A stretch of DNA of 43,030 nt from a virus. The stretch covers positions 1 through 43,030 of IMG/VR virus record IMGVR_UViG_3300042505_001447; one strand, written 5' to 3'. The number at the start of each line of letters is the position of its first letter. Within the stretch, counting starts at the first letter, position 1. This document shows positions 1 to 43,030 of the stretch, one piece after another. A program made the position numbers and the translations under genes. A model generated the notes under the pieces. The model made no database searches. It saw only the letters and a list, made by a program, of their open reading frames with translations, and was not told the origin of the DNA.

Positions 1-236
1 CCATTGGTGCTGAAACCGTCCTTCAGTTCCCACAGCCACACCCGCTCGCCTGACTGGGTAACATCGGTGGCCCGTAGCTCGGCGTGTCGTTTCGAGAGCC
101 GTGAGTCTATAATGTGAATATCGCATTGTGGATCCCGGCCAATGCTCCACAGTCCAGCGGGGGGCGGCCAGGAACCATCCAGCACCCAGTAGGGGTATTG
201 GCCATCGACTGGGTGTAGGCAAAGCTTGCGGGTCAT
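1..236 (-). CDS. FHA-domain protein, C-terminus cut by window edge
   Basis: Reading leftward from an ATG at 236, an open frame runs off the left edge. The roughly 78 visible residues carry the forkhead-associated signature in order: SIGRDPQCDIHI, then SRLSKRHAEL, then WELKDGFSTN at the edge. These are the GR, SxxH and (D/N)G-type phosphothreonine-binding loops of FHA domains. FHA domains bind phospho-Thr peptides and are common in cyanobacterial signalling proteins. The gene is divergent from the terminase, with only 34 bases between the start codons. Whether it belongs to the phage or to flanking host DNA cannot be told here. The domain call is good; the full protein and role are unknown. 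Confidence 0.75.
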   Translation of the reverse strand, partial: MTRKLCLHPVDGQYPYWVLDGSWPPPAGLWSIGRDPQCDIHIIDSRLSKRHAELRATDVTQSGERVWLWELKDGFSTN

Positions 237-270
237 GGCTATAGAATGCCCAGCCCACCCAGGCTAGGGA

Positions 271-1632
271 ATGCTGAAAATGTTGTCAGTCCCTACCCGG
301 CCTATGCCGGGTTTCCTGCCAATGGCTACCCTCGGCGCACTAGAGCTAAGAGCAGAATGGAAGAAATGGTTAGTCGCCAGCTATGCCTCGGTGCCCACCG
401 ACTCGGTGGACCTGGACAAGCTAGCCAGGAACCTGCTGCCCTGGGCCCAGCCATTGCTAAAGCCACGCCGGTACAAGTGCCTATGGGGTGGCCGTGGCTC
501 GGGTAAGTCCACCGCTGCGGCTGATGCGCTGCTGATCGAAGGGGCCCGGCGTAAGTGTCGGGTGCTATGCGCTAGGGAATTTCAGGTGTCCATCAAGGAC
601 TCGGTTCACCATCTGCTAAAGCAGCGCATCGAAGACCTGGGGCTTGAGTCCGTGTATTCTGTCCAGGAGGCCCAGATCCTTGGCCCCCGTGGCACTCAGT
701 TTATATTCAAAGGGCTGCGCCACAATATCAGCTCCATTAAGTCGATCAGCGGCATCACCCATTGCTGGGTGGAAGAAGCCCAAACGATCAGCCAAAAAAG
801 CTGGAATGATCTAGTGCCATCCATCCGGGCCCCAGGTTCTGAGATCTGGGTGACCTTCAACCCGTACCAAAAGACAGATCCTATTTACCAAACATTCCTG
901 ATCAACCCTGGCCAGCTGGGCGGTGGCAGCTACATCCAGCGGGTGAACTGGGACTTGAATCCATACTTTCCACCAGAGCTAGATGCCGAACGCCAAGCGA
1001 TGCAGGCCACCGATCCTGATCTTTACCAACACATCTGGGAAGGGGAGTGCCTGGAAAATGCAGACTCCCAGGTGCTATATGGCAAGTGGATTGTGGATGA
1101 GTTCAAGCCTGCCGCTGACTGGCAGGGGCCGTACTTTGGTGCTGACTGGGGCTTTGCTGCAGACCCGACCGCTGCGGTTAAGTGCTGGATCCATGGCAAC
1201 CGGCTTTATGTGGAGCAAGAAAGCTATGCCCACCGGCTAGAGCTAGACGAAACAGCTAAGCGCTGGATCCGAGATATTCCAGGCATCGACGGCCATGTAG
1301 TGCGGGTGGACAATTCCAGGCCAGAAAGCATCAGCCATGTTAGCCGCCGGGGCATTCCCAGGCTGACAGCGGTGCGCAAGTGGCCGGGCAGTGTCGAAGA
1401 CGGCATTGCCTACCTGCGCAACTTTGAGAAGGTTGTCATCCACCCTCGCTGCTCCAATATGGCAACTGAGGCCCGGCTGTACTCCTACAAGGTGGACAAG
1501 CTCAGTGGCGACATTCTGCCCCAGGTGATTGACGCCAATAACCACCTGATGGATGCGCTGCGCTATGCGCTGGGGCCCATGATCCAGCAACGGCAGACTG
1601 GCATGGCTCAGTCAGTGGCTGTATGGGGCTAG
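271..1632 (+). CDS. Phage terminase large subunit (PBSX/TIGR01547 type)
   Basis: ATP-driven packaging motor and nuclease that moves DNA into the prohead. The Walker A motif WGGRGSGKST lies near residue 72. The Walker B region is HCWVEEAQ, with the typical WVTFNP coupling motif about 40 residues later. The C-terminal RNase H-like nuclease has GADWGFAADPTA followed by VDNSRPES and a final DANNHLMDALRYA helix. At 453 aa it has the usual family length. The start is uncertain: ATGs at 280, 304 and 322 are in frame, and conserved sequence begins after about residue 45. No small terminase subunit is visible upstream. It is followed immediately by the portal gene. Confidence 0.92.
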   Translation: MLKMLSVPTRPMPGFLPMATLGALELRAEWKKWLVASYASVPTDSVDLDKLARNLLPWAQPLLKPRRYKCLWGGRGSGKSTAAADALLIEGARRKCRVLCAREFQVSIKDSVHHLLKQRIEDLGLESVYSVQEAQILGPRGTQFIFKGLRHNISSIKSISGITHCWVEEAQTISQKSWNDLVPSIRAPGSEIWVTFNPYQKTDPIYQTFLINPGQLGGGSYIQRVNWDLNPYFPPELDAERQAMQATDPDLYQHIWEGECLENADSQVLYGKWIVDEFKPAADWQGPYFGADWGFAADPTAAVKCWIHGNRLYVEQESYAHRLELDETAKRWIRDIPGIDGHVVRVDNSRPESISHVSRRGIPRLTAVRKWPGSVEDGIAYLRNFEKVVIHPRCSNMATEARLYSYKVDKLSGDILPQVIDANNHLMDALRYALGPMIQQRQTGMAQSVAVWG

Positions 1633-1646
1633 GGCACACTATCAGC

Positions 1647-3143
1647 ATGAATGATCCATCCCTCCCTAACTACCACGACCCTGCGTTAAAAAAGCTGCAG
1701 CCAGCGCTAAAGCTATGCTTTGACGTATGGAATGGGCTTTATGGGCTCAAGGCTGACTATCTGCCCCAGGCTAGCCGGGAACCCCGGGCCGCCTACGATG
1801 ATCGGGTGAACCGGGCTGTATTCAACAACAAATACCGTGCCCAGGTAGAAAGCATCAGCGGCTTGCTGACAGCCTTCGACGTTGAGGGCTACCCGGCCAG
1901 CTTCGAGCAAGCTGAAGCGGATGGCCTATACCTGGACGGCAATGGATCCGACTGGACTAGCTTTTTGCGCCAAGCGGATGAACTAGCCCTGCGGGACGGG
2001 CTGGTGTATGTGCTGACCAACAATGTGCAGCTGAGCCCGGAGGATGCTGCTACCCGCACCGCTGCCGACCGTCGCACCTACCCGCAATGGACGCTGGTAG
2101 ATCGGCGCAATGTGATCAACTGGCGGGGGGAGTTGCGCAATGGATCCATGGTGCTCACCCAGGTCACCCTTGTCATGCACCGGAACCAGACCGTTGGCAG
2201 CTATGGATCCATCAGTGAGCCCTATTACCATACCTTTCGGCTGCTTCCGGGTGATGGCGGTGTCAGCCTGACGGTGGCCCGCATCAGTGACCGTGGGGCG
2301 GTGGATATTGTGGACGAACGCACCGCACCAGTCCAACGGATCCCGCTCCAGGCCTACCCGGATGTGACCAACCCATTCCCCCATGACGGCGACCTGCAGC
2401 TACCGTACCTACTGAAAGCAGCCGAGCTAAACATTAAGCTATTCCGCCAAGAGTCTAGCCTAGATACAATCCAGTATCGGGTAAATGCGCCCACGGTCTA
2501 TCGGGTAAGCAGCATGGACTTTACCCAGCGGCCACCGATCATTTTTGGACCCAACCATGTAATCGAGCTGATGCGGGACAGCAATACCACTGCTGCTGGC
2601 GAGGACTCGGTAGGGGTCATCGAGATTACTGGCCAGGGCATTGCTGAACTACGGGAAAGCTGCAACGAAACCCGCCGCGCCATCGACGAAGAAGGGGTAG
2701 GGTTCATTGGTGGTGGCAGTGTCCAGCGATCTGCAACAGAGGCCTACCTAGCCGCCACCCGAGCCAGTGCCAGCCTGAATGGCTATGCTAGGGCCAAGAG
2801 CCAGGCTGTCAAAGCGCTGGTAGCCGACTGGTGCCTGTTTACTGGCGAAGACCCCAGTGACGTTGAAGTCGAGATGGATCAGTCCGTCCTAGAGATGCCG
2901 CTTGATGCCCAGGAGATGGGCGCATTGCTGGGCCTATGGCAGGCGGGCGCCATTGACCATCAAACCTTGCTGGAGCTATTGCGGATGGGTCGCCAGCTGC
3001 CGCCCGGCGTAGACATTGAAGAGATCATGCAGCGGGTAGCGGCGGAACGCGATGCCGCCATGCCGACGACGCCGGAGGTAATCAACGGCATCCTCATGCC
3101 AGCTAGCCAGCCCGGGCAACCTGAAGCTGTACCTGAAGACTGA
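1647..3143 (+). CDS. Portal protein (DUF4055-like)
   Basis: Forms the dodecameric ring at the head vertex through which DNA enters and leaves. The call rests on the position straight after the terminase, the length of about 498 aa, and features of the DUF4055 portal family: an N-terminal YDDRVNRAVFNN segment, a central PYLLKAAELNIKLFRQ helix, and the QRSATEAYLAATRASASLNG segment after a Gly-rich wing. The frame is open from 1623, but the ATG at 1647 directly follows the intergenic motif GGGCACACTA (1632-1641) and is preferred. The C-terminus is low complexity. Confidence 0.85.
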   Translation: MNDPSLPNYHDPALKKLQPALKLCFDVWNGLYGLKADYLPQASREPRAAYDDRVNRAVFNNKYRAQVESISGLLTAFDVEGYPASFEQAEADGLYLDGNGSDWTSFLRQADELALRDGLVYVLTNNVQLSPEDAATRTAADRRTYPQWTLVDRRNVINWRGELRNGSMVLTQVTLVMHRNQTVGSYGSISEPYYHTFRLLPGDGGVSLTVARISDRGAVDIVDERTAPVQRIPLQAYPDVTNPFPHDGDLQLPYLLKAAELNIKLFRQESSLDTIQYRVNAPTVYRVSSMDFTQRPPIIFGPNHVIELMRDSNTTAAGEDSVGVIEITGQGIAELRESCNETRRAIDEEGVGFIGGGSVQRSATEAYLAATRASASLNGYARAKSQAVKALVADWCLFTGEDPSDVEVEMDQSVLEMPLDAQEMGALLGLWQAGAIDHQTLLELLRMGRQLPPGVDIEEIMQRVAAERDAAMPTTPEVINGILMPASQPGQPEAVPED

Positions 3144-3148
3144 CAACT

Positions 3149-4384
3149 ATGCACATTCTTGTTTTGGCGGATGCTCCGCCGATGCCAGGCCTGACGACAG
3201 GCTTTGGCAGGGTAGCGGCGCACCTATGCCAGGCTCTGGTAGATGGCGGCCACAGCGTTACCCAAGTGGCGATCAACTACCTGCAGAAGGCCCAGCATTC
3301 CTACCCATGGCGGCTACTTACCACCAAGGCCGCTGATCCCCTTGGCAATGATCAGCTGGTGGGCCTGATCAAGCGGTTCAAGCCCGATGCCGTGGTAGGC
3401 TTCAATGACATCTGGGTATGCAATCGGTGGTTTTCTATTCTATGGGCGACCTGCAAAAACTTGGGCATCACCCAGATCCCATTCTTTGGCTACTTTCCAG
3501 TAGACTGTGCAGGCTATGAGCCGGAACTAGCCCGGCTATTGCCCCACTGGGCTGGGGTGGCCACCTACGCACCCTTTGGCCTGCAAGTGCTGCGGGCCGC
3601 TGGCTACCAGGGCGACTGCGCCATCATCCCCCATGGCATCGAGCCACCCCTCCAGCCTAGCCGTAGCCTATTGCCAGAGCCATTGAAGGACGCCTGGATT
3701 GTACTGAGGACAGACATCAACCGCCCCCGCAAGCGCTATGACTTGACCATTCAAGCCTTCTGTGAATTTGCCCAGGGCAAGCCATTGCCGCCAGAACCGG
3801 GTGCCCCGATCCTCTGGCTGCACTGCGCTGACTATGGCGATGATTTGCCTGTACGGGAGTACTATGAACGCACCCTGGCCAGGACTGGCTATACCTTCGA
3901 GCAACGACCATTGTTGCGCAGCCATACTGCTGGCGATAACCACCATCCCTTCTGCAGTGATGCCGACCTAGCGGCCATCTATGCCAGTGCTAACTGCTAC
4001 CTGCAGACCAGCGATGCCGAGGGCTGGGGCCTATGCCCGGTCGAGGCTAGCCAGTACGGCGCAACCGTCATTCTAGGCAACCATTCCGTCCACGCTGACC
4101 TATGGCCAGGGCGAGCATTTATGGTGGATCCAATTGACTCGCGCTCAGAAACCTTTGGGCTGCTGCAGATTGACAAGGCTGGTCAGGTGCGCCAGGTTAG
4201 GACAGCGCTGGACTATCCGGTTGTCTCCAGCCATGACTACGCCAGGGCCCTAGAGCAGGCCTACAGCAACCCCGATCTATGTCAGCAATATCAGCAACGG
4301 GCCCGGGAGCATTGGCAGTCTAGCTCGTTCCAGTGGCCAGTGATTGAGCAACAATTTAGGGATTGGATCAGCGGGGCACCCTAA
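3149..4384 (+). CDS. GT4-type glycosyltransferase (first of two)
   Basis: GT-B fold family 4 glycosyltransferase, expected to move a sugar from a nucleotide-sugar donor to an acceptor. The N-terminal TGFGRVAAHLCQAL matches the usual acceptor-domain loop. The mid-protein IIPHGIE and RTDINRPRKRYDLTIQAF match the start of the donor domain. SDAEGWGLCPVEASQYGA is the EX7E-type donor-binding motif. The length is 411 aa. It lies inside the head operon, 5 bases after the portal stop, so it is likely expressed late. Glycosylation of virion proteins or of the host surface is inferred, not shown. The C-terminal end contains the GGGCACCCTA motif. Confidence 0.85.
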   Translation: MHILVLADAPPMPGLTTGFGRVAAHLCQALVDGGHSVTQVAINYLQKAQHSYPWRLLTTKAADPLGNDQLVGLIKRFKPDAVVGFNDIWVCNRWFSILWATCKNLGITQIPFFGYFPVDCAGYEPELARLLPHWAGVATYAPFGLQVLRAAGYQGDCAIIPHGIEPPLQPSRSLLPEPLKDAWIVLRTDINRPRKRYDLTIQAFCEFAQGKPLPPEPGAPILWLHCADYGDDLPVREYYERTLARTGYTFEQRPLLRSHTAGDNHHPFCSDADLAAIYASANCYLQTSDAEGWGLCPVEASQYGATVILGNHSVHADLWPGRAFMVDPIDSRSETFGLLQIDKAGQVRQVRTALDYPVVSSHDYARALEQAYSNPDLCQQYQQRAREHWQSSSFQWPVIEQQFRDWISGAP

Positions 4385-4406
4385 AGGCGTCGCATTGTTC
4401 ACCGCC

Positions 4407-4802
4407 ATGGCCCTCACCGCTGACGACCTTAACCGCATTGTCAAGTATCGCGCCTTTAGCCTAGGTGACGAAGCTGGAGGGCCGCTAACCTGGCAAAGCG
4501 TCATGCAGTTAGTACAAAACCAGATCAACTTTGTCAATGCCCAAGATACTAAGTTCGGTACTGACGTTGCTGGCTTGATCCAGGCTGACCTGGACCAGAT
4601 GGATGCTGACGATGTCGCCCAGACCGCAGCAGCCGGCCAAGCAGGCCTAAAGCGAGTGGATGTGATTGAGTATTTTCAAAGTGGATCCACCGTTGGCTAC
4701 AGCGCCAATATTGAACGACTGCGGCTGCGGGTAGCGGCCATGCTCAGCCAGACCTACTCGCCGATGATGGCCGCTGGCACATCTGAACTAGGCCGGGGGT
4801 AG
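4407..4802 (+). CDS. Uncharacterised head-module protein
   Basis: A 131-aa protein between the glycosyltransferase and the scaffold gene. I do not recognise its family. It is mostly helical by eye and acidic (QADLDQMDADDVAQ), with a later SANIERLRLRVAAMLSQTYSP helix. The frame is open from 4344 and would overlap the upstream gene by 41 bases. The ATG at 4407, just after the glycosyltransferase stop, gives the MALTADDLNRIV start and is the better choice. Its position between portal and scaffold would suit a small head or connector protein. That role is inferred from order only. Confidence 0.65.
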   Translation: MALTADDLNRIVKYRAFSLGDEAGGPLTWQSVMQLVQNQINFVNAQDTKFGTDVAGLIQADLDQMDADDVAQTAAAGQAGLKRVDVIEYFQSGSTVGYSANIERLRLRVAAMLSQTYSPMMAAGTSELGRG

Positions 4803-4854
4803 GGCTGGGCACCCTATTTTATGACCGGCGTGAAGCCAATATGCGTGATGCACC

Positions 4855-5589
4855 ATGATTGACGAACAACAACAACCGACCCCTGACGCACCCCAGGCGA
4901 CTCCCCCTAATCCGCCAGCCAATAGCAGTCAGGATCCAAACAGCGAGACCGCCTATGCTACTTTGCAAAAGGAGCGGGAGGCCCGCAAGGAACTAGAGAA
5001 GAAAGCCAAGCAGCTTGAAACCCAACTGCAAGCCTTCAGCGGCATCGACCCTGGCAAGTACAAAGAAGCCATGGAGATCGCCGCTAAGCAGGCTGAGTGG
5101 GAACAACAACAGGCTGAACTACGGGCCCAGTTTGAGGCAGATGCCCAGGCCAAGTATGAGCCAGTGCTAGAGCAACAACGCCAGCAACTGGCAGCCGCCC
5201 AGCAGTCCTTGCTGGACTTTCAGCGAGATACGGCCCTGGAGCAGGCGTTCTATGCCGCCGAAGGATTTCCGGGTGAATTTGAGCCTGCAGCATTAGCGCT
5301 GCGGGGCCGAGTGCGGGTGTCGGCCAATGGGCTGGAGGTGTTAGAGCCGGACGGCAAGACACCCGCCTATGTGGCCGACAAGGGCCAGAGCAGGCCCAAG
5401 ACAGTCGCCGAGTTGATCGACGAACTGAAGGGCACCACATCCTGGTTTGCCCGCCATTTCAAAGGTTCTGACCGGCCAGGCTTTGGTGTACTGGGTAGCC
5501 CGGGCCAGGGCCTACCCGCCGAGGCGACTGGTAAGGATGTATGGGCTGCGGTGACAGCGCAACGCCAAAAACAATTTGGCGGCAGGTAG
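4855..5589 (+). CDS. Capsid scaffolding protein
   Basis: Scaffold proteins template prohead assembly and leave before DNA packaging. Three features support the call. It lies directly upstream of the major capsid gene. It has a Pro/Gln/Ala-rich disordered N-terminus followed by a long charged coiled coil (about residues 40-125, rich in Glu, Lys and Gln). Its C-terminal part is basic and ends KQFGGR, the expected coat-binding end. The length of 244 aa is typical. There is no protease motif, so cleavage would need another enzyme. Confidence 0.8.
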   Translation: MIDEQQQPTPDAPQATPPNPPANSSQDPNSETAYATLQKEREARKELEKKAKQLETQLQAFSGIDPGKYKEAMEIAAKQAEWEQQQAELRAQFEADAQAKYEPVLEQQRQQLAAAQQSLLDFQRDTALEQAFYAAEGFPGEFEPAALALRGRVRVSANGLEVLEPDGKTPAYVADKGQSRPKTVAELIDELKGTTSWFARHFKGSDRPGFGVLGSPGQGLPAEATGKDVWAAVTAQRQKQFGGR

Positions 5590-5675
5590 CCTGGGCACAC
5601 TAGAACTACCGAGGCGTGATGCCTCATTAGCCTGCGTGATGCAGCACCACCACAAAAGCTTTTGAGGCATACCCC

Positions 5676-6617
5676 ATGGCATTAACATTAATCGAAGCAA
5701 GCAAGCTGACCCAAGACCCGGTTACCCGGGCCGTCATCAATGAATTTTCTGCAGGCGAGATCCTTGGATCCATTCCTTTTGAAAATGAGGAAGGTTCTGG
5801 GGTTCACTACAACCGGGTGGATCAACTACCTGGCGTCGGCTTTCGTGCCCTGAACGAAGCCTTCGACGAGTCCACCGGCGTCATCAACCCGCAGTCTGAA
5901 GCATTCCGGTTCTACGGCGGTGACATGGACGTTGACCGCGCCCTGGTCAACCTGAAAGGTCAGCAGGCCCGGGTTGCCCATGAGCAACTGAAGATCGAAG
6001 CGCTGCGCCTTGGCTGGGAGTACCAGTTCATCAAGGGTGACTCTGCCGCCGATCCCCGTGGCTTTGATGGGCTGCAAAAGCGGATCACTGGCAGTCAGTT
6101 GATCAGCAATGCGGATGGCGGTGCAGCACTCAAGCTGACCAAGCTGGATGAACTGCTGAGCCAGGTTAAGTTCACTGGCGGCACCCCGTACCTGATGATG
6201 TCTCGCAAGATGAAGGATCTGCTAACCGCAGCCTCTCGCGATACCACCAAGAGCGGGTTCATCCAGTACGAACAGGATACTTTTGGCCGCAAGCTACCCC
6301 AGTATGGCGGTGTGCCTATCCTGACCGATGACATCAGCTCCCCCATCCTGCCCTTTACTGAGGCCAGCCCTGATGGCGCTGTATCGACCTGCACCAGCGT
6401 TTACTGTGTGGTCTTTGGCCCGCAGATGACCACTGGCATTCAGGGGCGCAATGATACGGCTAGCGGGTTCGGCATCAGCGCTCGGGATCTGGGCGAAGTC
6501 CAGGACAAGCCAGTATTCCGTACCCGGGTTGACTGGAACTGCAGCTTTGCCATCTACAACGGCTACAGCGTAGCCCGGCTGTATGGCATCACCAATGCTG
6601 CTGTAGTGGCCTCCTAG
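5676..6617 (+). CDS. Major capsid protein (HK97 fold)
   Basis: Main shell protein. It is 313 aa and starts at an ATG 86 bases after the scaffold stop. Features of the HK97-like coat family used by siphoviruses are the N-terminal arm (RAVINEFSAGEILGSIPFE), a spine-helix-like segment (ARVAHEQLKIEALRLGWEYQF), a central YLMMSRKMKDLL stretch, and a Gly-rich P-domain with YGGVPILTDD. There is no sign of an N-terminal protease-cleaved delta domain, which agrees with the separate scaffold gene. The leader between 5590 and 5675 carries the motif GGGCACACTA (5593-5602). Confidence 0.88.
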   Translation: MALTLIEASKLTQDPVTRAVINEFSAGEILGSIPFENEEGSGVHYNRVDQLPGVGFRALNEAFDESTGVINPQSEAFRFYGGDMDVDRALVNLKGQQARVAHEQLKIEALRLGWEYQFIKGDSAADPRGFDGLQKRITGSQLISNADGGAALKLTKLDELLSQVKFTGGTPYLMMSRKMKDLLTAASRDTTKSGFIQYEQDTFGRKLPQYGGVPILTDDISSPILPFTEASPDGAVSTCTSVYCVVFGPQMTTGIQGRNDTASGFGISARDLGEVQDKPVFRTRVDWNCSFAIYNGYSVARLYGITNAAVVAS

Positions 6618-6658
6618 GCTACACCGATAGTTACTAACCCTTACTGGACTTAACGACC

Positions 6659-7114
6659 ATGCCTAACCTATCTGGGGCCAACCCCTCCCTGACTACGTCT
6701 AACCCCAAAGTTAGACGCCATGACCCAATCGACGACAGCCTGAAGCTAGCTGCCTTCTCTGGCATCAGCGCTAGCAATACCGCAGCTACCGGCATCGCCC
6801 TTAAGGCTGAAAAGATCGGCCCATACCTGGCGGTGGTTTGCTACAACGGCCACCAAGCTGATGGATCCAAGTATTGGACTGTCAATGTGACCGGTGCGGA
6901 TAACTCCAGCTTCACCAATGAAGTGACCCTGGGCAGTATTAAGTTACTGTCTGGTAGCAGTGCTCGCAAAGAGTACCTAGCGCTTGATGGTGCGGCTGTT
7001 GCTAGCTTGATGGAAGCAGCTGGCGAAGGGGAAGCGGTCTATGTGCGGGCTACCGCCACCAAGACCAGCACCCCCGGCAACCTGACCGGCCAGGTTTACC
7101 TGACCTCTGACTAG
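6659..7114 (+). CDS. Putative head decoration or accessory virion protein
   Basis: A 151-aa Ser/Thr/Ala-rich protein, beta-rich by eye (YLAVVCYNGH, YWTVNVTGAD, AVYVRATATK, GQVYLTSD), with no Lys/Glu coiled coil. It follows the major capsid gene by 41 bases and is the last gene before a strong terminator. That is where decoration or cement proteins often sit. I do not recognise the family, so the role is positional inference. Confidence 0.6.
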   Translation: MPNLSGANPSLTTSNPKVRRHDPIDDSLKLAAFSGISASNTAATGIALKAEKIGPYLAVVCYNGHQADGSKYWTVNVTGADNSSFTNEVTLGSIKLLSGSSARKEYLALDGAAVASLMEAAGEGEAVYVRATATKTSTPGNLTGQVYLTSD

Positions 7115-7149
7115 CGTCTGATAAGTTTCTCCTCTGTGGTTCTCCCTCG

Positions 7150-7174
7150 CCCTCAGCATTGCTGGGGGTTTTTT
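7150..7174 (+). terminator. Intrinsic terminator of the head operon
   Basis: The hairpin CCCTCAGCA/TGCTGGGGG has a very short loop and is followed by six T residues, with the T-run reading rightward. It ends the rightward head operon just before the convergent recombinase gene, whose stop is at 7176. The same stem sequence reappears in the terminator at 13906. Confidence 0.85.
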
Positions 7175-7175
7175 C

Positions 7176-8489
7176 TTAGCGCTTAAACCGCACCTCTACC
7201 ACCTCATTGCCTTGAATGATCACCCGTTCCACCAGTTCAGCATAGAGCTGACGGCGCTCTGGGGCGGCCAAGGTACTCCAGTCCATCGACGCGGCATCAA
7301 TGGCTTGCTGCTGTAGCTGCTGGCTGCTGGCTAGCGCCTGACCCTGGTGGCTACGCCTAGCCAGGATCTCTGCCTCAATGGACGCTATCTCCTCAGCGAT
7401 GGCAGCCCGGTGGGCAAGGGGCTGGAGTGCGGCTATCTCCTGCTCCAGGGCAGCAATGGCAGGGTCAAAGGCTGTGTCAGATTTCAGGCTATGGGCGATA
7501 GCCTGGGCATGGTCGATCAATGCCTCCTGGATAGCTGCTTCGATCATGTCCTGGCGGCAGGAACGAGTCTGGGGGCACCGTGGCCGGTTAGGGTATCCTC
7601 CACCATTGGCAGCACAGATAAAGTACCGATTCTTTCCGCGAGAGTTGGGGCGGCACCGACAGCCACAACTACAAGACACGATGGGCGGCACCGCATGGAT
7701 GCGGCCCTGGTTGTTGCCCCTCAGCTGACGGTTTAGGTCAATCCAGTACTCGATACGCTTGTACTCATCCTCGCTGATCAAGGCTGGGTGAGCATTGTAG
7801 CGCCATTCGTTAGTTTTGCGATAGTGCAGGTGACCGCGTAGGGTAGGGTTCTTTAGCCACGCCCGCCAGACTGTCCTGTTTCGACCAATGCCGTAGCGGT
7901 CTTGCATCATATGGGTGAGCTGTAGCAAGTTGCCATGCTCTAGGTAGTAGTCTACCGCCTCTCTGGCCGTGCCCCAGTCTGGCCCGGGCTCGTAGCAGCT
8001 ATTGTCAGCAGATCGTTGGTAGCCAAAGGGAGGCAGGCCACCCATCGGCCTACCCTGGCGGCGTAGTTGCACGTTAGCCCGCTTCAGCCGTGCCGATAGT
8101 TCCTCAGAGTAGTAGTGGGCCATGAGCGACTTAACGCCGGTTGTAAGCAGCCCTGAGGCGGTCTGGAGCGTGATTTCTTGGCCGGTAGTTAGTTCCTTCA
8201 CCTGCACGCCAGCGGCCTCTAGCTGGGCAAGGCTTTCCATCGCCCAGACGGTATCTCTTGCCCATCGGGTCCATTCCACCACCCAGACGGTTACCTGGTG
8301 CCGGTGCTGGCGTAGTTCAAGCGCCCGGTCAACTAGGCGTAGAAACTCGGGCCGGTCCCGACGGCGGCCAGACAATGACTCGGTAAATAGTTCGTCAAAC
8401 TCTACCTGTTGTTGAAATTGCTGGATCTGCAGGTCTAGGTTTTGGTCCTTGCTGCTGACCCGGCCATAGCATAGTTGATAGTGTGCCAT
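7176..8489 (-). CDS. Large serine recombinase (phage integrase, XisF-like)
   Basis: Site-specific recombinase expected to integrate and excise the phage genome. The N-terminal resolvase domain starts CYGRVSSKDQNLDLQ, with catalytic Ser at residue 12 or 13. ESLSGRRRDRPEF and VVEWTRWARD follow. The recombinase domain is around residues 150-260, and a zinc-ribbon-like Cys cluster (SCSCGCRC, then FICAANGG and CPQTRSC) lies near 270-315. A helical, Gln/Ala-rich coiled coil spans about 335-405. At 437 aa it is at the short end for large serine integrases. The arrangement resembles cyanobacterial element recombinases. Its place between the head and tail genes is unusual. Confidence 0.88.
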   Translation of the reverse strand: MAHYQLCYGRVSSKDQNLDLQIQQFQQQVEFDELFTESLSGRRRDRPEFLRLVDRALELRQHRHQVTVWVVEWTRWARDTVWAMESLAQLEAAGVQVKELTTGQEITLQTASGLLTTGVKSLMAHYYSEELSARLKRANVQLRRQGRPMGGLPPFGYQRSADNSCYEPGPDWGTAREAVDYYLEHGNLLQLTHMMQDRYGIGRNRTVWRAWLKNPTLRGHLHYRKTNEWRYNAHPALISEDEYKRIEYWIDLNRQLRGNNQGRIHAVPPIVSCSCGCRCRPNSRGKNRYFICAANGGGYPNRPRCPQTRSCRQDMIEAAIQEALIDHAQAIAHSLKSDTAFDPAIAALEQEIAALQPLAHRAAIAEEIASIEAEILARRSHQGQALASSQQLQQQAIDAASMDWSTLAAPERRQLYAELVERVIIQGNEVVEVRFKR

Positions 8490-8582
8490 GGATTATGTCC
8501 TCCCCCACGACTAGCCTACTATGGCGCTACCAGCTAGGGGTGCCATGGCATGACACGCTTGCAGGATGTGCCATGGCGGTAC
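8478..8582. other. Candidate attachment (attP) region
   Basis: The 109-base gap upstream of the recombinase start holds three copies of GTGCCATGG. One lies at the start codon (about 8482-8490) and two, each extended to GCCATGGC, near 8541-8549 and 8569-8577. The last two enclose TGACACGCTTGCAGGAT. attP sites of serine integrases are about 50 bp, imperfectly dyad, and usually lie next to the integrase gene. The symmetry and place fit, but no second att partner is in the window. Confidence 0.35.
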
Positions 8583-8598
8583 TGGGGTGGGGTGGGAG

Positions 8599-9645
8599 CT
8601 AGAGCAGGGGTAGCACTGCGGCTGATGTACCCCAGGTATAATTTATACTAGGAGTTGTGCCAAACGTCTCAAGTGTAAGCGTGTCAGACTCTGGATCTAT
8701 AATGCCAAACACGTCGCCTTTGTACGGGATGCAATAGATTTTGTTGTCATGGACAACAGATGATAGCCACTCGTAGGCCCCCACTCGTTCGGCAACACCT
8801 AAATCAGTAATCGTTAGCGTGTTTGACTCTGTATCAATTATGCCAAAGTTATTAGAAATCGTATCGTTTCTGGAAGGGATGCAATAAATTTTTGTACCAG
8901 ATACAGCAAAAGTTCCCCATCCGTTAGCAGAAGAGGCACCACCAGCGGCGTCTATACTCGTTAAAGTTACAGAATTTGATTCGCCGTCTATGATGCCATA
9001 CAAGCCCCCAGATGTATTTATCCACGGAATACAATAAATCTTTGTACCTACAACAACAGATCCATACCACCCATAATTAATATTAGGGTCAAGGCCTAGC
9101 GCTGTCAGAGTCAAAGTATTCGACTCAGTATCTATGATGCCGAAGTTGTTGCCAGTATAGGGTAAGTAAGGAATGCAAAAAACCTTAGACAATACAGATT
9201 CAGCGGTTATCCACGAATATATTACACCTGGACTAAGCCCAAAACTTGAAATGCTTACCGAATTCAACTCCGTGTCTATTACGCCAATCAAGTTTGAACT
9301 TGGCGCAAAATCTGTAAGATACGGAATGCAATAAATCTTTTTCCCGGCAACACACGCTGTCTGCCAATTGTAGGCTCTTGGCTCAGCCCCTAAAGACGAC
9401 AGCACTAAATCATTCGTTCGTGTATCTATGATGCCAAACTGATTTGACGAAAATGGAATACAGTAAACTTTCCCATTTATAGCAGCAGCAGTCCTCCAAA
9501 ATACTGAAGTAAGGCCTGGATTAAGGATCTTAACGGTTAAATTATCCGCATCGTCAATTATGCCAAACCTATTAGTAAACGAAGGGATACAATAAATCTT
9601 AGCCCGCATCCCCCCAAACCATACCCAGCCTAGCTGCCTACCCAT
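8599..9645 (-). CDS. Seven-repeat beta-propeller protein (KIYCIP repeats)
   Basis: A 348-aa protein made almost wholly of seven repeats of about 45-50 residues. Each begins (K/R)(I/V)(Y/F)CIP, continues with (F/Y)GIID, then a TESNTLTL-like strand and a Trp or Tyr-containing turn. Seven such units predict a seven-bladed propeller. No catalytic residues stand out. It lies 3 bases downstream of a tail gene at the distal end of the tail operon, which suits a receptor-binding or adhesion role (inference). Codon use is clearly richer in A/T than its neighbours and it lacks the GGATCC sites common elsewhere, suggesting recent acquisition. Confidence 0.75.
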   Translation of the reverse strand: MGRQLGWVWFGGMRAKIYCIPSFTNRFGIIDDADNLTVKILNPGLTSVFWRTAAAINGKVYCIPFSSNQFGIIDTRTNDLVLSSLGAEPRAYNWQTACVAGKKIYCIPYLTDFAPSSNLIGVIDTELNSVSISSFGLSPGVIYSWITAESVLSKVFCIPYLPYTGNNFGIIDTESNTLTLTALGLDPNINYGWYGSVVVGTKIYCIPWINTSGGLYGIIDGESNSVTLTSIDAAGGASSANGWGTFAVSGTKIYCIPSRNDTISNNFGIIDTESNTLTITDLGVAERVGAYEWLSSVVHDNKIYCIPYKGDVFGIIDPESDTLTLETFGTTPSINYTWGTSAAVLPLL

Positions 9646-9647
9646 CC

Positions 9648-10523
9648 CTATTCCTCCTCCATGGCTAGGTCAAAAGCTGCTGACTGAAACTGCACCGTAA
9701 ACGACAGCAGCTCAGGCCCGACGGTAACGCCGGTCAAGCCTAGCTTTAGCAGGCTCTTGGCCTCTAAGATTGTGGTGCCTAGGGTTACTGGCTGGTTCTG
9801 ACCATTGGCGGTGTCAACCAGCAATGTAGCCGTGATGGTGCGGTTTACCTGCTGGTTATTTTGGGTGACCGTCCAGGCTAATGTACTAGCCCCAGCCCCT
9901 TGGGTCACACTAGCCACAACGACCGGATCCGCATTGACCCGCAGGTGCAGCGCCATGATCTTACGTGGCTCATCGTTGTAGGTGATCAACGGGTATTGCT
10001 TAACCGCTGGCGTTTCGATGCCACCGCTCAGCGAGTCCAGGCCAGAAGCAACCGGGATCCACTTGCCGCCTGTGTTAGCGCCTGACTGCTGCCAGTAGTA
10101 CAGCGTCATGGTATCGCGGTCTAGGTAGCGGTCAAATAAGTACCTAGCCGCCAGAGGTGTCTCGCCCTGGCCTTGGGTGTTGGGGTCGCCTTGCCATACC
10201 TGGAAGCCTCGCTCCTCAGCGACCTGGGCTAGGCGTTCCCGTAGGTCGCGGATAGCCTGGGCATCGCCGCCAAAGCTAGCAGGCATACCACCAACCAAAC
10301 CATTGTTAGCTGGCACTGCTTGGCCGACTGGCACCCCGCCAGAGGTGACTGTCCCCTTGGGGCGATAGCTGCCGGCTGCGCCAACGGTGCGATAGTTGCC
10401 GCCACCGTCATAGATGGCCGTGCGCTGGGCCTGGTCAGCACTGGCCGACTGGCTAGCCTGCTGGCCCTCCAGGCGTTGTTGCTGGCTGTTGAGCACCCGG
10501 CTGGTGATGGGTTGGGTTGCCAT
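9648..10523 (-). CDS. Uncharacterised tail-region protein
   Basis: A 291-aa protein with three visible parts. There is a Gln/Ser/Gly-rich N-terminus to about residue 85. A short charged helix (AIRDLRERLAQVAEERGFQV) is followed by LFDRYLDRDTMTLYYW. The C-terminal half is beta-rich (VVVASVTQGAGASTLAWTV, then repeated Thr/Val strands). The beta half looks like a virion decoration or fibre domain. It overlaps the upstream glycosyltransferase gene by 71 bases. I do not recognise the family; a tail fibre-associated role is inferred from position. Confidence 0.6.
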   Translation of the reverse strand: MATQPITSRVLNSQQQRLEGQQASQSASADQAQRTAIYDGGGNYRTVGAAGSYRPKGTVTSGGVPVGQAVPANNGLVGGMPASFGGDAQAIRDLRERLAQVAEERGFQVWQGDPNTQGQGETPLAARYLFDRYLDRDTMTLYYWQQSGANTGGKWIPVASGLDSLSGGIETPAVKQYPLITYNDEPRKIMALHLRVNADPVVVASVTQGAGASTLAWTVTQNNQQVNRTITATLLVDTANGQNQPVTLGTTILEAKSLLKLGLTGVTVGPELLSFTVQFQSAAFDLAMEEE

Positions 10524-11406
10524 TTAGGGCCTCCATAAAACGCTGGGCAATGGTGCGCCGGTCGTAGGGCTTCGCTAGCTGGCGGCAATGGCTATAGCTA
10601 AGCCGCTGGCCATTGTCAGTGACCTCGCGGATTGCTCCGGCTAGCCGCATAGGGTTGTGGTCTATCAGGTATGGATACCGCCCCAGTGCTCCCATGATTT
10701 CCTGGGGGCCACCACTACCCGCGATAGCGATAGGGGTACAGCCGTTCGCCCATGCCTCAATGACAGCCCGCCCAAACGGCTCAAACTGGCTAGGCACCAC
10801 CACGCACTCTGCCTGCCGGTACAGCCGCCCAACCTGCCACTGCCTTAGCTCGCCGGTGAACTTTACCTGCCGCGCTAAGTTATAGTTTTCTACCATGGGG
10901 CCAAAGTCCTCAACGATTGGCCCGGCAATGGTAAGCCGCCAGCGTGGGTTAAGAAACTTCATGGCTTGCAGCAATAATGGGATCCCCTTGCTGCGGCACA
11001 CCCGACCAACGTACAACACACCGCTGCGGAAATGTGGGCGAATCCACCGTGGCACATAGACCGGATCTGGCAGAACTGTGACCGGGTACTGGGTCCAGGC
11101 ATTGGCGACAAACTGACTGCTAGCAAACAAATGGCCAACCCCATCAATGGCTGGCCGGGCAGTCAGTCGGTACACATCCCGACGGATCCAGGCAATGCGC
11201 TGGGCTGGGTCTGCCTTGGGTAGCCATTTAATTTCATCCAGGCAATCGACAGCATAGTAATTTGCCTTAACGTCTGAATCACGGCTATAGAACGCTTGCA
11301 CGCCAATATCGTTAAGGCCCCTAACCAATTCCCTGGTTGAGATGTACCGACCTGCCACCCGCCGATCTGGTGCCGGGTAGCGCATGAAGGCTATACGGCA
11401 TACCAT
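10453..11406 (-). CDS. GT4-type glycosyltransferase (second of two)
   Basis: A 317-aa GT-B glycosyltransferase. The donor domain shows VLYVGRVCRSKGIPLLLQAM, RLTIAGP and VKFTGELRQWQVGRLYRQAECVVVPSQFEPFGRAVIEAWANGCT. The last stretch is the EX7E motif (E...E of FEPFGRAVIEA). The acceptor domain is short. It differs from the 3149-4384 enzyme in length and sequence and is not a recent duplicate. It overlaps the tail fibre-like gene start by 16 bases and the next gene by 71, so it is part of the tail-fibre operon. Modification of the fibre or another virion protein is a fair guess. The disordered Pro/Gln C-terminus lies in the overlap. Confidence 0.85.
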   Translation of the reverse strand: MVCRIAFMRYPAPDRRVAGRYISTRELVRGLNDIGVQAFYSRDSDVKANYYAVDCLDEIKWLPKADPAQRIAWIRRDVYRLTARPAIDGVGHLFASSQFVANAWTQYPVTVLPDPVYVPRWIRPHFRSGVLYVGRVCRSKGIPLLLQAMKFLNPRWRLTIAGPIVEDFGPMVENYNLARQVKFTGELRQWQVGRLYRQAECVVVPSQFEPFGRAVIEAWANGCTPIAIAGSGGPQEIMGALGRYPYLIDHNPMRLAGAIREVTDNGQRLSYSHCRQLAKPYDRRTIAQRFMEALNGNPTHHQPGAQQPATTPGGPAG

Positions 11407-12737
11407 GACGTTGCTCCACTGCCTGACACATAAAGGGTTGCCGCCGTCGAGTTGCCGTAGATGTCAACGGCATAGTTGATCAGAAACTGGCCAGCAAAGT
11501 TAGCCGTCACTACTGTATTAGGATTGCTAGTACTGTTGCGCCGAATGGCACTGGATGAGGCCACAACCCAGCTAGCGCTAGTGGTGCCGGTGGCCACCCA
11601 GACTACTTCCCTAGCGCCCTGAGCATCGCTCAAAACAGTTGTCCGTTGGACGTAGAGCGAATTTGCGGCTAAGGGCGTGATGCTGTTTAGGGGCGATGCG
11701 GTGCCGATGCCCTGCACTCCGCCAGTACCGCCCCCAGCGATAGAGACTGTCACATTGCCGCTCAGCGTGCCATTGCTGGCCACATGGGCAACCGCCAGGG
11801 TCCGGTCATTGCCGTTATCGGTGCTACTGGTGACGGTGTAATAAGCGTACTGACTGGGGTCTGACTCGCTGACTAGCATCAGGCCAGTGCCAGGAGTAAT
11901 CAGGCCAAGCAGGCTAGCGATGGCTTTGCTGTTGCGGTCCGTCTCGTGAATAAATACCTGGGTAGCGCTGGCAGACGCTGCATTATTCAGCCGCACCTGG
12001 CCCGCCGCTGGCCCGCTAGTGGTGGTGCTATTGAAGCTGTACTTAAAGCCAAAGCCAGAGGTCGCAGACGATCCAGCCACCCCCCAGGTCAGCGTCACCC
12101 CGCCCGCCAGGGTGCCATTGCTAGCCACATGGGTCACTGCTAGGGTGCGGTCTGTGCCGTTGTCTGTGGAGGAGGTGACAGTGTAATAGGCAAAGGCCAA
12201 TGGATCCGACTCGTCTAGGATCTGGATCGGGCTACCATTGGCGATGGTGCCAAGCAGGCTAGCGATAGCCGCCCCATTGCGGTCCGTCTCGCTGACATAA
12301 AGCTGGGTGGCACTGACTGGGCTGGCATTGTTAAGCCGTAGCAGGCCAGCCCCAGGACCGCTACTGGTGCTAGTGCTGAAGGTATAGCGGATGCCAAAGG
12401 CCCCGGCCCCCGCGTCGCCCCGGGGGATGGTAAAGTCTAGCACCGCCGCTGATGTGGTGCCGCTGTTGGTGACTGTGGCATTGCTGCCAGCGTTGCCAGT
12501 CGTGATCGCCCCAATGCTCACCGTTGCCGCCTGGCCGTCGGCGGCACTGCCCGACATTAGCGCCCCTGCAGTAGTGCCCGTAGTGCGGTACAGCTTACCT
12601 GCATTGGGTGCCGTCAAGCATTGCACCAGAATACCTGCCTCAGTTGGCACATAGCTAGACGGATCGCCGGTGAAAGTCACCACTTTCGAGCTATGGAGCT
12701 GGGCCCCAGTCAGGATATTATGTTCAACCTCTGGCAT
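11391..12737 (-). CDS. Tail fibre-like protein with internal duplication
   Basis: A 448-aa Ser/Thr/Gly-rich, beta-type protein. A unit of about 105 residues occurs twice in tandem, near residues 113-218 and 228-333. Each runs from FGxxYxF through ETDRNxxAIASLLG and YYTVTSSTDNG to THVASNGTL or AHVASNGTL. The N-terminus (MPEVEHNILTGAQLHS) is short and would anchor to the tail. A collagen-like patch FTIPRGDAGAGAFG precedes the first unit. This modular makeup is usual for phage fibres. The duplication is also visible as two near-identical DNA stretches. Confidence 0.75.
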   Translation of the reverse strand: MPEVEHNILTGAQLHSSKVVTFTGDPSSYVPTEAGILVQCLTAPNAGKLYRTTGTTAGALMSGSAADGQAATVSIGAITTGNAGSNATVTNSGTTSAAVLDFTIPRGDAGAGAFGIRYTFSTSTSSGPGAGLLRLNNASPVSATQLYVSETDRNGAAIASLLGTIANGSPIQILDESDPLAFAYYTVTSSTDNGTDRTLAVTHVASNGTLAGGVTLTWGVAGSSATSGFGFKYSFNSTTTSGPAAGQVRLNNAASASATQVFIHETDRNSKAIASLLGLITPGTGLMLVSESDPSQYAYYTVTSSTDNGNDRTLAVAHVASNGTLSGNVTVSIAGGGTGGVQGIGTASPLNSITPLAANSLYVQRTTVLSDAQGAREVVWVATGTTSASWVVASSSAIRRNSTSNPNTVVTANFAGQFLINYAVDIYGNSTAATLYVSGSGATSWYAV

Positions 12738-12749
12738 ATCAGTCCCCGT

Positions 12750-12935
12750 TTATGCCTTAGTGTTCCCACTACTACGCCTGCGCTCTGGATCCCAGATGAT
12801 CGTGCAGTCCTTGAGTGCGTAGTTATACCACGCGCCATCCGGGCCATGGATGATCAGCCGCTGTCCCTGGATCTGGGCAAGGCCCCGTACAGCCGTGCCA
12901 TCGGTCTTGGTGACAATTGCCTGTCTTGGTACCAT
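12750..12935 (-). CDS. Small conserved-type tail-operon protein
   Basis: A 61-aa protein (MVPRQAIVTKTDGTAVRG...) with alternating strands (AQIQGQRLIIHGPDGAWYNYALKDCTIIWD) and a charged C-terminus. It lies exactly between the endolysin stop (12936) and the fibre gene start (12737), so the spacing supports a real gene. The family is not recognised. A small fibre-adaptor or chaperone is possible from position only. Confidence 0.6.
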   Translation of the reverse strand: MVPRQAIVTKTDGTAVRGLAQIQGQRLIIHGPDGAWYNYALKDCTIIWDPERRRSSGNTKA

Positions 12936-13688
12936 TTAGTTCACCCCTGGATAGGTCCACCGGGCCCGGTAGCCCCGGCCATCAATATGCACAAACCCCT
13001 GGCCTCGGGCTAGCCCGCCTCGACTACCCCACCATGGATCCAGTCGGTCATACACATCCTTCAACGATACACCAGGGATATGAAAATCCACGGCATCGCC
13101 AACCATATGCCGACTCTGGCTAGCACCGCCCACCCTGCGGTTAGTCACTGGATCCCGATACCATGAGTTAACCTTGATCGGTGCGCCGCCAAAGAGGCCT
13201 TTCACATTCTGCATAACCTCAGCAATGCGGATAATGTTGTAAACCACCCCTGGGTTAGCAGGCTGGCGGTAGCTGCCAGCGCTATCGACATGGAGTGCTT
13301 CACCCCAGGTAAAGCTCTGGCTTTTTAGGCCAATTGAGTCGGTGCTGTAGTAGTTGCCATTGAACCCAGGCAGGACGATGCCATAGCCCTTGGCGGTATC
13401 GCTGGGGGTATCTTTGGGGTCATTGTCAGCGCCATGGCCTTGGGGGTCCAGGCAATGCTGAGCATAGACCCACCAGGTATTTTTGCGAGATGGGTGCAGG
13501 GTGGCTAGGTTGAAGCCGGTGGCATCGACGGTGAAGCAAATATGGCCATGCTCTTGACGATAGGCCAGGATCGGGATCACGGTGCCCTTCAGCACCTTGG
13601 CAATTTCTTCAACCTCAAAGCTAGCCGCTGGCTCAGGCAACGGCTTCAGGTAGGTATCGACGGCAATGCTAAGAGTGGGGCGTTCCAT
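12936..13688 (-). CDS. Endolysin, peptidase M15A type
   Basis: Predicted D,D- or L,D-carboxypeptidase/endopeptidase that cuts peptidoglycan peptides at lysis. The C-terminal part holds the M15A signature: NSWYRDPVTNRRVGGASQSRH, then DAVDFHIPG, and FVHIDGRGYRARWTYPG. These supply the zinc ligands His...Asp...His and the catalytic Asp. The N-terminal 110 residues (EVEEIAKVLKGTVIPILAYRQ, WWVYAQHCLDP) form an extra domain with no clear match, perhaps substrate binding. The length is 250 aa. Its place inside the tail operon also allows a tail-borne lysin used at entry. Confidence 0.85.
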   Translation of the reverse strand: MERPTLSIAVDTYLKPLPEPAASFEVEEIAKVLKGTVIPILAYRQEHGHICFTVDATGFNLATLHPSRKNTWWVYAQHCLDPQGHGADNDPKDTPSDTAKGYGIVLPGFNGNYYSTDSIGLKSQSFTWGEALHVDSAGSYRQPANPGVVYNIIRIAEVMQNVKGLFGGAPIKVNSWYRDPVTNRRVGGASQSRHMVGDAVDFHIPGVSLKDVYDRLDPWWGSRGGLARGQGFVHIDGRGYRARWTYPGVN

Positions 13689-13801
13689 GGGTTCTCCTGG
13701 CTAAGGTAAACTCGACGGCCACTACCTGAACGTCTCCGGGCTGCATCTTGGATCCAGGTGGCAGCGATAACGATGGTTAGCAGTATGGCAACTGTGCGCA
13801 T
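13646..13801 (-). CDS. Possible small membrane protein upstream of endolysin
   Basis: A 51-aa frame starting MRTVAILLTIVIAATW, one hydrophobic segment followed by an Arg-rich tail. It overlaps the endolysin start by 43 bases in another frame. A signal-anchor protein just upstream of an endolysin would suit a holin or spanin-like partner. The upstream GGGCACCCTA motif (minus-strand reading, 13828-13837) sits where it does for other genes. No strong ribosome site is visible, so this is tentative. Confidence 0.35.
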   Translation of the reverse strand: MRTVAILLTIVIAATWIQDAARRRSGSGRRVYLSQENPWNAPLLALPSIPT

Positions 13802-13843
13802 GGCTGGCTCGGCTAGCTAGCTAGCTATAGGGTGCCCAGCCGG

Positions 13844-13872
13844 TTGACAGCCACTAGCCTACGGTTTATAGT
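13844..13872 (+). promoter_or_regulatory. Strong sigma70-type promoter, rightward
   Basis: TTGACA at 13844-13849 and TATAGT at 13867-13872 are separated by exactly 17 bases. It points rightward, against the flanking leftward genes. No rightward gene follows; a terminator begins about 35 bases downstream. The motif TAGGGTGCCC lies just upstream at 13828-13837. Confidence 0.7.
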
Positions 13873-13878
13873 TGGGTT

Positions 13879-13939
13879 GTGACCAAACGAACTCCTAACT
13901 CTCTGCCCTCAGCACCTTGGGAAATGCTGGGGGTTTTTT
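13879..13939 (+). ncRNA. Candidate small RNA of about 60 nt
   Basis: The promoter at 13844-13872 would start transcription near 13879. An intrinsic terminator ends at 13939, giving an RNA of roughly 60 nt with an unstructured 5' half and a terminator hairpin. The 3' end just overlaps the stop of the convergent tail gene. No start codon with an open frame exists in it. It is either a small regulatory RNA or a terminated leader. Confidence 0.45.
13906..13939 (+). terminator. Intrinsic terminator
   Basis: The stem CCCTCAGCA/TGCTGGGGG has a 10-base loop followed by six T residues on the plus strand. The stem sequence matches the head-operon terminator at 7150, so the two are related by duplication or convergence. 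It terminates the short transcript from 13879. Confidence 0.75.
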
Positions 13940-15890
13940 ATACTGTGGCAAACACCTGAATGCCGGAGGCCTCAACCGGCACAGCATTAGCCACCACGAT
14001 GGTGCCAGTGATGGGCTCTGGGTCAGGGGTGGGGTTGCCCACTGTCGGGGCTGGCGTGGTGCCCACCAGGATGCCAGACACCGCCACCTTGCAAGTATCC
14101 ACCGTATGCTCCCAGGTGACGCTATCGGCTCGGTAGTGCAAGATCCGCCCGGATGGTTCTACTACATTGAACGGAAACAAGGGCGGCGCGGTCAGCAGTG
14201 CATCGGTAACCGGCAACTCGACGATAGCGGCCCTGTGGCGGCCTGCAATCAGCTTTAGGTGTAGCTGCGCCATGGTTTCACACTGAGCCTGGCTGAAGCC
14301 ATAGGGAAGGGTATAGAGTCGCTTCCTGGTGCGGCCACTGCCACCGCCAGGCTGGGTGTAGTTGATGGTGGCCTGGTATTCAACATCTTCAAAGGAATAT
14401 TCATCATCCAAAAGCTCAGCCCGGGGCGGTTGGGTCTGGCCAGAGTTGCTGACCGTCGTAGTGCTGCTGGTGATCGGCGCTCCGCTACCGCCTTCTGGGT
14501 TATTGTCCTTGTATTTGCGTGGATACTTTTCAGTGCGGCTTTTCTTCCACGTGTCTTTGCCAACCTTTTCCCATGTGTCAATCTCGCGCTTTACTTCGAC
14601 AAGTTGAGTATTGGGTGTTTCAAAGGGAGGTTGATTTTGCAAAGTTCCATCAACCAAATATCGAATCTGCTCCTCGACTCGTTCTATGCGCTCAACGGTT
14701 TCGCCTTGAGTGTAAGTGTAAGTTGTGGTCGTCCTGCCGACTAGATCAACAAATCCGATCTGAGAACTCCCATCCTGTCTAACAAAATATGTAAAACGCT
14801 CTTGATCTATCTCCTGGATCTCCTGCTCTAGCCTGCCAAACTTAGCACCATTGAACGTTTTTGTTGTCGTTGTAGTTTTCCATTTCCTTAAGTCGCAAAC
14901 AGCAAGACCACTAGCGCCGACTGCCGGATCTTTAGAAACACCAGCAGTTATGCCTTCTTCACGAACAATTGTTACCTCATTGGTCAGCGCTCCGTTTTTC
15001 GTGCGGTCTACTTTTGTAGTCGTTCTGCCTATAGTGCCTTCTCCGGAACACGTCTGAGCCCCAAAAAAGTTGCTGTATTTATAAAGACTCTTATCCCCTT
15101 CTACTGTCACCACATCAACAATCGGATACCTGAGTCGGGTCTTAACAACACCTGACCCCGCCACCTTGATCTGGTCTGGCGGACTACCCTCGGTCTTCAC
15201 AGCTTGGTAGGCCACGTCGTTGGTGCCCAGGGTGATGGTTGCTGTCGGGCTGGCTATGGCTAGGCTAAGCTGGCCAGCCACCACTGTTCCTGCCGTGTTC
15301 TGGTACAAAAACCGGTAGTCATTGCTGTAGGCGATCTCGCCTGCTTGCTGAATAAAACTGCCGCCCGGCCCTTTACCGTCTGGGTTGACTACGCCATAGG
15401 GCCAGTTCGTTGTTATGGCCATGTCAGCTTGCAGGATCTCGTTTGCCTTAAGCAAGTTGATGACAACCGATCCTGAATTTAGCTCAGCAGCCAGCGTCAC
15501 CCCGGTCTTTTCATCGTCGTACTCAAAGGTATTGTGCCAAGCCAGCCGACAGCCTAGCTCCAACACAATGCCCTCCCCCGGTGCCGGGAACTCTGGCTCT
15601 TCCAGCAAGAACAAGCGCCCCATCGGGTGGGTGACATAGGCTCCAGCACTATTGGCCACCTCGACCCTGACGGGCTGGCCAGGCCGCCAACGGGTTGGGT
15701 TGTCGCGGGGGTCGATGCTTTCTGGGTTGGTGCTAACTTTGAGAATTTCCAGCGTCGCCGATACGGTGATCAGCCCCGACTCTGACAGGCTATCCCACTG
15801 GGGCAAGAACTCGCCCGCCGATGTACTCCAGTCCTGCTGGTCAGCGCCAATAAATACCCGTATGCGTCGGCTGCGGATCAATGCAGGCAT
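13938..15890 (-). CDS. Large tail-tip/baseplate-type protein
   Basis: A 650-aa protein, third-last in the leftward tail module after the tape measure and a small tail protein. Its place suits a tail hub or tip protein. The N-terminus (RIRVFIGADQQDW, GLITVSATLEILK, GQPVRVEVANSAG, LFLLEEPEFPAPGEGIVLELGCR) is beta-rich, like hub domains. The middle (about residues 255-460) is rich in Thr, Glu and Lys and coded with more A/T than either flank. The C-terminus returns to GC-rich code and ends in a short beta domain. No enzymatic motif is seen. The composition break inside one gene suggests a swapped central domain. Confidence 0.65.
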   Translation of the reverse strand: MPALIRSRRIRVFIGADQQDWSTSAGEFLPQWDSLSESGLITVSATLEILKVSTNPESIDPRDNPTRWRPGQPVRVEVANSAGAYVTHPMGRLFLLEEPEFPAPGEGIVLELGCRLAWHNTFEYDDEKTGVTLAAELNSGSVVINLLKANEILQADMAITTNWPYGVVNPDGKGPGGSFIQQAGEIAYSNDYRFLYQNTAGTVVAGQLSLAIASPTATITLGTNDVAYQAVKTEGSPPDQIKVAGSGVVKTRLRYPIVDVVTVEGDKSLYKYSNFFGAQTCSGEGTIGRTTTKVDRTKNGALTNEVTIVREEGITAGVSKDPAVGASGLAVCDLRKWKTTTTTKTFNGAKFGRLEQEIQEIDQERFTYFVRQDGSSQIGFVDLVGRTTTTYTYTQGETVERIERVEEQIRYLVDGTLQNQPPFETPNTQLVEVKREIDTWEKVGKDTWKKSRTEKYPRKYKDNNPEGGSGAPITSSTTTVSNSGQTQPPRAELLDDEYSFEDVEYQATINYTQPGGGSGRTRKRLYTLPYGFSQAQCETMAQLHLKLIAGRHRAAIVELPVTDALLTAPPLFPFNVVEPSGRILHYRADSVTWEHTVDTCKVAVSGILVGTTPAPTVGNPTPDPEPITGTIVVANAVPVEASGIQVFATV

Positions 15891-15957
15891 GGTTGTTGTC
15901 CCTAGGTCACAGCCTTAGGGTGCCCTGGGCATTCTGGAAGCAGCATTTTGAGGGACT

Positions 15958-16704
15958 ATGACATACTGCGAAAAGACAGCCGAAGAGATCCGTGAATCGA
16001 TGAATAGCCGCTATGACACCAATACCGCCTATTCATTGCAACTATTGTGGGACATTGCTCGCATGGAAGACCTCAACCAAAAGACAATGGCCTACATGGG
16101 CGATGATCCAGGGCGGATCCTGGAAGTATGCTGCGGTCAGGGCGGCTCTGCGCCGTACTTGGATCCATTGGCTGACTATACGGGCATCGACATTAGCGAT
16201 GTGGCTATCGCGCTAGCCCAGCAAGCATTTCCTGAATTTAGCTACCAACAGGGTGATGTATGCCAGCTTGACTTTGAAGATGGCACTTTCAACACCGTCA
16301 TCGCCAAGGAGGCCATCGAGCACCTGTTAGAGCCTGACAGGGCGCTCAAGGAATGGCACCGAGTGCTAGCCCCAGGCGGGCTGCTAGTGCTAACTACCCC
16401 TAACCGCGACTCGCTGCACCTGCGCATCAATCGCGCCCTGGGCCACGGCGACTTTCTATGCTCTTACGATCACGTTAAAGAGTTTACCTTCAGCGAGATG
16501 ACCGCCATGATGGAGTCTGCCGGGTTCAGCATAGAGGCTAGCTGCGGTTCATTTTTGATGCCCTACTGGGGGATCCCAGGCGTCGATGGGCCACGCTACC
16601 TGACCGATCAGGATCCATCTGTCGTTGAAATACTGCAAGACTTAGGCGATAAAGTTGGCGCTGACTATGGCTTTTGCATGGTCATCAAAGCTCGACGGCG
16701 GTAA
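15958..16704 (+). CDS. Class I SAM-dependent methyltransferase (moron)
   Basis: A 248-aa Rossmann-fold methyltransferase. Motif I is ILEVCCGQGGSAPYL, with the acidic residue in YTGIDIS. QGDVCQLDFEDGTFNTVIAKEAIEHL gives motifs II/III, and EWHRVLAPGGLLVLTTPN follows. This is the UbiE/type-11 pattern, so small molecules, sugars or proteins are likelier substrates than DNA. It is one of two rightward genes in the leftward tail operon and overlaps the tail gene at 16685 tail-to-tail by 20 bases. Its upstream region carries TAGGGTGCCC (15916-15925). It may act with the two glycosyltransferases on a glycan (inference). Confidence 0.85.
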   Translation: MTYCEKTAEEIRESMNSRYDTNTAYSLQLLWDIARMEDLNQKTMAYMGDDPGRILEVCCGQGGSAPYLDPLADYTGIDISDVAIALAQQAFPEFSYQQGDVCQLDFEDGTFNTVIAKEAIEHLLEPDRALKEWHRVLAPGGLLVLTTPNRDSLHLRINRALGHGDFLCSYDHVKEFTFSEMTAMMESAGFSIEASCGSFLMPYWGIPGVDGPRYLTDQDPSVVEILQDLGDKVGADYGFCMVIKARRR

Positions 16705-17200
16705 TCGTCGCCGCCCTGGCCCCGGCATCATCCTCCGCCCACTGGCCAATATATTCACTCCAGGCATCCTCTAGCTGTAGCTGCACCGAAAACACGCCAT
16801 AGCCTACCCGATAGCCTGGCCCCCAGGAGGGCGTTGTCTGGCTTAGCAAGGTGCGGTTGTTATAGGTTGAGTCTATAACCACCTGATCCACCTCATCAAT
16901 CAGCCTGAGGGCATTCTGAGTGGACTTCTGATAGATGGCCAGGGCCTCTAGGTGCTGCGCCTCGCTGGTGGTTAGCCAGGGCGTCAAGGTCCACAAAAAC
17001 TTAGGCGCATAGGCAGGGCCGATGATCGGGGTGGTGCCCCAGTTGGTGGGGGTGCCGGTGGTGTCATAGCCGATGGCAGCCCGCTGGCTAAATGATGCGC
17101 CTTCTTCGCCTCGGTACAAGGTTAGTACAGCCAGGCTGGCGGTGTTAAAGTTGGTGGTGCTATTGCCAGCAATGCCGATCCTGATTTGCCCTGCTGCCAT
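16685..17200 (-). CDS. Tail protein downstream of tape measure (distal tail-like)
   Basis: A 171-aa protein immediately after the tape measure gene, with stop and start overlapping by one base at 17200. In siphoviruses this slot usually holds the distal tail protein. The sequence has aromatic beta strands (KFLWTLTPWLTTSEAQHLEALAIYQKS, RVGYGVFSVQLQLEDAWSEY) consistent with a small tail-tip protein. There is no clear family match by eye. Confidence 0.65.
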   Translation of the reverse strand: MAAGQIRIGIAGNSTTNFNTASLAVLTLYRGEEGASFSQRAAIGYDTTGTPTNWGTTPIIGPAYAPKFLWTLTPWLTTSEAQHLEALAIYQKSTQNALRLIDEVDQVVIDSTYNNRTLLSQTTPSWGPGYRVGYGVFSVQLQLEDAWSEYIGQWAEDDAGARAATITAVEL

Positions 17201-20200
17201 TACAGTACCCTCCCCCGGGCCAATGCCCTAACTTGCTTGATCTGTAGCTCCACCGCATCACTGAGCGGGTTCTGAGTATTCAGGGTAAAGCTAGTGGGGG
17301 CCACTACCCGCCGCCCCTGCCGCACCTCTTGCAGTAGCTCCGATAGCTTAGCCTCGACGCCTGCTATAGACTGGGGCTTGATGGCCATAACGGGCTGACG
17401 GGCCATGATGGCCGCTGTCTCACCTGCAGTATGCACCCAGCCCCGACGGGTGGGGGTGATCAGCTCAGGGCCTTCCTCGCCTACCAGGTAGGGCTGGCCA
17501 GCCGCAACCGGGCCACCGTCGCGCCGGGCCTGCACCTGGGGCGCAATGCCACGGCTAGCCGCCTCAAGGATAGCGGCCTGACGTTGGGCGCTTTGCTCGT
17601 CTAGCTGGCGCTGCTGGGCGTTGAAGGCTGCTTCAGCTGCTTGCTGCCGTGACTGAAACTGCTCTTGAAGAACTTGCTGGGATGTTTCAAAAAGTTTCTG
17701 GTCTTCTCGTTGGACTTTATCAAAAAGCCTTTGGTCTTCCTTCTGTTGGTCCTCAAATATTTTCTGATCCGCTCGCTGCCTAACCTCAAACGCTTCCTGT
17801 GCAATCTGTTGCTGCTCGTCAAATGCGACTTGCTTTTCCTGCAAGGATTGTTCAAATGCAGCCCTGGCCTGTTCTAGGGGAGACAGGTTTAGTAAGTCGC
17901 CCTGATCAGCTAGTACGGATCCACGCTGGTTAAGTACCTGCTGCTCAATTTTGCGCCGTTCCTTGGCCCGCCGATCTTCTTCCTCAAACTGTCGCTGCAA
18001 GTCGGCCCGCTCCGCCCCGGTCGCCTCAGCCAGTTGGGCACGACGGTCTACCTCTTTTTGCAGTGCGTCAAACTCGCGGTTGCCCCGATCCCGCTCTGCA
18101 TTTAGCTGGTCCTGGAATCGTTTTGCCTCTGCTTGTTGAGCCTTTTGGAAGGCTTTCTGCGCATTCTGTTGTCGTAATTGAAAGGCTTCATCAGCATCTC
18201 GCTGGCTTTCATTAAAGGCTTCTCGACTATTTTGCTGTGTTTCGTCAAATGCCTCCTGTCGCGCCCGATCCTCGTCGCCAAACCTTTTCCTAGCCTGCTC
18301 CTGCTGAGTATCAAATTCCGTCTGTGCAGACTCCCTCTCAGCGTCCCGTACTTCCTTGAGCCGGTCCACTTCCGCCTTGGCTACCTCTTCTGCCGCCTTT
18401 ACCTTAGCCTCAAGCACCTGCTGGGCCAGGGCAACCCGGTCATTGGCTAGGGTTAGCTCAGTCTGGCGGATCTGGTCAGCGGTCTTCTGCGCGTCTTCAC
18501 CCTCAGCCGGGGTCAGCGCCTTTAGCTGAGCCAGGAAGTCTTTGTTAGCATCAATGCGGTCTTTCAGTGCTTGCTGCTCCGCCTGGGCTAGCTTGGCCGG
18601 ATCCCCGCCTGCCTCCAGGATGGTAGCCCGGGTGTTGGCAGCGGCTAGCTCCAGGTCGGATAGGCTAGCGTCAACCTCGTCCTTGATGCCGTCCAAGGCC
18701 GACTTGACAGCCTCCTGGGGTCCATCGCCGACGCCTTCCTTGACGCCTTCACTAAATGCCTTGCCAGCCTTGTCACCCAGTCCTGATGATGCCTGGGTCA
18801 ATGCTCCGTCAGCTTCGGTAATCTGCTTCTCAAGTGCGCCTATGGTGGTTTGCAGTTGATTAGTTAAATTTTGCTGGGCATTGCGCTGGCTGTCGTTCTT
18901 GGGCTCAATCGACTGCACCTCTGTCAACTGTCGCTTTAGCTCTTCAATCTGCCCCTTGGACAGGTTGACATACTCCTGTAGCTGCTTGCGTTGCTCTGCC
19001 GTTGCTTTGCCACCAGCTGCAGCGATGGAGTCGTTGATCGAGTTTAGCTTGTTGGCAAAGTTAAATCCCTGGCTTGCCGCTACCTCGACGCCGTTGGCAA
19101 AGGCCTCTAGCTCGTCGTTGGTGAACCGTAGCTCCTGGGTAGTCTTGATCAGGTTGGCTGTAGCGATAGCGGCTGCTAGGGCGACAAATGGGCCTGCCGC
19201 CGCTGCTGCACTGGCCGCCGCTGCCTTGAACCCTAGCGCTGCCGTTGTTGCCGACGATCCACTGGTCGCCAAGCTTTGGGCCAACAATAACGCTGACTTG
19301 GATCCAGTCGCCTGGGCTACATTCAAGGCCCCTAATGACGCCGTGGCCGCCACGGCCCCTTTAAGTAAACTGGCTAGGCCGGTGGCAATGCCAATAAATG
19401 AGTTGGCCAGCCCCACAGCCTTGATAGCAACCATCCTGATCAGCAAAGCCTGGAAGGCTATTTCTACCAGTTGAGTATTGGCTAGCAAAGGCTGCAGGGC
19501 CTGCACCGCGCCGTTGATGACGTTGTTCAGCGCTATAAAAGTAGGGGCAAGGCTAGAAAAGACAGACGCTCCAGCGCCGGCAAAGCTAGCGCCAACTTCG
19601 GCCAAGCTACCTGCAAGCTGGCTCGATTGCCCGGCAATCTGAATCAGTGTTTCGCCTAGCTTGGCAAAGGTATTGATGAACGCCTGGATTGATTGAGGAT
19701 CTAAGGCGTCAATTTGATTTGATAAAGCGTCAACCGCAAAGACAATCCCGCTTATAAGCGTATCGGTTAATTCAGCTAACCCCTGTGCAATAGCATCGAT
19801 CACTTCTGGGTTGCGATCCAAAGCTTCCTGTAGCCGCTGGCCCGCTTCCGCTAATAAATTAAATGAATTTTCTGCATCTACAGTCCCGGAAAAAGACTCA
19901 ATAATATCCGTAGAAAGCCCTAAAATAGCCGATTGAATAGGCGCTAACGATTCTCCAAGGCTAGTCAGCACTGAATCAATCGCCCCGGTCAATAGCTCGG
20001 CTTGCCGTGGCAATGACTGGTTAATAATCTCCAGAGATTCAGCTAGGCTACCTGGGGCTTCAGTGCCTAATCGCTCTCTAATCTGAGACAAGCTGCCATT
20101 CGCCTCGCCTAGTGCCTGCAAGAATGCAGGCGCCCCCTCTCTCCCAAAAATGGTAGTGGCTAGCTCTAATCGCTTCTGTTCTGATACGCCATTTAGGTTC

Positions 20201-21192
20201 TCAGAGAACAGCTCTAAGGTTTTACCTAGCCCGATAAAGTTGCCTTCAGCATCAAACGCAGAGACCCCTAACGCCTCTAGCTCTTTTGACGCGACAGAGG
20301 TAGGGGCAGATACGGCAAGCAAAGCTGTTTTAATCCCAGTGGCTGCAATTGATGCAGATGCACCGCCATTCCTTAACACGGCAAAGGCTGAGGCGAGATC
20401 ATCAAATTCAGCTCCAGTACTTTTGACAATACCGCCAACGTCGGCGAACAATTGGAAAAATTCACCGACACCACCTGTCGCCCCTGCGGCGGTACTGTTG
20501 ATTAAAAAGTTGATTTTGTCGGCTAATCCATCAGCAGTTTCTCCAAACTCACCCCAAATGTTCAAGCCAGTTTGGATGACTTGTCCCGTCAATACTGGAT
20601 CTTCCCCCAGAACATCCGCAAGAAACGTAATTCCTTTCAAGTTCTCTTCGACCTGATCGGCGGTTGCCCCTAAGGTCAGCAAGGCTGTAGACAATGCTGC
20701 CACGCCTGCAGGACTTTGGCTGGTAATTGCCGCGAGATCTTTTGATTGTTCGCCAATGCGTTGTATCTGCTCTGCGCTGGCTGTTGATTTTGCGTCAAAT
20801 TCAGTCAATGCCTGGTCAAATGATCCAAACTCTCTTGCCGCCGCCTGAACGACTCCAATTACGCCGCTCAATGAACTGCGCAGCGCCTCAAACCCAATCT
20901 GAGTTAGCTGCTGCCCAAAGCCTTGCAGCAATCCCTGGAATACTGCATCCAGCTTTCTGGCCTCGCCTGCTGTTGACTGGGTCTGGCCTTCGAGCTGCCG
21001 TAGTTCGTTGATCAGCTGGTCTACCTCGGCCCCACTCAGGTTATAGGCCGCGCCAAGGGCCTTGGCTGTACTAGCCGCCTTCGCATTCTGGTCCTGCAGA
21101 CGCTTTACCTGATCATCCAGGTTCTTGATTTCCTTGGCCGACTGAGCGCCACCCTGAACACCGATCTTCACCCCAAGTCGCAAATCAGCCAC
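17200..21192 (-). CDS. Tail tape measure protein (TP901 type)
   Basis: Sets tail length and is ejected with the DNA. At 1330 aa it is the longest gene here, predicting a tail of roughly 200 nm by the usual 1.5 Angstrom per residue rule. It has an N-terminal coiled coil (KEIKNLDDQVKRLQDQNAKA), then a TP901-like core (LAAITSQSPAGVAALSTALLTLGAT). Ala-rich hydrophobic segments lie around residues 560-680. A long C-terminal region (about 930-1240) is dominated by heptad-like EAF/DRQ/FQxxQQ repeats. The repeat region and parts of the N-terminal third use more A/T-rich codons than the rest, a sign of mosaic origin. Confidence 0.92.
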   Translation of the reverse strand: MADLRLGVKIGVQGGAQSAKEIKNLDDQVKRLQDQNAKAASTAKALGAAYNLSGAEVDQLINELRQLEGQTQSTAGEARKLDAVFQGLLQGFGQQLTQIGFEALRSSLSGVIGVVQAAAREFGSFDQALTEFDAKSTASAEQIQRIGEQSKDLAAITSQSPAGVAALSTALLTLGATADQVEENLKGITFLADVLGEDPVLTGQVIQTGLNIWGEFGETADGLADKINFLINSTAAGATGGVGEFFQLFADVGGIVKSTGAEFDDLASAFAVLRNGGASASIAATGIKTALLAVSAPTSVASKELEALGVSAFDAEGNFIGLGKTLELFSENLNGVSEQKRLELATTIFGREGAPAFLQALGEANGSLSQIRERLGTEAPGSLAESLEIINQSLPRQAELLTGAIDSVLTSLGESLAPIQSAILGLSTDIIESFSGTVDAENSFNLLAEAGQRLQEALDRNPEVIDAIAQGLAELTDTLISGIVFAVDALSNQIDALDPQSIQAFINTFAKLGETLIQIAGQSSQLAGSLAEVGASFAGAGASVFSSLAPTFIALNNVINGAVQALQPLLANTQLVEIAFQALLIRMVAIKAVGLANSFIGIATGLASLLKGAVAATASLGALNVAQATGSKSALLLAQSLATSGSSATTAALGFKAAAASAAAAAGPFVALAAAIATANLIKTTQELRFTNDELEAFANGVEVAASQGFNFANKLNSINDSIAAAGGKATAEQRKQLQEYVNLSKGQIEELKRQLTEVQSIEPKNDSQRNAQQNLTNQLQTTIGALEKQITEADGALTQASSGLGDKAGKAFSEGVKEGVGDGPQEAVKSALDGIKDEVDASLSDLELAAANTRATILEAGGDPAKLAQAEQQALKDRIDANKDFLAQLKALTPAEGEDAQKTADQIRQTELTLANDRVALAQQVLEAKVKAAEEVAKAEVDRLKEVRDAERESAQTEFDTQQEQARKRFGDEDRARQEAFDETQQNSREAFNESQRDADEAFQLRQQNAQKAFQKAQQAEAKRFQDQLNAERDRGNREFDALQKEVDRRAQLAEATGAERADLQRQFEEEDRRAKERRKIEQQVLNQRGSVLADQGDLLNLSPLEQARAAFEQSLQEKQVAFDEQQQIAQEAFEVRQRADQKIFEDQQKEDQRLFDKVQREDQKLFETSQQVLQEQFQSRQQAAEAAFNAQQRQLDEQSAQRQAAILEAASRGIAPQVQARRDGGPVAAGQPYLVGEEGPELITPTRRGWVHTAGETAAIMARQPVMAIKPQSIAGVEAKLSELLQEVRQGRRVVAPTSFTLNTQNPLSDAVELQIKQVRALARGRVL

Positions 21193-21793
21193 GGTTCAGC
21201 CCCCTTGCCTCTGCCATCTCTCGTTTCTTCTGGGTCAAGATTGCCTTGTCCTTCTCATCCTGGCTAGCCATCGCCCAGGCCCTAGACTGCATCGCGGCTA
21301 GCAGATCCCTGGCGGGGGTACTATTGGCTAGCTCCACCGCATCGGCCATGTTGCCATCACAGACTGCCGCTAAGGCCGCTAGCAGCTCCACCCGGCTACT
21401 AACCGGCTCACCACCTAGCAAGGGTGGATGCTTGGCCGGGTAGGGGCTATTGAGGGCCACCAGGGGGGCTGGCGTTTCGCCATCGGCCGGGAACAATAGC
21501 CAGCGCATCAGCATGGGCGATACCCAGTCAGGGGCGATGCCATTCAATTCCAGGCATCGGTCACAGTGTCGCCTGAAGGCTGGATGCTCGAGGTATAGTT
21601 CACTCAAGGTTTTGTCATCCGGCGCACTAGCCAGCAATTCCCGCACCAGATCCAGACGCTCCCAAAATTCATGCCAGCCCTGGGCATTGCAACCCCAGAC
21701 CAGTTGATACCGGCCATGACGGTCCCGAAACTCAAGCGCTCCAGTCGTCAATAGCCGGTAGTCAAACCCGTCATCGTCACTAACCCAGGGCAT
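21185..21793 (-). CDS. Tail assembly chaperone-position protein
   Basis: A 202-aa protein between the major tail protein and the tape measure gene (8-base overlap with the latter). This is the usual place of tail assembly chaperones. It is acidic to neutral and helical, with Trp-rich stretches (WGCNAQGWHEFWERLDLV) and a charged C-terminus (SQDEKDKAILTQKKREMAEARG). Chaperones are often made as a pair by ribosomal frameshifting, but no second overlapping frame of suitable size is seen. The function is from position only. Confidence 0.6.
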   Translation of the reverse strand: MPWVSDDDGFDYRLLTTGALEFRDRHGRYQLVWGCNAQGWHEFWERLDLVRELLASAPDDKTLSELYLEHPAFRRHCDRCLELNGIAPDWVSPMLMRWLLFPADGETPAPLVALNSPYPAKHPPLLGGEPVSSRVELLAALAAVCDGNMADAVELANSTPARDLLAAMQSRAWAMASQDEKDKAILTQKKREMAEARGLNRG

Positions 21794-21803
21794 AGCCGCT
21801 TAC

Positions 21804-22580
21804 CTAGACTGTTGCCGTATCCAGGTTGAAGATACGGAATGGCTTATCCCAGCCCGCTGGCGTGGACATACCACAGACCACCTCAACCGTTGGCACCCCG
21901 TCATCAATGGTGATGGTCGGGTCTTCGGAGATCGACGCTTCGGGGATGTAGATCTTGGTGCCACTGCTAAGCGTTGGCATAAAGATAGTGCCCCAAAACT
22001 CGAACGTACCCCAGCTCTTAGCGCCCGTAGGACCGCCATAGTCCTGAGCGGTGTAGGTGGAGCTGGCATAGGCCAGGTAGGCCACGCTAGCGCCCGCCTG
22101 GGCTGCATTGAAGGTCAGCGTCGTACCCGACACTGCAACGGTACCGGCACCAGAGCCACCCACCGTTAGCGCCTGGCCAGCTTGGCCCCACGCGCCGGAC
22201 TTGGTGATTACCACCGACACGTTAGAGGCGCTAATGCCTGCATCGGTGATGGTGTAGGGCCCGGCCGCGGGGACGGTGCCATACTTAAGGGTAGGGATGG
22301 TGACAGCGCTGGCAGAGCGGGGAAACTGGTTTAGGGCAAAGCCCAGGGTGCCCCAGTCCACTTCGTTGTAGGACAGCGTAAAGCTATAGCTGGTGGAGCC
22401 CTTCACCCGGCTAGCGGTAACCAGGGTGCCTTCGCTGTTAAACTTTTGCGATTCTTTGGACTCAGATTCAGCCGTCAACTCGAAACTTAGTAGCCCCAGC
22501 ACCATCATTCGTTGATCGTTTGCGCTGGTGCCAGAGAATGCCGTGGTGCGGATCCACGGATCGCCAATACCTTTGAACAT
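21804..22580 (-). CDS. Major tail tube protein
   Basis: A 258-aa, beta-rich protein upstream of the chaperone and tape measure slots, the expected place for the tube protein. The N-terminal part has SFELTAESESKESQKFNSEGTLV and YSFTLSYNEVDWGTLGFALNQF. The centre includes an Ig-like Gly/Ser/Thr segment (AGISASNVSVVITKSG...TVAVSGTTLTFNAA), probably a surface decoration insert. The C-terminal SWGTFEFWGTIFMPTL resumes the tube fold. The start ATG is at 22580. Confidence 0.78.
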   Translation of the reverse strand: MFKGIGDPWIRTTAFSGTSANDQRMMVLGLLSFELTAESESKESQKFNSEGTLVTASRVKGSTSYSFTLSYNEVDWGTLGFALNQFPRSASAVTIPTLKYGTVPAAGPYTITDAGISASNVSVVITKSGAWGQAGQALTVGGSGAGTVAVSGTTLTFNAAQAGASVAYLAYASSTYTAQDYGGPTGAKSWGTFEFWGTIFMPTLSSGTKIYIPEASISEDPTITIDDGVPTVEVVCGMSTPAGWDKPFRIFNLDTATV

Positions 22581-22662
22581 GATTTTGCCTCTAAAGCTTT
22601 AGTGGGATGCTGGCATCACGCCATCTTTAGGGGCATCACGCCCACTGGTTTAAGAGTGCCCA

Positions 22663-23088
22663 TCAGCCTGGCCGGTTCTGAACTACCATGGCAAAGCGCA
22701 CATCCTGGCGGTAGTCTGGGTCATTGTCAGCCGGTGGGATAATCTCGCTGCCGCCATACTGCAGGAATGTTCCCTGGCTGACCTGCCAGCCCGCTAGCCG
22801 TTGGTACAACAGATCCGCCACCTGGTCCCGTAGGCTAAGTTTGCGCACCGATATGCGACAGTTTAAGGTAATGGTTTGGGTAACGGCACCGGAGACGCTG
22901 TTCCCTGCCCCCTGAACCGGGCTCCAGGCAATCCAGGCTAGCGTTACCGCATCATTGGCGACAAAGCCGCTCTCGCGCCTGCTATCGGGCAATCCTTGCA
23001 CCGCTACGCCCAGGGCAGCAATGGGCGACAGCCGGGCCACCAGGACAGGGATCAGGGTCGTCGTTAGGCTGAATGGGGTGTTCATCAA
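22663..23088 (-). CDS. Tail completion/terminator-type protein
   Basis: A 141-aa protein (SLTTTLIPVLVARLSPIAAL...) overlapping the upstream gene by 4 bases and preceding the major tail protein. In siphovirus order this slot is the tail terminator (gpU-like). The RDQVADLLYQRLAGWQV helix followed by a strand pair and an aspartate-rich end (PPADNDPDYRQDVRFAMVVQ) is consistent with that fold. The assignment is mainly positional. Confidence 0.6.
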   Translation of the reverse strand: MMNTPFSLTTTLIPVLVARLSPIAALGVAVQGLPDSRRESGFVANDAVTLAWIAWSPVQGAGNSVSGAVTQTITLNCRISVRKLSLRDQVADLLYQRLAGWQVSQGTFLQYGGSEIIPPADNDPDYRQDVRFAMVVQNRPG

Positions 23089-23597
23089 GACTCCAGGTAT
23101 TTTCCAAAGGCATCGGTAAAAAATGGGATCGCCTTGTCTTGGAACCCATCAAAGATATTGCGCTCCGGCAGGCCAGGGTGATTAACTTGTCTAGCACTAC
23201 GCCAGCCATCCTGGGTATAAAACCGCAGCCGGGCTGCACTCTGGGGCCGGATGACATAGGGCTGGGTGCCTAGGATCACCCATGGCGCATACTCCAGGTT
23301 AGTGCCCACCTGCACCTCGGTAGCGCTGGTGCGGGCAAAGGCTAGGCTGGCCAGCAGGCCGCCATCGCGGCGCAGGATGCCCCGGGCCTTCTTGCGATAT
23401 TGCTTTTCGGCTACGGTGGAGGGTGCCAAGGGCACTAGGGGCTTGCCGCCAATGGTCTGGCCACGGATGATGGCTTCCTTGGATAAGCGCTCGATATAGG
23501 CCCCTGTAGCATTCAGCACCGGGCCTAGGTCAGAAACCTTAGCCGCATACTGGGCTAGGCTGATGCCTGTGGCAGTGTATTCGACAGAGACAGCCAT
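23085..23597 (-). CDS. Virion morphogenesis protein, Mu gpG / HK97 gp10 type
   Basis: A 170-aa head-tail joining or tail completion protein. The run GGKPLVPLAPSTVAEKQ, then RRDGGLLASLAFA, then YAPWVILGTQPYVIRPQSA is the usual order in the Mu virion morphogenesis (G) and gp10-like family: a Lys/Arg-rich loop, LxxSG-like turn, Tyr-Ala, and a final beta hairpin. The ATGA-type overlap with the next gene supports an operon. Confidence 0.75.
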   Translation of the reverse strand: MAVSVEYTATGISLAQYAAKVSDLGPVLNATGAYIERLSKEAIIRGQTIGGKPLVPLAPSTVAEKQYRKKARGILRRDGGLLASLAFARTSATEVQVGTNLEYAPWVILGTQPYVIRPQSAARLRFYTQDGWRSARQVNHPGLPERNIFDGFQDKAIPFFTDAFGKYLES

Positions 23598-23672
23598 GAC
23601 GGATCCAGAGCGCTGGATCTAGGGTGCCCTGGGGGTATGCTATACTGGAAACTAGGCGATTTAGACAGCCCC

Positions 23673-24044
23673 ATGAAAATTGAGAATCCAAGACTAATCG
23701 ACAATGAAGGACATGCGGAGCTAAGTCTGCTAATAGATGGAGTCGAGTCTCGTCTGACTACTGAGGCTAAGCCTACCTTGGTGCGTCACGGCATTGTTCC
23801 TGTTGAGTCGAGAGAGTCCAACAAATACAGGGCTAAGCTGCCTGATGGACGTGAAGTATCTAGATGCTCAGACGATCCGAAGTTGTTTCGGCTTTGGGTT
23901 AAGTTTTTGCTTGATGAGAGGTTTGGGCGTGAATTTCAACCCGGTCCCATAGATCCGACCGAAGCTATGCAGTTAGACATCCAGCTCCAGGGAGCTGCAC
24001 TAACTGAGTCCAAACCTTTTTTAGAATATCTAGGGTTCATTTAG
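23673..24044 (+). CDS. Uncharacterised rightward moron
   Basis: A 123-aa protein starting MKIENPRLIDNEGHAELS. The frame is open from 23637, but that ATG falls inside a likely -10 element (TGCTATACT, with TATACT at 23641-23646), so the ATG at 23673 is preferred. The gene has A/T-rich codons and points against the leftward operon. TAGGGTGCCC lies at 23620-23629 in the -35 zone. It ends with a 15-base tail-to-tail overlap with the minor head gene. No family is recognised. A lysogenic-conversion or anti-host role is possible but unproven. Confidence 0.65.
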   Translation: MKIENPRLIDNEGHAELSLLIDGVESRLTTEAKPTLVRHGIVPVESRESNKYRAKLPDGREVSRCSDDPKLFRLWVKFLLDERFGREFQPGPIDPTEAMQLDIQLQGAALTESKPFLEYLGFI

Positions 24045-26729
24045 ATCTACTTGCAAATCAAGAAAAGCTTGAATATAAGTAAGCTTCGCTTTCAATGATC
24101 CGAATAGTTTTAGCTTGTTCTGCGATATACCTAATTGATCCGCTGTTTCCGCCAATTCCTTTATGCTCCAGGTTTTTTGCATCTTTTGAATATCTGAAGC
24201 ATCTATTTTCTTCAACCAGTCTTGTTTAATCTGCTTTACTGTCATCGGCGCAGCTGGCATTGGCTTGGATGATTGCTTGTAGTTTTGCTGCGCATCTTGC
24301 CACTTCTGCAAAGGAACGTAATTAAATTTTATGCCCTGCATAATTGCGACTGCTTCGTTTTCGTAATCACCTAAAAACATTCTTCCTTCGCTAAAGGCGT
24401 CACGACTTTGGAGGTACATGCCAACAATTCTATGGTGAGGAACCTGTTGAACAGTCGTTTCCTGGCCTGCAACCGCTTCAACCCTGCTAAATAACGATGT
24501 AGACTCTGCTGCACCACGGGGCATAGTTACATCAACATCGCCTTCATTGAGGCTGTTCCGCTGCATCGTCCTTAAGCTTTCAGTTCGCACTAACTGAAAT
24601 GTGCCGTCAGAACGATTGTTGTTAGGCATTTCGATCCGCTGCAGCTGCTCATAGTTCCAGGCATGAAAAGCCGCAAGTGTCACATCAAAAACGTTGCCGC
24701 CAACTGAGTCCCTAAAGTTGTCATAGTGAGCTTTTGCCTGATCGGATCCGTTTCTCCACCAATACTGATCCAGTCCAACTCCCCTAGCCTGAACATAGTG
24801 CCATTTAACGGCTTGAGGCAACGGCCCCCAAGAACTACTTGCCTGCTGATCGGCCCATAAAGGAATTACGGCGTTGTAATCGCCTCCCTGAGCTCCGATG
24901 TAATCGACTAGATTTTCTAGGATGCTACCTTTGCCGCGCAGGTTATCAAACAATTTATCATTTTCATCATAAAGCTGATTGTTTGCAAGCCGCATTTGCA
25001 TGGGAAGCCTGTCCGTGATTCCGGCATTACGAATGCCTACGCTGTGTCGACAAAACTCGTCAATATACCCATCCCTCCAATCATCTGATTGCAAAGTTCG
25101 AGTTATTTCGACGACCCGTTTCATTTCCCTAATCCGACCTTGAATAGTGTCGTGCAGATCTTTGGGCAATACTTTTAATAGCTTGGACTCTTTTTTGGCT
25201 AGTGCTTCAATCTGCTTAATTACGGTTGAATATTTGATGCCTGAAAAGATCTCCCCAGCGCCTCTTGCCGGGTCTCTCAACGACCATAGTTCCGTTGGGT
25301 AGTCATTCCATTCTTGCCCCGACTTCAATCCGCCCTGTGCTCTATAACGCAACGATCCGCCATTGTCTATGCGCCATGGCGTGCCATCGGCATCAACTAG
25401 AATGTTGTCTCTAGTCATGCCTAGCACATCCCAGTTAGCTAGCAAGGCATCAGCCGCAAAATTAGCTTGGAGCTTTTTAATAGCGGCTTTGCGTGTAGCT
25501 GGATCCAGCTCATTTAACTGTTTACCTTCAATGAACCTAGCCAGCTTGACAGGTCCATTTTGGGTCTCAAATAGCCTGGCTTCAGGCACTTTTACCCCTA
25601 ACGCTTGATAAGCTTCATCGGCTGCAAACTCTTCTCTGATGTGATCAGGCTGACTGCCTCTTTTGCGGACAAATAAATCTCCGCTAGCTGGATCCCGTAC
25701 CAGTTCAGCCCCTGTACTGCCACCTAACTGTTTAACAAATTCAAGGCTATCCAGATCGTCCTTTGCAGGGAATCCACTTTTAACCACCGGCGCAGGATTG
25801 GCCGCCACCGGCGCAACCGGCACCGCCTGCCCTGGCACCCAGCTAGGCTTAGCCGGGGTGACGCCTGCCTTTTTCTCCCAGTAGGTGGGCCCATTGTCTG
25901 GCTGCAAGCCCTGGCGCTCCAGGTCGTCTAAGCCTTGCTTGCTGTAGTCTTCGTAAAATGCGGTGTCAATGTCGCTCAGCGACGCCGTTGGTAGGTAGGT
26001 GCAACGACAACGGGGATGGGCCGGGATCGCTGGCGCTTCGGTAGTTTTCCAGGCTTTGGTGTTGCGGGCATAGCATAGGCTACAGGTGCCCTCAGCCGGG
26101 GTAGCAATCCATTGCACATAGGCCACGCCTGCCTGCTCGTAGCGGCTTCTGGCCGCCCCATTGTAGGCGCTCATGGTTTCTGTCCTAGCAATGGTTTCCG
26201 CATTGCTCTTGAAGCTTACCCCCAGCGTCTTTAGCTGGCCTTCGATCTTGCGGGTGCCCCAGCCTTGGATTAAACCTTGCTCTACTACAGCGCTGATCTG
26301 GCTGGCTTGCTGATTGGAGTAGTTGACCAAGCGCTCTCTGAACCGCTCCGCTTGGTTACGGACTGCGCCAATCGGGATGGTGGTAAATGGGGCCTGGAGG
26401 CCAATGTATTTCAAGCTGTCGCCTGCCATTTGCTGGCCCAAGTCAACCGCCTGCTGAATTACGTCATAGCCTAGCTGCTCAATGGCTTGCTCATTGCCAG
26501 GGTTAAGGAATTTGAGCGCCTCGCCCATCTCCGCTGCAATCGCCCCCTGGCGCACCAGCGTAGAGATGCTGCCGGCCTGCTGCAGCCGTGGCATGGCATC
26601 CCGCAGCTTAGCCACCATAGCCCGGTAGCTAACGTCATAGGCTGCTGCAATGCGCTTCAGCACATCCTGACTGGCCTTGTCTAGTTCGACGTCGTAGCGG
26701 TCGGCAATGTTGACTAGCTGGCGGCTCAC
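24030..26729 (-). CDS. Minor head protein (SPP1 gp7/Mu F-like) fused to kinase-like and ART-like domains
   Basis: An 899-aa fusion. Residues 130-250 are the head-morphogenesis domain: RFRERLVNYSNQQASQI, ETIARTETMSAYNGAAR and a CxxC/HPRCRC zinc-like end. Residues 320-480 look like a HipA/PI3K-like small kinase domain: LFVRKRGSQ, then NWDVLGMTRDNILVDADG and WRIDNGGSLRYRAQGG. Residues 550-850 hold an order typical of ADP-ribosyltransferases: Arg715 in FQLVRTESL, a STS motif at 743-745, and Glu790-x-Glu792 in GDYENEAV. From about residue 320 (near base 25770) codon use turns A/T-rich, so the C-terminal 580 residues look added. Gp7-like proteins are injected, so the fusion could deliver enzymes to the host (inference). 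Confidence 0.75.
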   Translation of the reverse strand: MSRQLVNIADRYDVELDKASQDVLKRIAAAYDVSYRAMVAKLRDAMPRLQQAGSISTLVRQGAIAAEMGEALKFLNPGNEQAIEQLGYDVIQQAVDLGQQMAGDSLKYIGLQAPFTTIPIGAVRNQAERFRERLVNYSNQQASQISAVVEQGLIQGWGTRKIEGQLKTLGVSFKSNAETIARTETMSAYNGAARSRYEQAGVAYVQWIATPAEGTCSLCYARNTKAWKTTEAPAIPAHPRCRCTYLPTASLSDIDTAFYEDYSKQGLDDLERQGLQPDNGPTYWEKKAGVTPAKPSWVPGQAVPVAPVAANPAPVVKSGFPAKDDLDSLEFVKQLGGSTGAELVRDPASGDLFVRKRGSQPDHIREEFAADEAYQALGVKVPEARLFETQNGPVKLARFIEGKQLNELDPATRKAAIKKLQANFAADALLANWDVLGMTRDNILVDADGTPWRIDNGGSLRYRAQGGLKSGQEWNDYPTELWSLRDPARGAGEIFSGIKYSTVIKQIEALAKKESKLLKVLPKDLHDTIQGRIREMKRVVEITRTLQSDDWRDGYIDEFCRHSVGIRNAGITDRLPMQMRLANNQLYDENDKLFDNLRGKGSILENLVDYIGAQGGDYNAVIPLWADQQASSSWGPLPQAVKWHYVQARGVGLDQYWWRNGSDQAKAHYDNFRDSVGGNVFDVTLAAFHAWNYEQLQRIEMPNNNRSDGTFQLVRTESLRTMQRNSLNEGDVDVTMPRGAAESTSLFSRVEAVAGQETTVQQVPHHRIVGMYLQSRDAFSEGRMFLGDYENEAVAIMQGIKFNYVPLQKWQDAQQNYKQSSKPMPAAPMTVKQIKQDWLKKIDASDIQKMQKTWSIKELAETADQLGISQNKLKLFGSLKAKLTYIQAFLDLQVDLNEP

Positions 26730-27220
26730 ACCACATCACCCCACTGCACCCGATAGCTAAATACCCCTGATAGCTTTTTGCCTAGCAGTTGATCAGGGAG
26801 CTGGTACTGGCTGGCCAGGGTAGCGCCTAGGGTAAACTGGCCTTCGTGGTCAAGGTGGCGGCGGTTGCGCTCAACAAAAGCATTGAAGCTAGCCAGATTT
26901 CCCCAGGTGCGCAATAGGCCAGTACTGGGGTTGATCAGCGTAAAGTCCTGCGACAGCCGCCATAAATAAGCGGGCATGGTTACCCCGGGCCGGATCGTCG
27001 AGGCTGGCCGCTGGGGTGCCAGGAAGTAACCCTCTAGCGGGATCTCGGTCAAGGTACTGCCCGCCTCCTGCAGTAGCCGATCATTGCCGACCTTGATCCA
27101 CGCTACGCCGACCTGGGTAGTCACCAACGACTCCGGCAGCCCGCTGGCGTTGGTGGTAGCCGTAGCTGGCACCGTCATTACCAAAGTAAGGCTAGCGTAC
27201 TGGTCAAGGGGCGTCGGCAT
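26726..27220 (-). CDS. Head-tail connector-region protein
   Basis: A 164-aa beta-rich protein (YASLTLVMTVPATATTN, VGVAWIKVGNDRLLQEAGSTL, FSYRVQWGDVV) overlapping the minor head gene by 4 bases (ATGA). It probably belongs to the neck or head-completion set. No family is recognised by eye. The overlap with the 27204 gene is 17 bases. Confidence 0.6.
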   Translation of the reverse strand: MPTPLDQYASLTLVMTVPATATTNASGLPESLVTTQVGVAWIKVGNDRLLQEAGSTLTEIPLEGYFLAPQRPASTIRPGVTMPAYLWRLSQDFTLINPSTGLLRTWGNLASFNAFVERNRRHLDHEGQFTLGATLASQYQLPDQLLGKKLSGVFSYRVQWGDVV

Positions 27221-27560
27221 CCCAGGCCTCCACCACCGCTGGATCGGTGCTATAGGGCCTTGCCAGCACCCTAGGGCATTGCTCCCAGATAGCAGCTAGG
27301 GACGGGTAGCCACCCTCTGGCCGGGCCTCCAGGATCAGCTTGGCCGCACCCTTGCCGATGGTGGGCAGGACGCTGATCTCATCAGCCGTAGCTGCTGCAT
27401 TGATCAGGGCCAAAGCTTGGGGCATGGCAGCTGGGCTAGGCGCTGGCAATGGGGCCGGGCTTGACGGCGGTTCGGTGGTCATGCCATGGAGTCGGATCCA
27501 AGCAGGCGCGTCAATGTCTGGAATGGTGATGGACTGGCCATCGGGGTAATAAAGCAACAT
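27204..27560 (-). CDS. Helix-hairpin-helix protein in head-completion slot
   Basis: A 118-aa protein. After a Pro-rich linker (TEPPSSPAPLPAPSPAA), residues 55-95 (INAAATADEISVLPTIGKGA, then KLILEARP...YPSL) match the ComEA-like helix-hairpin-helix pattern: Asn/Ala-rich start, LPxIGxxxAxxIxxxR. HhH motifs bind DNA without sequence preference. The place next to connector genes may mean a DNA-contacting head-tail adaptor. Confidence 0.65.
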   Translation of the reverse strand: MLLYYPDGQSITIPDIDAPAWIRLHGMTTEPPSSPAPLPAPSPAAMPQALALINAAATADEISVLPTIGKGAAKLILEARPEGGYPSLAAIWEQCPRVLARPYSTDPAVVEAWDADAP

Positions 27561-27563
27561 AGT

Positions 27564-27746
27564 TTAGTGCCACAACTCCATCAGGCCACGGACAGCCACC
27601 ACGACCCAGCCAGCGCTGATCACCGAGGCCCAGGCGGTGGATACCCAGGAGCGATGGCGGCGACGGATAGCGACCCGGGTGGCCCCGGCAAACAGGAGGC
27701 AGGCTGTCATGGCAGCCAGGCCCAGGACAATGTAGACAATAGCCAT
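27564..27746 (-). CDS. Small two-helix membrane protein (candidate holin)
   Basis: A 60-aa protein with two hydrophobic segments, IVYIVLGLAAMTACLLFAGA (about 3-22) and ASVISAGWVVVAVRGLM (about 40-56), joined by an Arg-rich loop (RVAIRRRHRS). Small size, two membrane helices and a basic middle are holin-like. It lies 3 bases upstream of the HhH gene, at the start of the leftward late operon, away from the endolysin. The function is inferred from topology only. Confidence 0.55.
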   Translation of the reverse strand: MAIVYIVLGLAAMTACLLFAGATRVAIRRRHRSWVSTAWASVISAGWVVVAVRGLMELWH

Positions 27747-27784
27747 AGCAGATCCCCATCGTTTTGCTTAGGGTGCCCAGGCAA

Positions 27785-27808
27785 CAAAAAACCCCGGGCT
27801 AGCCGGGG
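27785..27808 (-). terminator. Intrinsic terminator, leftward
   Basis: On the minus strand a GC-rich palindrome, CCCCGGCTAGCCCGGGG, is followed by TTTTTTG. It lies just after the stop of the 27830-28075 gene and insulates that short transcript from the late operon. Confidence 0.85.
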
Positions 27809-27829
27809 TGGAAGTAGCGTGGAGTCAGG

Positions 27830-28075
27830 CTACTCTGGCTTATAAAAACATTTGCCCACGGTAGACCATACCGAGTGAGTGGTGATGTTTTTATGCGGAA
27901 TGCTGACACGACTGCCATCGAAAACGATAATCAAGTCATCCTTCTGATAGCGGCAACCATCACGATCACCATACGAAACTTGCTGAACTGTGCCGCCCAT
28001 GTACTCAGGCGCAAACATCACCAATGCTTGATTGACCTCAGCCCCAAAGGTTTGACACATAGTAGGCGTAGACAT
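27830..28075 (-). CDS. Uncharacterised operator-controlled protein
   Basis: An 81-aa protein (MSTPTMCQTFGAEVNQAL...) with strands YMGGTVQQVSYGDRDG, CRYQKDDLIIVFDGSRVSIP and a basic C-terminus. It is monocistronic, between a promoter of the shared operator class (28093-28136) and a terminator (27785). No family is recognised. Sharing its promoter type with the csf1-cysH operon and with the 28964 gene suggests co-regulation with them. Confidence 0.6.
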   Translation of the reverse strand: MSTPTMCQTFGAEVNQALVMFAPEYMGGTVQQVSYGDRDGCRYQKDDLIIVFDGSRVSIPHKNITTHSVWSTVGKCFYKPE

Positions 28076-28092
28076 AACTTGATCCTCGTAAG

Positions 28093-28136
28093 TGGTTCCA
28101 TGTCTCCACTATACCCCCACCATATCGAACCGTCAA
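28093..28136 (-). promoter_or_regulatory. Promoter/operator, diverged third copy
   Basis: Leftward. The -35 TTGACG is at 28131-28136, 17 bases separate it from the -10 TATAGT at 28108-28113, and a GTTCGATAT half-site lies in the spacer. The second half-site (near 28094-28102) is degenerate compared with the two perfect copies at 28902 and 30925. Confidence 0.65.
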
Positions 28137-28146
28137 CCGCCTGCAA

Positions 28147-28175
28147 CAAAAAACCCCAGCCGTGGCCGGGGTGGG
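28147..28175 (-). terminator. Intrinsic terminator, leftward
   Basis: On the minus strand the stem CCCCGGCC/GGCTGGGG is followed by TTTTTTG. It ends the short transcript carrying the 46-aa gene at 28190 and separates it from the operator promoter at 28093-28136. Confidence 0.8.
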
Positions 28176-28189
28176 GTGGCGGTGGCGGG

Positions 28190-28330
28190 CTACTCTGCTT
28201 CTGCCTCAGCCCGCAGCTGGTCCCGCAGCTGGCTCAGCTCCGCGATCAGGGCCTCCCGGTCAAAGTCCTGGCCACTCTTCAGCAAGGCTGACATGGCCTG
28301 TAGCTCAACGATCATCTGGTCTTGGGTCAT
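28190..28330 (-). CDS. Small helical protein, 46 aa
   Basis: A very short gene, MTQDQMIVELQAMSALLKSG to the terminal AEAEAE. The ATG at 28330 follows a strong ribosome site (GGAGGAACC), and the gene ends just before a terminator. The sequence is one amphipathic, Glu/Gln/Leu-rich helix (ELSQLRDQLRAEAEAE), likely a coiled coil. It is in line with the 28353-28814 gene, 22 bases downstream, so probably co-transcribed with it. The function is unknown. Confidence 0.65.
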   Translation of the reverse strand: MTQDQMIVELQAMSALLKSGQDFDREALIAELSQLRDQLRAEAEAE

Positions 28331-28352
28331 GGTTCCTCCGGGCTAACTGGCC

Positions 28353-28814
28353 CTAGCCTACCTTGTCCGCCCAGTGCATGGCCAGCAGGTCGTCTGCGGT
28401 CCTGGCCAGGTTGATCCGGGCACCGTCGTTGATAGCCTCAGAAATAGCGCCTAGGTGGTATATGGCCATTTTCGAGTAATACTTAAGCGCCCCAGCTAGG
28501 CAGGACATCCACAGCGATAGCTTCTCCCAGGTGGGATGCTGGCTATTGTAGAACTGGCTAAAGCCTTTGATCGGCTCCTGCAACGACTCCCGACACTGGG
28601 CCAAGCTACTGCCTTGCTGGCTGGCTAGCACCACCAGGGCCTCCATGCAGGCTACATACCGGGCAGCCATGGTATCAACAGGCTCCCCGCTGACTAGGCC
28701 ATCATTCACCAGTTGGATGGCGCGTTGTAGGTCGCCCAGGGCATCAGCGCTGGCTGGCCGCTCAGCTAGGATGGCTGGCTCTAGGTCAGCAAGGCGGGCG
28801 AGGGTCTTAGTCAT
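28353..28814 (-). CDS. Uncharacterised helical protein
   Basis: A 153-aa all-helical protein (MTKTLARLADLEPAILAERP...), with no hydrophobic segment long enough for a membrane span. It contains RYVACMEALVVLASQQ and LWMSCLAGALKYYSKMAIYHLGAI helices. It is divergent from the operator-controlled 28964 gene, with 149 bases between the start codons. No family is recognised. Confidence 0.6.
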   Translation of the reverse strand: MTKTLARLADLEPAILAERPASADALGDLQRAIQLVNDGLVSGEPVDTMAARYVACMEALVVLASQQGSSLAQCRESLQEPIKGFSQFYNSQHPTWEKLSLWMSCLAGALKYYSKMAIYHLGAISEAINDGARINLARTADDLLAMHWADKVG

Positions 28815-28901
28815 GGCTAGCGGATCCGATGTACGTCCCCACTAGCCTAGCAGAAACCCGAACAAAAGCCTATGGCCGAAAGGAAAAAGCCTAAAGCGGG
28901 G

Positions 28902-28943
28902 TTGACAGTTCGATACAGGGGGGGTATATTGAGGGTATCGAAC
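28902..28943 (+). promoter_or_regulatory. Strong promoter with inverted-repeat operator
   Basis: TTGACA (28902-28907), 17 bases, TATATT (28925-28930). The half-site GTTCGATAC (28908-28916) and its exact inverse GTATCGAAC (28935-28943) flank the -10 element, so a bound dimer would block polymerase. A run of seven G lies between. The same 49 bases occur exactly at the minus-strand promoter upstream of the 30597-30905 gene. Confidence 0.85.
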
Positions 28944-28963
28944 CACTTACCGAGGACCGACCC

Positions 28964-29161
28964 ATGCCCAAGTTTATTTCCATCCAAGACGGCGCTTACC
29001 TGCTTAACCTAGCTCACATCGTTAGCATCGAGGTGAATAAAGGTTCCCTGGAAGTCACCTGTAACGATGGCCAGGGGGCCTACACCGTAGACGACCCCGA
29101 CGAGATGGGTACACTGATGGACTCGATCCAGATCGTGGATCCAAATGAAGAGGGAGTGTAG
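28964..29161 (+). CDS. Small acidic protein under phage operator
   Basis: A 65-aa protein (MPKFISIQDGAYLLNLAHIV...) with beta strands (HIVSIEVNKGSLEVTCNDGQGAYTV) and an acidic tail (DPDEMG, DPNEEGV). It is the only gene of a short rightward transcript between the operator promoter and a terminator. It is convergent with csf1, whose stop codon lies inside that terminator. Small, acidic and tightly regulated, it could be an inhibitor or modulator of the neighbouring type IV complex, but nothing in the sequence proves that. Confidence 0.65.
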   Translation: MPKFISIQDGAYLLNLAHIVSIEVNKGSLEVTCNDGQGAYTVDDPDEMGTLMDSIQIVDPNEEGV

Positions 29162-29184
29162 CCCCGCTCCCCACCTCCCCGCAG

Positions 29185-29206
29185 ACCCCCGGCCTAGCTG
29201 GGGGTT
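29185..29206 (+). terminator. Intrinsic terminator, rightward
   Basis: The stem ACCCCCGGC...GCTGGGGGT is followed by TTTT on the plus strand. It ends the 28964 transcript. The csf1 stop codon (29194-29196) is inside the loop region, so the two transcripts converge here. Confidence 0.7.
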
Positions 29207-29868
29207 TTGCTTTGGGCCACATAGCTGAGCAGGTCCAGAAACCGGCTGCCCCGCACTGGCGCGATCTGGTCCTCCAGCGGCTGGTACTGGCTGATCGCCC
29301 GCATTAGCCTGTCGCTGTGGTACAGGCCGCTATCAATCTCCGTCTTACTGAACTCCAACGCCATTAGCCCCTCATAGCCAGCCAGGAGGCCCGTGAAGCG
29401 TTCCCGGCCTATCCACAGGGTATCTAGCTCGAACTGCACCGGGAAATGGTCTCTGCTATGGCCATCCTGGGCCCAGGGCAGCACATGTTTCTGGCCGGAC
29501 TCAGCGATGACGATGGTAAACGGTGGCTCCGGTGGCTCCAGCAGCCAGCCACGGATCTGAGCCCGGGTGGGTAAGTCCGAGACTACCGGGAAAGTGTCTT
29601 TGCCGATGGTCTTGGCCTCACCGATCACAGGCGACAGCAGCACATCGCCTTGGTACAACCGGCTCAAAGATCGGCCCCATAGCTTACTCCACTTGTCCTT
29701 GCCCTGATTCCAGTACCACAGCAGCTTTTCGTTGCCGTCAATGGCACCATAGCAGCGCCCGCATAGCTGGTCGGAGCCTGGGCAACGGGCCATGCTATGG
29801 CCGGTAAAGCTGTCTTTGAGCGCTAGGGGAAAGCTGGCGGGCTTGCCGCATAGGTAGCACTCAGCCAT
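29194..29868 (-). CDS. csf1: Csf1-like type IV CRISPR subunit (Cas8-like)
   Basis: Type IV effector subunit carrying a zinc finger. The 224-aa protein starts MAECYLCGKPASF and has CYLC (Cys4, Cys7) and LCGRC (Cys36, Cys39) around DSFTGHSMARCPGSDQ. This CxxC-x28-CxxC pattern with FT(G/N) and SD.LC motifs is what I know of Csf1. The remaining 180 residues are less conserved. The frame is open to 29937, but the ATG at 29868 overlaps the cysH stop (29861) by 8 bases, giving translational coupling. Context supports the call: cysH, csf2, csf3 and cas6 lie upstream on the same strand. Identity is from motif memory and synteny, not from a search. Confidence 0.7.
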   Translation of the reverse strand: MAECYLCGKPASFPLALKDSFTGHSMARCPGSDQLCGRCYGAIDGNEKLLWYWNQGKDKWSKLWGRSLSRLYQGDVLLSPVIGEAKTIGKDTFPVVSDLPTRAQIRGWLLEPPEPPFTIVIAESGQKHVLPWAQDGHSRDHFPVQFELDTLWIGRERFTGLLAGYEGLMALEFSKTEIDSGLYHSDRLMRAISQYQPLEDQIAPVRGSRFLDLLSYVAQSKTPS

Positions 29869-30604
29869 GGTCCGCAACCTCCGGAAAATGTTTACAAAAT
29901 TCAGCCCAAAATTCTGGATGATGCCGCCGCAGGTCACTCAGTCGCCCCCAGTTTACGCCAGTAGTCCCGATGGGTGGCCCATTGCGCACCGTCAGCCGGT
30001 CCCGGTCGTACATGGCAGGGTAGGGCAGTTGGTGAGAGTCGATATAGCACCAAATATCCTGGGTACTCCAGAAGCCGACCGGCGAACATACCCACAGGCC
30101 ATCCTTGCGCTGGTATAGCTCGCCCTTGCCCTTCAGGTATAGGCTACGGCCCCGCGACTCCTTCCGTAGCCCCCAGGCATAGCCTCGCACGCCATGGGCC
30201 TCCTGGTAGTCATCCAGCGGGCCATACATTAGCGCTGCATTAATGCGCTTGTCCAAGCCGGTCGCCATGGTGCCATCCAGGGGAATGCCATAGTCCTGGT
30301 ACAGCTTCAGTAGGCTGCGGGGTGGGCATAGCTCGATGATGTTCCAGCCCTGGCCTTGCAGGTGGTGAAGCAGCTCGATGCAGTCCGGCCATTCTGCCAA
30401 CGGCCCTTGGTTGACCCAGACAAAAGGGCAGTCCGGCCATACCTGGCGGATTAGGTGAGCCATTACCAAGCTATCCTTGCCGCCACTGACTGAGCCATAG
30501 GCGTAGCGATCTGTGGCCTCCAGCCAGCGGCCAATAACAGAAAGCGCCCGGTCAACCTTGCGGGTCAACCAGGGCGCTCGTGAGCCGGTGCCAGTGTTAA
30601 GCAA
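29861..30604 (-). CDS. CysH-like PP-loop ATPase of type IV locus
   Basis: A PAPS-reductase-family (adenine nucleotide alpha-hydrolase) protein, 247 aa. The PP-loop is SVSGGKDSLVMAHL (SGGKDS at residues 40-45). PFVWVNQGPLAEWPD, RGYAWGLRKESRGRSLYLKG and PVGFWSTQDIWCYI follow, matching the fold. The C-terminal ECGIHxG-type redox cysteine of true reductases is not seen, so it is probably not an assimilatory sulfate enzyme. CysH-like genes are the known companion of type IV-B CRISPR loci. There is no ATG: TTG at 30604 is the likely start and overlaps the upstream stop at 30597. TTG at 30568 is an alternative. Confidence 0.8.
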   Translation of the reverse strand: MLNTGTGSRAPWLTRKVDRALSVIGRWLEATDRYAYGSVSGGKDSLVMAHLIRQVWPDCPFVWVNQGPLAEWPDCIELLHHLQGQGWNIIELCPPRSLLKLYQDYGIPLDGTMATGLDKRINAALMYGPLDDYQEAHGVRGYAWGLRKESRGRSLYLKGKGELYQRKDGLWVCSPVGFWSTQDIWCYIDSHQLPYPAMYDRDRLTVRNGPPIGTTGVNWGRLSDLRRHHPEFWAEFCKHFPEVADHG

Positions 30605-30905
30605 GCTGCATCCGCTCGCTCATTGCATCCGCAAACCATTCGCGGATCTTGTCTTCGGCATTGTCATAAAAGTGAGTGTTGGAGTCGTCATCCCACTCTT
30701 CCTCGTTGAGGTGGGGAACGGTAAGAATGAGTCCGGGGCTATCGTACAGGTTCCCAACAGAACCCTTGTCCATAGTGCGGTAGGCGCCATCCTCAAACAG
30801 CTCAACAACGTAAGCACCGCCGCCCCAGGATGCTGCCGTGGAAGAATCAACGGTGGCCTCGAAGTCGCTGGACATGAAGTTATCGAAAGCTTGTTGAATA
30901 GTCAT
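30597..30905 (-). CDS. Acidic small protein, first gene of the cysH-csf1 operon
   Basis: A 102-aa, strongly acidic protein (NEEEWDDDSNTHFYDNAEDK near the C-terminus) with a central beta part (GGGAYVVELFEDGAYRTMDKG). It is the first gene after the perfect operator promoter and is coupled to cysH by an 8-base overlap. No family is recognised. Its acidic surface could mimic nucleic acid or regulate the complex; that is speculation. The ATG is at 30905 after a GAGGAC ribosome site. Confidence 0.6.
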   Translation of the reverse strand: MTIQQAFDNFMSSDFEATVDSSTAASWGGGAYVVELFEDGAYRTMDKGSVGNLYDSPGLILTVPHLNEEEWDDDSNTHFYDNAEDKIREWFADAMSERMQLA

Positions 30906-30924
30906 CAGTCAGTCCTCATAAGTG

Positions 30925-30966
30925 GTTCGATACCCTCAATATACCCCCCCTGTATCGAACTGTCAA
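30925..30966 (-). promoter_or_regulatory. Promoter/operator of the cysH-csf1 operon
   Basis: The same 49-base promoter/operator as at 28902, on the minus strand. TTGACA is at 30961-30966, 17 bases follow, and TATATT is at 30938-30943. Half-sites lie at 30952-30960 and 30925-30933. The -35 overlaps the cas6 stop codon at 30963, so the csf1 half of the locus has its own repressible promoter inside the longer operon. Confidence 0.85.
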
Positions 30967-31571
30967 CACTTTCCGACAAAATAGCCACAGCCTAGGCGCT
31001 GTCTACCTCCTAGCCCTTGCCGCTGGAGGGTCAGCGATGCCTCCGGCGATAGGTCGGCAAAGCTTACCCCGTAGCCCACCACGGTAGCATCCTTGATCCG
31101 CAGGGTTTTGCGCTCCCCCAGTACCGGCATAGCCTGTACCCCCAACCGTTCCAGCGCCTTGCCTAGGGCTATCCCGAACTCAAAAGGTGACACCTGGTCC
31201 TGGTACTGGGCTTTGATGGTCACCAGCCTTGCCTCTAGGCTAGGACATGGCTGCAGGGATGCACCCGTCAAGGTGCCTAGCTGCACCAGCGCCTTACCCA
31301 CCCGCAATACTTGATTGTCCAGGCTACCGAATAGCTCCAGATTGGCCAGCTCAGTCCGCACCCCTAGCCAGCTTTCGCTACCCAGTTGCACCCACCCCTG
31401 GCGGTCCGGGATACCGTTGATCGTCTTCAGCGACCAGGCCAATTCTTTCAACCCCGGTAGGCGTTCTACCAAGGCGCTATAGAGCCGGTAGCCATGGTCG
31501 GCGGGTATTCTATCGCCCTGCACCGGCCAGGCTAGCTGTATCCAGGCGGGCGGTGTGGACTGACATGGCAC
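30963..31571 (-). CDS. cas6: Cas6-type CRISPR RNA endoribonuclease
   Basis: Processes CRISPR repeat hairpins and often stays on the crRNA 3' end. The roughly 202-aa protein matches the Cas6 (cmx6/MYXAN-type) layout. WIQLAWPVQGDRIPADHGYRLYSAL opens the first RRM-like fold, with candidate catalytic His26 in PADHGY. WLGVRTELANLELFG is the middle strand, then RKTLRIKDATVVGYGVSFADL. The C-terminal Gly-rich loop is GLGGRQRLGCGYF (187-198). The frame is open to 31721, but the extra N-terminus overlaps csf3. A GTG at 31571 fits the domain start, though no clear ribosome site is seen. Cas6 is not expected in type IV-B. Confidence 0.75.
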   Translation of the reverse strand: MPCQSTPPAWIQLAWPVQGDRIPADHGYRLYSALVERLPGLKELAWSLKTINGIPDRQGWVQLGSESWLGVRTELANLELFGSLDNQVLRVGKALVQLGTLTGASLQPCPSLEARLVTIKAQYQDQVSPFEFGIALGKALERLGVQAMPVLGERKTLRIKDATVVGYGVSFADLSPEASLTLQRQGLGGRQRLGCGYFVGKC

Positions 31572-32238
31572 AGCGGGCTTTGTTGGCTGGCAGCCAGGCA
31601 GGGGGTCGCCAGCCCCAGTCGCGGATGGCAATATCAATCGGTCGGTCCCGGGGCAGGTGGACGGCGGGGATGGGTCGCATAAGTTTACCGTTTGGCCCCC
31701 ATAGATGCCAGTCGTGGTCATGGTCCTCTACCTCCCAGTTGGTAACTTGCCCGTAGCCATGGGCGCGTTTTTTGCCCAGCCCAGTACAGCCCTGCAATAA
31801 TGCCGCGATGCCGTCCCGGTCGCCCTGACAGTACCAAGTGATCGTCGGTGCCAGCCGCACAAACAAGGGCAGGTCGTAGGCTTTCTCCGCCCCCTGGCTG
31901 GTATCCCACTTTGCCTTGCGCTTCCCCCATGCCGGTGGTGGGCTATCGATCCCAGGTGCCCAGCGCTTCCTGAATTTGCTAACCGACTCATTGCGGTAGG
32001 TATAGCACGGACTAGAGGTTTGCCAGTACCAATCCTCGCCCAGCCAACCCTTAGCCAGTGGCATGTGCTCATCCACTACCGGGCGGCTAGCTTCTACGTC
32101 CTGGGCGCTAGGGTTGGGGGCCGCCATCCCCCGGGCATCGAGGATCAACCACTCTAGCAGGCTAGCTAGATCGGGACTCCAGTCATCAAAGACGGCAATG
32201 CCCGACGATAGCCGGGCGGTGACTCGCAGGTTAGCCAT
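31510..32238 (-). CDS. csf3: Csf3 (Cas5-like) type IV CRISPR subunit
   Basis: Cas5-like RAMP protein that caps the 5' end of the guide in class 1 complexes. The length is 242 aa. The Gly-rich RAMP loop is GLGKKRAHGYGQVTNW near residues 153-168. An N-terminal RRM-like strand (ANLRVTARLSSGIAVFDDW) precedes a long helix. KFRKRW and a Trp-rich region follow. The ATG at 32238 overlaps the csf2 stop (32231) by 8 bases, and cas6 overlaps its 3' end. The identity rests on the RAMP motif, size and order next to csf2. Confidence 0.75.
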   Translation of the reverse strand: MANLRVTARLSSGIAVFDDWSPDLASLLEWLILDARGMAAPNPSAQDVEASRPVVDEHMPLAKGWLGEDWYWQTSSPCYTYRNESVSKFRKRWAPGIDSPPPAWGKRKAKWDTSQGAEKAYDLPLFVRLAPTITWYCQGDRDGIAALLQGCTGLGKKRAHGYGQVTNWEVEDHDHDWHLWGPNGKLMRPIPAVHLPRDRPIDIAIRDWGWRPPAWLPANKARCAMSVHTARLDTASLAGAGR

Positions 32239-33394
32239 TGAGCAACCCCTTCAACTCGCTGGACTCCTGGGCCTGGGCTAGAAATTCCTGGTAGACGCTC
32301 AGATAGTCCTGATAGGCATGGTGGGCCTCCTGGGCGGTGCTGGATAGCGTCTGGTTGCCGGTGGCTAGCGATAGGAAGTGGCCGCGTTCCTGGCCACGCT
32401 GGTACCAAAATTCTAGTGATACCAGCCCATTGCCGCGGTTAGCCTTGCCGCCAATGTACGGCGACTTGGCAAACTGCAGTAGGGTATCGACTACCCAGCC
32501 AGTCTCGATGGCGGTGGTGTGCAGATCCCAGCGGCTATAGAGCCTGGAGCCAGCCATGATCAGCCGGTCGCTGGCGATCATCTGGTCAGACTTTTTGGCC
32601 TTATCCTCACCCTTAGCCTTTGGCTTGGCCTCGCCCAGCAGGCTCATCTGGCCTTCCTCTGCACCGCCTGGGAGAAACTTTTGCAACGCTGGATCGTGGG
32701 TACTATCGCGGCGGGTGGTTTGGTCTACCGTCAGGTACTGGGTCCAGTTGCGTAACATCTTGCGCAGGTAGGGCAGGTGGTCTGCCTTGGCCTGACGGTA
32801 GGCTTCAACCTGCTCAGTGGTGGGTGGCTCAAATGGGTTAGCCGTCAGCCTGTCTTTGCACTCCAGTAGTTCCTGCAGCCTGGGCAGTACATCTGGCGGC
32901 AATAGGCCAGGAAATTCCCGGTAGATCAGCTCCGCCGACTCGTAGCACAGCAGATACGCACTACCCACCGCCAAACGGCCATGGACCATCTGGGCATTCT
33001 TCACCCCGAACACCCCGGCAGGCTTGGCCGTACCCAGCACCGACAGCCAGGGCATCAACTGCCGGATGCGGGTGTCCAGGTCCATATCATTGGCGGTGCT
33101 GCCATCAATGCGGCCGCCAGCGAATAGGGTATGGTGAACATCTGGCGATACCTGCAGGGCCAGCGCATCCAGCACACTAGCCATGCCACGGCGGCGTAGG
33201 ATGCCATTGCGCAGCGCATTGCCGGAGTAGACAAAGCAGGAGACCGGGTTCCCCTCCAGGTCTAGCAGCTTGGCCGTCTTGAGGTTACTGACATTGCCTG
33301 CTACCTCGCCAATGTGGCTAAGCGGGCTTTGCAGGGTCACCTGGCAGTGCAGGGTGATCCGCTGCCGGTTGTGAATGTCGTAGGCTTCAAACAT
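32231..33394 (-). CDS. csf2: Csf2 (Cas7-like) type IV CRISPR backbone
   Basis: Cas7-type RAMP that would form the guide-bound helical backbone of the complex. The length is 387 aa. The N-terminus shows ITLHCQVTLQSPLSHIGE, then VYSGNALRNGILRRRGM, the Gly/Arg-rich segment known from Csf2/Cas7. FAGGRIDGSTANDMD follows. A charged insert (AKPKAKGEDKAKKSD) lies before DRLIMAGSRLYSRWDL. The C-terminal YIGGKANRGNGLVSLEFWY is the second Gly-rich loop. It is translationally coupled to the cas11-like gene upstream and csf3 downstream. This is the most secure member of the locus. Confidence 0.82.
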   Translation of the reverse strand: MFEAYDIHNRQRITLHCQVTLQSPLSHIGEVAGNVSNLKTAKLLDLEGNPVSCFVYSGNALRNGILRRRGMASVLDALALQVSPDVHHTLFAGGRIDGSTANDMDLDTRIRQLMPWLSVLGTAKPAGVFGVKNAQMVHGRLAVGSAYLLCYESAELIYREFPGLLPPDVLPRLQELLECKDRLTANPFEPPTTEQVEAYRQAKADHLPYLRKMLRNWTQYLTVDQTTRRDSTHDPALQKFLPGGAEEGQMSLLGEAKPKAKGEDKAKKSDQMIASDRLIMAGSRLYSRWDLHTTAIETGWVVDTLLQFAKSPYIGGKANRGNGLVSLEFWYQRGQERGHFLSLATGNQTLSSTAQEAHHAYQDYLSVYQEFLAQAQESSELKGLLNG

Positions 33395-33902
33395 CGGTGG
33401 TTACCTCTACGTCGATAGCATCGTCTGGCGCATCCTGGCCTAGCGCCCGGTCTTCCTCAAAGCGCAAGCGGCACAGCACCTGAATGATAGCCGCCCGGGT
33501 CCGGCATAGCTCCAGCACATCCCACTCGGTGAAGCCGTCCTTGGCGATCTGCTGCAGCAAGTCCCGCCAGCCGACAAAGACTAGCGCCTCATCCTGGGTC
33601 AGCTCCTGGATCTCGCTCAGGTCAGCGTTTACCCGTAGGATGCGCTGCTCTGGCTGCACGATGCCGGTTAGGACCGCTGGCCGTAAGTGGCTGATCAAGG
33701 CATTAACCAGGCGTTGTAGGTAGTCCTCCAGCGTGGTGGATACCTCAGCGCTGTTCTGGATAGTGGACTCCAGAAAGGTCCAGGTCTTGGTGCCCATCGC
33801 TGGACTTTTGGCCCGGTCGCGGCACTTAAACACCCAATAGCTAAGGGCTGCAGCTAGCCCATAGGCGCTATCAGAGGCATTGGAGAAACCAAAATAGTTC
33901 AT
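33387..33902 (-). CDS. Cas11-like small subunit candidate
   Basis: A 171-aa all-helical protein (MNYFGFSNASDSAYGLAAAL...), first in the leftward csf2-csf3-cas6 operon. It overlaps csf2 by 8 bases. Type IV-B loci place the helical cas11 directly before csf2, so position and fold class agree. By sequence alone I cannot confirm the family. The frame is open to 33950 (GTG), but the promoter-like elements at 33928-33955 would lie inside it, so the ATG at 33902 is preferred. The acidic C-terminus is EVTTDV. Confidence 0.5.
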   Translation of the reverse strand: MNYFGFSNASDSAYGLAAALSYWVFKCRDRAKSPAMGTKTWTFLESTIQNSAEVSTTLEDYLQRLVNALISHLRPAVLTGIVQPEQRILRVNADLSEIQELTQDEALVFVGWRDLLQQIAKDGFTEWDVLELCRTRAAIIQVLCRLRFEEDRALGQDAPDDAIDVEVTTDV

Positions 33903-33927
33903 AGGTCTTGACAAAACTGCCACCATG

Positions 33928-33955
33928 GTATCACAGCCCTGGCCAGCCACGACAA
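33928..33955 (-). promoter_or_regulatory. Candidate promoter of the csf2 operon
   Basis: On the minus strand TTGTCG (33950-33955), a 16-base spacer, and TGATAC (33928-33933), then about 25 bases to the ATG at 33902. It matches consensus moderately and does not carry the GTTCGATAC operator. The two halves of the type IV locus therefore seem to be controlled differently. Confidence 0.4.
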
Positions 33956-33979
33956 AGCCCGCCAGGTGGCCAGCGGGCT
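33953..33979 (-). terminator. Weak intrinsic terminator upstream of the CRISPR operon
   Basis: The palindrome AGCCCGC/GCGGGCT (33956-33962 and 33973-33979) is followed leftward by only TTT, so it is weak. It lies between the stop of the 34003 gene and the csf2 operon start and would separate the two. Confidence 0.45.
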
Positions 33980-34002
33980 GGGGTGGGGGAGTGGGGTGGG
34001 GG

Positions 34003-34635
34003 TTAGGCTAGGGATAACCAAGGCGCAAACCCGTCCTGTAGTCCGACCAAAGGGCCTCGACAGTCAGCATTAAATTTAGGCTTAAAAGTCTGCCAATGAA
34101 GAGAGAAAGGCTGTTCTTTTAAGATCCCTACAGCGTCCACTTTCCCGTCTATAGTGCGCATCCAATATTTTGCACAACTCGACCATTCTCGCTTGGAGTA
34201 GTCGCCATAAATATACAGCATTCGTCGCTGTACCCAATCAAGCTTTGTAGAGCCATTGACTTTTTCGGCTTGTAAAGATACAAAGCGTTGAAACGTAAAC
34301 GCTTCATACGGTTGAGTCCACTCGCCGGTATCTGGATCTAGCTCGCCAGACTCAAGCTCTGGTGCTTCGTCATCCCTATCAAGCAACTGAGTCCACGGGA
34401 CTACATAGCCTTCCTCGGTTTCAGGGTGCAACTTTGGCAACGGACCCGGCCATGAAAAGCCGTCTAGGTTATCAATATCTTCGGCCCACTTACACAAATG
34501 CTCGTAATCGGCATAAGAAATACATTGCACCTCTCCCTTAAACGCCGGGTTGCGGCTCATCCATTCAATAGCTTCGGAGTTTGCAACTAAAGCTTGCGAC
34601 TCCATTTTTTCAAACCAATCCCAGTTGTCAGTCAT
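34003..34635 (-). CDS. Uncharacterised acidic protein
   Basis: A 210-aa protein starting MTDNWDWFEKMESQALV. It is rich in Trp, Asp and Glu (EAPELESGELDPDTGEWTQP) with a later KRLD/KLDWVQRRMLYIYGDY segment. The frame is open to 34659, but the ATG at 34635 has a GAGGAAGG ribosome site. A/T-rich codons contrast with the CRISPR genes beside it, suggesting separate acquisition. It lies between a terminator cassette and the csf2 operon. No family is recognised. Confidence 0.6.
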   Translation of the reverse strand: MTDNWDWFEKMESQALVANSEAIEWMSRNPAFKGEVQCISYADYEHLCKWAEDIDNLDGFSWPGPLPKLHPETEEGYVVPWTQLLDRDDEAPELESGELDPDTGEWTQPYEAFTFQRFVSLQAEKVNGSTKLDWVQRRMLYIYGDYSKREWSSCAKYWMRTIDGKVDAVGILKEQPFSLHWQTFKPKFNADCRGPLVGLQDGFAPWLSLA

Positions 34636-34670
34636 GCTGGCCTTCCTCAATGATCGCAATCCTAGCTAGA

Positions 34671-34749
34671 GAAAACCCCGACCGGGGCCGGGGCTATGTA
34701 AACAAATTCAAGCTTCAGTGTAGCATAGCCAGCAGCTTTTAGTTGGGTT
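34671..34749. repeat. Duplicated terminator/leader cassette, copy A
   Basis: Nearly matches 35001-35085. On the minus strand it runs from AACCCAACTAAAAGC through GCTATGCTACA, AAGCTTGAATTTGTTTACA and a GC-rich hairpin (AGCCCCGG...CGGGG) to TTTTC. It follows the 34760 gene and precedes the 34635 start. It therefore holds the terminator of one gene and the leader of the next. Six bases are missing relative to copy B after GGGCT. Confidence 0.8.
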
Positions 34750-34759
34750 CTAGCTGGCG

Positions 34760-34972
34760 CTAGCAAGGCGCAGCAAGTTCGGGATAGTGACGAGCTAAAT
34801 AGGTGGCCGAATCTAGCTCTTCTTCGGGCTCTTCGCCAAATAGTTCCCAAGCAGAATCAGGCTCTTCAGCTTGCTGGCTTGCACAATCGGGATCATTAGA
34901 TCCAAGAACTGCTGCATCTTCCGCAAAAAGTTTTGCGTAGAAATCTGAATGAAAACCCGCTGTAGTAGACAT
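34760..34972 (-). CDS. Small acidic protein between cassette copies
   Basis: A 70-aa protein MSTTAGFHSDFYAKLFAEDAA..., strongly acidic (EPDSAWELFGEEPEEELDSATYL). The frame is open to 35047, but the ATG at 34972 follows GGAGGATAAAAGCT, a good ribosome site. It is flanked on both sides by copies of the same terminator cassette, so it may have been inserted or duplicated as a unit. DNA-mimic or anti-defence proteins are often small and acidic, but no function can be claimed. Confidence 0.6.
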   Translation of the reverse strand: MSTTAGFHSDFYAKLFAEDAAVLGSNDPDCASQQAEEPDSAWELFGEEPEEELDSATYLARHYPELAAPC

Positions 34973-35000
34973 AGCTTTTATCCTCCAAGTCGTGGTTAGG

Positions 35001-35085
35001 GAAAACCCCGACCAGGGCCGGGGCTGTACCAGTGTAAACAAATTCAAGCTTTATTGTAGCATAGCTAGCGGCTTTTAGTTGGGTT
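35001..35085. repeat. Duplicated terminator/leader cassette, copy B
   Basis: Second copy of the cassette at 34671. It begins within the 3' end of the CoiA-like gene, since the final Gln-Pro-Asn codons and stop form the AACCCAACTAA end. It includes a hairpin terminator (AGCCCCGG...GGTCGGGG then TTTTC on the minus strand). It separates the CoiA-like gene from the 34972 start. Confidence 0.8.
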
Positions 35086-36742
35086 GTGAAACTGAAGATC
35101 TCGCTAAACTTGATAAAGGGCGCCCAGATGCCCCTTTTTCGGGACTGATAACGGCAATGCGAGACTCAGTAGGTTCAATGCAAAGTCTGCCAGGGTTACG
35201 ACGATCCCATCCTAAACGCCCCCACGCCCACACCCGCCATCCTTCAGAAATATGGGCTCCAGCTATATCAGCAAGAGAGCCATAAATTTTAAGCTTCACA
35301 ACAATCTCGTCCGATTCTAAATATTGGGAATGCCGCAATAGCAATTCTTTCGGAAACAGCTCTGCAAATAATTCATTTCGGGAAAGGTGTCCCGCATTAG
35401 GACTAACGCATAAAAATTGACTAACCTCCAAGTTAGCAACAAACAAAGCGTCTTGCCCGGGTTTTTTGGGGAAGTACAATGGAGTCATTGAAATTACCCC
35501 TTTCACCCCCGGAGTCCCAATCTTGTTATCTCTAGCATTAGTGCGACCTTCGACTAATCTAGGGCCAACCAAATTAACAGACTCCGTCTGTGTAGCAGGC
35601 TCTAACGCATCAACCTCAATCAGACTGACTGACTCCGTAGGCACCATCTCGCCAGACGGAAACCCGCACAGCTTAATAAGATCAGGGCACTCTACGCTAG
35701 AACGCTCTGACACTTTGACGCGATAGCGCTCCAGCACCTCTTTTGCATGACGCTGATCCGAATTTTGGCAAGACTTTTTGTCAGCAGGCTTGTCTTGAGC
35801 ATTTTCAGATGTAAAACCCTTTAAGCTGCTTTGAGTTTGGTGCAAATGCTTAAATCCGATCTCGCCGAAATATTCTTGTGGAGTAATTAAAGTTAAAACC
35901 CCGTCGTTGCTTCCAGGTTCTCCCGAGATTTCGTACAGCAAAGATGGACGACCATGCTCCATCAAATACTTTAATGGCGGCCTAAACTCTCCAGTAGCCT
36001 TGCTTTTTTTAAACGTCCAAAGACATATATCCGCCACCTGCCTAAGATCTTGATCCCTGATCAACCAGTTATTAAAACCGCCGATCTTGGATTGCTGCAC
36101 TTCTACGGCAAACGAAAATGACACCGGCCCATAAGGGCTATCACCTTCAATCTTAAAAAAAAGATCTGGTCTACGGTTTACATCCTTAGTCGCCTTGAGA
36201 TTAAGTGTGGAAGAAACATCACAGCCCGGATACTGCTGCTCCAGATCCGTGATGCATTTAGATCTAATCCGCCTGATAACAGCCTCGTGCTCGGTATCTG
36301 CCCTGCACTTGCCGCCATGCCCAGGGAGATGACGGTAAGTCGGACGCCGCAAAGAGCTGGAGTTCGACTGAGTCGAAGACACTGCAAACCTAGTGTCTAT
36401 CCTAGGATCAAACTTGCCATCGCTAATCAATCTTGTCCGGCTTAAAATCTCTGCGGCCTCTGCGCACCTATCGCCAAATCCCTGAGCGTCAACTTGGCTT
36501 AACAGACTTTGATCGCGGAACAAAGCATATCCGCGAGAATCTCCCATTTGCTCAAATAAATCAGCCGTGCAGTACGGACAGCAGCTCAAGCCACCCTTGA
36601 ACCATTGACGGTCTAAGGACTGACGCTCGATCACTTTCGACAAGTCTGACGGAAACTTTTCTAGCTCGCCAATCCTGGCAGGCTTTATGGTGCATTCGTC
36701 AAATCGAGTTTCAGGGCGAATTACAAAGCTTGTAGTAACCAT
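35075..36742 (-). CDS. CoiA-like nuclease-domain protein
   Basis: A 555-aa protein. Residues 50-58 hold a Cys cluster (SCCPYC). Residues 140-220 match the CoiA-like PD-(D/E)xK nuclease core: the helix EHEAVIRRIRSK (Glu151/153), then RRPDLFF (Asp193) and FAVEVQQSKI (Glu214-x-Gln216), with the VEVQxS signature of CoiA. The C-terminal 300 residues are unknown. A/T-rich codons and no GGATCC suggest transfer. It is the first gene downstream of the hairpin array. Known type IV complexes lack a nuclease, so a nearby one is notable, but there is no direct link. Recombination or anti-phage roles are alternatives. Confidence 0.65.
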   Translation of the reverse strand: MVTTSFVIRPETRFDECTIKPARIGELEKFPSDLSKVIERQSLDRQWFKGGLSCCPYCTADLFEQMGDSRGYALFRDQSLLSQVDAQGFGDRCAEAAEILSRTRLISDGKFDPRIDTRFAVSSTQSNSSSLRRPTYRHLPGHGGKCRADTEHEAVIRRIRSKCITDLEQQYPGCDVSSTLNLKATKDVNRRPDLFFKIEGDSPYGPVSFSFAVEVQQSKIGGFNNWLIRDQDLRQVADICLWTFKKSKATGEFRPPLKYLMEHGRPSLLYEISGEPGSNDGVLTLITPQEYFGEIGFKHLHQTQSSLKGFTSENAQDKPADKKSCQNSDQRHAKEVLERYRVKVSERSSVECPDLIKLCGFPSGEMVPTESVSLIEVDALEPATQTESVNLVGPRLVEGRTNARDNKIGTPGVKGVISMTPLYFPKKPGQDALFVANLEVSQFLCVSPNAGHLSRNELFAELFPKELLLRHSQYLESDEIVVKLKIYGSLADIAGAHISEGWRVWAWGRLGWDRRNPGRLCIEPTESRIAVISPEKGASGRPLSSLARSSVSQPN

Positions 36743-36791
36743 AGCGCATCGACTTTAGACAAAACTGAGCTCGGCAAGTCTACAAAAGAGA

Positions 36792-36822
36792 ATAGTAGCA
36801 TACCATAAGCTAATCGTCTATG
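36792..36822 (-). promoter_or_regulatory. Possible extended -10 promoter for the CoiA-like gene
   Basis: On the minus strand TGCTACTAT resembles an extended -10 (TACTAT at 36792-36797), about 50 bases before the ATG at 36742, within an A/T-rich stretch next to the hairpin array. The -35 is poor. This is weak support only. Confidence 0.3.
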
Positions 36823-36847
36823 GCCATAGGTTTACATTCGGGTTTCT

Positions 36848-37237
36848 CCCCCACCCTGTGGGGCACCTCCACCAAGCCGACTCACCCCCACCCTGTGGGG
36901 CACCTCCACCAAGCCGACTCACCCCCACCCCGTGGGGCACCTCCACCAAGCCGACTCACCCCCACCCCGTGGGGCCTCTGAAAAGCTACCGATCCACCCC
37001 CACCATCATGGGGCCATTAACCCTGTAGGAGTCACCCCCACCTAGTGGGGCACAGGAGCTAAACCGATCAACTCCCACCGTAGTGGGCCTCCACACCATC
37101 TCGAGACACTCCCACCGCAGTGGGGCCTTTATCCCGAGTGACACACCCCCACCTGGTGGGGCACCTTTCCCCAAGTCGAGACACCCCCACCGCAGTGGGC
37201 TCAAGAGTCGCAAGACACACCCCCACAACCGTGGGGC
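36848..37237. repeat. Array of 11 hairpin repeats with 36-38 bp period
   Basis: Eleven units, starting at 36848, 36885, 36922, 36959, 36997, 37035, 37072, 37109, 37146, 37184 and 37220. Each holds an inverted repeat CCCCAC(N3-6)GTGGGG, often preceded by GA(C/T)(A/T)CA. The linkers (about 18-21 bases) are identical in the first three units (ACCTCCACCAAGCCGACTCA) and differ in the others. Stems are kept while loops vary from 3 to 6 bases. The period is not a multiple of three, so it is not coding. It fills the roughly 500 bases between the CoiA-like gene and the 37243 gene. It is not a standard CRISPR array, as spacers would be too short, but leftward transcription would give a string of RNA hairpins. 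Confidence 0.9.
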
Positions 37238-37242
37238 CTGGC

Positions 37243-37428
37243 CTACGCCGCGTCGCGCTCATCCACTACCACCGGATCCAACACCTGCCGGGCCAGGGCC
37301 TGCATGGCTGGCGGGGCGTCCGGCTGGGCTAGCACCAGGGCGGCTAACTCCTTGGCCGCAGCCTGGGCGGCTTTGGTGCGGGCAATGCCCTTGCGGAAAA
37401 TAGCCTTCGACTGTGCGGTTAGTTGCAT
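37243..37428 (-). CDS. Small Ala-rich helical protein
   Basis: A 61-aa protein MQLTAQSKAIFRKGIARTKA..., helical and basic at the N-terminus, Ala-rich in the middle, with an acidic end (VVVDERDAA). The ATG at 37428 follows GAGGAGGAACC, a strong ribosome site. It overlaps the upstream gene by 10 bases and ends 6 bases from the hairpin array, so its transcript may run into the array. The function is unknown. Confidence 0.6.
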   Translation of the reverse strand: MQLTAQSKAIFRKGIARTKAAQAAAKELAALVLAQPDAPPAMQALARQVLDPVVVDERDAA

Positions 37429-37610
37429 GGTTCCTCCTCATCAGTGCATCGCATCAATTCCCAATCAGGGCATCTGGTGTTGGACGGTGGCCCATCGGGG
37501 TGAATCGGGCAAGGCCGGAAAGGGTTCTCATAGCCGCCGTAAAAATGGCAGCAAATGCAAATGACCGGCGGCGGCACCCGTTGCCCAATGGCCGGGATCT
37601 CCTCAATCAT
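37419..37610 (-). CDS. Small Cys-rich protein, paralogue 1 of 3
   Basis: A 63-aa protein with ICICCHFYGGYENPFRPCPIHPDGPPSNTRCPDWE, in pattern CxxC...C...P.GP...CPDWE. Four or more conserved Cys suggest one zinc site. It shares this pattern with the genes at 37837 and 38066 (DVCLGCQYHN...CPDQE and ACYNCRHYHG...CADWE). Three tandem relatives suggest duplication and divergence. No known family is recalled; nucleic-acid or protein contact by a zinc knuckle is possible. Confidence 0.6.
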   Translation of the reverse strand: MIEEIPAIGQRVPPPVICICCHFYGGYENPFRPCPIHPDGPPSNTRCPDWELMRCTDEEEPCN

Positions 37611-37612
37611 GG

Positions 37613-37840
37613 CTACTTCCCTCCCAAGCTAAAGGGCGAGGTCCGCCGATCTTCAGCCAGTATCCGCAGGCTCAAGGCCAACGATACCCCTGGCTCTGAC
37701 CTGGGCATCAGCGCTGCCATGGCTTGCAGGTTGTCCGGGCTGGCCTGCTCTAGCAGGTAGCCGATAGCGACTTCCACCAGCTTGCTTGTCTCCTCAGGGT
37801 TGGCGGTGCAATAGGCCGCCAGTTGTCGGGCTAGGTTCAT
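37613..37840 (-). CDS. Small helical early protein
   Basis: A 75-aa protein MNLARQLAAYCTANPEETSK..., with helices (SKLVEVAIGYLLEQASPDNLQAMAALM) and a charged C-terminus. It lies between two of the Cys-rich paralogues, 2 bases from the next start codon, and overlaps the preceding stop by 4 bases. It is in the same leftward run. Family and function are unknown. Confidence 0.55.
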   Translation of the reverse strand: MNLARQLAAYCTANPEETSKLVEVAIGYLLEQASPDNLQAMAALMPRSEPGVSLALSLRILAEDRRTSPFSLGGK

Positions 37841-38073
37841 GGTCTTGGCTCTTGATCAGGGCAAGTATCGTCAGTCGGTGGGCCGTAGGGCCGCACTGCA
37901 CAGGGCAGATAAAACCGGCTGCTAGGGTTGTGGTACTGGCAGCCCAGGCAAACGTCTGGGGCCATAGCTTTCCGGCAGTGGCCTGTGGTGCTAGGCATGG
38001 CCAGCGCCCGGTCATTGTTGCGGTGGCGTTGCATCCGGCGCAGCAGGCCGATCAGGCGATAAGCTTCACTCAT
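37837..38073 (-). CDS. Small Cys-rich protein, paralogue 2 of 3
   Basis: A 78-aa protein starting MSEAYRLIGLLRRMQRHRNN. The second half is DVCLGCQYHNPSSRFYLPCA, then RPYGPPTDDTCPDQE, matching the CxxC...C...P.GP...CPD pattern of its neighbours. The frame is open to 38133, but the ATG at 38073 has a GGGAGG ribosome site and overlaps the upstream stop by 8 bases. The N-terminal Arg-rich helix is unique to this copy and could bind nucleic acid. Confidence 0.6.
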   Translation of the reverse strand: MSEAYRLIGLLRRMQRHRNNDRALAMPSTTGHCRKAMAPDVCLGCQYHNPSSRFYLPCAVRPYGPPTDDTCPDQEPRP

Positions 38074-38221
38074 GGCACGCCTCCCAGTCGGCGCATTGGT
38101 TCCAGATGGCTGGCCCGCCAGGGTTGAGGCCACAGTAGAGTGTCACCCCGAATTCTTTCTTGCCGTGGTAGTGGCGGCAGTTGTAGCAAGCCGCTGGCCT
38201 GGGCACCAGCTCGACGGTCAT
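38066..38221 (-). CDS. Small Cys-rich protein, paralogue 3 of 3
   Basis: A 51-aa protein MTVELVPRPAACYNCRHYHGKKEF, then YCGLNPGGPAIWNQCADWE. Same CxxCxxY...C...P.GP...C(P/A)DWE layout as the two genes downstream. The frame is open to 38278 with a TTG start, but the ATG at 38221 follows GAGGAACC and comes just after the 38242 stop. It is probably the least embellished form of the family. Confidence 0.6.
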   Translation of the reverse strand: MTVELVPRPAACYNCRHYHGKKEFGVTLYCGLNPGGPAIWNQCADWEACHE

Positions 38222-38241
38222 GGGTAGCAAGTCCTGGTTCC

Positions 38242-38547
38242 TCACACCGCCACCTCCTGCAAAACCGGCCTGGGCCAACAGGCTGGCGGCGCATAGCCTG
38301 CCTGGGACTCAAACACTAACCGCTTGGTATAGGGCAGCTCGTAAAACAGCGTGTACTGCTCTAGCGGCCAGGGCCAGGGCTGGCCAGGGGGCACCAGCAT
38401 ATCGCCCCACTTGCGCCACAGCCACACAGCGGCAGCAGCAGCTGGATCCGGCTCTTCGCTAAAGTCGGGGATGTGGCACTCGAAACTTTGAGACACTCCA
38501 GGCTCAATGGCAACAACCACATGCACTGGCAGAAAAGGTAATGGCAT
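38242..38547 (-). CDS. Uncharacterised early protein
   Basis: A 101-aa protein MPLPFLPVHVVVAIEPGVSQSF, with a Pro-rich middle (LVPPGQPWPWPLEQY) and an aromatic C-terminal part. It lies 2 bases downstream of dnaB in the same operon. No family is recognised. Confidence 0.6.
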   Translation of the reverse strand: MPLPFLPVHVVVAIEPGVSQSFECHIPDFSEEPDPAAAAAVWLWRKWGDMLVPPGQPWPWPLEQYTLFYELPYTKRLVFESQAGYAPPACWPRPVLQEVAV

Positions 38548-38549
38548 GA

Positions 38550-39908
38550 TTAGTACTCCTCAAAGGTTGCATCGGAAAACCGCTGGTATTGCGGCTCAAA
38601 CAGAAGCTTGACGGTGCCAGTCGGGCCATTGCGGTTCTTGGTGACAATCACCTCGGCAATGCCCTTATCCGGCGTCTCCGGGTCGTAGTACTCATCCCGG
38701 TAGAGCATCATGATCAAGTCAGCGTCCTGCTCAATGGATCCAGACTCGCGCAAATCGCTCATCAGGGGCCGCTTATTCGTGCGAGACTCGACGCCCCGGC
38801 TAAGCTGGCTGAGCACCAGCACCGGGCAGTCCAGGTCCCTGGCCAGCATCTTGAGGCTGCGGGTAAGGTGGCCCAGCTCCATGGCCCGGTTGCCACTGGC
38901 CTGACCAAAATCCATCAACTGCAGGTAGTCGATCATGACCAGCCCCAGGGCACCATGGCGACGCTTTTGGCGGCGGCACTGGCTGCGGATGTAGCTAAAG
39001 CTAGGCGTGGAGCTGTGATCGATCCAGATCGGCCTATCGGCCAGGTTGGCGACGGTGCCAGCCAGGGTGGCCATTTGCTTGTCGGTGACAAGTCCCTTCT
39101 TCATCAAGCCTGTTTCAATGCTTGTCTCTGCCGAGAATAACCTGTATCCAAGCTGCTGTCTACCCATCTCTAGCGAAAAGATACAGGCTGTTAGTTGGGT
39201 TTTAACAGCCAAAAAATTAGCCAGGTTGAGGCTGAAGGCGGTCTTACCCATTGCAGGGCGGCCAGCGGCAATGATCAAGTCCCCGGGCATGAGCCCACCG
39301 TTTAGCATGACGTCCAACTGGGAGAAGCCGGTTTGATAGCCTGGCAGTTCCCGGCTCTCTAGCCTGGCCTCGACTTCGGTGTACACCTCGGCAGCGACTT
39401 CGGCCATGGGCACCAGGCCACCGGTGGACTCCTGCAGCATCAGAGCCGATAGCTCAGCTTCTGCCCGCTCTAGCAAGGCATCCAGCGGCACTTTCTCGTG
39501 CTGTAGCTGCACCATCAGCTGGCCCAGCTTGCCTAGCCGACGCCGGGTCCAGGTTTCCATGACCTGCTGGCAGTGCAGATCGACTGCCGCACCACTGACG
39601 ACGCTATCCAGGAAGCTGGCCAGGCCTGCCCGGCCACCGACCCTCTCCAACTGCTTGGCATCCAGCGCCATGGCCACCTGCAGCATATCGCAGGGGATGC
39701 CCCGGGCTAGCAAGCTTACGCAGGTTTCGTACAACAGGCGGTGTGAGTCGAGATAAAAGGCCTTGGGCGACAGCAGGTCCGAGACCTCCTCCAGCAAGTC
39801 TGGCTGGTAGAGTAGTGCGCCCAAGATGGCGCGTTCGGCCTCAATGGCCTGGGGCGGCAGTAGGCCATCCTCGCCCACAGGCACGGGTACTTTGACTTGA
39901 GCAATCAT
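38550..39908 (-). CDS. dnaB: Replicative DNA helicase DnaB
   Basis: Hexameric 5'-3' helicase that opens the phage replication fork. The length is 452 aa, as usual for DnaB. N-terminal domain: PPQAIEAERAILGALLYQPD. ATPase core: IIAAGRPAMGKTAFSLNLA (Walker A) and IFSLEMGRQQLGYRL. Then GLVMIDYLQLMDFG (Walker B) and LSQLSRGVESR, SGSIEQDADLIMMLYRDEYY. It overlaps the initiator gene by 4 bases (ATGA), so loader/initiator and helicase are made together. There is no intein. Confidence 0.93.
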   Translation of the reverse strand: MIAQVKVPVPVGEDGLLPPQAIEAERAILGALLYQPDLLEEVSDLLSPKAFYLDSHRLLYETCVSLLARGIPCDMLQVAMALDAKQLERVGGRAGLASFLDSVVSGAAVDLHCQQVMETWTRRRLGKLGQLMVQLQHEKVPLDALLERAEAELSALMLQESTGGLVPMAEVAAEVYTEVEARLESRELPGYQTGFSQLDVMLNGGLMPGDLIIAAGRPAMGKTAFSLNLANFLAVKTQLTACIFSLEMGRQQLGYRLFSAETSIETGLMKKGLVTDKQMATLAGTVANLADRPIWIDHSSTPSFSYIRSQCRRQKRRHGALGLVMIDYLQLMDFGQASGNRAMELGHLTRSLKMLARDLDCPVLVLSQLSRGVESRTNKRPLMSDLRESGSIEQDADLIMMLYRDEYYDPETPDKGIAEVIVTKNRNGPTGTVKLLFEPQYQRFSDATFEEY

Positions 39909-40825
39909 GCGTGTTCCCTCTGTTGGTGTTGGTTCATCTCCCGACGCACCCGGTCGTCATAGCTTTCCGTGGCCAGCTTAGCCTTTGGCCTGGCTGGCTG
40001 CAGGCTGGCTTGGTACTCAGCCCAGAGATATTCCAGTTTATCCCATTTGCCATCTCGCTCCAAGTTTGACACATGGTACATCGCCTTCGTCTTAGGGTTC
40101 ATCTGCCCGTCAACAACAATGTGCTTGCCAGCAACCATGAACTCGCAGAACTTTGGCAAGATCTTGCCCCACCCATTCTCCCGCCACGGCCTGGGCGCAA
40201 ACTGGGCCGCGAATGGATCAGGCTTGGATGGATCCACTGCGGCCACCGGCGCGGCGGCGGGCGGCGCAACAGTTCTTTCTGGATCCAGCTTGCTGGTTTT
40301 CACTTTTTTTTCACTTTTGACAGGCGCAGTAAAAAAAAGATCTTTGGATAGATCATCTGGATCTGTTCTTACTGGATAGATCGTCTGCAGATTCTGCACC
40401 CCCTCCCCTGCAGATTCTGCAGGCCCCCCCTGCATATTCTGCAGTACCCCCTGCATATTCTGCAGGCCCCCCCCTGCATATTCTGCAGTGGGGCGGGGTA
40501 ATTTTGGGTCTGGTTCTGGATCCAGATCATTGGTTTGGATGGCACCAAAGTCGATGAATTGATCGCTTGAGGTTTGGCCGCCATCAGCCCTGAACCGATC
40601 CGTTAGCTGCAGGATGCCTTTAGCCTTGAGGCTATCCCGGGTTTGGTAGATCACTCGCTGACAAAGGCTAGTCATCCTGGCCTGGGTTTCCACTGACGGC
40701 CAGCACCGCCCGTCAGCGCCGATAAAGCTATTCAGGCAAAGCAACAACAGCTTTTCGTTGCGGCTAAGGCTGGATTCCCAGATGATCTGTTCGCGCTGGT
40801 AGGCAGGGAGAAAGGCTGTGCCCAT
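39905..40825 (-). CDS. Replication initiator with winged-helix domain
   Basis: A 306-aa protein. N-terminal: AYQREQIIWESSLSRNEKLLLLCLNS, then CWPSVETQARMTSLCQRVIYQTRDSLKAKGILQL, a winged-helix typical of phage and plasmid initiators. The middle (about residues 112-150) is encoded by the iteron cluster, producing repeats of LQNMQG-like text (AGGGLQNMQGVLQNMQGG). The C-terminus (WGKILPKFCEFMVAGKHIVV) resembles a DnaB-loading end. The frame is open to 40984, but the ATG at 40825 follows GGAG and lies outside the upstream gene. The pair with dnaB parallels lambda O and P. Confidence 0.75.
   Translation of the reverse strand: MGTAFLPAYQREQIIWESSLSRNEKLLLLCLNSFIGADGRCWPSVETQARMTSLCQRVIYQTRDSLKAKGILQLTDRFRADGGQTSSDQFIDFGAIQTNDLDPEPDPKLPRPTAEYAGGGLQNMQGVLQNMQGGPAESAGEGVQNLQTIYPVRTDPDDLSKDLFFTAPVKSEKKVKTSKLDPERTVAPPAAAPVAAVDPSKPDPFAAQFAPRPWRENGWGKILPKFCEFMVAGKHIVVDGQMNPKTKAMYHVSNLERDGKWDKLEYLWAEYQASLQPARPKAKLATESYDDRVRREMNQHQQREHA
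40385..40488. repeat. Iteron cluster, probable replication origin
   Basis: Five copies of CTGCA(G/T)ATTCTGCAG start at 40385 (14 of 15 bases), 40408, 40430, 40451 and 40474, spaced 21-23 bases, two helical turns apart. They lie inside the initiator gene, as in lambda ori within O. The stretch 40305-40345 has runs of A and T (TTTTTTTTCACTTTT, AAAAAAAAGATC) that would serve as an unwinding element. No direct evidence of firing. Confidence 0.75.
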
Positions 40826-40877
40826 AGGAACTCCTTGGGTGTGAGGGTGGATAGGGGAAAGGGAACACAAGACAGGG

Positions 40878-41312
40878 TTAGGCCAGGTAATAGGCTGAGT
40901 TTTTCCTGACAAACATGGGGCTGTGGATGGCAACCGCCCGGCCATAGAGGCCCAGCTGTAGCCCAATCTGATAGCGCACCACATAGCGCTTGCCTTTCAT
41001 GAGCGCCACGATCTGCCGCTCGTAGTCGGCAAAGCATTCTGGCTCCATGGCCTGGGCTAGCCATTCGCTGGCCTGCATGGCTACCTGTCGCTTGGCGGCT
41101 TTGACCTCTGGCGGAGTGGTATTCTCTGGATCATGGGCCACTGGATCCAGGCGTTCGCCAGCCACTAGCCGGGCATAGCGCAGGGCACTAGCCGGGTCGT
41201 AGGTCAGCATGGACTCAAAGACAAGTAGACGCCCCCTCAAGTTAAGGGCCCGCCAGTGCTGTGGCTGCAGCTGACGGACCACTGCAGGGGCGCTTAGGAC
41301 AGCACCCTTCAT
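40878..41312 (-). CDS. Uncharacterised early protein
   Basis: A 144-aa protein MKGAVLSAPAVVRQLQPQHW..., with helices (RLLVFESMLTYDPASALRYARLVAGE) and a basic C-terminal part (ALMKGKRYVVRYQIGLQLGLYGRAV). It overlaps the gene upstream by 4 bases and lies before the initiator. No family is recognised. A DNA-binding or replication role is possible from place only. Confidence 0.6.
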   Translation of the reverse strand: MKGAVLSAPAVVRQLQPQHWRALNLRGRLLVFESMLTYDPASALRYARLVAGERLDPVAHDPENTTPPEVKAAKRQVAMQASEWLAQAMEPECFADYERQIVALMKGKRYVVRYQIGLQLGLYGRAVAIHSPMFVRKNSAYYLA

Positions 41313-42415
41313 TCACCCTCCTTGAGCGACTGGAGGGTATTTACCGCTTCCAGTGCAGCCTCTAACCGCTGCCGGGCTTGGTCTACCTCCAGTTCAGCCA
41401 GTTCGGCCTGCTCCTGGGCAGCCTCGACAGCCTTGGCTGCCAACTCTGCCCTTATGCCAGCAGCTTCTAGTTGGGTTTCTAGGCCGCCTAGAATGGCCTC
41501 TAGGGTGCCTTGGCTGTCTTCCTGGGGTGTTTGTACCTTGGGGGTGGCCATGGCCGCTAGCTGGGCCTCTAGGGCCTTGATCCGATCCTGGTACTCTTCA
41601 ACGTCAGCCTCAAGCTTGGCGATCTCTTGGATGAGCGTCAAGTCTTCCTCGGTGGGCCCGTCGTCTTCCAGGTGCTGGCCATTGCCATTGCCGTTGGTGG
41701 CGCTGGTGACTTCCTCGACGATGTTACTAAGCTCGCTGGCCACGGCATCGATGCGTTTCTCCCGCTCAGCCACACCGTCAGCAAAAGATGCCTCGATGTG
41801 TTCGCGGAAGTGAGACCCCCGGCCAGATGGCGCAAACCAAGCCTCGTGGATTTTTTCGCCGGTTAATTCAGTTACCCGCCGAGACAATGCCCGCCAGGCT
41901 ACTTCAGGCTTGCCCTCCAGTCCCATGTCGAAGGCCACTTGTCGGGCTACCTGGATCCGATGGCTTTCTAGGGTGTATCGCCGGTTGGCCTCAGACGCCA
42001 AGATACCAGTTCTATGTAACCAGCCTTTTTCCCCTTGGGCGATGCCTAGCTGATCCGCCAGTCGCTCCAACTCTAGTTGCACCTGGTTAACATCGGATTT
42101 GGCCAGGCCTAAGATAGCGACAGCGATGTTAAGGGTAGTCTGCGGCCCAGTGCGAATAATGGCTGCATGGATGGCATCTTTCATGCGAAGAATGAGAGCG
42201 CCAATATCCAACACCCAGCCATTGATCCCCTCTATAATTTCTAGCTGCTCCGCCAATCGCTCTAGTTCGGCCTGCACCTTCGGAAAGTCTGCTTCTGTCC
42301 ATTCGGTGTTGAGCCCCCGGCAAATGCTGCTGGTGGTTTGGGGGCCGAATCGTTGTATCCGGCTATGAATTGTCGCCTTCTTTTCGAGAAGGCAGGACTC
42401 TATTACGCTATCCAT
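41309..42415 (-). CDS. Protein with duplicated N-terminal domain and long coiled coil
   Basis: A 368-aa protein. Residues 16-67 and 82-134 are two copies of one unit: IH(S/A)(R/A)IxRxGPQTT, then ELERLA(E/D)QLxI, ending INGWV or EKGWL. The layout looks like two small winged-helix-like domains. Residues 135-215 are basic (RRYTLESHRIQVARQVAF). After a Gly/Asn linker, residues 255-368 are a long Glu/Ala coiled coil. First of the early leftward operon after the RHH gene. A DNA-binding scaffold or regulator is a fair guess; no known family is recalled. Confidence 0.6.
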   Translation of the reverse strand: MDSVIESCLLEKKATIHSRIQRFGPQTTSSICRGLNTEWTEADFPKVQAELERLAEQLEIIEGINGWVLDIGALILRMKDAIHAAIIRTGPQTTLNIAVAILGLAKSDVNQVQLELERLADQLGIAQGEKGWLHRTGILASEANRRYTLESHRIQVARQVAFDMGLEGKPEVAWRALSRRVTELTGEKIHEAWFAPSGRGSHFREHIEASFADGVAEREKRIDAVASELSNIVEEVTSATNGNGNGQHLEDDGPTEEDLTLIQEIAKLEADVEEYQDRIKALEAQLAAMATPKVQTPQEDSQGTLEAILGGLETQLEAAGIRAELAAKAVEAAQEQAELAELEVDQARQRLEAALEAVNTLQSLKEGE

Positions 42416-42440
42416 TCGTTCCTCGTGCTTCAGTGAACAA

Positions 42441-42470
42441 TAAAAAACCCTAGGCCGCTTGGCCTGGGTC
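42441..42470 (-). terminator. Intrinsic terminator after the RHH gene
   Basis: On the minus strand CCCAGGCC/GGCCTAGGG with an AAGC loop is followed by TTTTTTA. The stop codon of the 42602 gene is inside the stem. It separates the RHH transcript from the operon starting at 42415, about 25 bases downstream. Confidence 0.75.
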
Positions 42471-42602
42471 AGGGTTGCGCTGCATGTACTCGGCCAGGGC
42501 CGTTTCTGTTAACTCCTTCAGGGACGTCTGTCTTTTGGTGGCGTAGACTTTGGCTTGGTAATGCAGCCCTCGGTCTAGCCGCACTAGCTTTTGCTGTGTC
42601 AT
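42450..42602 (-). CDS. Ribbon-helix-helix regulator (CopG/Arc type), 50 aa
   Basis: A short gene, MTQQKLVRLDRGLHYQAKVY...AEYMQ. The strand KLVRLDRGLHYQAKVYA is followed by two helices (TSLKELTETALAEYM), the ribbon-helix-helix layout of small DNA-binding repressors. It has a near-consensus promoter (TTGCCA, 17 bases, TATAAT) and its own terminator, so it is a separate transcript. It is a good candidate for binding the GTTCGATAC operators, or the inverted repeats in the 36848 array, but which one cannot be told. Confidence 0.7.
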   Translation of the reverse strand: MTQQKLVRLDRGLHYQAKVYATKRQTSLKELTETALAEYMQRNPDPGQAA

Positions 42603-42628
42603 GGCGTGAACTTGTAAACTACAACCCA

Positions 42629-42657
42629 ATTATAAGTCAGCAGCTATAAACTGGCAA
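42629..42657 (-). promoter_or_regulatory. Promoter of the RHH gene
   Basis: Minus strand: TTGCCA (42652-42657), exactly 17 bases, TATAAT (42629-42634), then TGGGTTGTAG. The -10 region resembles that of the small-RNA promoter at 13867 (TATAGTTGGGTTGT). The start codon is 27 bases downstream. Confidence 0.75.
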
Positions 42658-42759
42658 CCGTCTTTTTAGGGTGCCCGCTTTGATATGCGCCTGTATCGGC
42701 TAGCGCATGGCGACAAACGCTGTGGCTTTTGCTACTAGAAGGGTTCTGGCTGTCTACGG

Positions 42760-42787
42760 TTGCCTGCTTTAAGTTGGGTGCTAAGCT
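42760..42787 (+). promoter_or_regulatory. Candidate promoter of the right-edge gene
   Basis: Plus strand: TTGCCT (42760-42765), 16 bases, TAAGCT (42782-42787), about 34 bases before the ATG at 42821. The match is moderate. The region 42603-42820 is the divergent control region between the RHH gene and this one and has no other gene. Confidence 0.4.
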
Positions 42788-42820
42788 AGGGGTGTGAACC
42801 CTAGAGAGGAAAAAACAAGA

Positions 42821-43030
42821 TGCCAGTTAGAATAAGTTGGGGAGAGGATGCAAGCCCGCATAATTTTGCGGATTGCTTGGTTGCTATTCGTAGCAACTAT
42901 GGGTGCACAAACTGGATCGAGTTTTGCCACAGGCTGGAAGAGGACACCGGTGTCATCATCGGCATTGGCACCCTGCAGCACCTATCCCCTCGCTATGGCC
43001 GCTCCGGGGCCCCGGCGATGGAGGTGTTGT
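42821..43030 (+). CDS. Possible HTH regulator, C-terminus cut by window edge
   Basis: Starts MPVRISWGEDASPHNFADCLV, with the ribosome site AGAGAGG at about -15. The 70 visible residues include AIRSNYGCTNWIEFCHRLEEDTGVII and LQHLSPRYGRSGAPAMEVL, which looks like a small HTH-like or regulator region, but the family is unclear. It is divergent from the RHH regulator, a usual arrangement for a lysis/lysogeny switch (inference). The gene runs off the window, so length and end are unknown. Confidence 0.6.

Follow-up and report, generated by a model that had tools for sequence, protein, structure and literature searches.

On a viral DNA of 43,030 nucleotides (IMG/VR record IMGVR_UViG_3300042505_001447, hereafter the window), a long gene lies between a hairpin array and a locus of type IV CRISPR-Cas genes, raising the question of whether it encodes a nuclease and, if so, whether that nuclease serves the type IV system as an effector or travels with the phage as an independent gene.

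The gene between the hairpin array and the type IV-like block

The stretch from the array to cas11, referred to below as the slot, and its surroundings contain the following features:

~36845..37240, minus strand: hairpin array of 37-nt units (11 counted), left border of the slot
35075..36742, minus strand: CoiA-like ORF of 555 aa, with a nuclease-like domain at about residues 127-250 and RPD193 ... E214-V-Q216
34997..35085, minus strand: 89-nt repeat, copy 1 (possible promoter plus hairpin), preceding the ATG used for ORF 95
34760..35047, minus strand: ORF 95 (95 aa from the first TTG), a slot-mate whose identical protein occurs in the related contig L021
34667..34749, minus strand: repeat, copy 2, preceding ORF 218
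34667..35089, minus strand: apparently shuffled 423-nt piece comprising ORF 95 and the repeats flanking it; L021 positions 5094-5516 match it at 99.05%
34003..34659, minus strand: ORF 218 (218 aa), a slot-mate for which no family was found
33937..33979, minus strand: conserved hairpin that bounds the slot on the right and is found unchanged in 10 viral contigs
29220..33933, minus strand: type IV-like block csf1-cysH-o102-cas6-csf3-csf2-cas11, missing as a block from five related contigs

The ORF, already proposed in a preliminary description of this DNA, is real: it starts with ATG and remains open for 555 codons. The residues singled out at that time were also located correctly, with D193 inside R-R-P-D-L, E214-V-Q216 downstream, and cysteines 54, 55, and 58 forming C54-C55-x2-C58. 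Likewise, the proposed foreign codon use was borne out, with a low GC3 of 0.45 for the CoiA-like gene versus 0.68-0.75 for csf1, csf2, csf3, cas6, cysH, cas11, and dnaB; values were 0.60 and 0.62 in two further backbone genes, and 0.39 and 0.48 in the two slot-mates. The gene start is ~100 nt from the last hairpin of the array. The gene is not in contact with the type IV genes: two further ORFs, of 95 and 218 aa, come before cas11. Contig L001 (13.3 kb) has a base-for-base copy of the gene and, along its entire length, 99.85% identity with the window; the window and L001 were therefore counted as one phage, and a single version of the gene sequence is known.

Similarity of the encoded protein to CoiA

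CoiA is described, in an excerpt of PMC1189080, as a PD-EXQ variant of the PD-(D/E)XK fold, and RPD193 ... E214-V-Q216 agrees with the active site so defined. Loosely written as PD..[DE]x[KQ], the motif is meaningless here, since this pattern is present in 9,820 of 20,000 shuffles of the protein. The stricter pattern RPDh..hEhQ, with h standing for a hydrophobic residue, turns up in 9 of the 20,000, and the RPD...E-x-Q motif in its hydrophobic context exceeds chance.

A home-made CoiA profile was built from 15 CoiA-type regions (12 annotated as CoiA family protein, three as hypothetical), and scores against it are to be read with the caveat that these regions had been collected by searching with a typed CoiA-type bait. 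Scored with HMMER among 2,087 sequences (the ORF, the reversed ORF, 2,000 shuffles, and 85 window frames with 100 aa or more, a set that includes the ORF), the ORF ranked first (10.0 bits, E 0.061), narrowly ahead of the best shuffle (8.4 bits). In the alignment, residues 127-250 corresponded to profile positions 22-130, placing D193 and E214-V-Q216 on the D and E-x-Q of the family. In hhalign, the ORF scored 31.1 against the same profile (P 7.7e-4), and residues 126-275 alone gave P 9.2e-5; controls reached at most 17.5 for all 18 other window proteins and at most 24.4 for all 200 shuffles. The first rank in both comparisons, with a collinear match spanning 80 (hhalign) to 109 (HMMER) positions, therefore supports a remote CoiA-like domain.

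The order RR(P/A)D ... E-x-Q-x-S-x-I, which is seen in the CoiA family (PF06054 / COG4469, a predicted PD-(D/E)XK nuclease), recurs in register in the ORF, and a downstream W, upstream His/Cys residues, and an E/H-rich helix are likewise aligned in the profiles. Most of the 15 CoiA members have an N-terminal Cys pair followed by an H-F-x-H block; in the ORF, C55-P-Y-C58 is present and the aligned His block (138-146) lies ~80 residues further on. Unlike the family, the ORF has ~125 residues before the aligned part and 300 after it, appears as phage cargo without a competence context, and escapes detection by PF06054.

With the full-length ORF, searches of the curated Pfam, NCBIfam, and PADLOC libraries yielded no family at E up to 1, and the nuclease-like domain alone gave no Pfam family at E up to 10. 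The curated cut-off of CoiA_nuc (PF06054) was not reached by the ORF, and membership of that family was rejected despite the remote profile likeness; PF06054 had no match in the viral record at E up to 10 (control: 5 of 14 genomes, three over the cut-off) and none in three plasmid records. The best PHROGs match, at E 0.43, was noise, the PDB sequence search gave no match at E up to 1, and tblastn of the ORF or the domain against phages and plasmids returned nothing or chance-level matches (E 0.8 to 6). In sequence collections, homologues came from the same phage only (L001/L044), and in a genome contig collection neither the ORF nor csf2 found a match; both scans need near-exact peptide words and so miss distant relatives.

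Single-sequence AlphaFold models were weak (pLDDT 37 for the full length, 63 for residues 131-272). In both, the domain is arranged as helix, strands, helix, with D193 and E214 in or beside strands. Fold searches with the two models found no PD-(D/E)XK match among the 50 matches listed per search, and the domain model weakly matched other alpha/beta folds (best Z 6.5, a level that the tool calls common). The preliminary assignment as a CoiA-like nuclease is thus retained for its motif and remote profile similarity, and not as a curated family match; a PD-(D/E)xK match by curated HMM, whose absence had been named beforehand as grounds for dropping the assignment, was not found for the ORF. On balance, a CoiA-like PD-EXQ nuclease domain is moderately supported, and the 555-aa protein appears to be the product of a real, divergent CoiA-like gene, probably a nuclease.

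Exchangeable units in related phages

Relatives were gathered by using csf2, cas11, the border hairpin, and a flanking protein as queries. Contigs L003, L004, L005, and L021 are largely collinear with the window and match it to the left and right of the slot; from the array to cas11, none of the four has a DNA match to the window beyond the border sequence, with the exception of L021, in which the repeats and the ORF 95 piece match. Seven distinct slots, of 1.9-4.4 kb, are complete from the array end to the border hairpin:

Window: 2,875 nt, CoiA-like, 95, and 218 aa
L003: 2,913 nt, 242, 209, and 391 aa
L004: 2,956 nt, 543 and 376 aa
L005: 4,412 nt, 368, 545, 415, and 103 aa
L021: 3,899 nt, 427, 205, 363, and 95 aa plus a further ORF
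L026: 2,915 nt, 242 and 624 aa
L033: 1,867 nt, 543 aa

The CoiA-like gene is present in one of the seven (the window, equal to L001), and the other six hold unrelated genes. Slot GC is 0.48-0.52 versus 0.54-0.58 for whole sequences. Some gene types recur, including a 242-aa gene common to L003 and L026 (96% over 832 nt), a 376/363-aa type common to L004 and L021 (68%), and a 543/624-aa type in L004, L033, and L026. As judged from these alignments, the stretch between the array and cas11 is a swap slot, the contents of which vary among close phages. The families recognized in the slots are HerA, DNA methylases, ParB-like proteins, and an antitoxin-like ribbon-helix-helix protein, as well as, more weakly, Bro-N (below the Pfam cut-off) with the PADLOC candidate PDC-S13; the slot-mates in relatives (PDC-S13/Bro-N, HerA, DNA methylases, ParB-like) would be of mobile or defence type. 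The 368-aa protein of L005 found no support as a HerA partner.

Nuclease-like motifs, as recognized by the authors' own patterns and inspection and not by library matches, are found in five of the seven slots (window, L004, L021, L026, and L033). The slot proteins of L004 and L033 (95% identical) and L026 (37%) contain an HNH-like D-H/N/H-K pattern, which arises by chance in 35 to 140 of 5,000 shuffles. They have no Pfam, NCBIfam, PHROG, or PDB match, and in PADLOC hit only PDC-S05/S23 (E 0.014 to 0.048), outside the motif; the invariant D-H, N, H, and K suggest an HNH nuclease. In these three proteins (543, 543, and 624 aa), the N-terminal ~27 and last ~12 residues are far better kept than the middle, and overall identity between those of L004 and L026 is 37%. 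The 205-aa protein of L021 has an ExK pattern (in 36 of 5,000 shuffles), chance-level matches only in the libraries and PDB, and E 0.96 against the CoiA profile.

How slot contents may move is suggested by the repeats. Copy 1 runs into the 3′-terminal part of the CoiA-like gene, the two copies in the window (before ORF 95 and before ORF 218) are 85% identical, and an 18-nt core of the repeat is present in seven viral contigs. The 423-nt piece bounded by them matches L021 at 99.05%, whereas the flanking backbone is 91.5% and 94.7% identical between the two phages, indicating a recent exchange with its edges in the repeats (one case). A consensus scan of the slot revealed no excess of promoters or terminators and did not pick copy 1, and the repeat hairpins, with z-scores of -0.70 and -1.50, were not clearly more stable than shuffles (-2.14 for the border hairpin at 33937-33979); a regulatory (promoter/terminator) reading of the repeats is thus tentative. 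Promoter early stem-loops (PeSL) are elements of the modular shuffling of accessory regions in T4-type phages. Arbiol 2010 and Comeau 2014 are reportedly the primary papers on PeSL cassettes. As in the T4-type arrangement, the accessory genes of the window are split by repeated intergenic modules with a hairpin, and close phages exchange genes with the repeats as edges, here in one case; in contrast to it, a different phage group is involved and the promoter and terminator roles are conjectural. PeSL cassettes of T4-like phages are cited in an excerpt of PMC4503421. A further 60-nt intergenic repeat (95% identical) occurs ahead of small ORFs at 28901-28961 and 30908-30967.

The neighbouring type IV-like block shows a variation of its own. 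The border hairpin is exact in 10 viral contigs, five with the csf side and five without: it stands beside csf genes in L001, L003, L004, and L005 and beside the cas11 start in L021, and it occurs without csf genes in L026, L033, L035, L036, and L039. A csf2 profile found nothing in the latter five (positive control L005 found), three of which are fragments of 5.9 to 23.8 kb; in their overlaps, L033, L035, L036, and L039 differ little, so that the five may represent few phages. In the window, csf1 ends at 29194, inside a far hairpin that overlaps its stop codon. At the csf-less junction, the border hairpin is joined to this second hairpin, with sequence that in the window begins at the csf1 end; L026 has a second copy of the border hairpin there, with two other ORFs in between. 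Since L026 (array at 11601-11825) and L033 keep array and slot without csf, the array and the slot are independent of the csf genes. Next to the slot, the type IV block forms another unit, exchangeable on its own. Several inter-hairpin segments of the array are common to several phages, for instance one ending TTTAGCTCCTGT.

The block contains all components of type IV-B CRISPR-Cas (csf1, cas11, csf2, csf3, and CysH). Unlike type IV-B, it has Cas6 and lies near a hairpin array, with the CoiA-like gene lying outside the block; type IV-B is characterized as having no array in an excerpt of PMC11656645 and no RNA-processing subunits in an excerpt of PMC7937560. This Cas6 (type MYXAN, 30963-31721) sits inside an otherwise IV-B-like operon with CysH, and by tblastn it is also found in L004, L005 (as L034), and L006 and is not detected in L007-L010, L014, L015, L017, L019, and L020. 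In L011 (9502-10428), csf2 residues 1-51 are directly followed by csf1 residues 151-244, a type IV remnant that resembles the outcome of a deletion through the middle of the operon. The mechanically called start of cas11 (33387-33950) overlaps the border hairpin region; the true start is probably downstream, because distant relatives match from residues 16-19 (MNYFGFSN...).

Partnership with type IV or independent passenger

The preliminary description had proposed that the nuclease could be a type IV effector and that co-occurrence of CoiA-like genes with csf2 in other phages would bear on this. Among 14 csf2-bearing contigs (window/L001, L003-L010, L014, L015, L017, L019, and L020, in which L008/L009 and L014/L015 look near-duplicate by their equal identities to the window), the CoiA-like gene occurs in one, the window itself. 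It was found by tblastn in none of 10 whole records and in none of the other loci gathered (best E 0.8). The CoiA profile, run over 2,501 ORFs of 35 viral loci (some overlapping), singled out L001 alone (E 0.074; next 0.96); since L001 itself scores only at this level, an equally divergent relative could be overlooked. Conversely, csf2 was detected in none of 15 CoiA-bearing plasmid or phage records (control: 2 of 14, none over the cut-off) by a model of moderate sensitivity that gives the window's own csf2 E 3e-9. No report of CoiA together with type IV CRISPR, or of type IV CRISPR and csf2 in a cyanophage, was found in the open-licence library searched. The proposed co-occurrence was not seen, and the CoiA-like gene is not a conserved partner of type IV.

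Taken together, the reading judged probable is that a divergent CoiA-like PD-EXQ protein is a swap-slot passenger in a probable cyanophage, likely acting by itself and exchanged by recombination at repeats. A cyanobacterial host is likely because the Cas6 of the window matches seven plasmid records at E up to 1e-5, all labelled as cyanobacterial. The protein would comprise a metal-dependent PD-EXQ nuclease domain (~127-250) between a Cys-containing N-terminal part and a C-terminal part, and most likely would act alone, cutting DNA of a competitor (a host plasmid or another phage) or of the host. The slot contents would be swapped, most likely, by homologous recombination at short shared intergenic repeats. 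The ORF, its motif and remote profile match, the differing slot contents between the same borders, and the absence of the csf block in some relatives are direct observations; nuclease activity, target, recombination mechanism, and host are inferred. The alternative offered by the preliminary description, an independent defence gene, fares better in its first half: independence is the better reading, while defence is suggested by the character of the slot-mates. The gene is thus probably an independent passenger encoding a defence or anti-competitor nuclease.

Recruitment of the protein to Csf-bound targets, which it would then cut, thereby contributing an activity missing from most type IV systems, would fit its position on the same strand near the csf block and array, and the nuclease-like motifs in five of seven slots would allow the function to persist while genes are exchanged. 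However, the counts of one in 14 csf2 contigs and none in 15 CoiA records, the two ORFs intervening before cas11, the unrelated genes in the same slot of close relatives, and the csf-less L026 and L033, which retain slots with nuclease-like genes, leave this effector role unsupported and very unlikely. The broader notion that the array-side site is a dedicated socket for interchangeable nucleases (CoiA-, HNH-, ExK-like, and perhaps HerA-partnered), serving as plug-in effectors of an array-RNA-guided complex, type IV or host-encoded, and kept without csf, is a speculation of similarly low probability.

A chance occurrence of the motif, in an orphan protein with a different fold, is a more serious contender, though still unlikely: it would explain why no curated HMM matches the ORF and why its domain model weakly resembles other alpha/beta folds, but the rarity of RPDh..hEhQ among shuffles and the length of the collinear CoiA match, with D and E-x-Q in register, argue against it. 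A homing-type or mobile nuclease, which would promote its own exchange among phages instead of attacking competitors, is the most doubtful of these ideas. The movement of slot contents and the HNH-like and ExK-like motifs in other slots would agree with it, yet the piece seen to have moved, that of ORF 95, holds no nuclease gene, and to our knowledge no CoiA-type domains act as homing enzymes.

With an independent passenger preferred and a dedicated type IV nuclease disfavoured, the latter gives way to a testable picture: genes of nuclease-like and defence-like character would be exchanged in an accessory slot of the phage, beside a separately exchangeable type IV block. The sharp borders of the slot make it a useful starting point in the search for defence or anti-defence genes carried by phages, and the csf-less relatives that keep the array make array and cas genes testable apart. 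Elsewhere in the window, a second low-GC stretch (23640-25780) has no DNA match in L004 and L005, both of which match on either side of it; by eye, it corresponds to the 3′ part of a head-protein gene, the end of which differs in L005 (637 aa).

Follow-up and report, generated by a model that had tools for sequence, protein, structure and literature searches.

The systems closest to the locus described here are of several kinds, and each resembles it in part. CreA, i.e., the guide RNAs of CRISPR-regulated toxin-antitoxin systems, consists of degenerate repeats and a shortened spacer, which measures 20 nt in type I-F, with an 8-nt handle, and represses genes in a nuclease-independent way (PMC10097628). 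Racrs are repeat-like RNAs encoded by phages, i.e., solitary repeats that lie away from cas genes, often just past a promoter, and that act via Cas6f/Cas7f (PMC10651486). Viruses are also reported to carry mini-CRISPR arrays and Cas genes of their own, including the IV-B system of Fuxivirus with its CysH gene (PMC10848311). Type IV-B systems usually have neither Cas6 nor an array, and the Mycobacterium sp. JS623 megaplasmid combines IV-B with I-E on one element, although its IV-B complex did not prefer crRNAs (PMC7937560). Regarding the length of the guide, a stable I-F1 Cascade has a lower spacer limit near 14 nt and varies in 6-nt steps (PMC7296934), guides under 26 nt repress in type I-B (PMC10551041), and a minimal I-E Cascade is able to silence even when Cas11 is missing (PMC12235044).

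The array reported here also has degenerate repeats flanking a shortened spacer with a 5' handle; however, CreA is a single unit that relies on the host effector and has a known nearby target, whereas the phage has arrays, its own effector, and no target among the sequences searched. It shares with Racrs a phage-encoded, repeat-like RNA that often follows a promoter, but it forms arrays and is accompanied by the phage's own cas6e. The viral mini-arrays contain one to few conventional repeats and offer no counterpart to the dozens-strong family of degenerate short-spacer units described here. A 74-kb relative of our virus, like JS623, carries both IV-B and I-E, but JS623 is a plasmid and its I-E system has an ordinary array.

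The array and its genomic setting

The window, i.e., the whole stretch of 43,030 nucleotides that was analyzed, represents part of a phage genome from IMG/VR and lacks the genome ends. It maps to 24.4-69.0 kb of the 74-kb relative (G004), over 71% of its length and mostly at 92-96% identity, and this relative looks complete because its ends overlap by 127 bp. The nearest relatives of Cas7, Cas7e, and the terminase point to a virus of bacteria, probably with a cyanobacterial host. Read leftward, the window contains replication genes, small genes, a 61-aa gene, the array, a 555-aa gene, and a type IV-B-like operon (Table 1). The slot after the array (35075-36742) holds a different cargo gene in each relative while the array stays, and on this comparative evidence it is an insertion hotspot adjoining the array. 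A ~22-bp repeat that occurs about 4.7 times at 40385-40489, within the O-like initiator gene, likely represents the origin iterons of the phage.

Table 1. Features of the window, with hairpins numbered in the order of transcription
Feature	Position	Strand	Remarks
O-like initiator	39905-40984		replication gene
DnaB	38550-39908		replication gene
61-aa gene, function not assigned	37243-37428	-	directly upstream of array; conserved anchor in 8 related contigs
Whole CRISPR-like hairpin array	36849-37236	-	14-17-nt spacers
Hairpin 1	37221-37236	-	loop GGTT, tag GTGTGTC; starts 7 nt past stop codon of gene 37243-37428
Hairpin 2	37185-37199	-	loop TGCG (UNCG type), tag GTGTCTC
Hairpin 3	37147-37161	-	loop CAG, tag GTGTGTC
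Hairpin 4	37111-37125	-	loop TGCG, tag GTGTCTC, 5-bp stem
Hairpin 5	37074-37087	-	loop TACG, tag GTTGATC, 5-bp stem
Hairpin 6	37036-37050	-	loop TAG, tag GTGACTC
Hairpin 7	36998-37013	-	loop GATG closed by U.G, tag GTGGATC
Hairpin 8	36960-36974	-	loop GGG, tag GTGAGTC
Hairpin 9	36923-36937	-	loop GGG, tag GTGAGTC
Hairpin 10	36886-36900	-	loop AGG, tag GTGAGTC
Hairpin 11 (terminal)	36849-36863	-	loop AGG; then GAGAAACCC in place of GTnnnTC tag
555-aa gene, function not assigned	35075-36742	-	between array and IV-B operon
Cas11-like small subunit, type IV	33387-33950	-	PADLOC 1.8e-5
Csf2/Cas7, type IV	32231-33394	-	PADLOC 2.2e-39; TIGR03115 3.1e-9
Csf3/Cas5, type IV	31510-32238	-	PADLOC 9e-42; TIGR03116 5.7e-14
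Cas6/Cmx6 of IV-B-like operon	30963-31721	-	TIGR02807 6.7e-46, above cut-off
CysH-like (PAPS reductase family), typical of type IV-B	29861-30604	-	PF01507 1.3e-11
Csf1/Cas8, type IV	29194-29937	-	PADLOC 1.9e-24; TIGR03114 3.7e-10

The eleven stem-loops recur with a start-to-start spacing of 36-38 bp (core to core, up to one base more), in agreement with the first-pass annotation of this DNA. The oriented motif has 10 matches in the real window compared with 0.3 in shuffled versions of it; the count is ten because the terminal hairpin is without the GTnnnTC tag, which on the minus strand follows every other hairpin and had escaped the first-pass annotation. On the RNA strand the unit can be written CCCAC-N3/4-GTGGG-V-GTnnnTC, and 14-18 nt of spacer come after it. 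All units retain the CCCAC/GTGGG core, with the exception of one U.G pair in unit 5 (here and in the next sentences units are counted along the plus strand, i.e., opposite to Table 1), and most units add a sixth C-G pair. Loops are of 3 nt in units 1-4, 6, and 9 and of 4 nt in units 5, 7, 8, 10, and 11; the range of 3 to 6 bases given earlier arose from unit 5 (36999-37012), whose apparent 6-nt loop is reduced to 4 nt by the minus-strand U.G pair, and this hairpin (36998-37013) folds more stably as minus-strand RNA (-8.9) than in antisense (-6.7). The paired shortening described for units 7 and 10 is in fact the loss of the outermost stem pair in units 7, 8, and 10, with no compensatory change. 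As for the linkers, which had been called variable, some do vary, but the first three are identical to each other.

The array end after the terminal hairpin, on the GAGAAACCC side, is conserved in seven of the eight aligned loci. Comparison with Rfam returned no matching family for the hairpin array. Coding repeats were ruled out, as the unit lengths differ modulo 3 and stops occur in every frame, and so was stop-codon bypass or readthrough, an idea raised by the constant 7-nt distance from stop codon to hairpin, as the downstream frame is inconsistent.

A family of arrays and the strand of the hairpins

Searches with the 61-aa gene and with the hairpin pattern located a homologous array at the same locus in eight related viral contigs. 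Apart from lost and duplicated units, the unit order (A-H) is preserved, and none of the aligned family loci shows a run of new spacers at an array end. The relatives of ~75 kb contain 41, 42, and 51 hairpins in about 11 clusters each, compared with 0.1-0.35 hairpins in shuffled sequences. The clusters are of two kinds. Those of the first kind begin 4-9 nt past a same-strand stop codon, as do 16 of 40 clusters when a conservative gene set is used, versus ~3% expected at random intergenic positions. Those of the second kind follow an extended -10 box, TGTGCTATAGT, at a distance of 36-47 nt or are located near it, and 13 of the 21 TGnTATAnT sites in five contigs stand 36-47 nt before a cluster. 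Across the family, spacers fall into length classes of 14-18, 21-22, 26-27, and 38-52 nt, with none of 28-37 nt.

Long-period arrays (62-77 bp) are also found, in contigs L113 (6066-6505 and 14567-15017) and L013 (3164-3800), with the repeat CGCAAACACCTCCCCACTTCGGTGGGGGTTTCTC; a promoter of their own and the conserved leader AGGAACCTTGACAACTTGGTGGTA precede them, and at the far end they pass into short-period units. The conserved end of the window array (36832-36848, minus strand GAGAAACCCGAATGTAAACC) and the GGTTTCTC tag of these long-period arrays are exact reverse complements of each other.

Among 185 distinct tag-oriented family hairpins there are three compensatory stem pairs and 25 stem variants that form wobbles in the sense orientation (17 G.U and 8 U.G), while antisense-only wobbles number zero; in addition, UNCG accounts for 81 of the 158 four-base loops and its antisense equivalent for one. 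These units are related and the events are hence not independent, but the asymmetry is complete nonetheless. From the wobble and UNCG asymmetry in tag-oriented units it follows that the RNA strand in the window is the minus strand, and the comparison of family members thus indicates that the hairpins are selected as RNA. The first-pass annotation had argued for RNA hairpins from loop length; that they are RNA, on the minus strand, stands, although the wobbles and UNCG loops are better evidence for it. The fold energy of the whole array adds a modest signal (z of -2.5 on the minus strand and -0.9 on the plus strand).

Type I-E and type IV-B components

The phage hairpin plus its tag corresponds to the 3' two-thirds of a known class of type I-E repeat (GTCTTCCCCACGCCCGTGGGGGTGTTTC). 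When a tandem two-copy pattern derived from the phage unit was searched in bacterial genomes, at least 119 stretches matched, and nearly all of the matches listed are arrays with a 61-bp period and repeats such as GTCTTCCCCACGCCCGTGGGGGTGTTTC; being built from the phage unit, the pattern selects repeats of that form. At forty of the matched array loci, genes homologous to the phage cas5e, cas6e, or cas7e are present as well. The single unit motif was found in one of 386 cyanobacterial genomes, the Thermosynechococcus sp. WC_1 MAG, within an I-E array (GTTTTCCCCACATGCGTGGGGGTGGTTC). Both the GTCTTCCCCACGCCCGTGGGGGTGTTTC class and the WC_1 MAG array share with the phage a CCCCAC/GTGGGG hairpin followed by GTnnnTC, and the GTCTTCCCCACGCCCGTGGGGGTGTTTC-class loci encode Cas5e, Cas6e, and Cas7e homologous to the phage proteins.

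Such an I-E module occurs in the full-length relatives. In G004 and in two relatives of 73 and 77 kb (G008 and G009), Cas6e (PF08798, 1.5e-31), Cas7e (PF09344, 4.9e-69), and a short Cas5e (PADLOC, 9e-41) are encoded in a single operon, in which both cas6e and cas5e are followed by hairpins. The phage Cas6e conserves a catalytic-type His and a glycine-rich GIGREKAYGCG loop and matches Cse3/CasE structures by sequence. A 273-aa ORF divergent to this operon matches, at 31%, a short Cas8e-like ORF beside cas7e in the WC_1 MAG; we call it Cas8e-like tentatively, because the PADLOC match to Cas8e is weak (3e-4) and belongs to the WC_1 ORF. The 273-aa ORF gave no Cse1 Pfam match and no PDB match, and an AlphaFold model of the Cas8e-like protein was uninformative (pLDDT 31). 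As the module lies outside the 43-kb window, whose genome ends are missing, we infer its presence in the window's own virus. The WC_1 MAG contig (L174, 4074-6900) contains the nearest relative of the phage module, a split I-E locus in which a short cas5e is followed by an array and a divergent short cas8e-like ORF plus cas7e by another, next to a DNA cytosine methyltransferase.

The array has the Cas6e-type hairpin and the 7-8-nt handle of an I-E repeat, but it departs from the GTCTTCCCCACGCCCGTGGGGGTGTTTC class in several ways. Its repeats, rather than being near-identical over 28-29 nt, differ from one another in the loop, the tag triplet, and the outer pair; the spacers are mostly of 14-18 or 38-52 nt, not a uniform 32-33 nt; and the clusters are scattered through the genome with no Cas1/2/3. 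Cas1 and the Cas3 HD domain were sought in the full-length relatives, G004 among them, and neither was found. Because the uniform repeats and spacers, Cas1, and Cas3 were all tested for and are absent, we do not class the array with the standard type I-E systems.

The window itself encodes a second set of Cas proteins. The operon at 29194-33950 comprises the type IV-B gene set, i.e., Csf1, Csf2, Csf3, Cas11, and a CysH-like protein, and departs from the usual cas6-less state of IV-B by having its own Cas6/Cmx6; the Cas6 gene that the first-pass annotation placed 5 kb from the array is real. The closest relative of this operon is on the Gloeobacter morelensis plasmid pGMOR1 (Csf2 55% identical), and a cupin-domain gene is also present in that operon. 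On this plasmid (L129, 24036-24655), eight irregularly spaced copies of GATCCGAGTTTGTCGCGTAT are located ~8 kb downstream of the IV-B operon.

Mechanism, spacers, and rival explanations

The reading that we favor, to which we give about even chances, takes the hairpins for a degenerate crRNA array that serves a nuclease-free, type I-E-like system encoded by the phage, with truncated guides and CreA-type repression. Leftward transcription would make the array the 3' end of the small-gene operon that closes with the 61-aa gene, and each hairpin with its GTnnnTC tag would serve as a Cas6e-type repeat. Cleavage by the phage Cas6e would take place where each hairpin ends on its 3' side; in each resulting small RNA, a 7-8-nt 5' handle would precede a truncated guide of ~14-16 nt, with the hairpin at the 3' end. 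On these RNAs, Cas5e, Cas7e, and the Cas8e-like protein could assemble into shortened Cascades that would bind without cutting and thereby repress genes.

In favor of this reading are the family of arrays at one locus, the I-E form of the repeat, the cas genes of the full-length relatives, the strand signature, the placement of clusters behind promoter-like boxes and stop codons, and the length classes of the spacers, considered together with the published limits for truncated guides. The spacers themselves point both ways. In order-matched units across contigs they are conserved at 0.92, versus 0.65 for loops and 0.71 for the tag triplet, in a comparison where units are recognized partly by their spacers and where hairpin recombination could also scramble loops and tags. 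The short length classes are roughly 6N-4, as for Cas7, but this 6-nt periodicity is only suggestive because a period scan peaks at 5, not 6, and the units are related. Spacer targets in the phage's own and related genomes did not exceed the shuffled expectation, and this includes partial matches to a nearby (toxin) promoter of the kind known for CreA; none were found in phage records or, among mobile elements, in the limited databases searched, and none in IMG/VR for two long spacers. This result counts against guides, and the position of the I-E module outside the window, the degenerate repeats, the non-standard spacer lengths, and the weak Cas8e assignment likewise speak against the favored reading.

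Two explanations would dispense with Cas proteins. The hairpins could be 3'-UTR stabilizers, transcription attenuators, or BIME/REP-like palindromes that gather after genes, which would suit the many clusters that start 7-8 nt past stop codons in sense orientation, some T-rich tags (GTTTTTC), and the UNCG loops, which are typical of stable terminator hairpins. Most tags in the window, such as GTGAGTC, nevertheless have no run of U, and terminators are matched no more often than by chance (2 found versus 1.9 expected); moreover, this explanation would not lead one to expect a conserved GT..TC tag, a resemblance to CRISPR repeats, cas genes, or conserved spacers, and we regard it as improbable. 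A DNA site, i.e., the partition or iteron array for a protein dimer mentioned in the first-pass annotation, would account for regular palindromes near replication genes, but it is very improbable given strand-specific wobble pairs and UNCG loops, repeats that are not strand-symmetric, up to eleven clusters per relative genome, and the separate iterons in the O-like gene.

The remaining two involve Cas proteins in other roles. A short-guide array and an RNA decoy, both named in the earlier annotation, are still the two leading readings, with the decoy being unlikely yet worth serious consideration. Here the hairpins would mimic host CRISPR repeats and titrate host Cas6/Cas7, as a multicopy relative of the Racrs, and the phage Cas proteins would join dead complexes. 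The promoter-proximal position of many Racrs (PMC10651486) has a parallel in the 13 promoter-like boxes that precede clusters, and a decoy would also fit the very high hairpin copy number in relatives and the spacers for which the searched genomes and phage records hold no target. It sits less well with arrays accompanied by a phage cas6e rather than solitary repeats away from cas genes, with spacers better conserved than loops, which a pure decoy would not need, and with a repeat form so rare in the sampled cyanobacteria. Alternatively, the array could be the guide source of the neighboring IV-B operon and be cut by its Cas6/Cmx6, a quite doubtful proposal even though array and operon are on one strand, 5 kb apart, and this Cas6 is intact; acquiring Cas6 and array together would make sense because IV-B is normally without both (PMC7937560). 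However, the 73- and 77-kb relatives keep the array and the I-E module without the IV-B Cas7 and Cas6, others likewise retain the array without them, and hairpins of this type were found neither in the Gloeobacter plasmid operon nor in a viral contig that is 81% identical and just 7.8 kb long. Since two array-bearing relatives are without the IV-B proteins and two IV-B operons elsewhere are without the hairpins, the I-E Cas6e appears the likelier nuclease for the array; with the I-E module lying elsewhere and the repeat being I-E in form, the earlier link to the Cas6 at 30963 is probably wrong, although both Cas6 enzymes may act on the array.

Beyond the truncated-guide array itself, we tentatively propose, as a possibility, that this phage lineage turned a captured I-E system into a genome-wide device for RNA regulation or processing. 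Its parts would be a nuclease-free Cascade served by a Cas6e of its own and dozens of degenerate hairpin arrays with short guides. These arrays would sit behind promoters and within 3' UTRs and would be passed on and reshuffled with no new spacers being acquired; some of the genomes also have a IV-B system that brings its own Cas6. If true, a viral CRISPR system would have shed both adaptation and cutting, and its guides would be near the shortest length reported to support Cascade. It would offer natural tests of truncated guides as repressors, of what a phage gains from nuclease-free Cascades, and of a IV-B complex using guides from a type I-E Cas6 in the same genome, and repeat finders tuned to uniform arrays would miss such systems. 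Together, the hairpin arrays and the nuclease-free complex suggest that these phages use CRISPR-type small RNAs for purposes other than DNA cutting.
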